A program made the translations under genes and the position numbers. A stretch of DNA of 64,000 nucleotides, taken from assembly GCA_030728985.1 (NCBI GenBank), contig JANQYI010000018.1:1-64000 (forward strand), read 5' to 3'. Shown here piece after piece: positions 1-64,000 of the stretch. The notes below the pieces were generated by a model, which did no database searches, was not told the DNA's origin, and saw only the letters and a list, made by a program, of their open reading frames with translations. The first letter of the stretch is position 1. Every line of letters begins with the position of its first letter. The DNA comes from Burkholderiaceae bacterium (GTDB lineage: Bacteria; Pseudomonadota; Gammaproteobacteria; Burkholderiales; Burkholderiaceae_B).

Positions 1-821
1 AGCTCTTTTTCTTTGGCTGTGACTTTTTCAAGTTGTTTGCCATAGATCGCCTGGGGAATAGGAACGCCTGTTTGTTTGACTGACAAGTAGATCACCGGGA
101 TCATGTAAGCCACGATCAGAATGATGTACTGCGCCACTTGCGTCCAAGTCACCGCACGCATGCCACCCAAAAACGAGCAGACCAAAATGCCGCCGAGACC
201 CAAAAAGATACCGATCTCGAAAGGCACGCCGGACAGACGAGTCGTGATCAGGCCGACGCCGTAAATCTGCGCGACGACGTAGGTAAAGGAGCAGAGAATG
301 GCGGCAAGAATACCGAGCAGGCGTGGCAGGTTACCGTCGTAGCGCTCACCTAGGAAGTCTGGAATGGTGAATTGTCCAAACTTGCGCAAGTAGGGCGCGA
401 GAAACAAAGCGACCAAACAATAGCCACCCGTCCAGCCCATAATAAAGGCCAGGCCACTGTAGCCAGTCAGGTACAACGTGCCGGCCATACCAATAAACGA
501 AGCGGCAGACATCCAGTCCGCGCCAGTGGCCATACCGTTGTAGAGCGCGGGAACGCGTCTGCCAGCGACGTAGTACTCGGCGGCATCGTTAGTGCGGCTC
601 ATAATGCCGATGCCAGCATACAGAGCGACTGTCGCACCTAAAAAGATATAACCGATCCAAGCGCGTGACAATCCCATTTGCTCTGCAATCGCAAGCGCGA
701 TGACAAAGAGGAAAAAACCACCCGTATACCAGGTATAGACCTTGTTAAGAGACTTTTTAAATTGCGCGTTCGTGGTGTTAGAAGCGAACAAACCGCCTTC
801 GTCTGGTGTCATTCCGGCCAT
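1..821 (-). CDS. Sodium:solute symporter (ActP/VC_2705-like), C-terminus truncated by window edge
   Basis: Reverse-strand reading frame open from ATG at 821 (preceded by AGGAGG) to the edge: MAGMTPDEGGLFASNTTNAQFKKSLNKVYTWYTGGFFLFVIALAIAEQMGLSRAWIGYIFLGAT...; SSS-family features; adjacent DUF4212 gene. Not in the ORF track because it has no stop in the window. Confidence 0.88.
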   Translation of the reverse strand, partial: MAGMTPDEGGLFASNTTNAQFKKSLNKVYTWYTGGFFLFVIALAIAEQMGLSRAWIGYIFLGATVALYAGIGIMSRTNDAAEYYVAGRRVPALYNGMATGADWMSAASFIGMAGTLYLTGYSGLAFIMGWTGGYCLVALFLAPYLRKFGQFTIPDFLGERYDGNLPRLLGILAAILCSFTYVVAQIYGVGLITTRLSGVPFEIGIFLGLGGILVCSFLGGMRAVTWTQVAQYIILIVAYMIPVIYLSVKQTGVPIPQAIYGKQLEKVTAKEKE

Positions 822-822
822 G

Positions 823-1086
823 TTATTCCTCCTCGTCTTCGCTGACGCCGCATTCTTCGTCAAGCTTGTTCATGTATCTGGCATAGAACCCAATAATCAG
901 GCAGTACACCACCAGAGAGCCTTGTGCTCCCATCCAAAAACTAAAAGGCCAGCCAAAGAAGTTAAAGTCGAGCTCTCGGGCAAAGTAGCTCACCACAAAA
1001 GTGACAACAAACCAAATCATCAATAGTATTACTGTGATGCGTAGGGTTTTTTGCCAGTACACCCGATGTTTTTCGGTCAGTTGCAC
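823..1086 (-). CDS. DUF4212 small subunit of sodium/substrate symporter
   Basis: 87 aa, two TM segments, 'FGWPFSFWMGAQGSLVVYCLIIGFYARYMNKLDEE' typical of DUF4212; immediately upstream of the symporter. Confidence 0.88.
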   Translation of the reverse strand: MQLTEKHRVYWQKTLRITVILLMIWFVVTFVVSYFARELDFNFFGWPFSFWMGAQGSLVVYCLIIGFYARYMNKLDEECGVSEDEEE

Positions 1087-1176
1087 GGTTACGTCTCCTC
1101 ATCGTTATCAGGCCAGGTTGCCCCGGATCGATTTTTTGAAACACAAAGTAAAAAAACAAAAAACAAAAAATGAAAG

Positions 1177-1668
1177 TCAGGATGATTGAGTATTGAGTCC
1201 TGTCTCGCGCTCGAGCTGGCGCGCGAATTTAGGTTCAAAACTTTTAAGATGCTGAATGATTTTGGTCGCCTCGTCGGGTTTTTGACGATCAACGTGCACG
1301 CGGGCGAGTTGATACCATGCGTAAGGACTCATCGGCTGTAGTTTGGTATTTCGCTCCAGCGCGATCACCGCCTCGTCTAGGCGGCCTTGCTGGATAAGCG
1401 TCAGGCCTAAGCCATACCACGCTTGATCGAGTTTTGGATTGAGCTCGAGCGCACGCCGAAAGGCTCGCTCAGCCTCGATCGGACGCTCAAGCTCTTGCAA
1501 TAGAAAAGCAAGGTTGAACCAAGCATAGACAGGCGCATCAGAATATTTGACCAAACGCTCGTAGCCTTCGATTGCGCCAATTTTGTCACCGAGCTCAGCT
1601 TTGAGGTGAGCGATACTGCCGAGCGCATAGCGGTCCTCAGGGTAATCTTTCAGCATGTCCTCGAACAT
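1177..1668 (-). CDS. TPR repeat protein (probably 5'-interrupted; see finding at 1717-1752)
   Basis: TPR-like repeats (AWYGLGLTLIQQGRLDEAVIALERNTKLQP). Same frame extends upstream to ATG at 1752 but is interrupted by TGA at 1719-1717. Confidence 0.75.
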   Translation of the reverse strand: MFEDMLKDYPEDRYALGSIAHLKAELGDKIGAIEGYERLVKYSDAPVYAWFNLAFLLQELERPIEAERAFRRALELNPKLDQAWYGLGLTLIQQGRLDEAVIALERNTKLQPMSPYAWYQLARVHVDRQKPDEATKIIQHLKSFEPKFARQLERETGLNTQSS

Positions 1669-1748
1669 ACTAACCGCGCGTTTACGTTGTCCAAAAATAA
1701 TCAGGGTGATTGCGCATCATTTGTATTTTTGCCAGTTCAGATCAATGC

Positions 1749-2045
1749 TCATTTGCAGCCCACCATTCCAACCGAAACACAGTGTTCAATTTTTGCGACC
1801 GTCACAGCCAGATAAAGCGCCGCGACTAAACAAAAAGCAACAAATGCGTGGTGACGGGTGGCGATTTGTTTAGGCGAGATTAGTGCTGCCAACTTCAGCC
1901 ATGGTTTATTCACGACCAAGAAAAGTTGATAAAACATATTGGTGTCGCGTTTGGCGCCGGCCAGCAAAAACAAAATGCCTTGGCCCACGAGAGCGAGTAG
2001 CCCTATGTACAGTAGCAACTGCAGAATATTGAGAAATGCCAGCAA
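1749..2045 (-). CDS. Small membrane protein, function unknown
   Basis: 98 aa with hydrophobic segments (LLLYIGLLALVGQGILFLLAG; HAFVAFCLVAALYLAVTV); its stop overlaps a downstream ATG as ATGA. Confidence 0.7.
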   Translation of the reverse strand: MLAFLNILQLLLYIGLLALVGQGILFLLAGAKRDTNMFYQLFLVVNKPWLKLAALISPKQIATRHHAFVAFCLVAALYLAVTVAKIEHCVSVGMVGCK

Positions 2046-2120
2046 CCCGAGTCTCCTTGCTTATTATGTTCGCTTCAGGGCGAATTTTTATGCGAGTGAT
2101 GGGTCGCACTTTAAGACCGA

Positions 2121-2140
2121 TTTCTGACAGCTTTCTGACA
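2121..2140. promoter_or_regulatory. Direct repeat TTTCTGACA-gc-TTTCTGACA, candidate OmpR-family response-regulator operator
   Basis: Two identical 9-mers at 2121-2129 and 2132-2140, 11-bp period, upstream of the 2045->1 operon and next to an OmpR-type TCS. Confidence 0.45.
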
Positions 2141-2210
2141 AAATTGTCTGTGCAGTCACAACTGTTGCGCATCGGCAAAAATTTCGATTTTTCGCAGGCC
2201 TAATACAGGG

Positions 2211-3719
2211 TTAACCCGTTGCGCCTAGTACGTTGTCGTTGCGTTGCAGCATGTCGGGAAAGTGAATTTCAACACGTGTCCCCGTCGCTTGTGGGTCAAC
2301 CTTCTTGCGCTGAGCGTCTTTGATGTATACGCTGGCTTGATGACGTTGTGCGATTTCTCGCACGATCGCAAGACCCAGACCGCTGCCGTCGACATCGGAG
2401 CCCAGGACACGATAAAACCTGTCAAACACACGTTCGCGTTCGTCGACAGTGATGCCTGGACCTGAGTCTTCGATCGCAAGCACTACTTGATTTGCTTCTT
2501 CAAATAAGCTCACCGTGATGTGACCGGGTGCCGGCGTGTAGCGAATGGCGTTGTCAATCAAGTTGTTGAGCGCTTCGCTTAAAAGAAGACTCTGCCCCTT
2601 GATATATAACGAGTGTTCAGGGCCCTCAAAGCCTAAGTCGATACCTCGTCTGAGGGCGAGAGGCACCCATTGTTGGATCTGCTCTTTGGCTAGGTTCGTC
2701 AAATCGGTCGGCGGCATTTCAATTGTGTTGGGATTTTCTGCGCTCGCCATTAATAGCAGTTGATTGACGAGCCGTGTCGCACGCGTCGTCCCGGCAATAA
2801 TTTGTTTAAGGCTTGCTTGCGTGTGGGTATTGGGGTCTTCGCGCATCGCGAGTTCGGCCTGAGTCCGTAACCCCGCCAGAGGCGTTTTGAGCTGATGGGC
2901 CGCATCCGCAACAAATCGTTTCTGCGCGAGTAGCGTTGCTTCCAGGCGACTGAGTAGATCATTCATCGCCGTTATCAGCGGGCCGATTTCAGAAGGTGCC
3001 TGACGCTCATCGATGGGTGAAAGATCGTCAGGTCGCCGAGCGCGCAATTTTCTTTGCAAGGCATTGATCGGTGCGACTCCCCTCGATAAGCCGAACCAAA
3101 CAAGTAAGACAGCAATGGGCAGCACGATGAACTGTGGAATGATGACGCCCTTGATAATATCGTTCGCCAGTTGTGTGCGTCGATCGACGGATTCCGCGGC
3201 GACCAAAAGCACCGGGCCGCTGCCTCTTGTCGAGAGGTCCATCCAGGTATAGGCGATTCGGATTTCAAAATCCCGTAACGCATGATTTTCGTAATACACC
3301 GCATTGGGTTGATCGCCCGCGGTTTTTTCTGGGGTAGGGAGCTCACCATCGCCGCCCAGCAAGTCACCGTTAGGCCCAATCGCTTTCCAAAACACGCCGT
3401 CGTTTTCTCTGATTCGTAACGCGAGCCGTGCGGAGGAAGACATGCGCAGCGCGACCACTTCATCGGTCGCTTCAACTTGTTGTCCCAGAATTTGAAGCGC
3501 ATTGGCCAGACCTAAATCGTAGGGAATGTTGGCTAAATTCTGCGCCACAACATAGGTGATCGCGATACTCATGGGCCAGAGTAAAAAAAGAGGCGCGAGC
3601 ATCCAGTCCAAAATCTCCCCGAGCAACGAGCGGCGCGAGGACTCGGTGGCAGGCTTGCCCGTTCCGGACTGGAGCACGGCAAGCGCGTCAAGATTGGGTC
3701 TGGCGTGTTTGGCGGTCAC
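2211..3719 (-). CDS. Two-component sensor histidine kinase (TctE-like)
   Basis: N-terminal TM and sensor region, HAMP-like linker, 'FVADAAHQLKTPLAGLRTQAELA' H-box, 'NLIDNAIRYTP' N-box, 'DRFYRVLGSDVDGSGLGLAIV' G-box; GTG start. Confidence 0.9.
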   Translation of the reverse strand: MTAKHARPNLDALAVLQSGTGKPATESSRRSLLGEILDWMLAPLFLLWPMSIAITYVVAQNLANIPYDLGLANALQILGQQVEATDEVVALRMSSSARLALRIRENDGVFWKAIGPNGDLLGGDGELPTPEKTAGDQPNAVYYENHALRDFEIRIAYTWMDLSTRGSGPVLLVAAESVDRRTQLANDIIKGVIIPQFIVLPIAVLLVWFGLSRGVAPINALQRKLRARRPDDLSPIDERQAPSEIGPLITAMNDLLSRLEATLLAQKRFVADAAHQLKTPLAGLRTQAELAMREDPNTHTQASLKQIIAGTTRATRLVNQLLLMASAENPNTIEMPPTDLTNLAKEQIQQWVPLALRRGIDLGFEGPEHSLYIKGQSLLLSEALNNLIDNAIRYTPAPGHITVSLFEEANQVVLAIEDSGPGITVDERERVFDRFYRVLGSDVDGSGLGLAIVREIAQRHQASVYIKDAQRKKVDPQATGTRVEIHFPDMLQRNDNVLGATG

Positions 3720-3771
3720 GGCCGAGGGCAGAGAAGACTAATAACCATCAACCAAGCCTGACCAACATCAC

Positions 3772-4449
3772 TCATGGGGCACTCGCGTCTCGTTCAAGAC
3801 AGTAGCCGAGGCCTCGAACCGTCGCGATCTTGACTCCGCTGGGTTCAAGTTTTTTTCGCAGGCGGTGAACGTAGACCTCGATGGCGTTGGAGCTGACTTC
3901 TTCGCCCCACTCGCATAAATGATCGACAATTTGCGTTTTGCTGACCATACGCCCGCTGCGTGTGAGCAAAATTTCGAGAAGGCTGATTTCTCTGGCAGAG
4001 AGCTCGAGCGCGTGTTGGTCGACCATGGCGACTCGACCTGTTTGGTCAAACTCAAGCCTGCCATGTTTCAAAATCGTGGAGCCTCCACCCGCGCCGCGCC
4101 GGGTGAGTGCCCGAACACGTGCTTCAAGTTCGGAAAGAGAGAAGGGCTTGGCCATGTAATCATCTGCACCAAGATCGAGTCCCTTGACTCTTTGCTCCAC
4201 ACTATCTGCAGCTGTGAGAATCAGCACAGGAAGGTGTGAATTTTTGTTGCGTAAGTTGCTCAATACCTCCAAACCCGACATGCGAGGCAACCCGAGATCC
4301 AAAATAAGAAGGTCGAATTCCTGTGATCTCAAGGCGGAGTCAGCGGCGAGTCCGTCGCTAACGGCATCCACGGCATAGCCATTGAGGCGCAGGGAGCGCG
4401 TGAGGCCATCGGCCAAAATGCTGTCGTCTTCGGCAATCAGAATTCGCAT
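3772..4449 (-). CDS. OmpR-family response regulator (TctD-like)
   Basis: MRILIAEDDSILADGL...LDLGLPRMSGLEVL...ADDYMAKPF; C-terminal winged helix; precedes the kinase gene. Confidence 0.93.
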   Translation of the reverse strand: MRILIAEDDSILADGLTRSLRLNGYAVDAVSDGLAADSALRSQEFDLLILDLGLPRMSGLEVLSNLRNKNSHLPVLILTAADSVEQRVKGLDLGADDYMAKPFSLSELEARVRALTRRGAGGGSTILKHGRLEFDQTGRVAMVDQHALELSAREISLLEILLTRSGRMVSKTQIVDHLCEWGEEVSSNAIEVYVHRLRKKLEPSGVKIATVRGLGYCLERDASAP

Positions 4450-4566
4450 GAATATTGATGAAGATAGGATTGGATTACTCCTTTTATCCTATCATTGGAT
4501 CAGCCCACAAATGCGTACAAACCCTAGTCAAATATATAAGAAAATGCGATGGGTGGGTGTAATTTA

Positions 4567-4596
4567 TTGTCACACTGTTTATTTATACAGTATAAT
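4567..4596 (+). promoter_or_regulatory. recA promoter: -35 TTGTCA (4567-4572), 18-bp spacer, -10 TATAAT (4591-4596)
   Basis: Near-consensus sigma70 hexamers upstream of recA, overlapping a LexA box. Confidence 0.75.
4575..4590. promoter_or_regulatory. LexA (SOS) box CTGTTTATTTATACAG
   Basis: Matches CTG-N10-CAG with AT-rich core; lies within the recA promoter spacer. Confidence 0.85.
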
Positions 4597-4679
4597 TGAA
4601 TGTAATAATTTCAGAATCAGGCCTGCTTGTTCGCTTGCCACGATACCAAGTATCACTTCAAATCAATACAACTTAAGGA

Positions 4680-5825
4680 ATGTCCATGGACGATAAAACC
4701 CTCAAGGCTGGCGCCGCTGAAAAAGGTAAGGCACTGGCTGCCGCACTCTCCCAGATCGAGAAGCAGTTTGGCAAGGGCTCGGTCATGCGTTACGGAGACA
4801 ATGAGGTTGAACACGACATTCAGGTTGTTTCGACGGGCTCTTTGGGGTTGGACATCGCTTTGGGCGTTGGTGGCTTGCCACGCGGTCGCGTTGTTGAAAT
4901 CTACGGCCCAGAGTCCTCAGGCAAGACGACCTTGACGCTGCAGGTGATCGCTGAAATGCAAAAAGTCGGTGGAACATGCGCCTTTATTGATGCGGAGCAT
5001 GCGCTGGATGTGCAGTACGCCTCAAAATTGGGCGTCAATCTGACAGATTTGCTGATTTCTCAGCCAGACACCGGGGAACAGGCCCTCGAAATCACGGACG
5101 CGCTCGTGCGTTCCGGTTCTGTTGACTTGATTGTGATCGACTCTGTCGCCGCGCTTGTCCCCAAGGCCGAGATCGAAGGCGAGATGGGCGATTCGCTTCC
5201 TGGTTTACAAGCACGACTGATGAGCCAGGCCCTGCGTAAACTGACCGCGAGTATCAAGCGTACCAATTGCATGGTGATCTTCATCAATCAAATTCGTATG
5301 AAAATCGGAGTGATGTTTGGCAGCCCTGAAACGACGACGGGTGGAAATGCTCTGAAGTTTTACGCTTCAGTGCGACTGGATATCCGCCGCATTGGTGCGA
5401 TTAAAAAAGGTGACGAGGTCGTTGGTAACGAGACCCGAGTCAAAGTTGTCAAAAATAAAATTGCACCTCCCTTCAAACAAGCCGAGTTCGACATCATGTA
5501 CGGCGCAGGTATTTCACGCGAAGGTGAAATTCTTGACTTGGGTGTGACGGCGGGTATCGTGGACAAGGCGGGGGCATGGTTTAGTTACAACGGTGAGCGC
5601 ATCGGTCAAGGACGCGACAATGTCCGTGATTATCTGCGTGAGCATCCCGCGATGGCGATTGATATCGAAAATCGCGTGCGTGAACAGCTTGGTGTTATAC
5701 CTCGTGTCGGCGGCGCTGCGGCGGCGGCCGGCGCAGCAACTGCCAGCGCACCTGAAAAAAAACCTGGTTCAACCAAAGCAAGCAAGTTTGTTGCTTCTGA
5801 GCCAGATCCAGAAGAACAACTTTGA
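4680..5825 (+). CDS. recA: Recombinase A
   Basis: [17 protein letters not shown] Walker A, '[35 protein letters not shown]'; 381 aa. Confidence 0.99.
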
Positions 5826-5866
5826 TTTTCTGACGTGTCAACATCGTCGCGCTGCTGAGAGACATC

Positions 5867-6454
5867 GTGTCAAGAGACGCTGATGATCAAGAGTTTGAAG
5901 GGGGTCCCAAGCCCGCAGCACCCCGGCCTGGCCTGTCCCTCAAGGCCAGAGCCGTGGGTTTGCTGTCTCGTCGAGAGCACAGTCGACTCGAGTTAGAGCG
6001 AAAGCTTGCACCCCATGCAGAAACTCCCGAAGTATTAGCACAGCTTCTAGATGAGCTTGCGCGTGCGGGATGGCAGTCGGACGCGCGCTTTACTCAGGGA
6101 TGGGTGCATCGCAAGGCCCCGGGTCAGGGGGCTGCAAGGATTGTTCAAGACCTCAAGCAGCAAGGTATTGCGCCTGAGGCGCTACTGCAAGTCAGAGCCG
6201 AGCTCAAGGAAACAGAGTTTGCGCGTGCTCAAGCGGTTTGGACGCGAAAATTTTCCTCCACACTGTCGTCGTTGAGCCAGACCTCTTCTGAAGCCTCTAA
6301 ATGTTCAGCCCCTAAATTGTCTCAAGCAGAGTATGCAAAACAAGGCAGATTTTTGGCTTCAAGAGGTTTTTCAATGGACATTATTTGCCGTGTTTTAAAG
6401 CAAACCTCTCTTCAGAATGACGAGGGCGGGGATGAAAACAATGAATCCTTTTAG
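5867..6454 (+). CDS. recX: Regulatory protein RecX
   Basis: Downstream of recA; 'ARAVGLLSRREHSRLELERKL...LDELARAGWQSDARFTQGWVHRK..GAARIVQDLKQQGI'; GTG start. Confidence 0.92.
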   Translation: MSRDADDQEFEGGPKPAAPRPGLSLKARAVGLLSRREHSRLELERKLAPHAETPEVLAQLLDELARAGWQSDARFTQGWVHRKAPGQGAARIVQDLKQQGIAPEALLQVRAELKETEFARAQAVWTRKFSSTLSSLSQTSSEASKCSAPKLSQAEYAKQGRFLASRGFSMDIICRVLKQTSLQNDEGGDENNESF

Positions 6455-6545
6455 GGGAAGTGCACTAGACCCTTGGAGGCTGAGGGTTATTGGCGGGTTA
6501 GGTCTTTAGGCTCAGGGTGCGCTATACTTTTAAGATTGTTGCAAT

Positions 6546-7145
6546 GTGTCATTTGACTTTCAAACCCGTATGCCGCTCCCAGCGCCAGCAAATCCTCGCA
6601 AACCGATGCACAACCGTTCGATACAGGTTCATTCCTTCGAACGTGAAGATGGTCTCTGGGATATTGAGGCAGAGCTGATCGACAGCAAAGCATACTCATA
6701 CACCAAGCGCAATGGTTCTGTTCAGGCAGTGGGTCAGCCCTTTCATCACCTTCATTTGCGTATCACCATAGACACGAGTTTTGAAATAAAAGAAGCGGTC
6801 GCGGTGTACGACGCATCTCCTTTCGGATCTTCTTGTTCGGCGATATCTGAGGCTTATCAGGATCTGATTGGCTTAAATTTATTAAAAAGCTTTCGCCAAG
6901 AGATCAAAGTGCGTTTTGGAAAAACAGCGGGTTGCACACATATGACAGAGCTCGCCTCAGTGTTGCCAACTGCTGCGGTACAAAGCATGGCGGGACAAAA
7001 GCGCGCAGAAGCAGAGTCAGCGGGTCGCAGACCCTTCCAAATGGGAGGCTGTTATGCTTGGCGCCCAGATGGTGAAGTCACCAAAGAACATTATCCTCAG
7101 TGGTATGTCGATTCAAATGCAGCATCCCCGGTTCCTGGTACTTAA
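6546..7145 (+). CDS. DUF2889 domain protein
   Basis: '[29 protein letters not shown]...[31 protein letters not shown]'; start may be the ATG at 6570. Confidence 0.8.
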
Positions 7146-7195
7146 TCTTATCAAGCCATCGTTTTTGTTATTTTTTTTGGACGGACAGGATTCCC

Positions 7196-8356
7196 ATGAA
7201 AATCCATGAGTATCAAGGCAAAGAGTTGCTTAGAAAGTTTGATGTGGTCGTTCCACAAGGCTATCCCGCGTTTAGCGTGGACGAGGCTGTAGAGGCTGCT
7301 AAAAAACTCGGTGGCCCGGTCTGGGTGGTAAAAGCGCAAATTCATGCTGGCGGTCGAGGCAAGGGCGGCGGCGTTAAGCTAGCGCGCTCGATCGACGAGG
7401 TCCGTCAATTGTCTTCCGAAATCCTCGGCATGCAGTTGATTACGCATCAAACGAGTCCCCAGGGTCAAAAGGTGCGCCGTCTGCTGGTCGAAGAGGGTGC
7501 GGACATTAAAAAAGAGTACTACGTTGGCATCGTGACAGATCGCGGCACGCAACGAGTTTGTGTGATGGCCTCCAGCGAAGGTGGCATGGATGTCGAAGAA
7601 GTCGCTGAAAAGCATCCTGAAAAGATTCTCAAAGTATTTGTTGACCCTGCAAAAGGTCTGACCGACGCAGAGGCAGAGGGTTTGGCTCGTGGAATCGGCG
7701 TGCCAGAAGCCTCCATTGCCAAAGCGTGTGCGGAGTTTAAAAAACTCTACAAGGCCTATTGGGACACCGATGCATCATTGGCTGAAATCAACCCACTGAT
7801 CTTGACAGGGAGTGGCGACATCATCGCCCTGGACGCCAAGTTCAACTTTGATCCGAACGCCTTATTCCGTCATCCTGAAATCGTGGCTTATCGCGATTTG
7901 GATGAAGAGGATCCCGCTGAAATCGAAGCCAGCAAGCATGAACTCGCCTATATTCAGCTAGATGGCAATATTGGTTGCTTGGTCAACGGTGCAGGCTTGG
8001 CGATGGCGACCATGGACACGATTAAGTTGTTCGGTGGCGAGCCTGCAAACTTTTTGGATGTGGGCGGTAGCGCCACAGCGGAGCGTGTCACCGAAGCCTT
8101 CAAGATCATGCTTGCCAACAAAGGCACCAAAGCCATTCTGGTTAATATTTTCGGCGGCATTATGCGTTGCGATGTGATTGCCCAGGGCGTCATCTCAGCT
8201 TGTAAAGCGGTCAATCTCAGCGTGCCGCTTGTGGTCCGCATGAAGGGTACCAACGAAGAGTTGGGTAAGAAAATGTTGGCCGAATCTGGCCTGCCTATCA
8301 TCAGCGCTGACACGATGGCCGACGCGGCCACTCGAGTCGTCGCAGCAGCCAAATAA
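7196..8356 (+). CDS. sucC: Succinyl-CoA ligase (ADP-forming) beta subunit
   Basis: [31 protein letters not shown]...; start trimmed from ORF 7100 to the ATG at 7196. Confidence 0.98.
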
Positions 8357-8375
8357 TTCTGCCAGGGATTCTGAA

Positions 8376-9260
8376 ATGTCTATTCTTATCAACAAAGATA
8401 CTAAAGTCGTTACACAGGGTATCACCGGCAAAACCGGTCAGTTTCATACCCGCACTTCGCGTGCCTATGCTAATGGACAGGAGGCCTTTGTTGCGGGTGT
8501 GCACCCAACGAAGGCGGGTGAAAATTTTGAAGGCATTCCTATCTTTGCCTCGGTCAAAGAAGCAAAAGCCGAGACCGGTGCCAATGTCTCTGTTATCTAT
8601 GTGCCTCCTGCAGGCGCCGCGGCTGCGATTTGGGAAGGCATCGAAGCCGAGTTGGACTTGGTGATTTGTATCACCGAAGGTATTCCGGTTCGCGATCTTC
8701 TCGAAATTAAAGATCGCATGGCAAGGATGAAGAGCAAGACGCTGTTGCTCGGACCGAATTGCCCCGGTTTAATCACACCCGATGAAATCAAAATCGGCAT
8801 CATGCCCGGTCATATTCACCGCAAGGGTCGGATCGGCATCGTGAGCCGTTCGGGTACATTGACCTACGAAGCCGTTGCGCAAGTGACCGAGCTTGGGTTG
8901 GGGCAGTCTAGTGCCGTGGGTATTGGTGGCGATCCCATCAATGGCATGAAGCATATCGATGTACTCAAAATGTTTAACGAAGATCCTGAAACCGATGCGG
9001 TTATCATGATTGGCGAGATTGGAGGTCCTGACGAGGTCAATGCCGCTTTGTGGGCGAAAGACAACATGAAAAAGCCACTGGTCGGCTTTATCGCAGGTGT
9101 CACGGCCCCTGCCGGCAAGCGCATGGGGCATGCCGGCGCTCTGATTTCCGGTGGCGCCGACACGGCTGACGCCAAGCTTGAAATCATGGAAGCTTGCGGT
9201 ATCCGGACAACGAAGAACCCCTCAGAAATGGGTAAGCTTCTCAAGTCAGTCCTGTCCTAG
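8376..9260 (+). CDS. sucD: Succinyl-CoA ligase alpha subunit
   Basis: MSILINKDTKVVTQGITGKTGQFHT...GHAGALISGG. Confidence 0.98.
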   Translation: MSILINKDTKVVTQGITGKTGQFHTRTSRAYANGQEAFVAGVHPTKAGENFEGIPIFASVKEAKAETGANVSVIYVPPAGAAAAIWEGIEAELDLVICITEGIPVRDLLEIKDRMARMKSKTLLLGPNCPGLITPDEIKIGIMPGHIHRKGRIGIVSRSGTLTYEAVAQVTELGLGQSSAVGIGGDPINGMKHIDVLKMFNEDPETDAVIMIGEIGGPDEVNAALWAKDNMKKPLVGFIAGVTAPAGKRMGHAGALISGGADTADAKLEIMEACGIRTTKNPSEMGKLLKSVLS

Positions 9261-9290
9261 CAAAGCTTCTCTCGTCTTATACGTTGCTTG

Positions 9291-9326
9291 AAAACGCCGG
9301 TTTGTCTTTGACTCGCCGGCGTTTTT
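9291..9326 (+). terminator. Rho-independent terminator after sucCD
   Basis: Perfect 10-bp inverted repeat AAAACGCCGG / CCGGCGTTTT ending in a T-run. Confidence 0.8.
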
Positions 9327-9453
9327 ATTTCCTTAACCTTATTTCAGATCAAGCCTTTTCGTTCGCTTTACTGAATTATTCTGCGGTCCGTGTTCCAATT
9401 GGAGTCATTGTTTTGCCTTCGAACTTTGCACGTTTTTATCAATCACAGGACAC

Positions 9454-9561
9454 ATGATGGAAAATAACAAGCCTAAACGCAGCTTGACGATATTGCAGTG
9501 GTTGGGATTGCTCGGTGTGATCGGCATCGTGTTGACGATTGTTTTGAACTATTTGCGTTGA
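9454..9561 (+). CDS. Predicted 35-aa single-TM small protein
   Basis: [35 protein letters not shown]: basic N-terminus plus one TM helix; upstream AGGACAC. Below the ORF-track length cutoff. Confidence 0.55.
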
Positions 9562-9571
9562 GAGTACACGA

Positions 9572-10504
9572 GTGAGCTCTAGAAACTTAGTGATTGCGAC
9601 GCGAGCCAGCCGCCTGGCATTGTGGCAGGCTGAACACGTGCAAGCGCGGTTGCGCGAGATATATCCAGACGTACAGGTTGACTTGCTCAAGCTCAGCACC
9701 CGAGGCGACGAGATCCTGGATCGTAGCTTATCAAAAGTGGGTGGTAAGGGTCTGTTTATCAAAGAGCTTGAGTATGCGCTACTAGATGGACGTGCCGATT
9801 TGGCGGTACATTCCCTCAAGGATGTTCCCGTTGATATGGAGGCGCCTTTTGAGCTTTCTACGGTATTGAGTCGTGCTGATTGTCGCGATGCTTTTGTGTC
9901 AAATGACTATGCGGATCTGTCTGATCTGCCAGCTGGAGCCATCGTTGGGACCTCAAGTTTGCGGCGAGAAGCGCAGCTGAGAGCGCGATACCCTGAGCTT
10001 GTGATTCATGCTTTGCGAGGCAATCTGGATACTCGACTGGGTAAGCTCGATCGTGGCGAGTATGCTGCCATCATTCTTGCCTCTGCAGGACTTGAGCGTC
10101 TCGGTTTGAGCCATCGTATTCGTTTGCGAATGACGACGCAGGCCTCTTTGCCAGCCGCCGGACAAGGCGCCCTCGGCATTGAAATTTTGCAGTCACGCTC
10201 AGATCTTCGTGAGCTGTTGGCGCCACTTGCTTGTCCTGATACGACCGTTTGCACGCTCGCCGAGCGAGCGGTTTCGCGCGCGCTTGGTGGTTCTTGCCAG
10301 GTACCTTTGGCGGCCTACGCCCAGTTAGATGGTGAGCGACTCAAGTTGCGAGCCCTTGTCGCAACGCCTGATGGCAAGACTATCTATCGTGCGCAGCTCG
10401 AAGGAGCGCCAGCGCAGGCTGAGCAGCTCGGATTTGCCGTGGCTCAGCAATTAATCACCCAAGGTGCAGGGGATATTTTGGCAAGTTTGACCGAGCCCTC
10501 TTGA
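9572..10504 (+). CDS. hemC: Hydroxymethylbilane synthase (porphobilinogen deaminase)
   Basis: '[21 protein letters not shown]', '[35 protein letters not shown]'; GTG start. Confidence 0.97.
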
Positions 10505-10510
10505 CACGCC

Positions 10511-11329
10511 ATGACGCCACTTCATCCTACTGCGATTTTGACGCGTCCCGCCGGCCGTAATACAAACGTGATGAATGGATTAGCGCGGCGCGGATGGTCC
10601 GTTGTGGAGTGTCCTGCGCTGGATATCCGTGAGGGGATGCCAGACGCGGGTCCAGTGCCCACGCCTGAAGGCTATGACCTGGTTATCTTTGTCAGCCGTG
10701 CTGCCGTCACTGGCTATCACAGCCAATTAGTGGCTGCGGGTAAAGCGGACAATATTTGCTGGCCGCTCAATACGAAAGTGGCAAGTATGGGGCCGGTGAC
10801 GGCGTCTGTGATTCGTAGGGTGTTTGGTGATGCGTTGTCGGTTTTGCATCCAGCCCCTGACGATGCGCAAGACTCAGAGTCGTTGTGGCCGCTATTGATG
10901 GCCCTTAAAGACCCTCTCCAACGTGTGCTGATTGTGCGAGGTCAGGACGGTCGTGATTGGCTCAGTCAGCGCTTGAATCAGCAGGGCATCAGCGTCGAGC
11001 TGCATCAAGCCTATCGCCGCCAGCCCGCGCAGTGGTCTTGCACGTTGAATAAACATTTTGTGGCGCTTAGTCAGCAAGATACGCTACCGACATGGTTGTT
11101 AACCAGCCCTCATGGCATAGACGCCATTTATAAGAACCTTGACGCCTTAAGCTTGCTGGATTGGTTTGTGCGCAGTTCGTTTGTTCTGACGCATGAGCGT
11201 CTTAAGCCGCTGCTCACCAAAATCTTAGAGGCTCGATCGCAACATTTGTCCGGTGTTCTTAAATGTGTGGTGGCAGGTCCCGAGGATGATGTCATTTTGG
11301 ATGGCTTTGAGCAGATTTCTCGTTCCTAG
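10511..11329 (+). CDS. hemD: Uroporphyrinogen-III synthase
   Basis: Position between hemC and hemX; 'AILTRPAGRNTNVMNGLARRGWSVVECPALDI'. Confidence 0.9.
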   Translation: MTPLHPTAILTRPAGRNTNVMNGLARRGWSVVECPALDIREGMPDAGPVPTPEGYDLVIFVSRAAVTGYHSQLVAAGKADNICWPLNTKVASMGPVTASVIRRVFGDALSVLHPAPDDAQDSESLWPLLMALKDPLQRVLIVRGQDGRDWLSQRLNQQGISVELHQAYRRQPAQWSCTLNKHFVALSQQDTLPTWLLTSPHGIDAIYKNLDALSLLDWFVRSSFVLTHERLKPLLTKILEARSQHLSGVLKCVVAGPEDDVILDGFEQISRS

Positions 11330-11452
11330 ACGTCGAGCTTTTTTTCTTGGTGCAGGTCGCGAATACTTCGATGGCCTAGACTGTCTGGACCCGTCACCGT
11401 GTTTTTCGCTGAAAAAGGCGATTTTTTCTAGCGCTAGGGCTACAATTACTCT

Positions 11453-12637
11453 ATGACTGAAGCTCAATCCCCCAGCCATCCGCAACCAAGCGCTGACTTG
11501 CCCGACACTAAAAAGCCCTCGACTAGGCGCTCATGGCCATTCTTATTGACCATCATATTTTTCCTGATCGCGCTGCTTGCCTTGGGTGGAGCCTGGTTTC
11601 AACAAAAACGTTTTGAAAATGCGGGTCGAGAGGTCGGCAAGCAGGTTCAGGGTTTGACAGTGTTGTTGAATGAGGCGCGACGTGATGCTACGCAGGCCTT
11701 GGGGCTCGCTCAGTCTCAAGCCGGTCGGATTGCACTCCTCGAACAGGCCCAACTTGAGGCAAAGAGTCAGTATGCGACCTTGGAACAACTTTGGGTCGGT
11801 ACAAACAAAGGCATGGAAGACTCCATGCTTGCCAATGATATTGATCGCCTGCTCACAACGGCCAATCAACAACTCCGCTTATCAGGCAACGTCAACAATG
11901 CGATCATGACGCTTGAGGCGTCTCAAGCTTTGCTCGCGCGTGCGGATCGTGCTCGTTTTGCAAAATTACAAGGCGCGATCAGTCTGGATCTTGATCGTCT
12001 GAGAGCCGTACCCTTGGTCGATATCGCGCAACTATCAAACAAGCTTGACGCATTGAGTGCGCTCGTGGCACGAGCGCCTTTGGTTTTGCCGGATGCTGCC
12101 GCGGCTGTGATGACTGGATCGAGCGATACCGTACCTAGCGTATCTATGGAGAAAACTAAGCCTACTCAGCCTGCGCGCACGGATGCTTCCGCGACGACTA
12201 AATTACCTTCCGCTGAGCAGGCGTGGTGGAAAAATGCGCTCGACAAAACGCTGGACTGGTCCGCTTCCGCTTCGGCGCTGGTGGTGCGTGAGTTCGCCGA
12301 GGTCGTGAGTATTCAGCGCGTGAGTGATGCGAATGCGCTGTTGATGTCACCCGAACAGGGATCCTTGTTGCGCGCCACGCTTCGTACGCGTGTCTTGACC
12401 GCGCAAATGGCACTGTTGATGAAGCAGGAGTCGGTATGGAAAGCCGAGCTCGCTCATCTTCAACAAAGCATTTCGTCGCGTTACGATCCCAAGGCCGCGG
12501 AGACCGTCGCAGCATTGCGCTTAGTCAAGGAGTTGGCAACCATTCAGATTGCGGCTGCGTTGCCAGACATCAAAGAAAGCTTTTCTGCTCTTGAATCGGT
12601 GCGCGCTTCAGAGCCTGCACCTCTTGGTGGGCAATAG
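11453..12637 (+). CDS. hemX: HemX-family membrane protein
   Basis: Single N-terminal TM, coiled-coil, 'LEQLWVGTNKGMEDSMLANDIDRLLTTANQQLRLSGNVNNAIMTLEASQALLARA'; no SUMT domain. Confidence 0.88.
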   Translation: MTEAQSPSHPQPSADLPDTKKPSTRRSWPFLLTIIFFLIALLALGGAWFQQKRFENAGREVGKQVQGLTVLLNEARRDATQALGLAQSQAGRIALLEQAQLEAKSQYATLEQLWVGTNKGMEDSMLANDIDRLLTTANQQLRLSGNVNNAIMTLEASQALLARADRARFAKLQGAISLDLDRLRAVPLVDIAQLSNKLDALSALVARAPLVLPDAAAAVMTGSSDTVPSVSMEKTKPTQPARTDASATTKLPSAEQAWWKNALDKTLDWSASASALVVREFAEVVSIQRVSDANALLMSPEQGSLLRATLRTRVLTAQMALLMKQESVWKAELAHLQQSISSRYDPKAAETVAALRLVKELATIQIAAALPDIKESFSALESVRASEPAPLGGQ

Positions 12638-12639
12638 TA

Positions 12640-14073
12640 ATGCGAACCTGGTTATGGTCACTCGTATTATTGACAGCCGCGGTCGTCATGGCGGTGGTGC
12701 TGAGAGAAAACACCGGTCACGTGTTAATTCTCGTCAATGATTGGCGTCTACAAGTTTCACTGGCCTTTGCCGTGGTGTCTTTGTTCGGTTTGTTCGTGTT
12801 GGTGTATTGGCTTTTGCGTGTTTCTGCTTGGTTGGCGGCGATCCCAATTCGGGTTCGGAGCTGGAGTACACGACGTCATGTCAGACGTGACCAAGAGTTG
12901 CTGGAGCAAGGCTGGACTGAGCTGTTAGAGGGTCGTTACTCGCATGCTGAAAAAGATCTGACCAAGCTGTTTGGCCGCAGCAAGGATGCCGGTCGCCAAG
13001 TACTGGCAGCATTGTCCGCGGCCAGAGCCGCACATGCCTTAGGTGAATTCGGCCGTCGCGATCATATGCTCGCGCTTGCCAAACAGAAAACCTCCGATGA
13101 TCCCTCGCACAAGGATGCCGTCGCGACGGCTGCGGCAGATCTTTATCTTGATCAAGGACTGGCTGCCCAGGCGCTCGAGGAGCTCCTCCCCCTGCAGGAC
13201 GGTGGTGCGCGTCACATCCATAGCTTGAGGTTGTTGCTCAGAGCGCACAGGCAACTGAATCGACATGATCAGGTGTTCACACTGGCCCGCACCTTGAACC
13301 GACGTGGTGCCCTTCACGACTCCGAGGCGCGACAAATCATCGAGGTCGCGGCAGCCGCGCGTCTGCGCGAAACAACACACTCTGGTGATTGGAAAGCTTT
13401 CTGGAAAGATTTAAAGTCCGAAGAACGCATGTTGACCGATGTCGCTCTCGCTGGAGCTGCTGCGTTTGAAGCCAACGGGCTTCTCGATGATGCTTCTCGT
13501 GCGCTTGAACAGTCTATTCCATTGTCTTTTGATCCTCGGCTTTTACTCGCTTATTCACGCGCCGAACCATCGCAAGTTAAACGCCGTCTTGAAAAAGCCG
13601 AGGCTTGGGTTCAGTCTCGCCCGAACGACCCGGATTTGCTTGCCGCGATTGGTAACTTGTGTCTGATTGGACAGATCTGGGGCCAGGCTGAAAACTATTT
13701 GTCTCGTAGTTTGTCCAAACGCGCCGATGCACGCGTTCATGCTTTGCTTGGCAGCTTGTTTGACAAGCTTAATCGGCCGAATGACGCGGCTGCGCAATGG
13801 CGGATGGCGACAGCGGTCGGTGCAGCACTACCCGTATTGGCTTCAGATTCATTCTTGCCTGTGGCAGATACCGCGTCCGATCCAAGCGTCTTGCATGCTG
13901 AGGGATTAGCGTATCTTTCCGAAAGCGGTTTTCAAGCAAATTGGGATCATCAGACGATCTCAGACCCCGGCCGTGATAACTTGGACGAGTACTTTGATAG
14001 CGCGCCCGTTGCGGCTTTAGGCGAGCCCGCCCCTGTGACGTCGCTTGCGCCCTTGCCGGAAAAAAAGTCTTAA
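12640..14073 (+). CDS. hemY: HemY-family TPR membrane protein
   Basis: Two N-terminal TMs then TPR region; follows hemX. Confidence 0.9.
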   Translation: MRTWLWSLVLLTAAVVMAVVLRENTGHVLILVNDWRLQVSLAFAVVSLFGLFVLVYWLLRVSAWLAAIPIRVRSWSTRRHVRRDQELLEQGWTELLEGRYSHAEKDLTKLFGRSKDAGRQVLAALSAARAAHALGEFGRRDHMLALAKQKTSDDPSHKDAVATAAADLYLDQGLAAQALEELLPLQDGGARHIHSLRLLLRAHRQLNRHDQVFTLARTLNRRGALHDSEARQIIEVAAAARLRETTHSGDWKAFWKDLKSEERMLTDVALAGAAAFEANGLLDDASRALEQSIPLSFDPRLLLAYSRAEPSQVKRRLEKAEAWVQSRPNDPDLLAAIGNLCLIGQIWGQAENYLSRSLSKRADARVHALLGSLFDKLNRPNDAAAQWRMATAVGAALPVLASDSFLPVADTASDPSVLHAEGLAYLSESGFQANWDHQTISDPGRDNLDEYFDSAPVAALGEPAPVTSLAPLPEKKS

Positions 14074-14108
14074 CTTCTCATCTTTAATCTTTCAGGACGT
14101 CAATCAAC

Positions 14109-14807
14109 ATGTCTGACTTTGTATTCGAGCCGCAGGCAACTATCGGCTTACCTGTCGTGGGCAGCAACACGCTTTTTCCAGTACGTCGTGTGTATTGCGT
14201 GGGTCGTAACTATGCCGAACATGCCAAAGAGATGGGTTTTACGGGCCGCGAAGACCCCTTTTTTTTCTGTAAGCCCGCGGATGCTTTGATTCCTATTCCT
14301 GCCGGTCGCGCGGGCAAGATGCCTTATCCCGTTAAAACTTCAAATTTGCATTATGAGATGGAGTTGGTGGTCGCGCTCGACCGAGGTGGTCGAGATATCC
14401 CCGTGGATAAAGCAAACGAATGCGTCTTTGGTTACGCCTTGGGTCTTGATATGACACGTCGTGATTTGCAAGGTGAGGCCAAAAAACAAGGCAGGCCGTG
14501 GGAAGTGGGCAAGGGCTTTGATCAGTCTGGACCGATTGGTCCGATTCATCCAAAGTCTGCAACGGGTATTTTGTCTGAGGGCAATATTTCACTGCATGTG
14601 AATGGCCAGCAAAAACAGACCAGCGATTTATCGCAAATGATTTGGAATATTCCTGAGAGTATTTCCTATCTCTCAGGGTTGTTCGAACTCAAGGCCGGAG
14701 ACCTGATTTTTACCGGTACCCCTGAGGGCGTAGGTGCTGTCGTCAAAGGTGACAAACTCGTGGGCCAGATTGCTGGCCTGGGGGAGTTTGAGGTTCATAT
14801 CGTTTAA
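14109..14807 (+). CDS. Fumarylacetoacetate hydrolase family protein
   Basis: 'YCVGRNYAEHAKEMG', 'LHYEMELVVALDRGG', 'GDLIFTGTPEGVGAV'. Confidence 0.93.
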   Translation: MSDFVFEPQATIGLPVVGSNTLFPVRRVYCVGRNYAEHAKEMGFTGREDPFFFCKPADALIPIPAGRAGKMPYPVKTSNLHYEMELVVALDRGGRDIPVDKANECVFGYALGLDMTRRDLQGEAKKQGRPWEVGKGFDQSGPIGPIHPKSATGILSEGNISLHVNGQQKQTSDLSQMIWNIPESISYLSGLFELKAGDLIFTGTPEGVGAVVKGDKLVGQIAGLGEFEVHIV

Positions 14808-14822
14808 ATTGAGCGCCAGCCC

Positions 14823-15776
14823 TTAAACGGGCTTGCCAATATCAGCGGCATACGCCGGGGCGGGATGCAAGGTGTTTCTTGCGCCCGCCTTGAGTAATTG
14901 GCTCGGTACATCGTGGCCGATTAGACCGGGCAACATGGCCGATACCTTCAAGAGTCGATCGAGATCGATCTGGGTGTCAAAGCCCTCTAACTCAAGCATG
15001 TGAACCATGTCTTCCGTGCAGGCGTTGCCACTCGCACCCGGCGCGTAAGGGCATCCCCCGATTCCACCCAATGACGCATCAAAGCGGTTGATCCCCGCGC
15101 TGATGGCAGCCAGAACATTGGCTTGCGCCATCGAGCGTGTGTTGTGGAAATGCAGGGTAAAAACCATGTCAGGGAAGAGTGTTTTTGCGCGCGTCGCGAT
15201 CGAACGGACTTGCGAAGGGTAAGCCATGCCTGTGGTGTCGCAGAGCGTTGCGCGTTTGACGCCCAGATTGGCAAAGCGCTCAACCCAGCGCATGACTTCG
15301 TCTTCGCTGACATCACCTTCCATCGGGCAGCCAAAGGTCGTCGATAACGAAATATTGATCGCGACGGCGCTTCCAGAAATCGCCGAGACCACTTGCTCTA
15401 ATTGTGTAAAAGACTGCTCTCGCGTCATACGCAGATTGGAGCGATTGTGCGTTTCGCTCATGGACATGACGAGATTGGCTTCATCGATACCGCAAGACAG
15501 CGCGCGCTCGGCGCCGCGCACATTGGGGACGAGCACGGTATATTCCACCCCGGGTTGACGCGTGATTTCGTGCATGACGCGTTCTGCGTCACGCAGGGCC
15601 GGGATTGCTTTGGGAGAGGTAAAGGAGGTGACTTCAATCTTGGCAAAGCCACATTGGCTCAAGGCATCAATCACGAGGACTTTATCTTCGGTCTCGATGA
15701 ACTGAGCCTCGTTTTGAAAGCCATCGCGCGTGGCGACTTCTTGCATGTAAATTCGGGGGCGTGTGATTTGCGTCAT
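14823..15776 (-). CDS. HMG-CoA lyase-like protein (HMGL/DRE-TIM family)
   Basis: 'MQEVATRDGFQNEAQFIETEDKVLVIDAL', 'CDTTGMAYPSQV', 'GGIGGCPYAPGASGNACTEDMVHML'; start chosen at MTQITRPR (ATG 15776). Confidence 0.88.
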   Translation of the reverse strand: MTQITRPRIYMQEVATRDGFQNEAQFIETEDKVLVIDALSQCGFAKIEVTSFTSPKAIPALRDAERVMHEITRQPGVEYTVLVPNVRGAERALSCGIDEANLVMSMSETHNRSNLRMTREQSFTQLEQVVSAISGSAVAINISLSTTFGCPMEGDVSEDEVMRWVERFANLGVKRATLCDTTGMAYPSQVRSIATRAKTLFPDMVFTLHFHNTRSMAQANVLAAISAGINRFDASLGGIGGCPYAPGASGNACTEDMVHMLELEGFDTQIDLDRLLKVSAMLPGLIGHDVPSQLLKAGARNTLHPAPAYAADIGKPV

Positions 15777-15780
15777 GATG

Positions 15781-15814
15781 TGTGTGTGATGTGTATGTGT
15801 GTGTGATGTGTATG
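15781..15814. repeat. Two perfect 17-bp tandem copies TGTGTGTGATGTGTATG
   Basis: 15781-15797 and 15798-15814 are identical; immediately 5' of the HMGL-like start codon. Confidence 0.95.
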
Positions 15815-15842
15815 TGATCAAAAATTAAAGTGATAAAAGTCG

Positions 15843-15902
15843 TAGATGATGTTGGCGGAGATGATGCCAGCTTAGATCATGCCGGCATTAGATGATGCCG
15901 CG
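15843..15902. repeat. Four imperfect ~15-bp units (TAGATGATGCCGgc-like)
   Basis: TAGATGATGTTGGCG / GAGATGATGCCAGCT / TAGATCATGCCGGCAT / TAGATGATGCCGCG; the last overlaps the 3' end of the CoA-transferase gene. Confidence 0.8.
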
Positions 15903-17102
15903 TTCTTTCCAGTCTGCTTGTTGCGCGGCACCGATCCCTAGCCCTTCGAGCACCTCGGCCGTGTGTTGGCCCAGTTCAGGAGCCGGGCGAGTGATTTGTC
16001 CCGGAGTCTGGCTCAGCTTTGGCACGATCCCCGGAACTTGCACCACGGACCCATCGGGCAGGGTCGCATCCAGAATCATATCGCGAGCCTGATAGTGTGG
16101 ATCATGGGCGATGTCTGCGGCATCGTAGCTTTTGCCGGCGGGTACGCCAGCCTTGTTCATCGCCTCGAGCACATCGTCCAGGGGATATTGCTCGGTATAG
16201 GCTGAAATCGCGGCGTCGATACCCTCCGCATTTGCGGCACGTCCTACGTTGTTGGCAAGACTTGGATCGGTCGCCAAGTCTTCGCGACCAATGGCTTGCA
16301 TGAGTCTTTTGTAGATGCTGTCGCCGTTGCCGGCGATCAAGGCGTAACGGCCATCGCGGCACAAATACGCATTGGTCGGCACGATCCCAGGCATGCTGGC
16401 GCCGGAGGGCTGTCGCACTACACCAAATTTTGAGTATTCGGGCAAGAGACTTTCCATCATATTAAAGACGGACTCATAGAGTGCGACGTCGACCTCCTGA
16501 CCGACACCACCTTGCTGCTCACGATGTCTCAGTGCCATCATGACACCGATCACACCGTGCAGTCCGGATAAGGTGTCGCCGATCGATACCCCAACCCGGA
16601 CAGGAGGACGTCCTGGTTCACCGCTGAGGTAGCGTAAGCCTCCCATGGCTTCTCCGATCACGCCAAACCCGGGGCGGTCTCGGTAGGGACCGGATTGACC
16701 GTAGCCGGAGACACGCAGCATGATGAGCTTTGGATTGATCGCATGCAGATCCTTGAAACCCAAGCCCCATTTTTCCATCGCGCCAGGGCGAAAATTTTCA
16801 ATCAAAATATCCGCATCGGCAGCCAGTTGTCGAATGACCTCCTGTCCTTCTGGCTGACGCAAATCAAGCGTCACGGAGCGCTTGTTACGGGCGTGCGCAG
16901 CCCACCAGACCGACGTGCCCTCGTGCAAGAGGCGCCACGTCCGCAGGGGATCACCCGTTTTAGGGGGTTCGATCTTGATCACATCTGCACCAAATTCAGC
17001 GAGAATTTTCGATGCGAAAGGACCTGCGATCAGTTGACCGAGTTCGAGGACGCGCAAACCGCTCAGTGGAAGGGACATTGTCTGATCTAGGGGGCTAGCC
17101 AT
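15888..17102 (-). CDS. CaiB/BaiF family CoA-transferase (class III)
   Basis: 'LSGLRVLELGQLIAGPFASKILAEFGADVIKIEPP', 'RNKRSVTLDLRQPEG'; alternative start at MSLPL (17078). Confidence 0.94.
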   Translation of the reverse strand: MASPLDQTMSLPLSGLRVLELGQLIAGPFASKILAEFGADVIKIEPPKTGDPLRTWRLLHEGTSVWWAAHARNKRSVTLDLRQPEGQEVIRQLAADADILIENFRPGAMEKWGLGFKDLHAINPKLIMLRVSGYGQSGPYRDRPGFGVIGEAMGGLRYLSGEPGRPPVRVGVSIGDTLSGLHGVIGVMMALRHREQQGGVGQEVDVALYESVFNMMESLLPEYSKFGVVRQPSGASMPGIVPTNAYLCRDGRYALIAGNGDSIYKRLMQAIGREDLATDPSLANNVGRAANAEGIDAAISAYTEQYPLDDVLEAMNKAGVPAGKSYDAADIAHDPHYQARDMILDATLPDGSVVQVPGIVPKLSQTPGQITRPAPELGQHTAEVLEGLGIGAAQQADWKERGII

Positions 17103-17746
17103 GGTTGATTCTCTCTTGCTTTTTGTTCGTACTGTTGGATCTGCTCGCTATAACCCAGGGTCAGGGCAATTTCATCGACGCCTTTCATTAAACACTCTTG
17201 CCAAAAGGGATCGATTTCAAAGTGCATCGGTTGTTTAAAATAGCCACAGGCGACCGTGCACTCCTTTAAATCAATCGTGATGCTGAGTCCGTCGTGACAG
17301 CCAGAAGCGGGTGTGTTTTTAGCAGAGGTGTTTGTATGAGCCGCTTTCGTCAATTCAAGACGCAATGCCTTAAGTGTAGTGGCTGGCAACACAATAGGAA
17401 GCACACCATTTTTCAAGCAATTATTATAAAAAATATCGCCGAAACTTGGCGCCAAAATTGACTTAATGCCGAAATCAACCATCGCATAGACGGCGGCCTC
17501 GCGCGAGGAGCCACAGCCAAAGTTTTCGTCGCACACCAATACATTCGCGCTTTGAAAACCTGCTTGATTCAAGACGAAATCTTCACGAGGACGTTGTTGA
17601 GCATCAAAGCGCAAGTCATAAAACAAATAGTCGGCATACTCGCCGCGGCGTTTCTTGAGAAAACGCGCGGGGATAATTTGATCCGTGTCGACGTTGCGGC
17701 CTTCAAGAGGTGCCGCAAGACCATCTAACGTCATAAAAGGTGTCAT
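17087..17746 (-). CDS. leuD: 3-isopropylmalate dehydratase small subunit or paralog
   Basis: 'LEGRNVDTDQIIPARFLKK', 'FGCGSSREAAVYAMVDFGIKSILAPSFGDIFYNNCLKNGVLPI'; start trimmed from ORF to the ATG overlapping the leuC stop. Confidence 0.88.
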   Translation of the reverse strand: MTPFMTLDGLAAPLEGRNVDTDQIIPARFLKKRRGEYADYLFYDLRFDAQQRPREDFVLNQAGFQSANVLVCDENFGCGSSREAAVYAMVDFGIKSILAPSFGDIFYNNCLKNGVLPIVLPATTLKALRLELTKAAHTNTSAKNTPASGCHDGLSITIDLKECTVACGYFKQPMHFEIDPFWQECLMKGVDEIALTLGYSEQIQQYEQKARENQPWLAP

Positions 17747-19170
17747 GAGGAAATCCTTGAGAGCAAGGGACGAACATCGGTCAGATGCCCGGAGATCGCA
17801 GCCGCAGCAACCATGGCAGGGCTCATCAGATGTGTTTTGACGCCAGGGCCTTGGCGGCCGACGAAGTTTCGGTTGGAGGTCGAGGCGATACGCTCTCCCG
17901 CGGGCGCAGTATCGCCATTGACCCCCACGCACATCGAGCAACCGGGTTCGCGCCACTCGAGTCCTGCGTCCTTAAATATTTGATCAAGACCCTCTTGCTC
18001 AGCGGCCTTTTTGACTTGCATCGAGCCGGGTACGACGATGCCTGGCACTTTTGAGCGAGCGCCTTTTAGGATGTGGGCGGCACTGCGTAGATCAGAGAGT
18101 CGGGCATTGGTGCAGGAGCCGATAAAAACCCGGTCAATCTGAACGGTATTGAGCGGTGTGCCCGGAGTCAGTGCCATGTATTCGAGCGCGTCGCGCATGG
18201 ATTGGCGTAGGGTCGTATTGGACTCCTTTGCCGGATCTGGAATCATGCCGGTGATGGGTAAGGCGGCTTCTGGGCTCGTCCCCCAGGTCACCATGGGTGC
18301 GAGCGCGCCAAGGTCGATGGTGATTTCTTTATCCCAGCCACAGTCGGGATCAGAATAAAGTTGCCGCCATTGCACAAGCGCGCGATCCCAATCGCCGCCT
18401 TTGGGTGCGAAAGGGCGACCATGTAGATAATCAAAGACCAGATCGTCCGGTGCCATGATGCCAAAGCGGGCACCCGCCTCAATGGTCATATTGCACATGG
18501 TCAGACGATCCTCGAGGCTGAGTGCACTTAAGCCAGAGCCCGTGAACTCGATTGCATGACCTGTCGCACCAGAGGAGCCAATGTGCGCGATTACCGCCAG
18601 AATGATGTCTTTACCTGTGACGCCTGCCTGTCGCACGCCTTTGAGCTCGACGCGCATATTCAGGGGCTTGGCCTGCCAGAGCGTTTGGGTCGCCAGCACA
18701 TGCGTGCTTTCAGATTGTCCGATGCCGAAAGCAAGGGCGCCGAACGCGCCATGCGTCGAGGTATGGCTGTCGCTGCACGTCAGGGTCATGCCAGGAAGCG
18801 TGATACCTTGCTCCGGGCCCATGACATGAATAATGCCTTGCCGAGCATCATGAATCGGAAAGTAGTTGGCACCACTCCATTGCATATTTGTTTCAAAGCG
18901 CGTAATCATCTCGGTAATTTCCGGGGTTGACGCATCTTTAGGATGACGGCTGATGGTCGGAACATAATGGTCCGCGACACCGAAAATTTGAGTGGGGTTT
19001 CGCAAGGATAAACCGCGTTCGCGTAAGGCACTGAAGGCGTGAAAAGAGCCTTCATGAATCAAGTGGCGATCGATATAAAGCAAAGAGGGTCCGGTTAAGC
19101 GCTCAACCACAAGATGCTTACGCCAAATTTTTTCGAAAAGCGTCATTGAGCTTGGGTGTGTGGATACCAT
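17743..19170 (-). CDS. leuC: 3-isopropylmalate dehydratase large subunit or paralog
   Basis: 'LLYIDRHLIHEGSFHAF', 'CSDSHTSTHGAFGALAFGIGQSE', 'FIGSCTNARLSDLRSAA', 'EPGCSMCVGVNGD'. Confidence 0.9.
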   Translation of the reverse strand: MVSTHPSSMTLFEKIWRKHLVVERLTGPSLLYIDRHLIHEGSFHAFSALRERGLSLRNPTQIFGVADHYVPTISRHPKDASTPEITEMITRFETNMQWSGANYFPIHDARQGIIHVMGPEQGITLPGMTLTCSDSHTSTHGAFGALAFGIGQSESTHVLATQTLWQAKPLNMRVELKGVRQAGVTGKDIILAVIAHIGSSGATGHAIEFTGSGLSALSLEDRLTMCNMTIEAGARFGIMAPDDLVFDYLHGRPFAPKGGDWDRALVQWRQLYSDPDCGWDKEITIDLGALAPMVTWGTSPEAALPITGMIPDPAKESNTTLRQSMRDALEYMALTPGTPLNTVQIDRVFIGSCTNARLSDLRSAAHILKGARSKVPGIVVPGSMQVKKAAEQEGLDQIFKDAGLEWREPGCSMCVGVNGDTAPAGERIASTSNRNFVGRQGPGVKTHLMSPAMVAAAAISGHLTDVRPLLSRISS

Positions 19171-19173
19171 CAA

Positions 19174-20118
19174 TTAGGATTCCTTGCTGTTCTGATCTGT
19201 CCGTAAAGGGACAGGATCGATGTGTGTCATTACATTCAAGACACGATGCCTCTGCATGACGGCATGACGTGCCGCCAAGCCGATATCGTGACCAACCTCG
19301 ACGGAGAGGTGCCCATAGACTTCGAGGTGGGCATCGACCAAAATCATATCGCCCATCTTTCGAGTCCGTACGTCATGGACACCCAGCACGCCGGGTGTCT
19401 TTAAAAGTGTCTCTGAAATGGACGCCACCTCTTGTTCGTCTACGGAACGATCCATCAGGTCGTGAAAGGCGTTCGAGCCAAAGCGCCAACCCATTTTTCC
19501 GATCATCAGTGCCACAACAAGCGCGGCGATTGGGTCGAGTATTGGGTAGCCCGCAAGGTTACCAATAATACCAACGGCAACTACGAGCGAGGAGGCGGCA
19601 TCTGAGCGAGCGTGCCAGGCATTGGCGACCAGCATGCTTGACTTGACGCGTTTGGCGATCTTGATCATGTAGCGAAATAACAGCTCCTTGGAAATCAGGG
19701 CGATGCCAACAATCCAAAGTGCTACGCCATGAACAGTCGGGATATCGTCGGGATTTTTTAGTTTTTCGAAGGCCGCCCAAAGCATCCCGATAGCCACCAC
19801 GATGAGTAAAACGCCCAACACCATCGAGGCTGCAGTTTCAAAGCGCTGATGCCCATAGGGATGGTCTTCGTCAGCATCTTTTTGGCCATGGTGATTGGCA
19901 AACAGCACCACGAAATCGCCCACGAGATCTGAGAGCGAGTGAATGCCGTCGGCAATCAAGGCTTGAGATTTCGCGAAAATCCCTGTCAGTATTTGAGCTA
20001 TGCAGAGCAGGATATTGACAAACACACTCACCCAAGTGCTGCGTTTGGCCGCGCTCGCCCGCTCTTGAGGGGTGAACTCTTTATCTTCGCTATCTTCGCG
20101 GAGGTCAGATGTTTTCAT
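19174..20118 (-). CDS. Cation diffusion facilitator (CDF) transporter
   Basis: 'KSQALIADGIHSLSDLVGDFVVLFANHHGQKDADEDHPYGHQRFETAASMVLG' CDF signature. Confidence 0.95.
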   Translation of the reverse strand: MKTSDLREDSEDKEFTPQERASAAKRSTWVSVFVNILLCIAQILTGIFAKSQALIADGIHSLSDLVGDFVVLFANHHGQKDADEDHPYGHQRFETAASMVLGVLLIVVAIGMLWAAFEKLKNPDDIPTVHGVALWIVGIALISKELLFRYMIKIAKRVKSSMLVANAWHARSDAASSLVVAVGIIGNLAGYPILDPIAALVVALMIGKMGWRFGSNAFHDLMDRSVDEQEVASISETLLKTPGVLGVHDVRTRKMGDMILVDAHLEVYGHLSVEVGHDIGLAARHAVMQRHRVLNVMTHIDPVPLRTDQNSKES

Positions 20119-21395
20119 TACACATGGGATTGAAAACGTTGAGGGCTAAAGGGGGCTAAAGAAATTTCCGGTTGGACGCCCGAGGCCAGTTGCGCCACAA
20201 GTCGTCCCGTGCGCGCCGAGCCCACGAGTCCGACATGACCATGACCGTAGGCGTGAATGATATCTCCGCAGCCCGAGGCCAGGCCGATGCAGGGCAGTCC
20301 GTCGGGGGTGCTGGGGCGCCGTCCCATCCAGATGGTGATGCGATCGGTGGGTAAGTCTGCAGGCAGCTTTGGGTAAAGCGCAACAAGGTGCTTGCGCAAA
20401 ATCTCGGCGCGTCGCCAGTCAGGCGTGTCGTCCGTTTGAGCGATTTCGACTTGGCCGGCGACGCGCAAGCCATGCTCCATAGGGGTGGTAATCACTTTAC
20501 GGTCCGCAAACATCGTTGGGATGCGCGGCCCTACCTCAGGCGCAAGCACGACCGCATGGTAGCCACGCTCGGACTCCAGGGAAACCTTGTCTCCCGCGAG
20601 GCGCGCAAGCTCTTTAGAGCGTGCGCCGATCGCAATGACCGCTTTATCGCACGGTATTTCGCCCACGTCTGTCATGACCGCCTGTAACGCACCCTGCTCG
20701 ATACGAAAGCCGGTCGCCCGCGCGCAAATCAATTGTGCGCCGCGCGCTTGTGCATGGGTAATGAGTGCAGCGGTATAGGCCCCCGGATTTCGACAGCTGC
20801 CTGTTTCCGGTACCAGAACACCGAAGGTATAGCGTCGATCCAAGTCCGGCTCGAGCTCGGCGAGCGCAGCCGCGTCGAGCTCTTTCCAAAGGATGCCTTC
20901 TTTGCGACGGATATCCCAGGCTTTCGCGTCCTGCTCAAAGTGTTCTTTGGATAAATACGCATGCAAAAGACCGGTTCGGACGATGAGGTGGCCAACGCCA
21001 GCTTTTTCAGCCATTTCTTGATGAAGCCCCGGCGCTCCCGCCAAAAGACTGCGCAACGCAACGGCAGTGCGTTCAATTTTTGTGTAATTGGAGGCGGCTT
21101 GAAGATAGCGGGTGAGCCAAGGGAGTGCTTTTGGGAAGTATTTCCAGCGAATCGCAAGGGGTCCTAGAGGATCCGTCAGCCATTTGGGCACATGTTTCCA
21201 TGCCCCGGGGGTGGCTGGTGGCAGCACGGAGTGAGAGGACAGCCAACCTGCATTGCCAAAGCTTGCGGCCTGCTCATCCCCTGGTTGCTCTGGCTCGACA
21301 AGGGTGACGCGCAGGCCCGCCTCGAGGCATTGATAGGCGCTGGTGGCTCCAATAATGCCAGCGCCGATAATGACAACGTGCTCTTGAGAATGCAT
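20118..21395 (-). CDS. FAD-dependent D-amino acid dehydrogenase-like oxidoreductase (DadA family)
   Basis: 'HVVIIGAGIIGATSAYQCLEAGLRVTLVEPEQPGDEQAASFGNAGWLS', 'WMGRRPSTPDGLPCIG'. Confidence 0.92.
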   Translation of the reverse strand: MHSQEHVVIIGAGIIGATSAYQCLEAGLRVTLVEPEQPGDEQAASFGNAGWLSSHSVLPPATPGAWKHVPKWLTDPLGPLAIRWKYFPKALPWLTRYLQAASNYTKIERTAVALRSLLAGAPGLHQEMAEKAGVGHLIVRTGLLHAYLSKEHFEQDAKAWDIRRKEGILWKELDAAALAELEPDLDRRYTFGVLVPETGSCRNPGAYTAALITHAQARGAQLICARATGFRIEQGALQAVMTDVGEIPCDKAVIAIGARSKELARLAGDKVSLESERGYHAVVLAPEVGPRIPTMFADRKVITTPMEHGLRVAGQVEIAQTDDTPDWRRAEILRKHLVALYPKLPADLPTDRITIWMGRRPSTPDGLPCIGLASGCGDIIHAYGHGHVGLVGSARTGRLVAQLASGVQPEISLAPFSPQRFQSHV

Positions 21396-21537
21396 GGTTT
21401 AAGTTATTTTAAGTTAAAAGTTAATTGCCCAACATTATTTGGGTTTTGAGTCAAAACATCGTAGCATCAAGGCGAGTCTGCGTCCGTACGCACTCCGGTA
21501 TGATCTATTTTTCTATTTTTCTCGGGAACTAACTCTC

Positions 21538-22461
21538 ATGAAAGCTGTTTTTATTGATGCAAGCGCCACGCTGGGTGATGTGGCCGAGCGTTTGCACCGT
21601 GCTGACGATATTGCTTTGGTTGTTAATCGTCAGGTCGACATCACGCCAGAGCAGATTCCGGCTGTGATGGGAGACGCTGAGATTTTGATCGTAGATCACA
21701 CCGCAGTCCCGACCTCGATCGCGAAACAGTGCAAAGGTCTCAAGCATATTGTTTTTTTGGGGACGGGTGCCCGCTCCTATATGAATCCCGAGGAATTGGC
21801 TGAGATCGGCATCGAGGTACACATTATCAAGGGTTATGGCGATACCGCGGTTGCGGAGTGCGCCTTTGCCTTGATGTGGGCCTCTGCCAAGGGCTTTGCC
21901 CGGATGGATCGCGGGATGCGCGACGGCAACTGGTTGCGTACCGAAGCGGTCCAGCTCACAGGAAAAACGCTTGGCTTGATTGGTTTTGGCGGCATCGCGG
22001 CCGAGATGGCGCGTCTGGCGCTTGGCGCTGGCATGCAGGTGATCGCCTGGAATCGCACTCCCAAATCCTACCCGGGTGTGAGGTTCGTGTCGCTGGAAGA
22101 CCTATTGGCACAAAGCCAAGTGATTTCTCTGCATTTGTTGCTCAACGACGAAACCAAGGGCTTTATCTCGCGCGAGCGTATCGCCCAGATGAAGGACGGC
22201 GTGATATTGGTCAACACCGCCCGCGGTGCAGTCATCGATGAAAAAGCCTTGATCGAGGCCTTGAGCTCTGGCAAGATTGCCCATGCAGGTCTTGATGTCT
22301 TTGAAATCGAACCGCTTCCCAAGGATCACCCCTTTACCAAGATTGAAAACGTCACGCTATCGGCACATTCGGCTTTCCGTACGCCCGAAGCCAGCGACAA
22401 TCTGATCGAAGCATCTTTAAACCACTGCCGCCGAATCTCGGGGCAGGGCACTCAGCGTTAA
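21538..22461 (+). CDS. D-2-hydroxyacid dehydrogenase (phosphoglycerate dehydrogenase-like)
   Basis: 'LGLIGFGGIAAEMARLALGAGMQVIAWNR', 'MKDGVILVNTARGAVIDEKALIEAL'; start trimmed to ATG 21538. Confidence 0.92.
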   Translation: MKAVFIDASATLGDVAERLHRADDIALVVNRQVDITPEQIPAVMGDAEILIVDHTAVPTSIAKQCKGLKHIVFLGTGARSYMNPEELAEIGIEVHIIKGYGDTAVAECAFALMWASAKGFARMDRGMRDGNWLRTEAVQLTGKTLGLIGFGGIAAEMARLALGAGMQVIAWNRTPKSYPGVRFVSLEDLLAQSQVISLHLLLNDETKGFISRERIAQMKDGVILVNTARGAVIDEKALIEALSSGKIAHAGLDVFEIEPLPKDHPFTKIENVTLSAHSAFRTPEASDNLIEASLNHCRRISGQGTQR

Positions 22462-22471
22462 GGAGAACTCC

Positions 22472-23464
22472 ATGCGTCATGTTTTTACTCAAGTCACCCT
22501 CGCCCTCGTCACGGCAGCCGCCTGTTCGGTTGCCGTTGCGCAGTCTGATAAATGGCCCACGCGTTCCATCACGATCGTAGGCGGTTTTCCCAATGGATCG
22601 GGTGTGGACATTTATGCCCGCAAGATCGGTCAAGCCCTAACGACGGCATGGAATGTGCCGGTCGTGGTGGATGCGAAAACAGGTGCGGGTGGCAATATTG
22701 CCTCTGATCTCGTCGCGCGCGCGCAACCCGATGGTTACACTTTTCTGTTCGGCACAGCAGGTACGCATGCGATCAATCCCGCGCTTTACAAAAAGCTGAG
22801 TTTTAATGTTGAAAACGACTTTACGCGTATCGCAATTTTGGGCGATGTCCCCAATGTGTTGTTGATCAACCCCAAAAAACACCCAGAGATCAAGACTTGC
22901 GGTGACTTGCTCAAATTGATGCGCGATAAGCCCGGTGCACTGAATTACGGCTCAACAGGCAACGGTGCCTCGACGCATTTGGCGGGCGCACAGTTTGCGA
23001 GCGCAGCCAAAGTCAACATGGTTCATGTGCCTTACCGTGGTCAAGGGCCGGCGATGACCGCCTTGTTAGGCGGCGATGTGGACATGTTCTTTAATCAGAG
23101 CGCGCCTTCGATCGCTTCCGTCAAAGGAGGGCGAACCATCGCTTTGGCAGTGACGAGTCCCACCCGTTTAGCGGCCTTGCCCAATGTACCGACCGTTGCG
23201 GAGGCCTGCAAATTGCCAGGTTTTGTGAGCACAACCTGGTACGGTTTATTTGGACCGGCTAAGCTTCCTCCAGCCATTTCCAACAAAATGAGCGCCGAGA
23301 TTGTCAAGATGGTCTCAACACCTGAGTTCAAGACTTGGCTGACAGACACACAAGGCATCACGCCTGCAGCCGATCCCGGTCCAGCGGCGTTCGCGCGCAT
23401 TCACAAAGAAGATATGAAAAAATGGGCTGATATTGTCAAAATTTCCGGCGCAACCGTTGACTGA
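22472..23464 (+). CDS. Bug-family tripartite tricarboxylate transporter substrate-binding protein
   Basis: Signal peptide, 'WPTRSITIVGGFPNGSGVDIYARKIGQAL', 'ANVP..VPYRGQGPAMTALLGGDVDMFF'. Confidence 0.95.
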   Translation: MRHVFTQVTLALVTAAACSVAVAQSDKWPTRSITIVGGFPNGSGVDIYARKIGQALTTAWNVPVVVDAKTGAGGNIASDLVARAQPDGYTFLFGTAGTHAINPALYKKLSFNVENDFTRIAILGDVPNVLLINPKKHPEIKTCGDLLKLMRDKPGALNYGSTGNGASTHLAGAQFASAAKVNMVHVPYRGQGPAMTALLGGDVDMFFNQSAPSIASVKGGRTIALAVTSPTRLAALPNVPTVAEACKLPGFVSTTWYGLFGPAKLPPAISNKMSAEIVKMVSTPEFKTWLTDTQGITPAADPGPAAFARIHKEDMKKWADIVKISGATVD

Positions 23465-23550
23465 TGTTGTCTGAGGGAAGCATCGACGGCGTAGGTCAAA
23501 CTACTTTAAAATCCTGAGATGCTTTCAATTCAGAACTTTATTTATACAAA

Positions 23551-25113
23551 ATGGCTCCTAAGACATTTTTAATTTTTTTTGGGGCCATTTCTGTTTCCGG
23601 TTGTATGGTCGGACCCGATTTTCAGACACCCGAAACCAAGCTTCAGCCTGCCTTTAGTCAGCCACAAAAGACGGCTTTCACAGAGGCCCTTCCTTCTGCG
23701 CTTGAGACAGCCCCCAATCCTGTGCACTGGTGGGCGGGTTTCAATGATCCGACGCTGACCGATTTGCTCGCGCGCGCAGCCAAAGACAATCTTTCTCTTC
23801 AGCGTGCGGCGATCCGTATTTATCAGGCGCGCTCACAACTCGGCGTGGCTGACGCCAGTCTGTTGCCCACCGTCGGTTTAGGGGGCGGGGTCACCCGTAA
23901 TGATCAACCCAACGCCTTGACGCAGTTTCTCAACGCGTCTTCCTTGTCGACGACGCAAAACTTAGTGGTGCAAGCCAATTGGGAAATTGACTTTTGGGGT
24001 AAGTATCGGCGCGGCATCGAAAGCACGGTGTCTTCCTTGTTTTCAACAACCGCAGCGTATTACGCAGCTGATGTCTCCTTGGCAGCTGATGTGGCCAATA
24101 CCTACATTACGATTCGAAATGTCCAAGCCTTGATCAAGGTCGCCAGAACCAACCTGGCCCTTCAGGCAGAAAGTTTACGGATCGCCTCCTCGCGTTTTAA
24201 AAATGGCGCGACTTCTTTGCTCGATCTCAGCCAGGCTCAGTCTCAGTATGAGCAAACAAAGTCTGAGATACCGGCCTTGATCTCATCGCTTAAAAATGCC
24301 GAATACGCCATGAGCATTCTTTTAGGCGAGGTTCCTGATTTTTATGAAAAAACCTACGGCAACACGACAGGTCATTTGCAGCCTCCGCGTTCTTTACAGG
24401 TCGGTATTCCCAAGGACTTGCTGCGTCGTCGTCCCGATGTGCTGCAGGCTGAGTACGCTGCGGCAGCCCAATCCGCGTTGATCGGCGTCAATACTGCGGC
24501 CTTGTATCCGAGTTTTTCGTTGAGTGGATATTTTGGTTTTCAAAATGTCTCGATCAATAACCTCAATCAGTCCAGCCTCTTCTCTTGGGATAACCGTACG
24601 ACATCGATAGGCGGCAGTTTTGTATTTCCGCTTTTTTATCGTGGCGCGATCGTCGATCAGATTCGTGTGCAAGATGCCGTTTTTCAAAGCAGTGTTCTTG
24701 CCTATCAAAATCAGGTCCTGCAAGCGCAAAAAGAGGTTGAGCAAGCGCTGACATCGATTTCGACGACGAGCAGTTCGACCCTGGACCTTAGAAAATCTGT
24801 GTCTGCCGCTCAGCGTGCCGCCGCCTTGGCGCTGGATCGTTACAAGGCAGGACAAAATGATTACAACACCGTGATCGTTGCCCAGCAGCAGCTTTTGCAA
24901 GTGCAAAACAGTCTGGTGCAGACACAAACCAACAACCTGTTGGGCTATGTCGCAGCCTTCAAAGCCCTGGGTGGTGGTTGGAGCGGGACGCTCGAGACGC
25001 CTGCGTTACCTGCCGCGATGGTCGGACAGATGCAAGCACGAACCAACTGGGGCGATGCCTTGACCAATCCTGCCGAGCCACGTTTAGTGAAGTCTACCGA
25101 GAAGATTCAATGA
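23551..25113 (+). CDS. RND efflux outer-membrane factor, NodT/OprM-type lipoprotein
   Basis: Lipobox-like VSGC, 'MVGPDFQTPETKL', 'LLRRRPDVLQAEYAAAAQSALIGVNTAALYPSFSLSG'. Confidence 0.95.
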   Translation: MAPKTFLIFFGAISVSGCMVGPDFQTPETKLQPAFSQPQKTAFTEALPSALETAPNPVHWWAGFNDPTLTDLLARAAKDNLSLQRAAIRIYQARSQLGVADASLLPTVGLGGGVTRNDQPNALTQFLNASSLSTTQNLVVQANWEIDFWGKYRRGIESTVSSLFSTTAAYYAADVSLAADVANTYITIRNVQALIKVARTNLALQAESLRIASSRFKNGATSLLDLSQAQSQYEQTKSEIPALISSLKNAEYAMSILLGEVPDFYEKTYGNTTGHLQPPRSLQVGIPKDLLRRRPDVLQAEYAAAAQSALIGVNTAALYPSFSLSGYFGFQNVSINNLNQSSLFSWDNRTTSIGGSFVFPLFYRGAIVDQIRVQDAVFQSSVLAYQNQVLQAQKEVEQALTSISTTSSSTLDLRKSVSAAQRAAALALDRYKAGQNDYNTVIVAQQQLLQVQNSLVQTQTNNLLGYVAAFKALGGGWSGTLETPALPAAMVGQMQARTNWGDALTNPAEPRLVKSTEKIQ

Positions 25114-26240
25114 GCATGATCCTTACACTCAATACGAGACAATTATTGTCTGCGACGGCTGCTGTGATGGCACTCTTGTTTTTAACCGCTTGCGATAAAA
25201 AAACGCCTCCTAAAGCTCCTGCTCCTCCTTCTGCGGTGACTGTGGCGCAGCCGATCTCTCAAGACGTTCGTAGCTTTGAAATTTTCGATGGGAATGTGGC
25301 CGCCTATTTATCTGTGGATTTAGAAGCGCGTGTCCCAGGATATCTGACCAAGATTGCCTTTCAAGACGGTGCGCCCGTCAAAAAAGATCAACTGCTTTTC
25401 GTCATTGAACAAGATCAATACGCGCAACAGGTTAACTTGACAAAAGCGGTCTTCGAAGAGGCCAAGATCGAAATCACGCGTCAAAAGGCGTTGCTCAAAG
25501 ACAATGCAACCTCACAGTCAGCTGTCGATAAAGCGATGTCACAGTATTTGCAAGCTGAGGCTAATTTAACACTCGCTCAGATCAACTATGGCTATACCGA
25601 AGTACGTGCTCCCTTTGATGGACTGATGGGACGACATCTGATTGATGTGGGTAACTATCTGGGGGCGAGTCCCCAGGGCGTCAAGCTCGCGACGATACAA
25701 AAAATCGATCCTATTTACGTCTATTTTTCTATCAACGAACGCGATCTGCTCAAATATCAAAAGCGCTTTGTCAATGAGAATGATCGTAAATCCCAAGTCA
25801 ATAAGCTCCCTGTTCACGTCCAGCTGCAAGGTGAGGAGGGGTTTCCGCACACGGGCACCTTGGATTTTGCTGCGAACCTTCTCAGCACCAGTACGGGTTC
25901 TTTGCAGCTTCGCGCGGAGTTGCCCAACAACAAGTTGAGTTTGATCCCCGGTTTATACGCCACAGTCCGCGTCGAGTATGGCGAGCCTCGACGCGCTGTG
26001 TTGATTCCGAACAGTAGTGTGCAGACAGACCAGCAAGGCGATTATGTGTTTGTGATGGACGAAGGCAAAAAAGTTTCACGTCGTAATATCAAGCGGGGTC
26101 AGAGATTCCCTCCCTTGGTCGAGGTGACGAGTGGTTTGACGGCGAATGAGTCAGTCGTGATCAACGGTTTCATCAACGTCAGAGACGGACTGGTTGTCAA
26201 GCCAGAACGCTCGACGCTTGCGCCGTTGCCTGCACGTTAA
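25110..26240 (+). CDS. RND efflux periplasmic adaptor subunit (MFP/HlyD)
   Basis: ATGA overlap with preceding stop; lipobox LTAC; 'GFVPYLT..DGAPVKKDQLLFVIEQDQY', 'GYTEVRAPFDGLMGRHLIDVGNYL'. Confidence 0.95.
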   Translation: MSMILTLNTRQLLSATAAVMALLFLTACDKKTPPKAPAPPSAVTVAQPISQDVRSFEIFDGNVAAYLSVDLEARVPGYLTKIAFQDGAPVKKDQLLFVIEQDQYAQQVNLTKAVFEEAKIEITRQKALLKDNATSQSAVDKAMSQYLQAEANLTLAQINYGYTEVRAPFDGLMGRHLIDVGNYLGASPQGVKLATIQKIDPIYVYFSINERDLLKYQKRFVNENDRKSQVNKLPVHVQLQGEEGFPHTGTLDFAANLLSTSTGSLQLRAELPNNKLSLIPGLYATVRVEYGEPRRAVLIPNSSVQTDQQGDYVFVMDEGKKVSRRNIKRGQRFPPLVEVTSGLTANESVVINGFINVRDGLVVKPERSTLAPLPAR

Positions 26241-26264
26241 AACAGTCAGGCAACAGGATTCCCT

Positions 26265-29200
26265 ATGCTTTCTAAATTTTTTATCGAACGTCCGGTGCTT
26301 GGCAATGTGATCGCGCTGATCACGATGCTGATCGGCGCAGTCTCTATTTTCGGTTTGCCCATCGCGCAATACCCGCCAATGACACCGCCGACGGTACAAG
26401 TCACCACGATGTGGCCGGGTGCCAGTGCCAGTCTGGTGCAACAGTTAGTCGCCAGTAACATTGAAAATCAAGTCAACGGTGTAGAGAGCATGCTCTACAT
26501 GCAGTCTGACTCGACCAACGATGGACGCTACACGCTGACCGTGACGTTTGAGGTGGGTACCGATCCCAATATGGCCCAAGTGACGGTGCAAAATCGTGTG
26601 GCCATCGCGTTAGCCTCGTTGCCGCAAGCCGTGCAAAAGCAAGGCGTGACCACTAAGGTTCAGTCAACCTCTATTTTGCAATTTGTCACGCTGACCTCAA
26701 GCAATCCAGAGCACGATGCCCTGTTCCTGAGTAACTTTGCGAACTTGCAATTGCAAAATCGCCTGGCGCGTATTCCAGGCGTTGCCGCCGCCAAAGTCTT
26801 TGGCGTGGGGAACTACAGCATGCGGATATGGCTGGATCCTGCACAACTGAAGATGCGTAATTTGACGCCGACCGACGTGTCGGCCGCGATCAGTCGCCAA
26901 AACGTCATGCTGGCAGCAGGTCAGGTGGGTGCACCTCCTGTCCCGATGGGGCAGGATTTTCAGCTGACGCTCAATGTCACCAGCGCACTTGAAACGCCGG
27001 AACAATTTGAGCAGATTTTGCTCAAGACGAACGATCAAGGCGAATTGACCCGGTTAAAAGACGTCGCGCGTGTCGAGATGGGCAGTCAGAACTACAGTCA
27101 ATTTTTCCGTTTGGGTGATAAGCCGGCTGGCGGTATTGCAATCTATCAACTTCCCGCCGCGAACGCGATTGCGGTCGCCGATGCGGTAAGAGTCGAGATG
27201 GAAAAAATCTCCAAGACTTTTCCCAAGGAGATCAAGTGGGAGATCCCCTTTGACACCACGATGTTTGTGACGGCTTCGATCAAAGAGGTTTATCACACGC
27301 TCTTCGAAGCAGGCATTTTGGTACTGCTAGTCATTATGTTGTTTTTGCAGGACTGGCGCGCGACGCTTGTCCCCGCGACGACTGTGCCTGTTACGATCAT
27401 CGGCGCGTTTGCGTGTATGGCGGCCATGGGATTTTCGATCAATTTGCTGACACTCTTTGCGATCGTGTTATGTATCGGAATTGTGGTGGATGATGCGATT
27501 GTGGTGGTAGAGGGCGTCGCTAAAAAGGTCGAGCTCGGTCAGACGCCTCGTCAAGGGGCAATTAATGCCATGACCGAATTGCTCGGACCGATCATCGGTA
27601 TCACCTTGGTGTTGATGGCGGTATTTTTGCCCGCTTCATTTATTGCGGGTATCACTGGACAAATGTATCGACAGTTTGCGCTCGTGATTGCGGCGACCGC
27701 TCTCATCAGCGGCATTAACGCGGTGACGCTCAAACCCACTCAAGCCGCGCAATTCATTACCCCCAAACTACCGGGGGCGAAAAAGAATTGGTTTTTTGTC
27801 AAATTCGATCAGGTCTTTGAAAAGATTTCCGCTTGGTATGCCAGGTTGATGCATCACCTGATGGACAACCGCAAAATCACTTCTTTGGTCGGACTCGTTT
27901 TGATTGTGGGTGCCATCATCGGGCTGATTCGTTTGCCAACTGGGTTTATTCCGAATGAGGATCAAGGCTATCTCGTCGTTTCCGTACAGCTGCCTGATGC
28001 GGCAGCTCTGACGCGAACACAAGCAGGCATGGCAAAGGTTGTGACGGCCATTGAAAAGGTCCCCGGTGTCCAGCAAGTTGTGTCGATTGGTGGTGTCAAC
28101 GCACTGAGCAATAACAGCTCGCAGTCCAATACTGGCGTGATGTATGTCATCTTAAAACCTTGGGAGGCGCGCGGTAAGGGTGAAGATCTCAAGTCGATTT
28201 TTGTTGGCATGAATCAGGCGCTTAAAGCCATTCAAGAGGTCAGTGCGAATGTCTTGCTCCCCCCCGCGATTCCGGGTCTTGGATTGTCCGGTGGTTTCCA
28301 GCTGCAATTACAGCTGATAGACGGCAGCAACGATTTTAAAAAGCTCGAGCAAATCACTGAAGATTTTCTAAAAGAAGCGCGTGCGCGTCCCGAAATCATG
28401 GCGGTTTTTACGCCCTTTAGAAATAACGTGCCTCAACTCAAGCTAACGTTCAACCCTTCCAGAGCAGAAACACTCGGAGTCTCTTTGGGCGATGCATATG
28501 ATGTATTGCAGTCTTCGATTGGCTCGACCTACGTCAATCAGTTCTTCAAATACGGGCAAACCTACCAGGTATTTTTGCAGGCCGATGGAAAAAGTCGTGT
28601 CAGCGCGGATCAGATCAATCGTCTGTATGTGAAAAATAAGTCTGGCAACATGGTGCCTTTGGGTTCCTTTATCGAGATCACTGAGACGACCGGTCCGGCG
28701 ATTGCTTCTCAGTACAACATTTATCCAACGGCTGCGATTCTTGGGGCCGCTGCGGATGGGTTTAGTTCGGGTCAGGTCATCAAAGCGCTGGAGGCCTTGG
28801 CGTTGACCACCTTGCCGGAGTCGGCAAGTTTTGAGTGGACCGCAATGTCATACCAAGAAAAATTGGTCGGAAATACAGTCGTGCTTGTGTTCGCACTCTC
28901 AATATTATTGGTGTACCTGGTGCTAGCCGCGCAATATGAGTCCTGGGCGGCACCCATCTCCGTGATTTTGGCTGTGCCTCTGGCTCTGGTCGGGACGGTG
29001 GTCGCTCTGTCTGCGACGGGCTTAGCTAATAATATTTATGTCCAGATTGGTTTGGTACTGATGATTGCGCTCGCCTCTAAAAATGCGATTTTGATTGTCG
29101 AAGTCGCGCTCGAAGAACAGAAAAAAGGACTGACTTCGGTCGAAGCAGCACTCAAAGCTTCGCATGAGCGCTTCCGACCGATTGTGATGACCTCGATCGC

Positions 29201-29477
29201 GTTTATTCTTGGCGTGGTTCCTCTCTTGACCGCCTCGGGTGCCGGGGCAGCCGCCCGAGTGTCGATTGGTATCACCGTGTTTAGCGGCATGATCGCGTCG
29301 ACCTGCTTGGCTGTTGCACTCGTACCGGTTTTTTATGTTGAAATTCAGACTTGGGTGGAGAAACGCCAGGCCAAGCATGACGCTAAGGTCGCTGCGCGTC
29401 TAGCTGCACATGAGCTTACGATGGCTGCTGAAAAAAATCGTACTGAGGGCAATTCGACCTCTGGTTCTGCCACCTAG
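26265..29477 (+). CDS. RND efflux permease (HAE1 family)
   Basis: 1070 aa, 'FFIERPVLGNVIALI', 'VDDAIVVVEGV', 'YLVLAAQYESWAAPISVILAVPLALVG'. Confidence 0.97.
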   Translation: MLSKFFIERPVLGNVIALITMLIGAVSIFGLPIAQYPPMTPPTVQVTTMWPGASASLVQQLVASNIENQVNGVESMLYMQSDSTNDGRYTLTVTFEVGTDPNMAQVTVQNRVAIALASLPQAVQKQGVTTKVQSTSILQFVTLTSSNPEHDALFLSNFANLQLQNRLARIPGVAAAKVFGVGNYSMRIWLDPAQLKMRNLTPTDVSAAISRQNVMLAAGQVGAPPVPMGQDFQLTLNVTSALETPEQFEQILLKTNDQGELTRLKDVARVEMGSQNYSQFFRLGDKPAGGIAIYQLPAANAIAVADAVRVEMEKISKTFPKEIKWEIPFDTTMFVTASIKEVYHTLFEAGILVLLVIMLFLQDWRATLVPATTVPVTIIGAFACMAAMGFSINLLTLFAIVLCIGIVVDDAIVVVEGVAKKVELGQTPRQGAINAMTELLGPIIGITLVLMAVFLPASFIAGITGQMYRQFALVIAATALISGINAVTLKPTQAAQFITPKLPGAKKNWFFVKFDQVFEKISAWYARLMHHLMDNRKITSLVGLVLIVGAIIGLIRLPTGFIPNEDQGYLVVSVQLPDAAALTRTQAGMAKVVTAIEKVPGVQQVVSIGGVNALSNNSSQSNTGVMYVILKPWEARGKGEDLKSIFVGMNQALKAIQEVSANVLLPPAIPGLGLSGGFQLQLQLIDGSNDFKKLEQITEDFLKEARARPEIMAVFTPFRNNVPQLKLTFNPSRAETLGVSLGDAYDVLQSSIGSTYVNQFFKYGQTYQVFLQADGKSRVSADQINRLYVKNKSGNMVPLGSFIEITETTGPAIASQYNIYPTAAILGAAADGFSSGQVIKALEALALTTLPESASFEWTAMSYQEKLVGNTVVLVFALSILLVYLVLAAQYESWAAPISVILAVPLALVGTVVALSATGLANNIYVQIGLVLMIALASKNAILIVEVALEEQKKGLTSVEAALKASHERFRPIVMTSIAFILGVVPLLTASGAGAAARVSIGITVFSGMIASTCLAVALVPVFYVEIQTWVEKRQAKHDAKVAARLAAHELTMAAEKNRTEGNSTSGSAT

Positions 29478-29504
29478 TTTGTTCTTAACGGAGTCATCAT
29501 TACC

Positions 29505-30404
29505 ATGAGTCAGTCAAACCAAAGTACTGGAGTTGCGGTCGGATTAGTGGGATTGGGGGTGATGGGTCGAGGCGTTGCCGTCAATCTGCTCAAGAGCGGC
29601 TTTAAGCTGTTTGGGCGGGACGTCAACCCAGAGGCGCTCTCATGGCTGGAGTCGATAGGCGGACATGTGGCCAAGACCCCGATCGCCATGACGAGCGAGT
29701 GCGAAGTGATTGTGAGTTTCGTCGTCAATGATGCCCAGACTGAGGACGTGCTCTTCGGAGAGCATGGATTAGCGTCTACGATGAAATCCGATTCCGTTTT
29801 CATCGCATGCAGCACCATGTCTCCCAAGTACGTCAAAGATCTCGCCCAAAGACTCGCTGCGCACAGGATTCATTTGGTGGATGCGCCCGTCAGCGGAGGG
29901 AAAAATGGTGCCCTGAACGGGACTTTGACCGTCATGATGGCGGGTGATCCCGTGATTTGTGAGCGCGTCAAACCTGTACTGTCGAGTTTTGGCGGCAATA
30001 TTTTCTCGTTGGGTCATGAGCCAGGAAAAGGCAGCCAGATGAAGGTCATCAATCAGCTGTTGTGCGGTGTGCATATCGCCGCAGCAGCCGAGGCGCTGGC
30101 GATGGCAAAGCGCAATGGCTTGCCGCTCGATATCTCTCTGGACATTCTCAAAAGTGGTGCGGCGTCGAGCTGGATGCTCGCCGATCGTGGGCCGCGCATG
30201 GTGACAGAGTCTTTTGACGATGTGGCTTCGGCGGTCGATATTTTTGTGAAGGATCTTGGGCTTGTGCTTGATAGCGCGCGTCAGTCCACCTTTCCCGCTT
30301 CGATGGCGCATGCTGCGTTCTTACAATTCATCGAGGCAAGCAGTCACGGCCATGGCCGCCAAGACGATTCTGCTGTGATTCGTAATTACACCGACAAACC
30401 TTAA
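29505..30404 (+). CDS. NAD(P)-dependent 3-hydroxyisobutyrate/threonate dehydrogenase-like
   Basis: 'GLVGLGVMGRGVAVNLLKSGF', 'DAPVSGGKNGALNGTLTVMMAGD', 'GKGSQMKVINQLLCGVHIAAAAEAL'. Confidence 0.92.
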   Translation: MSQSNQSTGVAVGLVGLGVMGRGVAVNLLKSGFKLFGRDVNPEALSWLESIGGHVAKTPIAMTSECEVIVSFVVNDAQTEDVLFGEHGLASTMKSDSVFIACSTMSPKYVKDLAQRLAAHRIHLVDAPVSGGKNGALNGTLTVMMAGDPVICERVKPVLSSFGGNIFSLGHEPGKGSQMKVINQLLCGVHIAAAAEALAMAKRNGLPLDISLDILKSGAASSWMLADRGPRMVTESFDDVASAVDIFVKDLGLVLDSARQSTFPASMAHAAFLQFIEASSHGHGRQDDSAVIRNYTDKP

Positions 30405-30421
30405 TATTTGAGAGCATATTT

Positions 30422-30946
30422 ATGGCCCGTATCTCTTACGCAGACTTAAACAATCCCGAAGCAAAACCCTTGGTTGATCGCATCACCGCTGAACGTGGCA
30501 GCGTGTTGCATCTATATCAAATGCTGCTGCATAGCCCGCCGGTGGCGAGTGGTTGGCTGAACTATCTGACGGCGATTCGTCAGCAAAGCGCCTTGCCAGG
30601 CGCCTTGCGTGAACTCGTCATTATGCGGATTGCGATTGTGAATGGCGCACCTTATGAAGCCGAGCAGCATGCGCCGATCGCCTTGCGCGAAGGGGTGACG
30701 CAGGCACAGCTCGATGACTTGGCCGGCTGGGAGTCATCTAAGCAGTTTGATCCCACGCAGCGTGCCGTGCTCGCCTACGCGGATGCGATGACCAAAAACA
30801 TCCACGTCTCCGCGGAGGTCTTCGCAGGGATCAAGGCTTTGATGAGCGAGCGTCTGATTGTCGAGCTGACGGCGACGATCGGTGCCTACAATATGGTGTC
30901 GCGCTTTTTGGAAGCCCTGCAAATCCATTCGCACGACGCCCGCTAA
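30422..30946 (+). CDS. Carboxymuconolactone decarboxylase family protein
   Basis: 'LPGALRELVIMRIAIVNGAPYEAEQHAPIALREGVTQAQLDDL', AhpD-like fold. Confidence 0.9.
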   Translation: MARISYADLNNPEAKPLVDRITAERGSVLHLYQMLLHSPPVASGWLNYLTAIRQQSALPGALRELVIMRIAIVNGAPYEAEQHAPIALREGVTQAQLDDLAGWESSKQFDPTQRAVLAYADAMTKNIHVSAEVFAGIKALMSERLIVELTATIGAYNMVSRFLEALQIHSHDAR

Positions 30947-30962
30947 AACGACATCCGCTTAA

Positions 30963-31754
30963 TCACGAAGTGTAAAGTGGGTAGCCTCCCGGCTCCGCAT
31001 CCAAGAGCCTGAGCATGGCGTGCCACTCTAGTTCACCATAAGGGCGACGCACACCGGGTTGATAAAGGTGTGCGGACTTCTCCAAAATTTCTTTTGGAGG
31101 AATCGCTAGGGCCGTCCCCGCCGCCATGGCGTCGACCTGAGCGCGACAAGACATCTCTAGCTGATACATCAGATTAAATGCCTGAGGTACAGACGCGCCA
31201 CTGGTGAGCAAACCGTGATTACGCAGAATCATGGCATTGTGCGGACCCAAGTCCTTGACGAGGCTCTCTCGTTCGGCGAGGTCAATCGCAGGACCATTAA
31301 AATCGTGATAACCAATGTGGTTGTTAAAGCGACTTGCCGTTTGTGTCATCGGCAACAAGCCACAATCCATCGAAGCCACGGCCATCCCTGCACGGGTATG
31401 CGTGTGAATCACGCAGCCGATATCAGGACGCGCAGTGTGAATACAACCATGGATGACGTAGCCACTCTTATTGATCCCGTAGTCTGTATCGGGTTTGCGC
31501 ACAATTTCACCTTCGACGGTAATGCGCACCAGGCTAGAAGCCGTAATTTCCTTGTAGAGCAAGCCATAGAGGTTGATCAGCAAGTCCTCGGTGCCTGGGA
31601 TACGGGCAGTGATATGGTTGTAAATCATATCGGTCATCCCGTACTTTTCCATCAAGCGATAGCATGCGGCCAAGGTCACACGGGTCTCCCATTCCTCGGG
31701 ACTGACTTTACCCTTTAAGGGTTCGAATTGTGTTGAAAACTTACCGCTCACCAT
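30963..31754 (-). CDS. Class II aldolase/adducin family protein
   Basis: 'MTDMIYNHITARIPGTED', 'VIHTHTRAGMAVASM', 'NAMILRNHGLLTSG'. Confidence 0.93.
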   Translation of the reverse strand: MVSGKFSTQFEPLKGKVSPEEWETRVTLAACYRLMEKYGMTDMIYNHITARIPGTEDLLINLYGLLYKEITASSLVRITVEGEIVRKPDTDYGINKSGYVIHGCIHTARPDIGCVIHTHTRAGMAVASMDCGLLPMTQTASRFNNHIGYHDFNGPAIDLAERESLVKDLGPHNAMILRNHGLLTSGASVPQAFNLMYQLEMSCRAQVDAMAAGTALAIPPKEILEKSAHLYQPGVRRPYGELEWHAMLRLLDAEPGGYPLYTS

Positions 31755-31785
31755 ATTCTCCTTTTTTTTCTAGAGGAATCTTACT

Positions 31786-32763
31786 CTAGCTTTTGGGTGC
31801 CACAATGAGATCGGCTGGATCCAAAGCGTGTTGATTGAAAAAGAGCTTAATATTTCGAAACATGTGACCGACGATATGAGGAACGTTGTCATAGACACTT
31901 CCCGCCGAGTGCGGTGTGACAACAACTTGATCCATGTGGAGCAGGGGGTGATCGGCGCGGGGGGGCTCCCCTTCAAAGGTATCGAGCCCTGCGCTGGAAA
32001 GCTGACCTGTACGAAGCGCTTCCACCAGCGCAGCCTCGTCAATCAATTCGCCTCGGGCGGTGTTGATGAGCATCGCGCCGCGTTTCATTTTATTAAAAGT
32101 CTTGGCATTAAAGAGGTGCTTGGTCTGCGCGGTCAGCGGTGCATGCAGGCTCAAGATGTCGCTTTGCGCTAACAAAGTATCAAAATCGACGTAGCGCACG
32201 TTAAATTGCTGCTCAATGGCGGGGTCGAGTTTTGTACGGCTGTGGTAGATCAGGTTGACATCAAAGCCGCTCAAGCGTTGAGCCACAAACCGTGCGATGT
32301 TGCCAAAGCCGAACAGTCCGACGGTTTTGCCGTCTAGCTTGGCGCAGACTGTCCGTAAATCCGAGGCGATCCATTTGCCCTCTTGCAAGCTACGGTGCGC
32401 CAAGGGGAGGCGACGTGACGTGGCCAAGATAAGCATCAGTGTGTGTTCAGAAACCGGGATGGAGGTCGCACCCGCTGTGATCGCAACCGTCACGCCTGCC
32501 CGTCGTGCAGCCTCGAGATCGATTTTATCGACGCCGATTCCCCATTTTTGGATGAGTTTCAAACGTGGCGCCTGAGCGATCATGTCAGCCGTGACAAACG
32601 TGCCGGCCGCCATGATGACCTCTGCATGACGCATCAAACCAAGATGCTCGGCCTGTTCGTTTGTTTTTGCAAAGTCAATCGTAAAAGTGGGGGGTGTCAA
32701 GGCGCGAATCACCTCAATGGTGGGCGGCGCCATCGGTGTGAGAAAAACAATGTGTGGTTGCAT
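31786..32763 (-). CDS. D-isomer-specific 2-hydroxyacid dehydrogenase
   Basis: 'GKTVGLFGFGNIARFVAQRLSGFDVNLIYHSR', 'MKRGAMLINTARGELIDEAALVEAL'. Confidence 0.92.
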   Translation of the reverse strand: MQPHIVFLTPMAPPTIEVIRALTPPTFTIDFAKTNEQAEHLGLMRHAEVIMAAGTFVTADMIAQAPRLKLIQKWGIGVDKIDLEAARRAGVTVAITAGATSIPVSEHTLMLILATSRRLPLAHRSLQEGKWIASDLRTVCAKLDGKTVGLFGFGNIARFVAQRLSGFDVNLIYHSRTKLDPAIEQQFNVRYVDFDTLLAQSDILSLHAPLTAQTKHLFNAKTFNKMKRGAMLINTARGELIDEAALVEALRTGQLSSAGLDTFEGEPPRADHPLLHMDQVVVTPHSAGSVYDNVPHIVGHMFRNIKLFFNQHALDPADLIVAPKS

Positions 32764-32802
32764 GAGAAGGGGGTAAAGGCTGAAAGCGGTGTCGGGTTGT
32801 GC

Positions 32803-34395
32803 TCAAGCTGGAGGCAGCGTAATGTCGCCGCGCTCGATCAACAAGACCTTGATATCTTTTTTAACAATTTTTCCATAGCCGGATTTGGGCATGGCATCCC
32901 AAAACACAAAATGTCTGGGCCAGCGATATTTGGCGCAGCGTCCTTCGAGATGTCCCAATAGTTCGGCGGCCTCAACCGCGTTGACCCCTTCGCGTCGCAC
33001 GACCACTGCCACACCGACTTCACCCCATTTTTCATCGGGGATGCCCAAAATCGCGATTTCTGCGACACCGGGGTGGGTGAGTAATACTTCCTCGACCTCG
33101 CGTGGATAGACGTTTGACCCGCCTGAGATGTACATATCCGACTCACGGCCGGTAATGTAAAGCAGGCCGCGTTCGTCGATGCGGCCCAGATCACCCGTAT
33201 GAAACCAACCCCCGCGCAACGCTTTGGCCGTCGCTTCGGGATTGCCATGATACCCCGCGAAAACGGCGGGACCGCGACAGCAAATCTCTCCTATTTCACC
33301 GGTCTCGACAGGCTCTAGTCGATCATTCAGGATTGCGACCTCCATCCCTACGCGTGGCCTGCCGCAGGAGCCAATGTTGGCGTTGGGATCTGTATCCTCC
33401 GCACTGTGCATGTCAGGGGGCAGGACCGTGATGTTGCCTGTGACTTCTCCTAGACCAAAGTATTGCACTAAGACCTTGCCGAGTTTTTGCAAGGCAAGCT
33501 TTTGATCAGCCCGATACATCGGCGCGCCGGCATAAATGACGAACCGCAATGTGCTGTGATCGTATTCATCGACGGCAGGATGTTCGACCAGCATTTTGAT
33601 GATCGTGGGCACTGTGAACATATTGGTCACACGGTGACGCTCCACAGCGTGCCAAAATTGAGCGGGGTCGAGCTTTTCGCTGGGCATCAACACCGTCGCC
33701 GCACCACGCGCGACATTGAGCAGGGCATGGATGCCCGCGCCGTGCGAGAGTGGGGCGACTGCGATCGAGCAGTCTTGCTCGGTGGTGCCAGGGATTAAAT
33801 CAGCCAAGTGGTTGTTAATCACAAAGGCCATTTGTCCATGCGTCAAAATACCTGCTTTAGGTTTTCCCGTGGTGCCCGAGGTGTAAAAAAACCAGAGTGG
33901 ATCATCATAGACAACCGTTTCTTCTGCATCGACAGCGTCAGGATGTTGTGAGATCAAGGTTTCATAAGACCATTCACCCGCGCGCGGCTGACCAATCACA
34001 ATGATGTGTTTGAGCGTGTCAGAAGCCGCCAGCACCGCGTCCGTATGCGCCTGAAAACAATCCTCGACAATCATGGCGACGGCACCGCTCGAGGCGCCCA
34101 GATAAGCCACCTCGGGCGGAGTCAGACGAAAATTTGTGGGCACCCAGACGCAGCCTAGTTTAAAGGCCACCCAGCAATTTTCAAACGTTTGCAGGTTGTT
34201 TCTGGACTGCAAGAGTATGCGGTTGCCTTTTTTGATGCCAAGTGCGCGTAAGGCGCTGACCATGGCGTTGACGCGTTGATTGAGCTGCGTCCAAGTCCAG
34301 CGTTGTTCGCCTTGGATTAAAGCGGTGTGTTGCGGATACAAGCGGGCGGTATGTGTCAACAAGCGCCCGAGATTCATCGACTGCGCTGCGTTCAC
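32803..34395 (-). CDS. AMP-dependent acyl-CoA synthetase
   Basis: 'LWFFYTSGTTGKPKAGILTH', 'GWFHTGDLGRIDERGLLYITGRESDMYISGGSNVYPREVEE'. Confidence 0.95.
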   Translation of the reverse strand: MNAAQSMNLGRLLTHTARLYPQHTALIQGEQRWTWTQLNQRVNAMVSALRALGIKKGNRILLQSRNNLQTFENCWVAFKLGCVWVPTNFRLTPPEVAYLGASSGAVAMIVEDCFQAHTDAVLAASDTLKHIIVIGQPRAGEWSYETLISQHPDAVDAEETVVYDDPLWFFYTSGTTGKPKAGILTHGQMAFVINNHLADLIPGTTEQDCSIAVAPLSHGAGIHALLNVARGAATVLMPSEKLDPAQFWHAVERHRVTNMFTVPTIIKMLVEHPAVDEYDHSTLRFVIYAGAPMYRADQKLALQKLGKVLVQYFGLGEVTGNITVLPPDMHSAEDTDPNANIGSCGRPRVGMEVAILNDRLEPVETGEIGEICCRGPAVFAGYHGNPEATAKALRGGWFHTGDLGRIDERGLLYITGRESDMYISGGSNVYPREVEEVLLTHPGVAEIAILGIPDEKWGEVGVAVVVRREGVNAVEAAELLGHLEGRCAKYRWPRHFVFWDAMPKSGYGKIVKKDIKVLLIERGDITLPPA

Positions 34396-35558
34396 GTAGA
34401 CTCCAGCACGCTCAGGTAGTTGGCGACAGCCGCGCCACCCATGTTAAAGACAGCGCCGGCATGGGCGCCAGGAATTTGCATATCGCCAGCCGTACCGGAC
34501 AGCTGCATCGCTGCCATCACATGCTGAGAGACGCCGGTCGCACCAATTGGATGCCCTCTGGACTTGAGACCACCCGAGGGATTGACGGGGAGTTTGCCTT
34601 GTTTTGTCGTGACGCCATCCAGGATGACGCGAGCGCCTTGACCATGAGGGGCTAAGCCCATCGCCTCGTATTCAAGCATTTCCGCGATTGTGAAGCAGTC
34701 GTGGGTTTCCACAAACTTTAAATCATCGAGGCTGGCGCCTGCATCCGCAAGACCTTTTTGCCAGGCAAGTGCTGCACCCTCAAAGCGTGTCGCATCGCGT
34801 CGCGAGAGCGGCAGAAACTCATTGACATGGGTGCGCGAGCGCCAACGCACAGCAGGCACCTTGGCACCGGCCAAAGGTTCGTTCGATAACACTAAGGCCG
34901 CAGCGCCATCAGAGACCAACGAGCAGTCGGAACGCTTGAGCGGGCCCGCGACAAAGGGATTTTTTTCCGAAGGATTACGGCAAAAATCAAATCCTAAATC
35001 GCGACGCATATGGGCATAGGGATTGTGCATGCCATTGGCGTGATTTTTAGCGGAGATCGCTGCGAGCGCATCGGATTGATCACCGAAGCGTTCAAAGTAC
35101 TGACTCGCAATCTGACCAAATACACCCGCAAAACCACCCTCCGTATGTCCTTCTTCTTTGACGTAGGAAGCTTTGAGCAAGATGTCGCCGATCTCTTTGT
35201 TGGGCAGGGTGTTCATCTTTTCCATGCCCACGACGAGTGCGCGCTTGATACGCCCACTCGCCAATGCGTCGAGTGCAGCCCAGATCGCGGCTGAACCTGT
35301 CGCGCAAGCATTTTCCATCCTTACCGACGGTGTATGGCGAAACTCAGGGATGGCGATGCTCATAAGCGCGCCACTGAAGTCTTGTTGCACAAAGCCGGCG
35401 TTAAAGTGACCGACAAAAATCGCATCGATATCGCTGGGTTCGAGTCCTGCACTTGCGATGGCAGGCAGTGCAGCCTCACGAATCAGTTGATCGAAATCCA
35501 TGTTGTCAAGCTTGCCGAATGGGGTGTGTCCCCAGCCAACGATATAGGGTTGTTTCAT
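34392..35558 (-). CDS. Thiolase family protein (acetyl-CoA acetyltransferase/SCPx-like)
   Basis: 'MENACATGSAAIWAALDALASG', 'NPSGGLKSRGHPIGATGVSQ'; start trimmed to MKQPYIVGWG at 35558. Confidence 0.93.
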   Translation of the reverse strand: MKQPYIVGWGHTPFGKLDNMDFDQLIREAALPAIASAGLEPSDIDAIFVGHFNAGFVQQDFSGALMSIAIPEFRHTPSVRMENACATGSAAIWAALDALASGRIKRALVVGMEKMNTLPNKEIGDILLKASYVKEEGHTEGGFAGVFGQIASQYFERFGDQSDALAAISAKNHANGMHNPYAHMRRDLGFDFCRNPSEKNPFVAGPLKRSDCSLVSDGAAALVLSNEPLAGAKVPAVRWRSRTHVNEFLPLSRRDATRFEGAALAWQKGLADAGASLDDLKFVETHDCFTIAEMLEYEAMGLAPHGQGARVILDGVTTKQGKLPVNPSGGLKSRGHPIGATGVSQHVMAAMQLSGTAGDMQIPGAHAGAVFNMGGAAVANYLSVLEST

Positions 35559-35639
35559 CTGTATCTCCTTGGTAGTGTCAGACTTTACCAAATCGCGCTA
35601 AAGTAAGAACAAATTTGGACGATTTTTTGAAATTAACGC

Positions 35640-36347
35640 TTGGTGATAAGGGGGTATTCGTTGGACTTGAAACTTTACGACTTGGCTGGCGCTCAACCTG
35701 ACCGGCGCTTTAGCCCTTATTGTTGGCGTGTTCGCATGGCGCTTGCGCATAAAGGACTTGAAGTTGAGACGATTCCTTGGCGTTTCAGTGATAAAGAGCT
35801 TATCGCATCTAGCGGTCAAGCCAAAGTGCCCGCTCTTCTCCATCATGGCAAATGGATCTGTGACTCTTGGACCATTGCCAACTATTTGGAAGAGCAGTTC
35901 CCCGGTCATCCCTCTCTATTCACAAGCGCAGAGGGTCGAGCACTGAGTTTTCTTTATTCCTCGCTGGGTGATTTTCAAGGCGGGCAGATCGTGCGTTTCT
36001 TGTTGTTGGATATTTATCATCATCTCGCCGAGCAAGATAAAGAATATTTTAGGACTTCCAGGGAGCAACGCTTTGGTATGACGCTTGAAGAGGTTGTCAA
36101 ACATCGCGAGGCTCAATTGCCAGCTTTCAGAGAGAGTTTATTTCCCTTGAGGGCTGTATTAAAGAAGCAAGCGTTTTTTGGAGGAGAGTCCCCACTTTAC
36201 GCAGATTACGCCTTGTTCGGCCAGTTTCAGTGGGCGCGTTGCATCAGCGACTTTGAGTTGCTTGCGTCGGATGATCCGGTCGCCCACTGGCGAACCAGAA
36301 TGCTCAATGCCTTTGGTGGTTTGGCGTTGAAAGCACCCGCATACTAG
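35640..36347 (+). CDS. Glutathione S-transferase family protein
   Basis: 'RFSPYCWRVRMALAHKGLEVETIPWRFSDKELIASSGQAKVPALLHHGKWICDSWTIANYLEEQFP'; exact start uncertain. Confidence 0.88.
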   Translation: MVIRGYSLDLKLYDLAGAQPDRRFSPYCWRVRMALAHKGLEVETIPWRFSDKELIASSGQAKVPALLHHGKWICDSWTIANYLEEQFPGHPSLFTSAEGRALSFLYSSLGDFQGGQIVRFLLLDIYHHLAEQDKEYFRTSREQRFGMTLEEVVKHREAQLPAFRESLFPLRAVLKKQAFFGGESPLYADYALFGQFQWARCISDFELLASDDPVAHWRTRMLNAFGGLALKAPAY

Positions 36348-36964
36348 GATAGAGGCAAGGTAAAGACGTTTTTGGAGCCGGGGCGCGCCAGCATCTTGGC
36401 GTACCAAGCTTCGATATAAGGGTGAGGCTTGGCAGGTAGGTTGAGCCCAAACCAGCGATGGATTTCGCAGGCCATCGGGATATCGGCCATGGTGAGCTTG
36501 TTGCCGGCGACATACTCGGTTGTGCTCAGATGGGCTTCGAAGCGATCAAGCAAAATCTCTGTGCCGAGGATGGAGGCCTCTACTTTCTTCATGTCACGCT
36601 CAGGCTCCGAGATGCGGATGAGCTGCCAGAAGGCGTCTCGACCTGAGGGGCTAAACGTCGTTTGTTGCCAATCCATCCAGCGCTCGGCGTTAAAGCGCGC
36701 CTTGAGGTCAGTCGGGTACAAGTTTCCCATAGAGTGTGTCGCGCACAAATAGCGAACCACCACGTTGGATTCCCACAACGTGAATTCGCCATCCTCCAGC
36801 GTTGGTACGACAGAGTTGGGGTTCATCGCGATGTACTCAGGGGTTTTAGTGACGCCAAAAGCGCCACCTGCATCAATCCGTTCAAACTCTAGTCCGAGTT
36901 CTTGCGCAGTCCAGACGGCTTTGCGAACATTGATAGAAGAAATGCGGCCCCAGATGCGTAACAT
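36344..36964 (-). CDS. Glutathione S-transferase
   Basis: 'MLRIWGRISSINVRKAVWTAQELGLEFERIDAGG...MNPNSVVPTLEDGEFTLWESNVVVRYL'. Confidence 0.93.
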   Translation of the reverse strand: MLRIWGRISSINVRKAVWTAQELGLEFERIDAGGAFGVTKTPEYIAMNPNSVVPTLEDGEFTLWESNVVVRYLCATHSMGNLYPTDLKARFNAERWMDWQQTTFSPSGRDAFWQLIRISEPERDMKKVEASILGTEILLDRFEAHLSTTEYVAGNKLTMADIPMACEIHRWFGLNLPAKPHPYIEAWYAKMLARPGSKNVFTLPLS

Positions 36965-37005
36965 GTTTTTAATCCTCTTAGATAAATAAATTGATATTTT
37001 AATGC

Positions 37006-37896
37006 CTACTGGACAAAGTCTAGCAGTGTGTGAAAGAACGGGATTAAGACCGTGAGGCGTCCTTGCTGTTCACGCCACTGAATTTCTGGATAACGTTGTT
37101 GCGTCAATATGACGCGACTTTTAACACTGGCCAGGTTCTGGGTCTGCAAGGCGATGGCTCCAAAAAAACTGTCGCGCGTTTCGCTTTGCTGGGAATGTTG
37201 TTGACACGAAAGTGCGCCATAACATTCAGCATATTGTGTGGGCGTCACGAAAACAAGTTCATAGTGCTGACCTCGAATTCGATACTCGCCGTACACGCCT
37301 TTGATTAACGCCCCTTGTGAGGCAGCCAGATATTTTTTTGCTTCTTGGGCGGGTTTGTTGGCGACGATTAAAAAGGCCGAGGTGCGAATGGCTTGGTTGG
37401 CATGCGATTGCCATTCTTTGCGCCAAACAAGCTCGGGCGTCAAGTGTTGACAAAAGTACACGCGACCGGCGGGAAAGGTGCCAGGCGAAAAGCGCGTGGT
37501 ACGAAAGCTCGCCAAATACGTCATTCCATCGAGCTCAACCGGTCGAGAAAATGCTTGGACAGCTTGAACGGAATGTTTAGCTTTGCTCAGAGAAGCATAC
37601 GTATTGTCAGCACTTTGGGTTTGAAAAACCAAACCGTCTATGCCGATTGGGCTGTCAAGGACCTCTTGTCGCAAGACGTCGGTACCCGTTGGTAAACCTA
37701 CGATCTCGACATAATCATCCTCCAGCACAATCAGATGATTGATGGAGCCCAGAGAGTGTCGACCTCTTGGCGTCAGTTGGAATCCGAGTGATTCAAAAAC
37801 AGCTTGGGCGCGATCCATGTCAAAGTGCACATTGATGACTGTGTGATCAAGAGGCAGGGCTCGAGTCTTGGACATGGATAGGGCTCTCTCGCGCAA
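37006..37896 (-). CDS. VOC-family (glyoxalase-like domain) protein
   Basis: 'LDHTVINVHFDMDRAQAVFESLGFQLTPRGRHSLGSINHLIVLEDDYVEIVGLP'; start could be MSKTRALPL (37875). Confidence 0.82.
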   Translation of the reverse strand: MRERALSMSKTRALPLDHTVINVHFDMDRAQAVFESLGFQLTPRGRHSLGSINHLIVLEDDYVEIVGLPTGTDVLRQEVLDSPIGIDGLVFQTQSADNTYASLSKAKHSVQAVQAFSRPVELDGMTYLASFRTTRFSPGTFPAGRVYFCQHLTPELVWRKEWQSHANQAIRTSAFLIVANKPAQEAKKYLAASQGALIKGVYGEYRIRGQHYELVFVTPTQYAECYGALSCQQHSQQSETRDSFFGAIALQTQNLASVKSRVILTQQRYPEIQWREQQGRLTVLIPFFHTLLDFVQ

Positions 37897-37902
37897 GGGG
37901 AC

Positions 37903-38682
37903 TCAGATTTTAAGGGTGGCCATCACAGGCGCATGATCCGAAGGCTGTTCATGTGCGCGCGGTCCTTTATCGATCACGCACGCCGTGCAATGTGACACCA
38001 AGGAGTCCGACAACAGAACATGATCGATCCGCAGGCCTGCATTACGTTTAAATCCATTCATCCTGTAATCCCACCAGCTAAAGGATTTTGGCGCTTGTTC
38101 AAAAAGTCGGAATGCGTCGTGAAAGCCCAGATTGAGCAACGCGGTCAGTGCCGCACGCTCAGGGGGAGAGACCAAGATTTGTCCAGCCCATTTCGCGGGG
38201 TCGTGAACGTCCTCATCGGCAGGAGCGATGTTGTAGTCTCCGAGAATAGCCACATACGCATGACTTCCTTTTTCGTGGGCGAGCCACTGCTCGAGCGCCT
38301 TGTACCAGGAAAGCTTGTACGCGTACTTTTCACTGTCAACGGCTTGCCCGTTGGGGCAATAGGCACAAATCACCCGAATCGTCCGATCACCAAAGGGTAG
38401 GGTGACGGCAACGACGCGCTGCTGGGGGTCTTCGAATCCAGGGATGTTGCGCACGACTTGCTCACCGGGTTGGCGTGAAATCACGGCGACACCGTTATAG
38501 GTTTTTTGACCGGTCCAAGCGGCGTGATACCCAATTTCCGTAAAAGCTTCGAGTGGAAACTTGTCGTGGTCGAGTTTGAGCTCCTGCAGGCATAAGGCAT
38601 CGACTGGATTGGCAGAAAGCCAGTCGAGGACTTGAGGCAGGCGAACTTTGAGGGAATTGACGTTCCAGGTAGCGAGTTGCAT
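37903..38682 (-). CDS. xth: Exodeoxyribonuclease III
   Basis: 'LATWNVNSLKVRLPQVLDWL', 'LCLQELKLDHDKFP', 'RIDHVLLSDSL', 'EQPSDHAPVMATL'. Confidence 0.95.
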   Translation of the reverse strand: MQLATWNVNSLKVRLPQVLDWLSANPVDALCLQELKLDHDKFPLEAFTEIGYHAAWTGQKTYNGVAVISRQPGEQVVRNIPGFEDPQQRVVAVTLPFGDRTIRVICAYCPNGQAVDSEKYAYKLSWYKALEQWLAHEKGSHAYVAILGDYNIAPADEDVHDPAKWAGQILVSPPERAALTALLNLGFHDAFRLFEQAPKSFSWWDYRMNGFKRNAGLRIDHVLLSDSLVSHCTACVIDKGPRAHEQPSDHAPVMATLKI

Positions 38683-38729
38683 GGCACAGTTTTAAATGGC
38701 GAATAGCCGTTGTGCCAGATTCTAAACTG

Positions 38730-39827
38730 CTATTGGCCTATATATTCGCGAGGAACACGTTTTACGTTGCACAAGAGCTCATAGGCAATCGTATTTGCAT
38801 GTTGCGCGACTTCATTGATATCCACGTCTCGACCCCAGAGCTCGACGCGACTCCCCAGGCCCGCCTCGGTGAGCTCCGTTAAGTCAACGTTGAGCATATC
38901 CATGGAAACACGTCCAACGATTCGGGAGGGCTTGCCATCGATAGAAACTGGGGTGCCGGTAGGCACGCCTCGTGGGTAACCATCGGCATAACCCATCGCA
39001 ACGAGTCCCACACGGGTGGGACGGTCAGCGACAAACGTGCCTCCGTAGCCCAAGGCGTCACCAGGTTGCAGTGTTTTGACGGCGAAGATCTCGCTTTGTA
39101 AGGTCATGACGGGCAAAAGCTTTTGTTCAGGATGTTGTGCGCTAAACGCTGCGGGTAGGGGGCTTGCGCCATAGAGCAACACGCCGGGACGGGCCCAGTC
39201 TCGTCGGGCATCAGGCCAGGCCAACACGCCGGCGGAGTTGCACAGACTGCGTTCGCCAGGGAGGTCTTGGATGGCCATTTCAAAAGCCTGAATTTGAGCT
39301 GCCGTGGCGTACTCATCGGGCTCGTCCGCGCGGGCAAAATGCGACATAAACGTGACCGAAGCGACCGCTGGGCAGGCGATGAGTCGTTGGTAGGCTTCTT
39401 TGACGGCCTCAGGGGCAAAGCCGGCACGATGCATGCCAGAGTCGACTTTGAGCCAGGCGCACACGCTTTTGGGTGCGGAAGTGCTGGCTTGAATCATCTC
39501 AATCTGAGCGGTTTGATGTACTGCTATCCATATTTGATGGGTTTGAGCCGCGAGCAGCTCGTCCGCATCAAAACAACCTTCGAGGACCAAGATCGGACGT
39601 GTAATTCCTGCTTGTCGTAATTCAAGCGCTTCAGCCATAAACGCAACGGCAAAGCCATCAGCGATATCAGCGAGCGCATGTGCGCAAGGCACAGCGCCAT
39701 GACCATAAGCATTCGCTTTGATCACAGCCAGTGCGCGGCCGCCGTGGAGGGTTTGTGCTGTGAGGTAGTTTTGGCGCAGCGCCGCCAGATCAATTAAGGC
39801 TTTCGAGGGTCGTGTCATTCGCTTCAT
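38730..39827 (-). CDS. alr: Alanine racemase
   Basis: 'ALAVIKANAYGHGAVPCAHAL' PLP-Lys motif, 'LKVDSGMHRAGF', 'VGRVSMDMLNVDLTEL'. Confidence 0.96.
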   Translation of the reverse strand: MKRMTRPSKALIDLAALRQNYLTAQTLHGGRALAVIKANAYGHGAVPCAHALADIADGFAVAFMAEALELRQAGITRPILVLEGCFDADELLAAQTHQIWIAVHQTAQIEMIQASTSAPKSVCAWLKVDSGMHRAGFAPEAVKEAYQRLIACPAVASVTFMSHFARADEPDEYATAAQIQAFEMAIQDLPGERSLCNSAGVLAWPDARRDWARPGVLLYGASPLPAAFSAQHPEQKLLPVMTLQSEIFAVKTLQPGDALGYGGTFVADRPTRVGLVAMGYADGYPRGVPTGTPVSIDGKPSRIVGRVSMDMLNVDLTELTEAGLGSRVELWGRDVDINEVAQHANTIAYELLCNVKRVPREYIGQ

Positions 39828-39854
39828 ATACCAATCGTTGGGTTTGTGCGGCTC

Positions 39855-41150
39855 CTAAGCGGGTAATGCGATGGCGCGCGCAGCAAACCCAGAGTGTGCT
39901 GCATGATAGCGACTGACCGCAAGACCTTCGGTGCTGATTTCTGGACTTTTGCCAGTCAAAATATCCGCAATCAGCTTGCCCGATCCACAGGCCATGGTCC
40001 AGCCCAAGGTACCGTGACCGGTATTGATAAACAGGTTGCGCAGGGGGCTCGCACCAATGATGGGTGTGCTATCGGGCGTCATCGGACGCAAGCCTGTCCA
40101 AAACGACGCTTTTTTAACATCACCGCCTGGAAACAAATCCGTCACGACTTTTTCAAGTGTGGCGCGACGCTTGGGATTGAGTCTGAGATCAAAGCCACTG
40201 AGTTCAGCCATACCGCCCACCCGAATCCGCTGGTCAAAGCGGGTCACTGCAACTTTATAACTCTCGTCTAAAACTGTTGATTGAGGCGCCAAACTTTCGT
40301 CAACGAGTGGAACGGTGAGCGAATAGCCTTTGACGGGATAAACAGGCAAATCAATCTTGAGCGGCCCCAGCAGGTCACGCGAATAGCTACCTAGCGCCAC
40401 AACATAGCGATCCGCGACCAGCGTTTCGCGACCGACGCGCACGCCCTTGATGTCGTCGCCTTCGTTAATCAGTTGATGAATGTCTTTACCATAGAGAAAC
40501 TTCACGCCGAGTGACTCAGCCATCGCAGCGAGTCGGGTGGTAAAGAGGTTGCAATCGCCTGTTTCATCATTGGGTAGTCTTAAACCGCCCACCAGTAGGT
40601 GACTTGCATTTTTTAAGCCAGGTTCGACAGCAGTCAGTTCGTGTTGATGAAGGAGTTCGTAGGGGACACCACATTCTTTGAGAACCTCAATGTCTCGACC
40701 GGCTGCATCAAATTGGGCCTGTGTGCGGAAAAGCTGTAATGTCCCCGAGGTCCGTTGTTCGTATTGAATGCCGGTGTCGGCGCGCAGCGCGTCGAGGCAA
40801 TGGCGGCTGTATTCGGCCACCCGCATCATGCGTTCTTTGTTGATGACATAACGATCGGCAGTGCATTGGCGCAACATGCTCGCCATCCATTTCAGTTGCC
40901 AAAGACTGCCGTCTGGACGGATCGCTAATGGCGCATGCTCTTCGAACATCCACTTGATGGCCTTGAGCGGAACGCCAGGGGCGGCCCAAGGCGATGAATA
41001 GCCAGGAGAGACTTGGCCCGCATTGGCAAAGCTGGTTTCGTTCGCGGCGCAAGGCTGGCGGTCGACAACGGTTACGTCAGCACCAGCCTTTGCTAGGTAA
41101 TACGCGGTTGTCGTGCCGATGACTCCGGCACCTAAAACGATCACTTTCAT
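39855..41150 (-). CDS. dadA: D-amino acid dehydrogenase small subunit
   Basis: '[59 protein letters not shown]'. Confidence 0.96.
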
Positions 41151-41232
41151 GGAGGAGACCTCGTTCTTTAGGGAATAAACAAAGTTTAGAGGTAGTTTGA
41201 CAGTGTTTTTTTTTGATTTTTTTCAAAAAAAT

Positions 41233-41274
41233 TAAATAAATCACTTTTTTCGTTGTTTTTTGAGTGATTATTTA
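41233..41274. repeat. AT-rich inverted repeat TAAATAAATCACT ... AGTGATTATTTA
   Basis: About 12 paired bases with a one-base bulge around a 17-nt centre, in the dadA/csp divergent region. Confidence 0.6.
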
Positions 41275-41323
41275 GAGAAAAGTGGCTTATCACATATTTT
41301 GTCTCTTTTCTGGGAGTATTAGT

Positions 41324-41352
41324 TTGACTGTGGCAAGTTTCACACGTAAACT
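41324..41352 (+). promoter_or_regulatory. Candidate csp promoter TTGACT-N17-TAAACT
   Basis: -35 41324-41329, -10 41347-41352, 17-bp spacer; implies a ~135-nt leader. Confidence 0.55.
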
Positions 41353-41429
41353 CAAAGGGCAAGATTCTCAAGCGACGCGGTTTTTGTACCTAGGCTGTCG
41401 CCCTTAATGGTAAGCAGTGGTGTCTATCC

Positions 41430-41488
41430 CTTCCTTGATCATCTAGCACGTTGGGCGTTTTTGCCCGTTATTATATTTATCAAGGAAG
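41430..41488 (+). promoter_or_regulatory. csp 5'UTR hairpin sequestering the Shine-Dalgarno
   Basis: Perfect 10-bp complement CTTCCTTGAT (41430-41439) / ATCAAGGAAG (41479-41488), with nested GGGC/GCCC hairpin (41453-41466); AAGGAAG is the SD of the ATG at 41495. Confidence 0.7.
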
Positions 41489-41494
41489 TTCGAA

Positions 41495-41698
41495 ATGGCA
41501 ACTGGTGTCGTGAAGTGGTTCAATGCCGAAAAAGGTTATGGTTTTATCATGCCTGACGGCGGCGGCAAAGATTTGTTCGCTCACTATTCTGAAATTCGTT
41601 CGAGCGGTTACAAGACCCTCGAAGAAAACCAGAAAGTCAGCTTTGAAATTGGTCAGGGCGCAAAAGGCCCATCAGCTACCAACATTCAAGTGCTGTAA
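41495..41698 (+). CDS. Cold-shock protein (CspA family)
   Basis: '[34 protein letters not shown]'; 67 aa. Confidence 0.98.
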
Positions 41699-41743
41699 TT
41701 CTGCACTGACTCGCGTCTGATTTTTCAGGCGCATGTCATAAAG

Positions 41744-41776
41744 CCCTGTATCGCGTAAGTGGTGCAGGGTTTTTTA
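41744..41776 (+). terminator. Terminator after csp
   Basis: CCCTGTA / TGCAGGG stem (one G-U) followed by T-run. Confidence 0.65.
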
Positions 41777-41816
41777 CTAACCCTTATTTTCATCTTCATT
41801 TTTTAGCTGAAAAACT

Positions 41817-42389
41817 ATGTCCTCTGTTTGCGTTCAATCCATCACCACACGCCGTTCACAAAAGCTGGTTCAGGCGCCTGGCCCCAATGCCGAGCAATTG
41901 CAACAGTTGCTTGCCGCTGCCGTGTGCGCGCCAGACCATTCGGCTTTGCGCGCCTGGCGTTTTGTTTTGATCGAACAGCAAAATGTCGGTGCCTTGACTG
42001 ACTTGGCGATTGCCGCGATGCGTCGCTCTGGGCGTGAGATCACAGAGCAAAAAGAGCAAAATACCCGTAAATGGTTGTCCTCAGTGCCTTTGCTGATTGG
42101 GTTGGCCTACAAGATTTCGCATGACAACGAAAAAGTCCCTGAGATCGAGCAAACACTCTCGATGGGCGCTGCCGTGATGAATATTCAAAACGCCGCGCAC
42201 ATGATGGGTTTCTCGACGTATTGGAGTACAGGTTTAGGGACCTACACGGATGAGGTACCAGAGGCACTCGGTCTCGATACCTTGGATTACCGCTTTGTCG
42301 GTTTTCTGGCGGTTGGCACGCCGAGCGTCAAGCTGCCGCCTGCCCAGCGTCCGGATCCTGCGACGCTGACCACGACTTGGCAGCCCTAA
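41817..42389 (+). CDS. Nitroreductase family protein
   Basis: 'ITTRRSQKLVQAPGPNAEQLQQLLAAAVCAPDHSALRAWRFVLIE', 'MGAAVMNIQNAAHMMGFSTYWSTG'. Confidence 0.9.
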   Translation: MSSVCVQSITTRRSQKLVQAPGPNAEQLQQLLAAAVCAPDHSALRAWRFVLIEQQNVGALTDLAIAAMRRSGREITEQKEQNTRKWLSSVPLLIGLAYKISHDNEKVPEIEQTLSMGAAVMNIQNAAHMMGFSTYWSTGLGTYTDEVPEALGLDTLDYRFVGFLAVGTPSVKLPPAQRPDPATLTTTWQP

Positions 42390-44710
42390 CTCGCCGGTTG
42401 GATACGCTTGAGTCTGAGCGCGTTCATCACCACAAAAATACTCGAGCAGGCCATCGCGCCTGCGGCAAATATCGGCGATAACAGCACGCCAAAACTCGGA
42501 TAAAGCACACCCGCCGCAACAGGAACGAGCGCGACGTTATAGGCAAACGCCCAGAAGAGATTTTGGTGAATGTTTTTTAATGTCTTGCGTGAAATCTTGA
42601 CTGCGGTAGCGACCCCCATCAAGTTGTCAGACATCAGCACAACGGACGCGGCCTCGATCGCAACATCGGTTCCAGTACCAATGGCGATGCCCACATCAGC
42701 CGTCGCGAGGGCCGGAGCATCATTGATGCCATCCCCCACGAAAGCAATGATCTGCTGTTGGGCGCGCAATTGCAGCAATTGATCAACTTTACCCTCAGGC
42801 AACACTTGAGCGTGTACCTCGTCAATCCCGAGTTGCGCAGCGACCGCTTGTGCGGTGAGTGGGTGATCGCCCGTGATCATCACGGTCTTTAGGCCAAGCT
42901 GTTTGAGTGCGCCGATCGCCAATACCGCGCTTGGTTTGATCGGGTCGGAGACCGCCATCATGGCAGCCAGTTGACCATCCACAGCCAGATAAATCGGAGT
43001 TTTTCCTTGTGCTGCCCACTGTTCGGTGAGTGCGTTGTGTTCCTGAGTGTCAATCTCATGCGCAAGCATAAAGTGTTGCGCACCTGACAAAAGAGATTTG
43101 TTGGCAACGGTTGCGGCAACTCCAGCACCGATGGTGGTCTTGAAATCACGCGCGGCAGGTAAAGCCAGTTTTTCTGCGGTTGCGGCCGCGACGATGGCTT
43201 GCGCGATCGGATGCTCAGAGTGCATTTGCATCGCAGCCGTCCAGGCCAAGATCGTCGCGCGGTCATGGTGCGGATCTAAAACGACCAGGTCAGTCAGGGT
43301 TGGTTTGCCTTGGGTCAGTGTGCCTGTTTTGTCAAAGGCGATGACGGTGACATCGCGGAGTCGTTGTAGCGACTCGCCCTGACGAAACAAAACACCGAGT
43401 TCAGCGGCGCGTCCTGTTCCCACCATGATGGAAGTCGGCGTGGCCAAGCCCATCGCGCATGGACACGCAATGATGAGCACCGCCACTGCGTTGACGAGTG
43501 CGTAACTCAGGCTTGGTGCAGGTCCGAACGCGAGCCAAGTTAAAAAAGTTAAAAGCGCGCACAGCATAATGATCGGCACAAAACGCGCAGTTACCCGGTC
43601 CACGACGGCTTGAATAGGGAGTTTCGCGCCTTGCGCGGTTTCAACCATGCGAATAATGCGGGCCAGGACCGTTTGCGCGCCGGTGTGGGTGGTGCGGTAC
43701 GTAAAACTTGTCGTCGTGTTGAGTGTTCCGGCCGTGACCGGGTCGCCCGAGTGCTTAGCGACAGGAATCGGTTCGCCCGTGATCATGGCTTCGTCAAGGT
43801 AAGGTTGTCCTTCGGTCACGACACCATCCGTCGCCACTTTCTCTCCGGGACGCACCAAGATCAGATCGCCTGGATGAACCGATTCGATGTCGATATCCGT
43901 GGCCACACCATCGACCATGACGCGGGCTTTTTTGGGTTGCAGACCAATCAGATGCTGAATCGCCGTGCCCGTACGTCCGCGCGCGCGCAGCTCGAGCAGT
44001 CGCCCCAGCAGGATGAGCGTCACGATCACCGCGGCGGCTTCAAAGTACACGTGGCGTGCCCCTTCGGGCAGCCATTCCGGTTTAAATGTGGTCACCATCG
44101 AGTAGAGCCAGGCGCTTGAGGCTCCCAAGGCAACCAGTGAGTTCATGTCGGGTCCGAGCCGCCATAACGCGGGAAAGCCTTTGGTAAAAAAGCTGCGTCC
44201 TGGGCCTGCCAGAATCAGTGTGGTAAGCAGCGCTTGCAGCCACCAGCTGCGTTGTATGCCGATCGTGTCATGAATCAAGTGGTGGATGGCGGGAAACAGA
44301 TGCGAGCCCATCTCCAGGATAAAAACAGGCAAGGTCAGAATCAGTGCAAGCGTCAATGCGCGGTTGAGCGCATGGACTTCTTGTTCCTGCTCAGCCGCGA
44401 GACCTTGCTCTGCGGCTTGAGCACCGTCAATCAAGGAGGCCTCATATCCCGCTTTTTCGCTGGCCACCAGGAGCTCAGCGATCAGCGACTGCGGCGCTCG
44501 TATGGAGGTGTCCAATTCAAGAGAGGCGCGGTGTGTAGCCAGGTTAACGTTAGCCTGGGTGACGCCAGGTACTTTTTTTAATGCTTTTTCAACGCGCAGC
44601 ACGCAAGACGCGCAGGTCATCCCCTTAATCGCTAACTCGACGTGATGATCTGTGACGTTGGGTGATAATTGGTCTACCATGGTGTAAGAATCATGTGCAT
44701 CTAAGGCCAT
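42386..44710 (-). CDS. copA: Copper-translocating P1B-type ATPase
   Basis: HMA 'GMTCASCVLRVEKAL', 'CPCAMGLATPTSIMVG', 'FDKTGTLTQGKPTLTD', 'GDGINDAPALATADVGIAIGTGTDVAIE'. Confidence 0.94.
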   Translation of the reverse strand: MALDAHDSYTMVDQLSPNVTDHHVELAIKGMTCASCVLRVEKALKKVPGVTQANVNLATHRASLELDTSIRAPQSLIAELLVASEKAGYEASLIDGAQAAEQGLAAEQEQEVHALNRALTLALILTLPVFILEMGSHLFPAIHHLIHDTIGIQRSWWLQALLTTLILAGPGRSFFTKGFPALWRLGPDMNSLVALGASSAWLYSMVTTFKPEWLPEGARHVYFEAAAVIVTLILLGRLLELRARGRTGTAIQHLIGLQPKKARVMVDGVATDIDIESVHPGDLILVRPGEKVATDGVVTEGQPYLDEAMITGEPIPVAKHSGDPVTAGTLNTTTSFTYRTTHTGAQTVLARIIRMVETAQGAKLPIQAVVDRVTARFVPIIMLCALLTFLTWLAFGPAPSLSYALVNAVAVLIIACPCAMGLATPTSIMVGTGRAAELGVLFRQGESLQRLRDVTVIAFDKTGTLTQGKPTLTDLVVLDPHHDRATILAWTAAMQMHSEHPIAQAIVAAATAEKLALPAARDFKTTIGAGVAATVANKSLLSGAQHFMLAHEIDTQEHNALTEQWAAQGKTPIYLAVDGQLAAMMAVSDPIKPSAVLAIGALKQLGLKTVMITGDHPLTAQAVAAQLGIDEVHAQVLPEGKVDQLLQLRAQQQIIAFVGDGINDAPALATADVGIAIGTGTDVAIEAASVVLMSDNLMGVATAVKISRKTLKNIHQNLFWAFAYNVALVPVAAGVLYPSFGVLLSPIFAAGAMACSSIFVVMNALRLKRIQPAS

Positions 44711-44725
44711 TAAATATTAAGGATC

Positions 44726-44932
44726 ATGATCATGACATCATTCCAAGTTATTGATATGACATGCAATCACTGCGTTAAATCGATTACCACCAGTGTACAC
44801 AGTGTGGCACCTGAGGCGAGTGTTTTATGTGATCTCGCCTCGCACACGGTCACAGTATCAGGCGCGCATGAGAGCCAGAGAGTCGAAAGCGCCATCAGAG
44901 AGGCGGGGTTTACCCCTGTCAAAAAAGAGTAG
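44726..44932 (+). CDS. Heavy-metal-associated domain copper chaperone (CopZ-like)
   Basis: 68 aa 'QVIDMTCNHCVKSITTSV'; divergent from copA. Confidence 0.9.
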   Translation: MIMTSFQVIDMTCNHCVKSITTSVHSVAPEASVLCDLASHTVTVSGAHESQRVESAIREAGFTPVKKE

Positions 44933-44940
44933 GGATACAC

Positions 44941-46350
44941 ATGCAAATGCTCAAGACAGATGTTGTCATTCTCGGAGCAGGTACGGCTGGCTTGTCCGCG
45001 TATCGCGCGGTAATCGCTGCAGGTAAAAAAGCGGTGCTCGTAGAGGGCGGAGCCTATGGAACGACGTGTGCCAGAGTCGGGTGCATGCCTTCCAAATTGT
45101 TGATTGCAGCAGCAGAGGCTGCGCATGCGGTTCGGCATACGGCGCCTTTTGGTGTGCATCTTGATGGCGTTGTCCGAATTGATGGTCGCGAGGTGATGGA
45201 CCGTGTCAAACGTGAGCGCGATCGTTTTGTTGGGTTTGTTCTCGACGATATTGAAAAAATTCCCGCTGGGGACAAGCTTCGCGGTTACGCAAAATTCGTC
45301 GCGCCCGGTGTACTGACCGTCGATCAACACACAGAAGTACATGCGCAGAGTGTGGTGATTGCGACTGGATCGAGCCCCTCCATCCCAGCGTCTTTCAGGG
45401 CTCTTGGCGACAGACTGATCGTCAATGATGATGTGTTTTACTGGGATGATTTGCCCAAGCGCGTTGTGGTCTTTGGACCAGGCGTGATTGGACTCGAACT
45501 GGGGCAAGCGCTTACAAGGCTAGGTGTCAGGGTGCGGGTTTTTGGCGCAAGAGGATCTTTGGGAGGTTTAAGCGATCCTGCGGTACGTCAGGTGGCAAAA
45601 CATATCTTCCAGCAGGAGTTTTACTTGGATCCGGATGCGCGTGTGCTCGAAACCAAGCGCGTGGGGGATGAGGTTGAGCTGCGTTACATCGCACTCGACA
45701 AGACGGAAAAAACAGAGCGTTTTGATTTTGCACTGATGGCCACGGGACGCAAACCGAATTTGGATTCACTGGATCTGGCGCTTGCCGGCGTCGTGAGGGA
45801 GGCCGGCAAATCGCCAAGCTTCAACCGAGAAACAATGCAAATCGCCGACTTGCCGATTTTTATCGCGGGGGATGTGAATGCGGATGTGCCGCTGTTGCAT
45901 GAGGCTGCCGATGAGGGAAAAATCGCAGGCACCAATGCGGCGAGATACCCTGAGGTGCAGCCCGGCTCGCGCCGTGCGGGATTGGGTGTTGTTTTTTCTG
46001 ATCCGCAAATTGCATTGGTGGGTCAATCTTTCGTCAAGCTTTTGCCTGAGTCGTTTGTGACGGGTATTGTGGATTTCACAGGTCAGGGACGCTCTCGCGT
46101 CATCCTCAAGAACAAAGGCCTCCTCCATGTTTACGCTGATCTGAAAACACGCAGATTTTTAGGTGCTGAGATGATCGGACCTAGCGCGGAACACCTCGGG
46201 CATTTGCTCGCGTGGGCCTTGCAGCAAGCACTCACGATTGATCGCATGCTGGAGATGCCCTTTTATCACCCCGTGATCGAGGAGGGAGTAAGGACTGCTT
46301 TGCGAGATGCAAAGAACAAGCTCGACCTAAGATCGCAGGGCATGTCTTAG
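44941..46350 (+). CDS. Dihydrolipoyl dehydrogenase-like pyridine nucleotide-disulfide oxidoreductase
   Basis: 'DVVILGAGTAGLSAYRAVIAAGKKAVLVEGG', redox 'CARVGCMPSK', C-terminal dimerisation domain 'FYHPVIEEGVRTAL'. Confidence 0.9.
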   Translation: MQMLKTDVVILGAGTAGLSAYRAVIAAGKKAVLVEGGAYGTTCARVGCMPSKLLIAAAEAAHAVRHTAPFGVHLDGVVRIDGREVMDRVKRERDRFVGFVLDDIEKIPAGDKLRGYAKFVAPGVLTVDQHTEVHAQSVVIATGSSPSIPASFRALGDRLIVNDDVFYWDDLPKRVVVFGPGVIGLELGQALTRLGVRVRVFGARGSLGGLSDPAVRQVAKHIFQQEFYLDPDARVLETKRVGDEVELRYIALDKTEKTERFDFALMATGRKPNLDSLDLALAGVVREAGKSPSFNRETMQIADLPIFIAGDVNADVPLLHEAADEGKIAGTNAARYPEVQPGSRRAGLGVVFSDPQIALVGQSFVKLLPESFVTGIVDFTGQGRSRVILKNKGLLHVYADLKTRRFLGAEMIGPSAEHLGHLLAWALQQALTIDRMLEMPFYHPVIEEGVRTALRDAKNKLDLRSQGMS

Positions 46351-46363
46351 GTCACGGCTACGC

Positions 46364-47011
46364 TCAGGACTTGCTGGCTCGTGTGAGTTCAAGCAGTTGA
46401 CGCAAGTCCTGAGTCACCACCTCAACCTTCTCTGTATCGGGTGCCAGCAGGCGGGCGCGTCCCGTCTTATCAAAAATAAAGACGCCGCGGCTATGGGTCA
46501 CATCGTAGATTTTGGCATCGTCACCCGGCTTGGGTTTTTCAATCTGATAGGCAACACGATAGCGACGTGCGAGCGCCGCAATTTGTTTTTCGTTACCGGT
46601 TAAACCAATCGCGTTTTTGTTAAATGCATTGACGTAGGCTTGCAGGACATCGGGCGTGTCGCGATGCGGATCGACGCTGACAAAGATAATGCGCACATCT
46701 TTCGCGTCATCGCCTAAGTTTTCCAAGACCTCGGTGAGTTGAGCCATGGTTGTCGGACAGACGTCGGGACAGCTGGCATAGCCAAAAAACATGAGGACCG
46801 TTTTGTCTTTGAGGTCCTGTTGAGTGATGGTTTTATTGCCTTCACCAGAGAGGGAAAACCGTAAGTCTGGTAAATGCCCAGATACATCATAGAGAGACCA
46901 TTTCTGAGTGGGATCTGAGCACCCGGCTAAAAACACGATGCTCAACGCCATGAGGCCCCTCAAGGCTCGCTTGATGATGGCGTTGAGTGGCATGCGTAAA
47001 AGATGAAACAT
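46364..47011 (-). CDS. SCO1/SenC family protein
   Basis: Lipobox LAGC, 'MFFGYASCPDVCPTTMAQL', 'FVSVDPHRDTPDVLQAYV'. Confidence 0.95.
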   Translation of the reverse strand: MFHLLRMPLNAIIKRALRGLMALSIVFLAGCSDPTQKWSLYDVSGHLPDLRFSLSGEGNKTITQQDLKDKTVLMFFGYASCPDVCPTTMAQLTEVLENLGDDAKDVRIIFVSVDPHRDTPDVLQAYVNAFNKNAIGLTGNEKQIAALARRYRVAYQIEKPKPGDDAKIYDVTHSRGVFIFDKTGRARLLAPDTEKVEVVTQDLRQLLELTRASKS

Positions 47012-47025
47012 AGTTAAGTTACCGG

Positions 47026-49125
47026 CTACGGCTGCGGCTGCATGGACGCATCGGGCTTGGACGCATCGAGCATGCCGCTATGACGCAGCAAAGCATCCAT
47101 CTTTGGGGGGCGACCGCGAAAGGCACTGAAGGACTCGGCAGCAGGTCGTGTGCCACCTACTGCCAGCACTTCACGACGAAACTTCATACCTGTTTCAGGG
47201 TCAAGCGTGCCGAGACTCGCGGCCGCTTGATGCGCGGAGGTTGCACTGCGCGCGGCGGCCTCTTCAAAGGCTTCGAAAGCATCTGCGGATAGCACTTCAG
47301 CCCATTTATAGCTGTAGTAACCCGCTCCATAGCCTCCCGCAAAGAGGTGGGAAAAGCTATGCGGAAACCGGTGCCAGCTAGGAGGACGCACCACGGCGAC
47401 TTCTTCTCTGACTTGCTCGAGTTGCGTGAGCACTTCAGCGATCGATAGACCTTGGACGCGATTATGCAATTGAATATCGAACAGTGAAAACTCGATCTGA
47501 CGCACGGTTTGCATGCCGCTTTGGAAATTGCGCGCGGCTTTCATTCGATCGTAAAGGTCTTTAGGCAGCGGCACCTTCGTGTCAACATGCGCGGTCAAGC
47601 GCTGAAGCACCTGCCACTCCCAGCAAAAGTTTTCCATAAACTGCGAAGGAAGCTCGATCGCGTCCCATTCAACGGCCGCAAACGCAGACACGCCGGTCTC
47701 GTCGACCTCGGAGAGCAGGGCGTGCAAGGCATGACCACTCTCATGGAACAGTGTAATGACGTCATCATGCGTGAGTAACGCAGGGCGATCGCCTTGTGGA
47801 CGGGCAAAATTGCAGGTCAGATAAATGACAGGTGTTTGAATCGTTGATAAACGTTTACGACGGCTACGTTCGCTATCGACCCACGCGCCGCCCTGCTTGC
47901 CTGAGCGCGCGTACAAATCCAAAATCAGATACCCCAGAATTTCGCCTGAAGGATGTTGAACGGCTGCCGCCCTGACATCTTCGTGCCAACCGCTCAAGGT
48001 GTAGGGGGTCAACTTGACGCCGAACAAGGTCTCGACCACCTCATACAAACCATTCAATACACGCGGTTCGGTAAAGTACTGCTTGACTTCATCTTCTGAG
48101 TACGCATAGCGTGCTTCACGCAAACGCTCCGAAGCATAGGGAATGTCCCATGGGTGCAGCTCGGTCAGTCCCAGCTCGCTGTTGGCAAAGGCTTTGAGCT
48201 CGGTGAGATCCCGTTCGGCAAAGGGTTTGGCACGTCGAGCGAGTTGGCGCAAAAAATCCATGACTTCTTCGGCGCTGTCGGCCATGCGGGTTTGCAGACG
48301 CAGGTCAGCAAAATGTTGAAAACCTAGGAGCTGCGATTCTTCGGCGCGCAAGGACAGTGCCTCTTCGATCAACGGTGAGTTATCCAAGCTCGTGTCACCC
48401 TGATCTGACGCTCGCGTTGCATAAGCATGGTAGAGGGTGCGGCGCAATTCGCGATCGTGCGCATATTGAATCACCGGCAGATAGCAGGGCATTTTGAGGT
48501 TGAGCGTCCAGCGCTCGGCCAGAGGGTCCTTGAGCGAAGCCAGGGTGTCTTCGGGAATGCCATCCAGTCGCTTGAGGTCATCGATCACGAGTGACCAGCG
48601 GTCGGTCGCATCAAGGACGTTTTCTGAAAACTTTTGTGAAACTTGAGATTGACGATCTGAGTTTGCGGCATAAAGAGCCCGCGCCTCGCCTTGTAATTCA
48701 ACGCCGCTGAGCTTGAAGTCGCGCAACGCAAGGTCAATCACCCGGCGACGAGCGGCAGACCATGTTGGAAACGCCTCGGCGTGACGCAAGCGCTGATACT
48801 GCTTGTAGAGACCTTCGTGCAGGCCGACCCAGGTTGAAAACTCACTGATCGGTCCGAGCATCTTGTTGTAGACGTCGCGCAATTCCGGGGTGTTGACAAC
48901 CGCATTCAAATGGCCGGCGATCGACCAGGCACGCCACAAAGGCTCTGACGCATCATCAAGCGGCATGACGATGGCATCCCAGGTAGGCGCCAGTGAGGGA
49001 TCGGCAGCGACATCGATGGCGGTTCGTGCTTTCGCAAGCAGCTGTTCGATGGCCTCACTGACGTGAGCGGGCGTAATCGACGCATAATCAACCAATGTAT
49101 TCATTGGGACTAGTAATGGATTCAT
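47026..49125 (-). CDS. prlC: Oligopeptidase A (M3 family metallopeptidase)
   Basis: HExxH 'LFHESGHALHALLSEVDETGVSAFAAVEWDAIELPSQFMENF'. Confidence 0.95.
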   Translation of the reverse strand: MNPLLVPMNTLVDYASITPAHVSEAIEQLLAKARTAIDVAADPSLAPTWDAIVMPLDDASEPLWRAWSIAGHLNAVVNTPELRDVYNKMLGPISEFSTWVGLHEGLYKQYQRLRHAEAFPTWSAARRRVIDLALRDFKLSGVELQGEARALYAANSDRQSQVSQKFSENVLDATDRWSLVIDDLKRLDGIPEDTLASLKDPLAERWTLNLKMPCYLPVIQYAHDRELRRTLYHAYATRASDQGDTSLDNSPLIEEALSLRAEESQLLGFQHFADLRLQTRMADSAEEVMDFLRQLARRAKPFAERDLTELKAFANSELGLTELHPWDIPYASERLREARYAYSEDEVKQYFTEPRVLNGLYEVVETLFGVKLTPYTLSGWHEDVRAAAVQHPSGEILGYLILDLYARSGKQGGAWVDSERSRRKRLSTIQTPVIYLTCNFARPQGDRPALLTHDDVITLFHESGHALHALLSEVDETGVSAFAAVEWDAIELPSQFMENFCWEWQVLQRLTAHVDTKVPLPKDLYDRMKAARNFQSGMQTVRQIEFSLFDIQLHNRVQGLSIAEVLTQLEQVREEVAVVRPPSWHRFPHSFSHLFAGGYGAGYYSYKWAEVLSADAFEAFEEAAARSATSAHQAAASLGTLDPETGMKFRREVLAVGGTRPAAESFSAFRGRPPKMDALLRHSGMLDASKPDASMQPQP

Positions 49126-49134
49126 GTTTGTAGC

Positions 49135-49989
49135 CTACCTTTGTTGAGCGCGTTCAGCGGCCTCGACCGTATTGACCAATAACATCGCAATCGTCATGGG
49201 TCCTACACCACCAGGCACGGGCGTGATAGCTCCGGCGACAGTTTTCACGCTTTCAAAATCCACATCGCCACAGAGCTTTCCCTCTGCATTACGGTTGATG
49301 CCGACATCAATCACAATCGCTCCAGCTTTGACCATGCTCGCATCAATCATTTTAGGCTTACCCGTGGCGACAACGACAATATCCGCGTGACGAGTGTGCC
49401 AACCCAGGTCTTTTGTTTTGGAGTTGCAAATCGTCACGGTAGCGCCTGCGCTTTGCAGCAGCATGGCCATCGGCTTTCCTACGATATTGCTCGCGCCAAT
49501 CACCACTGCGACGGCGCCCCGGATAGGGACTTGTTCGGCTTCGAGCATTTTCATGACACCGTAAGGTGTGCAGGGTCTAAAGAGCGGCTTGCCTGTCATG
49601 AGCAAGCCGGCATTGCTGATGTGAAAGCCATCGACATCTTTTTGCGCTGCGATCGCTTCGATCACCCGATGTGAATCAATGTGCGGTGGCAGAGGGAGCT
49701 GCACCAAAATACCGTGAATGGCAGGGTCGACATTCAAGGCGCGAACCCGCTCCAACAGAGACTCCTGTGTCATGTCAGAGGGGTATTGCTCAAGGACTGA
49801 GTGCAAACCCGCTTTTTCGCAGGCCGCTACTTTATTTTTGACATAGACTTGCGAGGCAGGATCGCTACCGACAAGAATCACAGCTAGACCCGGTTTCATG
49901 CCTGCTGCTGTCAGGTGTGCGGCTCGGTGGGCAACGTCCTCGCGAATCTTGGCGGCGAGTTTGACGCCGTCAATGACACGTGCCGTCAT
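49135..49989 (-). CDS. folD: Methylenetetrahydrofolate dehydrogenase/cyclohydrolase
   Basis: '[30 protein letters not shown]', '[16 protein letters not shown]', '[16 protein letters not shown]'. Confidence 0.97.
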
Positions 49990-50612
49990 GCGGAGATCTC
50001 GGGCTTGGAGAGCGCGACTTTCATCAAATCCGCCACCGTCGTGACTTGAAGTTTTTCCATAATATTGGCGCGATGCGCCTCGACGGTTTTGATGCTGATG
50101 CCCAGATCGTCTGCAATTTGTTTGTTGAGACGTCCCGCGACAATACGCTCAAGCACCTGTTGTTCACGTGCGGTCAGACGCGCGAGCATGGCTTCATGTT
50201 CGCGTTGCGCTTGTGCCTGTGAAAGGCGCTCATTGGCTTGCTCGAACATGCGCCTCACGATTTCTCGCAAATCAGTTTCATCAAAGGGCTTTTCCAGAAA
50301 ATCGATCGCGCCCTTTTTTATGGTGGATACCGCCATCGGTACGTCGCCGTGACCCGTGATAAAGACAATGGGCATGGTCGATTTACGGGCAAGCAGTTGT
50401 TCTTGGAGCTCCAAGCCACTCATGCCGGGCATACGGACATCCACGATTAGAACGCCGGGGCGCTTTTCGTCATACTCGGCGAGAAAGCTCTCGCCGCTTG
50501 GAAAGACACGAACGCGGTAATTGTTGGCTTCGAGCAGCCAGCGCAGGGAGTCCCTCACGGCTTCGTCATCATCGACGATGTAAACGGTGCTCGCGGTTTG
50601 GGGTGTGTTCAT
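49986..50612 (-). CDS. FixJ/NarL-type response regulator
   Basis: '[19 protein letters not shown]', '[27 protein letters not shown]', LuxR HTH '[43 protein letters not shown]'. Confidence 0.95.
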
Positions 50613-52363
50613 ATGGATAACTCCTCGGACTGAAGGTGCTTTTGCGCCTCAAGGCTTGAGACGCAAGGTAGTGTAAAGCGAAAGGTTGTTCCGCCTTCGG
50701 GATTGCTGTCCGCCCAAAGACGGCCATGATGAGATTCGATAATCGTTCTGCAAATATTGAGGCCCATGCCTAGGCCCTCGGACTTGGTGCTAAAGAAAGG
50801 TTCGAATAAGCGTTCTGGATCGGACAGCCCGTGTCCACGATCCGTGACTGCAACTTCTATCTGATGATCATGCAGCGTCACACCAACCACAAGTGTTTCC
50901 ACTGCACTCTGCTCCATCGATTCCAGGCCGTTTTTTAGCAAATTCAATAAAACCTGTTCAATCAAAATCGGATCCGCAAAAACCTCGGGCAAATTTTCAG
51001 GCACCTTGTGACTAATCGCCACTTGACGCTTGCGGGAATGAATTTCAGCAAGACTGATGGCATTGTCCACCACGGTTTGAATCTGGATCGCCTGTCGCCG
51101 GGGCTCACTGCGTTTCACAAAATCTCGAATACGACTGATAATTTTGCCCGCACGCTGTGCTTGCGCCGCTGCTTTCTCCAAAGCGGGCAAGAGAGCCTCC
51201 GTCTTGACATTGCCTGACTTGACCATGGCGACCGCACCCATACTGTAGTTGGCGATCGCAGTCAGAGGTTGGTTCAGTTCGTGGGCTAACGAAGACGCCA
51301 TTTCACCCATGGTTGTCAAGCGGCTGGTGAGTTGAATCTTTTCTTGTTGAACTCTTGAGGCTTCTTCGTGTTGCCGGCGCTCTGTGATATCTCGCGCGAC
51401 TTGCAGCCTGACGCGCCGGCCGTCTGTCCAAGCCAACATTCGATGTTGAACCTCAAACCATCTCTGGACTGAAGCAGAAAATATCTCGACAGACTCGTCG
51501 GTATAACGTCCTCGTCGACCGGCTAACAACTCGTCGTGACCATTGGTCTGCGCACCGAAGAGACGTCGGTAAGTGCGGTTCGCAAACAAGAGCTCGAGAC
51601 CGTCATTGGTGTCCGCGGTCACAGAGATGGCATCGTCGAGCCCTTCAAGCACCGTCATGAATCGTTCGTGTGCTGCGGTTAGGGCCTCTCTGATTCGCTT
51701 GGGCTCGGTAATATCGGTCATGGAGGTCATCCAGCCGATTTGGTTGCTTTGCGGATCAAGGAGTGGCGAGACATACATGCGTGCGTTAAAACGCGAACCG
51801 TCTCGACGTTGCGCCTCGAGCTCTAAGCCACTGCTCGGCGCTTTACCCGCGAGGACACTTTCGAGCGTTTGCTGATGCGAGTCGTGCATCCCGGGGACCC
51901 AATAGGGGAAGGGAGGCAGTCTGCCGATGAGATCCGCTTCATTCCACCCGATCATGCGGCAAAACGCCGGATTGACATAAGCGATGCGTCCTTCGAGATC
52001 TAACACGCGCATCCCCGTTGACATGGAGTTTTCCATGGCGCGCCTAAAGCCTGTCTCGGCGATTAACGCGGCCTCGGCTTCAGAGCGATATCTTGTATAG
52101 CGCCACAAAATCAGCAGCGCGATCACAATCACCACCGATAGGGCAATGACCACCCAGATCAAACGGTGTTGGCGCATCTCCTGGTCGATCGTGATAAACA
52201 TCACGCTGCCGTCTTGAATACGCTGCAGCCAAAAGAACGCGCCCATCACGCACGCATATAGGATCAGGATTAGCATTGGCGTGAGCCAATACCAGCGACG
52301 CCGGCGAAGGCGAGCCTGATCTAAAAAGGGCGTAGCAATGACGGACTTAGGGGGGGCTGACAT
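50609..52363 (-). CDS. PAS-domain membrane sensor histidine kinase
   Basis: Two TMs, PAS ('VNPAFCRMIGWNEADLIGRLPPFPYW'), 'ASSLAHELNQPLTAIANYSMGAV', 'EPFFSTKSEGLGMGLNICRTIIESHHGRL'. Confidence 0.94.
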   Translation of the reverse strand: MSAPPKSVIATPFLDQARLRRRRWYWLTPMLILILYACVMGAFFWLQRIQDGSVMFITIDQEMRQHRLIWVVIALSVVIVIALLILWRYTRYRSEAEAALIAETGFRRAMENSMSTGMRVLDLEGRIAYVNPAFCRMIGWNEADLIGRLPPFPYWVPGMHDSHQQTLESVLAGKAPSSGLELEAQRRDGSRFNARMYVSPLLDPQSNQIGWMTSMTDITEPKRIREALTAAHERFMTVLEGLDDAISVTADTNDGLELLFANRTYRRLFGAQTNGHDELLAGRRGRYTDESVEIFSASVQRWFEVQHRMLAWTDGRRVRLQVARDITERRQHEEASRVQQEKIQLTSRLTTMGEMASSLAHELNQPLTAIANYSMGAVAMVKSGNVKTEALLPALEKAAAQAQRAGKIISRIRDFVKRSEPRRQAIQIQTVVDNAISLAEIHSRKRQVAISHKVPENLPEVFADPILIEQVLLNLLKNGLESMEQSAVETLVVGVTLHDHQIEVAVTDRGHGLSDPERLFEPFFSTKSEGLGMGLNICRTIIESHHGRLWADSNPEGGTTFRFTLPCVSSLEAQKHLQSEELSI

Positions 52364-52427
52364 GTTTTACGCAAAAAGACAGTTGGTGCATTTTAGTCAG
52401 GTTATGGTCGGGAATTCCCTATATACA

Positions 52428-52442
52428 TTTCATAATATGAAA
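52428..52442. promoter_or_regulatory. Interrupted palindrome TTTCAT-AAT-ATGAAA upstream of aceE
   Basis: 6-bp arms, 3-bp centre, in the HK/aceE divergent region. Confidence 0.35.
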
Positions 52443-52468
52443 ATACTTCTCGTCTTGTGAAATTTTTG

Positions 52469-52504
52469 TTGCCGCATGAATAAGATATACCTAGAATGCG
52501 GCAA
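52469..52504. repeat. Perfect 9-bp inverted repeat TTGCCGCAT ... ATGCGGCAA upstream of aceE
   Basis: Arms 52469-52477 and 52496-52504, 18-nt centre. Confidence 0.7.
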
Positions 52505-52561
52505 ATACCCAAAAAACAGTTAGGCTCTCATTTAAAAGAACCTATGAATCAGGAGATTCAC

Positions 52562-55261
52562 ATGGCACCACAAGCTGCCGGTTTCAATGCCGACAACGAT
52601 GTCGATTCGCTGGAAACGCAAGAATGGCTAGATGCCCTGGCTGCCGTGTTGGACCGCGAAGGTCCAGAGCGTGCACACTTTCTTTTGGAGCGCCTGACCG
52701 ATTTGGCACGGCGCTCAGGTGCGCATATTCCTTTTTCTCCTAATACGGCTTATCTCAATACGATTCCCGTTGGTTTAGAGCCCACACAGCCTGGCAACCT
52801 TGAGCTTGAAGCGCGTATTCGCAGCATCATCCGTTGGAATGCCATGGCGATGGTGGTCAAGGCCAACAAGCACAACCCGCCTGATGGCGGAGACCTCGGC
52901 GGCCACATTGCGTCCTTTGCCTCTCTGGCCACGATGATTGGTTGCGGACAAAATCATTTTTGGCATGCCGATACTCCTGAGCGAGGCGGGGACTTGGTGT
53001 ATTTCCAAGGCCACTCTTCACCCGGCGTCTATGGTCGCGCTTATCTTGAGGGTCGGTTGACCGAAGAGCAACTGGATCATTTCCGTCAAGAGGTGGATGG
53101 CAAAGGCTTGTCTTCCTATCCCCACCCCAAGCTCATGCCCGAGTTCTGGCAGTTTCCAACGGTCTCGATGGGTCTGGGCCCGTTGATGGCAATCTACCAG
53201 GCACGCTTTCTCAAGTACCTCCACGCCCGCGGCCTTGCAGATACAAGTCAGCGCAAGGTCTGGGTGTTTTGTGGTGATGGCGAGATGGATGAGCCCGAGT
53301 CACTGGGTGCGATCAGCTTGGCCTCGCGTGAAAAGCTCGACAACCTGATTTTTGTAATCAATTGTAATTTGCAGCGACTCGATGGTCCTGTGCGTGGCAA
53401 TGGAAAAATCATCCAAGAGTTGGAGGGTGATTTCCGAGGCAGTGGTTGGAATGTGATCAAAATGATCTGGGGCGGCTACTGGGATCCTTTGTTGGCCAGC
53501 GACAAAGAAGGCATCTTGCGCAAGATCATGGAAGAAACCGTCGACGGTGAATACCAGGCCTACAAAGCCAACGACGGCAAGTTCGTGCGCGAGCATTTCT
53601 TTGGCAAGCATCCTAAGCTGCTTGAGATGGTTTCACGCATGAGCGATGAGGACGTTTGGCGTCTGAACCGAGGCGGTCACGACCCGCACAAAGTGTATGC
53701 CGCATTTTCTGCCGCTACCAAGCACACGGGACAACCTACTGTGATCCTGGCCAAAACCATCAAAGGGTATGGCGTGGGACATATGGTTCAGGCCAAAAAT
53801 CCGTCGCATCAACAAAAGAAGCTCGATACGGACACCATCCGAGAGTTTCGTGATCGCTACAACATCCCGATTCCAGACAGCAAGATTGAGGAAGTCCCGT
53901 ATTTCAAACCCGCCGAAGATTCGCCCGAGATGTTATATCTGCACGAGCGTCGCAAAGCCTTAGGCGGTTACTTACCCAAGCGCCGGACCCGTGCTGACGA
54001 GAAACTCAAAGCGCCTGCCCTGGAGGTCTTAAGACCTGTCCTAGATCCTACAGCCGAAGGCCGCGAAATCTCGACCACGCAAGCCTTTGTGCGCGTGCTC
54101 AATCAAGTTCTGCGTGACAAGGATCTCGGTCCACGCGTGGTGCCCATTTTGGCAGACGAGTCCCGCACCTTTGGTATGGAAGGCCTGTTCCGTCAGATTG
54201 GTATTTATGCCCCTGAGGGACAAAAGTACACCCCGGTCGATAAAGATCAGGTGATGTACTACCGCGAAGCCGCCGATGGACAGCTCCTGCAGGAGGGCAT
54301 CAACGAAGCGGGTGCGTTTAGTTCCTGGATCGCCGCTGCGACGTCGTACTCGACGAACAACCGCATCATGATTCCGTTTTATATTTACTACTCGATGTTT
54401 GGTTTTCAGCGCATTGGTGATCTGGCCTGGGCTGCGGGCGATATGCAAGCCAGAGGTTTCTTGCTGGGAGGGACTGCAGGTCGCACCACGCTTAACGGTG
54501 AGGGACTCCAGCACGAAGACGGCCATAGCCATATTTTCTCCTCGACCATTCCTAATTGCGTTTCCTACGATCCCACCTTTGCGCACGAGTTGGCGGTCAT
54601 CATTCAGCATGGTTTAAAGCGCATGGTCGAAGATCAGGAAAACGTGTTCTTTTACCTGACCGTGATGAACGAAAACTATGCGCAGCCCGGTTTGAAAAAG
54701 GGCGACGAAGAGGGCATCATCAAGGGCATGTATCGCCTCAAAAAAGGCGGTAAAAATAAACTGCGTGCTCAACTGCTGGGTTCCGGTACGATTTTGCGCG
54801 AGGTGATGGCGGCCGCCGAGTTGTTGGAAAATGATTGGAGCGTCTCGGCCGACATCTGGAGCGTCACGAGCTTTACGGAGTTGCGTCGCGATGGTTTGGA
54901 TTGCGAACGTCACAATATGTTACACCCAACCGCAAAGCCTCAAACACCTTTTGTTTCAAGCCTGCTCGAAAAGACCGAAGGTCCGATCATTGCCTCAACG
55001 GATTACATGAAATTGTTCGCCGATCAGGTCCGTCCCTTCATGCCGCGTGGTCGCGACTATAAAGTCCTCGGAACAGATGGTTTTGGGCGCTCGGATTTCC
55101 GTTCCAAGTTGCGCGAGCATTTCGAAGTTGATCGTCACTTTGTCGTGTTGGCCACGTTGCGCGCGTTGGCCGACGATGGCAAGGTGCCGGTGAGCCAAGT
55201 AGCGGCTGCCATCAAGAAATATGGCATCAATCCCAACAAAGCCAATCCTCAATACGCCTGA
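52562..55261 (+). CDS. aceE: Pyruvate dehydrogenase E1 component (homodimeric type)
   Basis: 'LEARIRSIIRWNAMAMVVKANK', 'GHIASFASLATMIGCGQNHFWHA'; start chosen at MAPQAAGF after AGGAG. Confidence 0.97.
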   Translation: MAPQAAGFNADNDVDSLETQEWLDALAAVLDREGPERAHFLLERLTDLARRSGAHIPFSPNTAYLNTIPVGLEPTQPGNLELEARIRSIIRWNAMAMVVKANKHNPPDGGDLGGHIASFASLATMIGCGQNHFWHADTPERGGDLVYFQGHSSPGVYGRAYLEGRLTEEQLDHFRQEVDGKGLSSYPHPKLMPEFWQFPTVSMGLGPLMAIYQARFLKYLHARGLADTSQRKVWVFCGDGEMDEPESLGAISLASREKLDNLIFVINCNLQRLDGPVRGNGKIIQELEGDFRGSGWNVIKMIWGGYWDPLLASDKEGILRKIMEETVDGEYQAYKANDGKFVREHFFGKHPKLLEMVSRMSDEDVWRLNRGGHDPHKVYAAFSAATKHTGQPTVILAKTIKGYGVGHMVQAKNPSHQQKKLDTDTIREFRDRYNIPIPDSKIEEVPYFKPAEDSPEMLYLHERRKALGGYLPKRRTRADEKLKAPALEVLRPVLDPTAEGREISTTQAFVRVLNQVLRDKDLGPRVVPILADESRTFGMEGLFRQIGIYAPEGQKYTPVDKDQVMYYREAADGQLLQEGINEAGAFSSWIAAATSYSTNNRIMIPFYIYYSMFGFQRIGDLAWAAGDMQARGFLLGGTAGRTTLNGEGLQHEDGHSHIFSSTIPNCVSYDPTFAHELAVIIQHGLKRMVEDQENVFFYLTVMNENYAQPGLKKGDEEGIIKGMYRLKKGGKNKLRAQLLGSGTILREVMAAAELLENDWSVSADIWSVTSFTELRRDGLDCERHNMLHPTAKPQTPFVSSLLEKTEGPIIASTDYMKLFADQVRPFMPRGRDYKVLGTDGFGRSDFRSKLREHFEVDRHFVVLATLRALADDGKVPVSQVAAAIKKYGINPNKANPQYA

Positions 55262-55275
55262 TAAAGAGACCTGAC

Positions 55276-56604
55276 ATGAGCAACGTCACAGCTATTCAAG
55301 TTCCGGACATCGGGGATTTCGATACCGTCGAGGTGATCGAGATCCTGATCAAAGTCGGCGATACCGTTAAAGCAGAACAAAGCTTGATTACCGTCGAGTC
55401 CGACAAGGCTTCGATGGAGATTCCCACCTCGATCGGTGGTGTCGTCAAGTCCATCGACGTCAAGGTGGGTGATAAGGTCAAGCAGGGCAGCGTGATGATG
55501 CACGTTGAAGCCGCTGCTGCAGGCGCTGCGGCTGCACCCGCACCCGCATCAGCCGCCACAGCCGCCGCAGCCGCGCCCGCAGTTGCACCTGCTGCACCTG
55601 CCGTACCTTCACCTGCACCTGTCGCCGCTTCTGCACCTGCAGCAGGCAAGCTGGAAATGCCCGTATCAACGGGTGGTATGGCGCATGCCTCACCGTCAGT
55701 GCGCAAATTTGCCCGTGAGTTGGGCGTTGATTTGAATCTTGTGACAGGGTCGGGCAACAAGCAACGTATCCTCCAAGAAGATGTGCAGAATTTCGTGAAA
55801 CAGGCCTTGGCCGGTGCAGCGGGTGGATCAGGTGCATCGAGCGGCGCTTCCAGTGGCGCCTCCATGGGGGGGCTCGACCTGTTGCCCTGGCCCAAGATCG
55901 ACTTCACCAAATTTGGCGAAGTCACGCCTAAACCGCTTTCTCGCATCAAGAAAATTTCCGGCGCGAATTTGCACCGCAATTGGGTCATGATTCCGCACGT
56001 CACCAACAACGACGAAGCCAACATCACTGAACTCGAAGCCTTGCGCGTCACACTCAACAAAGAAAACGAAAAGTCCGGTGTCAAGGTCACGATGCTCGCG
56101 TTTTTGATCAAGGCATGTGTGGCCGCCCTTAAAAAATTCCCCGAATTCAATGCCTCGATTGATGGCGATCAGCTGATCATGAAGCAATATTTTCATATTG
56201 GCTTCGCGGCGGACACTCCCAATGGACTTGTCGTGCCTGTCATTCGCGATGCGGATAAAAAAGGCATCATCGAGCTCGCCAATGAGAGCAGTGAGCTGGC
56301 TAAAAAAGCCCGCGACGGAAAGCTTTCACCCGGTGAAATGCAGGGTGGCTGCTTCTCCATTTCCTCTCTCGGTGGCATTGGTGGCACCCACTTCACTCCT
56401 ATTATCAATGCTCCCGAGCTTGCGATCTTGGGCGTATCCCGCTCATATATGAAGCCGGTCTGGGACGGCCAGGCCTTTGTGCCACAGCTGACCTTGCCGC
56501 TTTCGCTCTCCTATGATCATCGTGTGATCGATGGCGCGGCAGCTGCCCGTTTCAATGCCTACCTTGGCAGCCTCTTGGCGGACTTCCGCCGTATTGCGCT
56601 TTAA
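55276..56604 (+). CDS. aceF: Pyruvate dehydrogenase E2 (dihydrolipoyl acetyltransferase), one lipoyl domain
   Basis: '[11 protein letters not shown]' lipoyl site, Ala/Pro linker, E3-binding domain, catalytic 'LSLSYDHRVIDGAAAARF'. Confidence 0.97.
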   Translation: MSNVTAIQVPDIGDFDTVEVIEILIKVGDTVKAEQSLITVESDKASMEIPTSIGGVVKSIDVKVGDKVKQGSVMMHVEAAAAGAAAAPAPASAATAAAAAPAVAPAAPAVPSPAPVAASAPAAGKLEMPVSTGGMAHASPSVRKFARELGVDLNLVTGSGNKQRILQEDVQNFVKQALAGAAGGSGASSGASSGASMGGLDLLPWPKIDFTKFGEVTPKPLSRIKKISGANLHRNWVMIPHVTNNDEANITELEALRVTLNKENEKSGVKVTMLAFLIKACVAALKKFPEFNASIDGDQLIMKQYFHIGFAADTPNGLVVPVIRDADKKGIIELANESSELAKKARDGKLSPGEMQGGCFSISSLGGIGGTHFTPIINAPELAILGVSRSYMKPVWDGQAFVPQLTLPLSLSYDHRVIDGAAAARFNAYLGSLLADFRRIAL

Positions 56605-56613
56605 GGAGTTGCC

Positions 56614-58398
56614 ATGAGCAATCCAATCGATGTGATCGTTCCCGATATTGGTGATTTCGATACTGTTGAAGTCATTGAGCTCCTCGTCAACGTCGGAGAC
56701 GCAGTCAAGGCAGATCAAGGTTTAATCACGGTCGAGTCCGATAAGGCTTCGATGGAGATCCCGAGTGCGCAAGCGGGTGTGATCCAAAGTATTTCTGTGA
56801 AGGTCGGAGACAAGGTCAAGCAAGGCTCAGTCATCATGAAAATGGCGGCTGGTTCAGCCCCGGCTCCCGCGCCGACACCCGCTCCAGTCTCTGTGTCGGC
56901 GACCCCGCCTGCGGCGCCAGTCGTAGCGGCCACGCCTGAGCGTACACCCACGACCTTGCCTGCCCCGGCAAGCTTTTCAGGAAAAGTCGATCTGCAGTGT
57001 GACTTGCTGGTGCTCGGTGCGGGACCTGGTGGTTATTCCGCAGCCTTTCGCGCCGCCGACCTGGGCCTGAACGTGGTGCTCGTTGAGCGTTACGCCACGC
57101 TCGGTGGCGTGTGTTTGAATGTGGGTTGTATTCCCTCCAAGGCCTTGCTGCATACTGCCGCTGTGTTGGAGGAAGCCCAGGCACTCGAGGCGCACGGGAT
57201 TTCTTTTGCGAAGCCTAAGATCGATCTGGACAAGTTGCGTGCGTTCAAAGACGGCGTGATTGGTAAATTGACGGGCGGTTTGGCCGGCATGGCCAAGGCC
57301 CGCAAAGTCACGGTGATTCAAGGGTTGGGCGAGTTTGTGACGGCGAACCACCTCAGCGTCAAAACGGACAAGGGTGTGCAAACCATCGCTTTCGGTCAGG
57401 CGATCATCGCAGCAGGGAGTCAGTCGGTCAAACTGCCTTTTATGCCTGAGGATGAGCGTGTGGTGGACTCGACAGGTGCCTTGCTGTTGCGCAGTATCCC
57501 CAAGAAAATGTTGATCGTGGGCGGCGGCATTATCGGACTCGAGATGGGGACGGTCTATTCCGCGCTCGGCTCACGCCTCGATGTCGTTGAGATGCAGGAC
57601 GGTTTGATGCAGGGCGCGGACCGCGATCTCGTCAAAGTCTGGCAAAAAATGAACGGCCATCGTTTTGACAATTTGATGCTCAAGACGAAAACAGTCGGTG
57701 CCGTCGCTAAAAAAGACGGCATTTATGTGACGTTTGAAGGCGAGGGCGCGCCTAAAGAGCCTCAGCGCTATGACTTGGTGCTGCAAGCCGTGGGTAGGAC
57801 ACCCAATGGTAAAAAGATTGCGGCCGACCGTGCGGGTGTCGTGGTCACCGACCGCGGTTTCATCGAGGTGGATCGACAGATGCGGACCAACGTGCCCAAC
57901 ATTTTTGCGATTGGTGACATTATTGGCCAGCCGATGCTCGCGCATAAAGCGGTGCATGAGGGGCATGTCGCAGCCGAGGTCGCCGCGGGACAAAAGAGCT
58001 ACTTCGATGCGCGTGTGATTCCTTCTGTGGCCTATACCGATCCTGAGATCGCGTGGGTAGGCTTGACGGAGGATCAGGCCAAGCAAGAAGGCATCGCCAT
58101 CACCAAGGGCGTGTTTCCCTGGGCGGCTTCCGGTCGCGCGATCGCCAATGGCCGTGATGAGGGCTTTACGAAACTCTTGTTTGATGCCACGACCCACAAG
58201 ATTTTGGGGGGTGGAATTGTCGGGACGCATGCGGGTGATTTGATCGGTGAGGTTGGCCTCGCGATCGAAATGGGCGCTGATGCGGTGGATATTGGTAAAA
58301 CGATTCATCCACACCCCACTTTGGGCGAGTCGATTGGGCTCGCGGCAGAGGCGGCCGAGGGGCATTGCACGGACTTGCCCCCAGTCCGTAAAAAATAA
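56614..58398 (+). CDS. lpdA: Dihydrolipoyl dehydrogenase with N-terminal lipoyl domain
   Basis: N-terminal '[11 protein letters not shown]', then E3 with '[17 protein letters not shown]' and '[15 protein letters not shown]'. Confidence 0.97.
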
Positions 58399-58416
58399 TC
58401 TCATTGCCATCGTTTC

Positions 58417-58454
58417 AAAGGCTGCCCGGTTCGCTTGGCAGCCTTTGTTTTTTA
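58417..58454 (+). terminator. Terminator after aceEF-lpdA
   Basis: Perfect 10-bp stem AAAGGCTGCC / GGCAGCCTTT followed by GTTTTTT. Confidence 0.85.
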
Positions 58455-58528
58455 GCGCCTTCGTCCCTAAAGACCTTTCAGGACGCTAAAATGCGTGTTT
58501 TCCCCTATGTAGCCTCCTGGTCGTCAAC

Positions 58529-61500
58529 GTGTCACATATTCTGCTTATCCCCGGCTCCTCCGTGTTGTCCAGTTTTCGCCAAGAGCGTTTGCTTTCAAAG
58601 CTACGTGCTCTGGGCCTGCCTATTTCTGGGGTCAAGGCCCGGTACGAGCATTTTGTCTGGTGCGATCAGGCCCCTGATCTCTCGACCCAGGCACGATTGA
58701 CACAGTTGTTGGACTACGGCGTACCTCATGATGCGCCTGCCAAATCAGACACGGCCATTGTTTTGCGCGTCATCCCAAGGCTAGGGACCATCTCCTCTTG
58801 GGCGAGCAAGGCGACCGACATCGCGCACAACTGCGGTCTGAGTGGTGTGCGACGGATTGAGCGCGGGATCGAGTACACCCTGACTCCTGAACGTGGCTGG
58901 CTCAAAAATAAAAGTCTGGATGCCGACATGTTGGCGCAGGCGGCGAGTTGTTTGCATGATCGGATGACTGAAACAGTCGTTGACGCCAATTTCGACCCTG
59001 AGGTGTTGTTCCGCTCACTGCCCGGCAAGCCGATGCAGACTGTGGCAGTGATGGCTCAAGGCAAGGCCGCGCTTTTAGACGCGAACACGCAGCTGGGCCT
59101 AGCGCTGTCTGAGGACGAAATTGATTATTTGACGCATTCCTTTACCGAGCTGGGCCGCGACCCGACCGATGTCGAGCTCATGATGTTTGCGCAGGCCAAT
59201 AGCGAGCATTGCCGGCACAAGATTTTCAATGCCCAATGGGTGATTGATGGCCAGCCGGAGTCCAAAACGCTGTTTGGCATGATTCGTGAAACCCACGCGG
59301 CCCAGCCTTTAGGCACAGTGGTCGCCTACTCGGATAACGCCGCCATCATGGAGGGTGGCCAGGCGCAGCGTTTTCAAGCGGCTGCGGGCAACGAAGGCCA
59401 AGCTGCAGCGTATGGAACAGAACTTAAAACCGTGCACACGGTGATGAAGGTCGAGACGCATAACCACCCTACGGCAATCGCGCCTTTTGAGGGCGCCTCG
59501 ACGGGGGCGGGTGGAGAAATCCGCGACGAGGGTGCGACTGGACGTGGCTCCAAGCCCAAAGCGGGCCTGGCAGGCTTTACGGTTTCTCACCTGAGATTCG
59601 AGGATGCGCCCCGCAGCTGGGAGTCAGACCATCACGGGGCGCCTGATCGGATTGCGTCACCTTTATCCATCATGATTGAGGGACCTTTGGGCGCAGCGGC
59701 CTTTAATAACGAATTTGGTCGTCCCAATTTGTTGGGGTATTTCCGCTCCTATGAGCAGACTTCGGGTCAAACGCGCTGGGGCTATCACAAGCCCATCATG
59801 ATCGCGGGCGGTCTGGGTAGTATTGACGAGGGCTGTACTAAAAAAGACCGCATTGCACCGGGCTCTCTGTTGATTCAGCTTGGCGGACCCGGTTTGCGGA
59901 TCGGCATGGGTGGGAGTGCTGCCTCCAGCATGGCGGTTGGCACCAACACCGCGGCGTTAGATTTTGATTCTGTCCAGCGTGGCAATCCAGAAATCGAGCG
60001 TCGTTGCCAAGAGGTGATTGATCGCTGCTGGCAACAAGGTGCCAATAATCCGATTGTGGCGATCCATGATGTCGGGGCAGGTGGTTTATCGAATGCTTTT
60101 CCAGAGCTTGTCAATGACGCGGGCCGAGGCGCGACCTTTGAGCTCAATCGTGTCCACCTCGAAGAGTCCGGCATGTCGCCCGCAGAGATTTGGAGTAACG
60201 AGTCCCAAGAGCGCTATGTGCTTTCGGTCTTGCCCAAGGACTTGCCGCGTTTTCAAAGGATTGCCGAGCGCGAGCGTTGTCCGTTTGCTGTGATTGGTGT
60301 GGCCACCGAAGAGCGTCAGTTAAAAGTCGTTCAAGGCGAAGGCTTGCCGGGTCTCGATGCACTGGCGCCTCAGAACGGTTTGCGCCCCGTGGATGTGCCG
60401 ATCGATGTGATTTTAGGTAAACCTCCGCGCATGACCCGCGAGGTCATACGTACTGAGCCGCACACGTCGGCACTCGATTTGACGGTCATTTCTCTCGAGG
60501 ACGCCGCGACGCGTGTGCTACAGCACCCAACCGTCGCCAATAAAAGCTTTCTCATCACGATTGGTGACCGCACGGTGGGCGGCCTGTCGAGTCGCGATCA
60601 GCTTGTGGGCCCCTGGCAGGTTGCCGTGGCCGATTGTGCGGTGACCTTGTCGGACCATGATGGTACGCGTGGAGAGGCCATGGCCATGGGTGAACGTACC
60701 CCGCTTGCTACGATCGATGCTGCCGCCTCAGGACGGATGGCGGTCGCCGAAGCCTTGACGAACCTCGCAGCCGCCGGTGTCGCGCGGATCGAAGACATCA
60801 AGTTGTCGGCGAACTGGATGGCGGCGTGTGGTGCGCCCGGGCAGGACGCTGCGTTGTTTGATACGGTGTCTGCGGTCAGTCAATTGTGTCAGAGCGTCGG
60901 GTTGTCCATTCCGGTTGGCAAAGACTCTCTGTCCATGCAGACAAGCTGGACGCAGGAGGATGCCAAGCGTCAGGTGATCTCGCCCGTTTCTCTCATCGTG
61001 ACGGCTTTTGCGCCTGTGCAGGATGTGCGACAGACCTTGACCCCGCAGTTGCGCACCAATGTCGGGCCCACTGTACTGATTCTCATCGATCTGGGTTTTG
61101 GAAAAAAACGCATGGGCGGATCGATTTTGACGCAGGTCATCAATCAAGTCGGTGAACAAACGCCTGACGCGGACGATGCTGAGAGGCTGAGAACCTTCTT
61201 TGTCACGATTCGTGCGCTGGCAGAGTCGGGGGTGTTGTTGGCCTATCACGATCGCTCAGACGGAGGTTTGTTTGCGACCGTATGCGAAATGGCTTTTGCG
61301 GGTCATACGGGTGTCTCCCTGAACCTCGATATGTTGACGATCGACGCGAATGCCGAGGACTGGGATGCCTACAATATCAGAGCAGCACAGGTTGAAGTCC
61401 AACGCAAAGAACTCACGCTCAAAGCCCTGTTTAACGAAGAGCTGGGCGCGGTGATTCAGGTACCGAGCGCAGAGCGCGACGCGGTGATGCAGGTGTTGCG

Positions 61501-62563
61501 TGCCGCAGGGCTCTCTGCACATTCACATGTGATTGGTGCACTCAACCCCGTGGATGAAATTGAAATTTTCCGAGACGGCAAAAAGATCTGGGGTAAGCCA
61601 CGCGCAGAGCTAGGGAAAATCTGGAGTGATGTCAGCTACCGGATTTCTAGCTTACGCGACAATCCCGCCTGCGCGCACGCTGAGTTTGAGGCGTGGTCCG
61701 ATACCACCGATCCGGGCATGACCCCGATTGTCGGGTTCGATCCTCAGGAAAATGTCGCGGCACCTTTTATCAACAAGGGCGCGCGGCCTCGCGTGGCGAT
61801 CTTGCGCGAGCAAGGCTGTAACAGCCAGGTTGAAATGGCCTGGGCGTTTGATCGTTCCGGGTTCGAAGCCTGGGATGTTCATATGACTGATTTGCAATCC
61901 GGTTCGGCTGACTTGTCAGGCTTTCAGGGCTTGGTCGCTGTGGGTGGGTTTAGTTATGGGGATGTGTTGGGCGCAGGCGAGGGCTGGGCACGGAGTATTT
62001 TGTTCAATTCAACGCTTTCTGATCAGTTTGCCCAGTATTTTGCTCGCCCAGATACGTTTGCCCTCGGCGTGTGTAACGGTTGTCAGATGATGGCGGCTCT
62101 TGCACCCATGATTCCTGGTGCACAAGACTGGCCACGTTTTACCCGTAACGTTTCCGAAAAATACGAGGCGCGTTTCTCGATGGTTGAGGTGCTTGAATCA
62201 CCTTCGCTCTTTTTCAAGGGTATGACAGGCGCACACGTTCCCGTTGCTGTTGCCCATGGCGAGGGTTTTGCTAATTTTGCTCGCCAAGGCGACGCCACCA
62301 AGGTCTTGAGTGCCCTCAGATATGTTGACCATCGCGGTCAGGCAACCGAAACCTATCCTCTCAATCCAAACGGAAGTCCCGGCGGTTTGACGGCCGTGAC
62401 GACTGCGGATGGACGGTTTACGGTGATGATGCCGCATCCGGAGCGGGTGACGCGAAACGTCATGATGTCTTGGGCGCCTGAAACATGGGGTCCCAAGGAT
62501 GCAAAGGGTGTCTACACGCCGTGGATGCGTTTCTTTCAAAACGCGCGTGTTCATTTAGGTTAA
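58529..62563 (+). CDS. purL: Phosphoribosylformylglycinamidine synthase
   Basis: 1344 aa; '[16 protein letters not shown]', '[23 protein letters not shown]', C-terminal amidotransferase '[10 protein letters not shown]'; GTG start. Confidence 0.98.
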
Positions 62564-62601
62564 TGCTCTATCCGTCTGACTTGATGTACTAGATCCTGTA
62601 A

Positions 62602-64000
<1,399 letters not shown>

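Follow-up and report, generated by a model that had tools for sequence, protein, structure and literature searches.

Why should a cold-shock gene carry a 5′ leader that pairs away its own Shine-Dalgarno (SD) sequence? If one hairpin alone hid the SD, it would close most tightly at low temperature, which is the wrong direction for such a gene. We addressed this question at a csp locus in a 64,000-nucleotide stretch of DNA from a Burkholderiaceae bacterium (hereafter the window). The reading that we favor, with somewhat better than even confidence, is that the leader works in cis as an RNA switch with two states, open in the cold and closed in the warm, and corresponds in Burkholderiales to the thermosensor of E. 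coli cspA. That the leader acts on translation, and that it does so in a temperature-dependent manner, is what we infer from the analyses below.

A conserved promoter and leader upstream of csp

The csp gene, initially annotated from an ATG at 41495, is a genuine cold-shock gene whose coding sequence (41495-41698, forward strand, as are all features of the locus unless stated) specifies a 67-amino-acid protein with a Pfam CSD match at 1.6e-29. Identical Csp proteins, preceded by near-identical leaders, are found in named genomes of the Zwartia/Sheuella/Jezberella group of the Alcaligenaceae, which places the genome of the window in this group. The sigma-70 promoter that had been proposed is likewise present at 41324-41352 (TTGACT at 41324-41329, a 17-bp spacer and TAAACT at 41347-41352). 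An alignment of some 25 representatives of the genus shows promoter and leader to be conserved as a unit: the -35 and -10 hexamers are retained, as is the entire sequence beginning at 41359, with variable bases between the -10 and that position; because conservation begins there, we predict that transcription starts near 41359, six bases after the -10. This gives a leader of 136 nt (41359-41494), in agreement with the roughly 135 nt claimed beforehand. Among leaders from 55 diverse relatives, 52 possess a TTGAC-like -35 and 49 a -10-like hexamer, with 10-18 nt usually separating the end of the latter from the downstream UCAAG element discussed below.

Downstream of the gene, a probable intrinsic terminator can be read from the sequence at 41744-41775 (CCCTG...CAGGG-TTTTTT); a terminator scan flags 41766-41784 instead, and csp is probably monocistronic. 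On the other side, the interval between the promoter and a divergent oxidoreductase-like gene (39855-41150, minus strand) is very A/T-rich with long T runs (41151-41323) and is not conserved among species of the genus. We judged, without scoring, that the leader is unlikely to encode a peptide because 1-2 nt indels between species would break any frame. A csp paralogue on contig C15 has no comparable leader as judged by eye, its strand being only roughly oriented.

Two mutually exclusive helices share one anti-SD strand

The initial annotation had centered on a perfect stem, and we find it exactly where it was placed: CTTCCTTGAT (41430-41439) is the perfect 10-nt complement of ATCAAGGAAG (41479-41488), which holds the csp SD. 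When the leader apart from its final 20 nt was dinucleotide-shuffled 5000 times, a complement as long as this one to those 20 nt arose 5 times. In this stem, which we refer to as helix A, the 5′ strand is the anti-SD CUUCCUUGAU and the 3′ strand, AUCAAGGAAG, contains the SD core at about 41482-41488. Helix A is perfect and conserved in Zwartia, and weaker in other relatives.

When RNAalifold was applied to 28 leaders, it returned, unprompted, not the SD stem but a second helix, helix B. Here the leader begins with an SD-mimic (GC-A-AGAU-UC-UCAAG, 41359-41372), which pairs with CUUGA-UC-AUCU-A-GC at 41434-41447. Support for both strands comes from RNAalifold, from the swap test and from the pair counts described in the next section. 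Since both helices use the same CUUGA strand, they are mutually exclusive, and in the predicted structures helix A hides the SD and helix B frees it. The leader thus has, in silico, the two alternative folds that characterize a mechanism of the E. coli cspA type, one with the SD free and the other with it hidden.

Helix B covaries across Burkholderiales

Within the genus helix B hardly varies, and more distant relatives were therefore brought in. There, the bases flanking the UCAAG/CUUGA core vary in concert, as in GCAAGAU/AUCUAGC of Zwartia and GCGAGAU/AUCUGGC of Achromobacter, with further paired flanks reading GCGA/UCGC (L198, L210), AGCGA/UCGCU (L211), GGCGA/UCGCC (L206) and GUUUG/CAAAC (L224). 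In the swap test on 55 diverse leaders, duplexes between a leader's own 5′ end and anti-SD strand averaged -10.74 kcal/mol as against -9.21 kcal/mol for swapped partners, a difference reached in 0 of 20000 permutations; when the invariant core was removed and only the extension scored, it was reached in 1 of 20000, and two control pairings of unrelated segments from the same leaders gave no signal. A structure-blind alignment of 54 leaders led to the same result: 90.0% of helix B cells pair, and 16 double changes are seen compared to 6.9 in shuffles (0 of 500). From the 54-sequence alignment, RNAalifold retains only the UCAAG/CUUGA core.

Most of these relatives were collected with models that contain helix B, so the sample favors it, and for this reason we also picked csp leaders by coding similarity only. 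In this set, local alignment showed that the 5′ part complements the leader's own anti-SD region better than it does a swapped one (116 of 20000 permutations, z 2.6), and a broader test of duplexes over long windows had no power (z -1.0). One leader of the set (L262) replaces UCAAG with CCAAG and CUUGA with CUUGG, which is a compensatory change in the core itself. Five other Burkholderiales csp leaders (L241, L249, L259, L267 and L268) have a GUUUG-type 5′ element that pairs with CAAAC adjoining CUUGAA, for example GUGUUUGGCUUCAAG / CUUGAAACUCAAAC, and leaders of this GUUUG/CAAAC type may represent a second allele of the same switch.

Covariation had been suggested as a check on the SD-hiding stem, and its outcome differs between the parts of the leader, as helix B covaries across Burkholderiales, the internal hairpin described further below covaries strongly over the family, and the SD stem does so only weakly, with no compensatory changes beyond chance on alignments. 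This is expected when one side of a helix is the SD. A swap test of the anti-SD strand against the ribosome-binding site gave a modest signal when the CUUGA core was included (31 of 20000) and none without it. In two leaders from other families (L210 and L211), the copy at the ribosome-binding site sits just before the AUG as GUCUUGA/UCAAGAC. Some Bordetella-like leaders (L158, L161 and L176) lack the UCAAGG copy at the SD; in the group formed by L158, L161, L164 and L176, helix B is kept alongside an SD of AGGUGG or GGGGUGG, which means that the closed state of this group must differ or be absent.

An additional fold near the 5′ end, proposed initially from two adjoining complementarities, survives in one half. 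The AAGGG/CCCTT pairing does not stand, as AAGGG (41355-41359) consists of variable bases that, given the predicted start near 41359, lie almost wholly before the transcript. By contrast, the GCGAC/GTCGC pairing (41372-41376 with 41397-41401), a possible local stem that shares one base with helix B, is kept in Alcaligenaceae, where 91.6% of cells are paired and 3 double changes occur.

Distribution of the leader

Scanning 251 genomes of the family with a covariance model of the leader gave matches in 102, and across the order a model rebuilt from diverse members recognizes it in 113 of 399 genomes, representing 65 of 159 genera. In a class-wide sample of 229 genomes, five besides the window's own possess it. 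In Achromobacter and Bordetella, a second copy of the leader lies about 1.2-1.3 kb upstream of the first, before a METG-type csp (L063 1649-1785, L064 1707-1844 and L065 1544-1680), such that two nearby csp genes carry the same switch. Another Alcaligenaceae csp type has a different leader and no ATG (L094-L098, L100-L102, L104, L105, L109 and L110). These genes probably start at TTG, judging from a conserved in-frame TTG (TTG AAG ACA GAA or TTG ACT ACA GAA) and the conserved AGGA motif that precedes it.

Order of folding and response to temperature

If the two helices compete, the order in which their strands are made would matter. Both strands of helix B are transcribed before the SD, so helix B would form first. 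Folding of successive prefixes of the window transcript follows this order, with helix B reaching a probability of about 0.8 by nt 80 and 0.96-1.00 from nt 85, before it is lost to helix A once the SD emerges at nt 127-130; this course is alike at 10, 25 and 37 °C. At equilibrium, helix A of the window leader is predicted to exceed helix B in stability by 4-10 kcal/mol throughout the range from 5 to 42 °C, and for this reason any opening of this leader in the cold would be kinetic. A rough path calculation puts the barrier from B to A at 20.9 kcal/mol at 10 °C and 14.0 kcal/mol at 37 °C; for 10 °C, ViennaRNA has to extrapolate its energies. In several relatives a switch is predicted at equilibrium, with helix B in the cold and helix A in the warm, and three (L205, L206 and L211) show the opposite predicted shift when the leader alone is folded. 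Across the family, comparison with shuffled leaders shows greater predicted exposure of the SD at 10 °C than at 37 °C (Wilcoxon p 2e-5, a value that ignores relatedness).

We therefore propose a mechanism in conditional terms. The mid-leader CUUGA would pair either with the 5′-end UCAAG, leaving the SD free, or with the UCAAGG at the SD site, hiding it. In the cold, helix B, having formed first, would persist through kinetic trapping and in many relatives would also be thermodynamically favored, allowing ribosomes to load; in the warm, the RNA would rearrange to helix A and translation would drop. Because a five-base CUUGA is common to both states, a few compensatory mutations could test this mechanism directly.

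Alternative explanations

Autoregulation, in which cold-shock proteins bind the leader and shift the balance between helices A and B, so that the signal would be free CspA together with global RNA structure and not temperature as such, is the strongest competitor to the thermosensing switch, and we consider it improbable, even though the two-state anatomy would accommodate it. CspA of E. coli attaches to the leader of its own mRNA and, in the cold, promotes translation from the closed form (PMC9947658), and the U/A-rich single strands before the SD here look as though they would suit such binding. Nonetheless, folding calculations alone yield a leader that is open in the cold and closed in the warm for E. 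coli cspA and for several of the relatives.

We find it quite unlikely that the SD stem by itself senses temperature by melting. A perfect 10-bp stem that is conserved in the genus fits this idea, but melting would open the SD on warming, contrary to what a cold-shock gene needs, and in silico the stem stays paired throughout 5 to 42 °C. A lone stem also offers no account of why the 5′ end is conserved and why it covaries with the anti-SD strand.

A similarly low probability attaches to the possibility that the internal hairpin is a conditional terminator that attenuates transcription upstream of csp. This hairpin, GGGC-GUUUUU-GCCC at 41453-41466 (hairpin H), is present as initially described, occurs in both states of the leader and covaries strongly, with 29 double changes in the structure-blind family alignment and 0 of 500 shuffles reaching this number. 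It is followed by a U/A-rich tract (41467-41478), a scan flags 41452-41467 as terminator-like, and U-runs follow the hairpin in many relatives. However, its stem is only 4-6 pairs long, the tract in the window is broken (GTTATTATATT), the hairpin is absent in several relatives (L057, L158, L161 and L178) and, as it does not overlap helices A and B, no anti-terminator is evident.

Least probable of all is that the role of the pairings lies in mRNA stability or RNase access instead of in the regulation of translation: helix B ties up the 5′ end and would protect it against 5′-end-dependent decay, and the stability of E. coli cspA mRNA changes with cold (PMC9947658), but the strand that protects the 5′ end here also sequesters the SD, consistent with translational control. 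The original suggestion of an RNA switch that controls access to the SD is well supported.

Relation to E. coli cspA and other known systems

The E. coli cspA thermosensor is a textbook case and has been probed mainly in one species. The widespread leaders described here, with their covarying second helix, lend evolutionary support to the two-state model and show which strands matter. The leader's wide occurrence also suggests that the Rfam cspA model misses many beta-proteobacterial members. The initial annotation had called the fold at this locus different from and simpler than that of E. coli cspA; this view is not supported, since it overlooked the competing helix, the order of parts is the same and the SD helix has its equivalent in the consensus structure of the Rfam family RF01766. 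As in E. coli, the leader belongs to a csp gene and has SD-hidden and SD-free folds (PMC9947658), and the parts of the E. coli leader (MG1655) are a 5′ SD-mimic UUAAAG, a CCUUUAA anti-SD, a GCC-GAAA-GGC hairpin, an A/U-rich tract and a UUAAAGG SD. The differences are that the pairing sequences here are UCAAG, CUUGA and UCAAGG, that the leader is about 136 nt as opposed to 159, and that the cold-box UGACGUACAGA is absent, the 5′ end being GCAAGAUUCUCAAG. In the E. coli leader (L227 3891-4049), UACAGA within the cold-box complements UCUGUA beside UUAAAG/CUUUAA, and the cold-box may be part of the open-state helix.

When the first 187 nt of E. coli cspA are folded, the helix of the 5′ mimic (the counterpart of B) has a probability of 0.96 at 10 °C, and that of the SD helix (A) is 0.89 at 37 °C. 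These computed states parallel the published forms, in which the SD is exposed in the cold and the SD and AUG are occluded at 37 °C (PMC9947658). The values should not be over-read, because, contrary to the calculation, the 187-nt fragment is reported to be unchanged with temperature, and the closed form involves coding sequence (PMC9947658).

Formally, the csp locus of the window is not a member of RF01766, on both score and cold-box. The whole mRNA scores 73.3 bits, below the cut-off of 78, over an alignment (1-428/428) much of which is coding sequence and which also takes in the probable terminator; an Rfam scan of the leader alone gives no match. The SD/anti-SD helix of the family is present and aligns to 41430-41439/41479-41488, whereas the 5′ cold-box stem is not found next to the predicted transcription start, the family's 5′ stem being mostly non-pairing in the window alignment. 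Among the loci from 17 relatives, two with more distant leaders pass (L205 at 96.0 and L215 at 81.7), as compared to 500.8 for E. coli. In Herbaspirillum seropedicae, another beta-proteobacterium, the cspA 5′ UTRs Hsnc114 and Hsnc117 are csp leaders too and are reported to match RF01766 at 94.3 and 86.7 bits (PMC7011215); they are listed there as Rfam matches, and the csp passages of that report give no fold or switch. In the literature on beta-proteobacterial csp leaders, this list is the only account we found. We give about even credence to the broader proposition that these leaders constitute a Burkholderiales csp family, largely missed by Rfam, in which a 5′-terminal SD-mimic competes with the SD for the anti-SD in the same design as E. 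coli cspA.

Heat-opened RNA thermometers such as ROSE and fourU consist of one melting hairpin that is opened by heat. The csp leader resembles them in sequestering the SD in cis but differs in having two exclusive helices and in serving a cold-shock gene. If our reading is correct, competition among a 5′ mimic, an anti-SD and the SD would be the core of cold-shock mRNA sensing that beta- and gamma-proteobacteria have both conserved.
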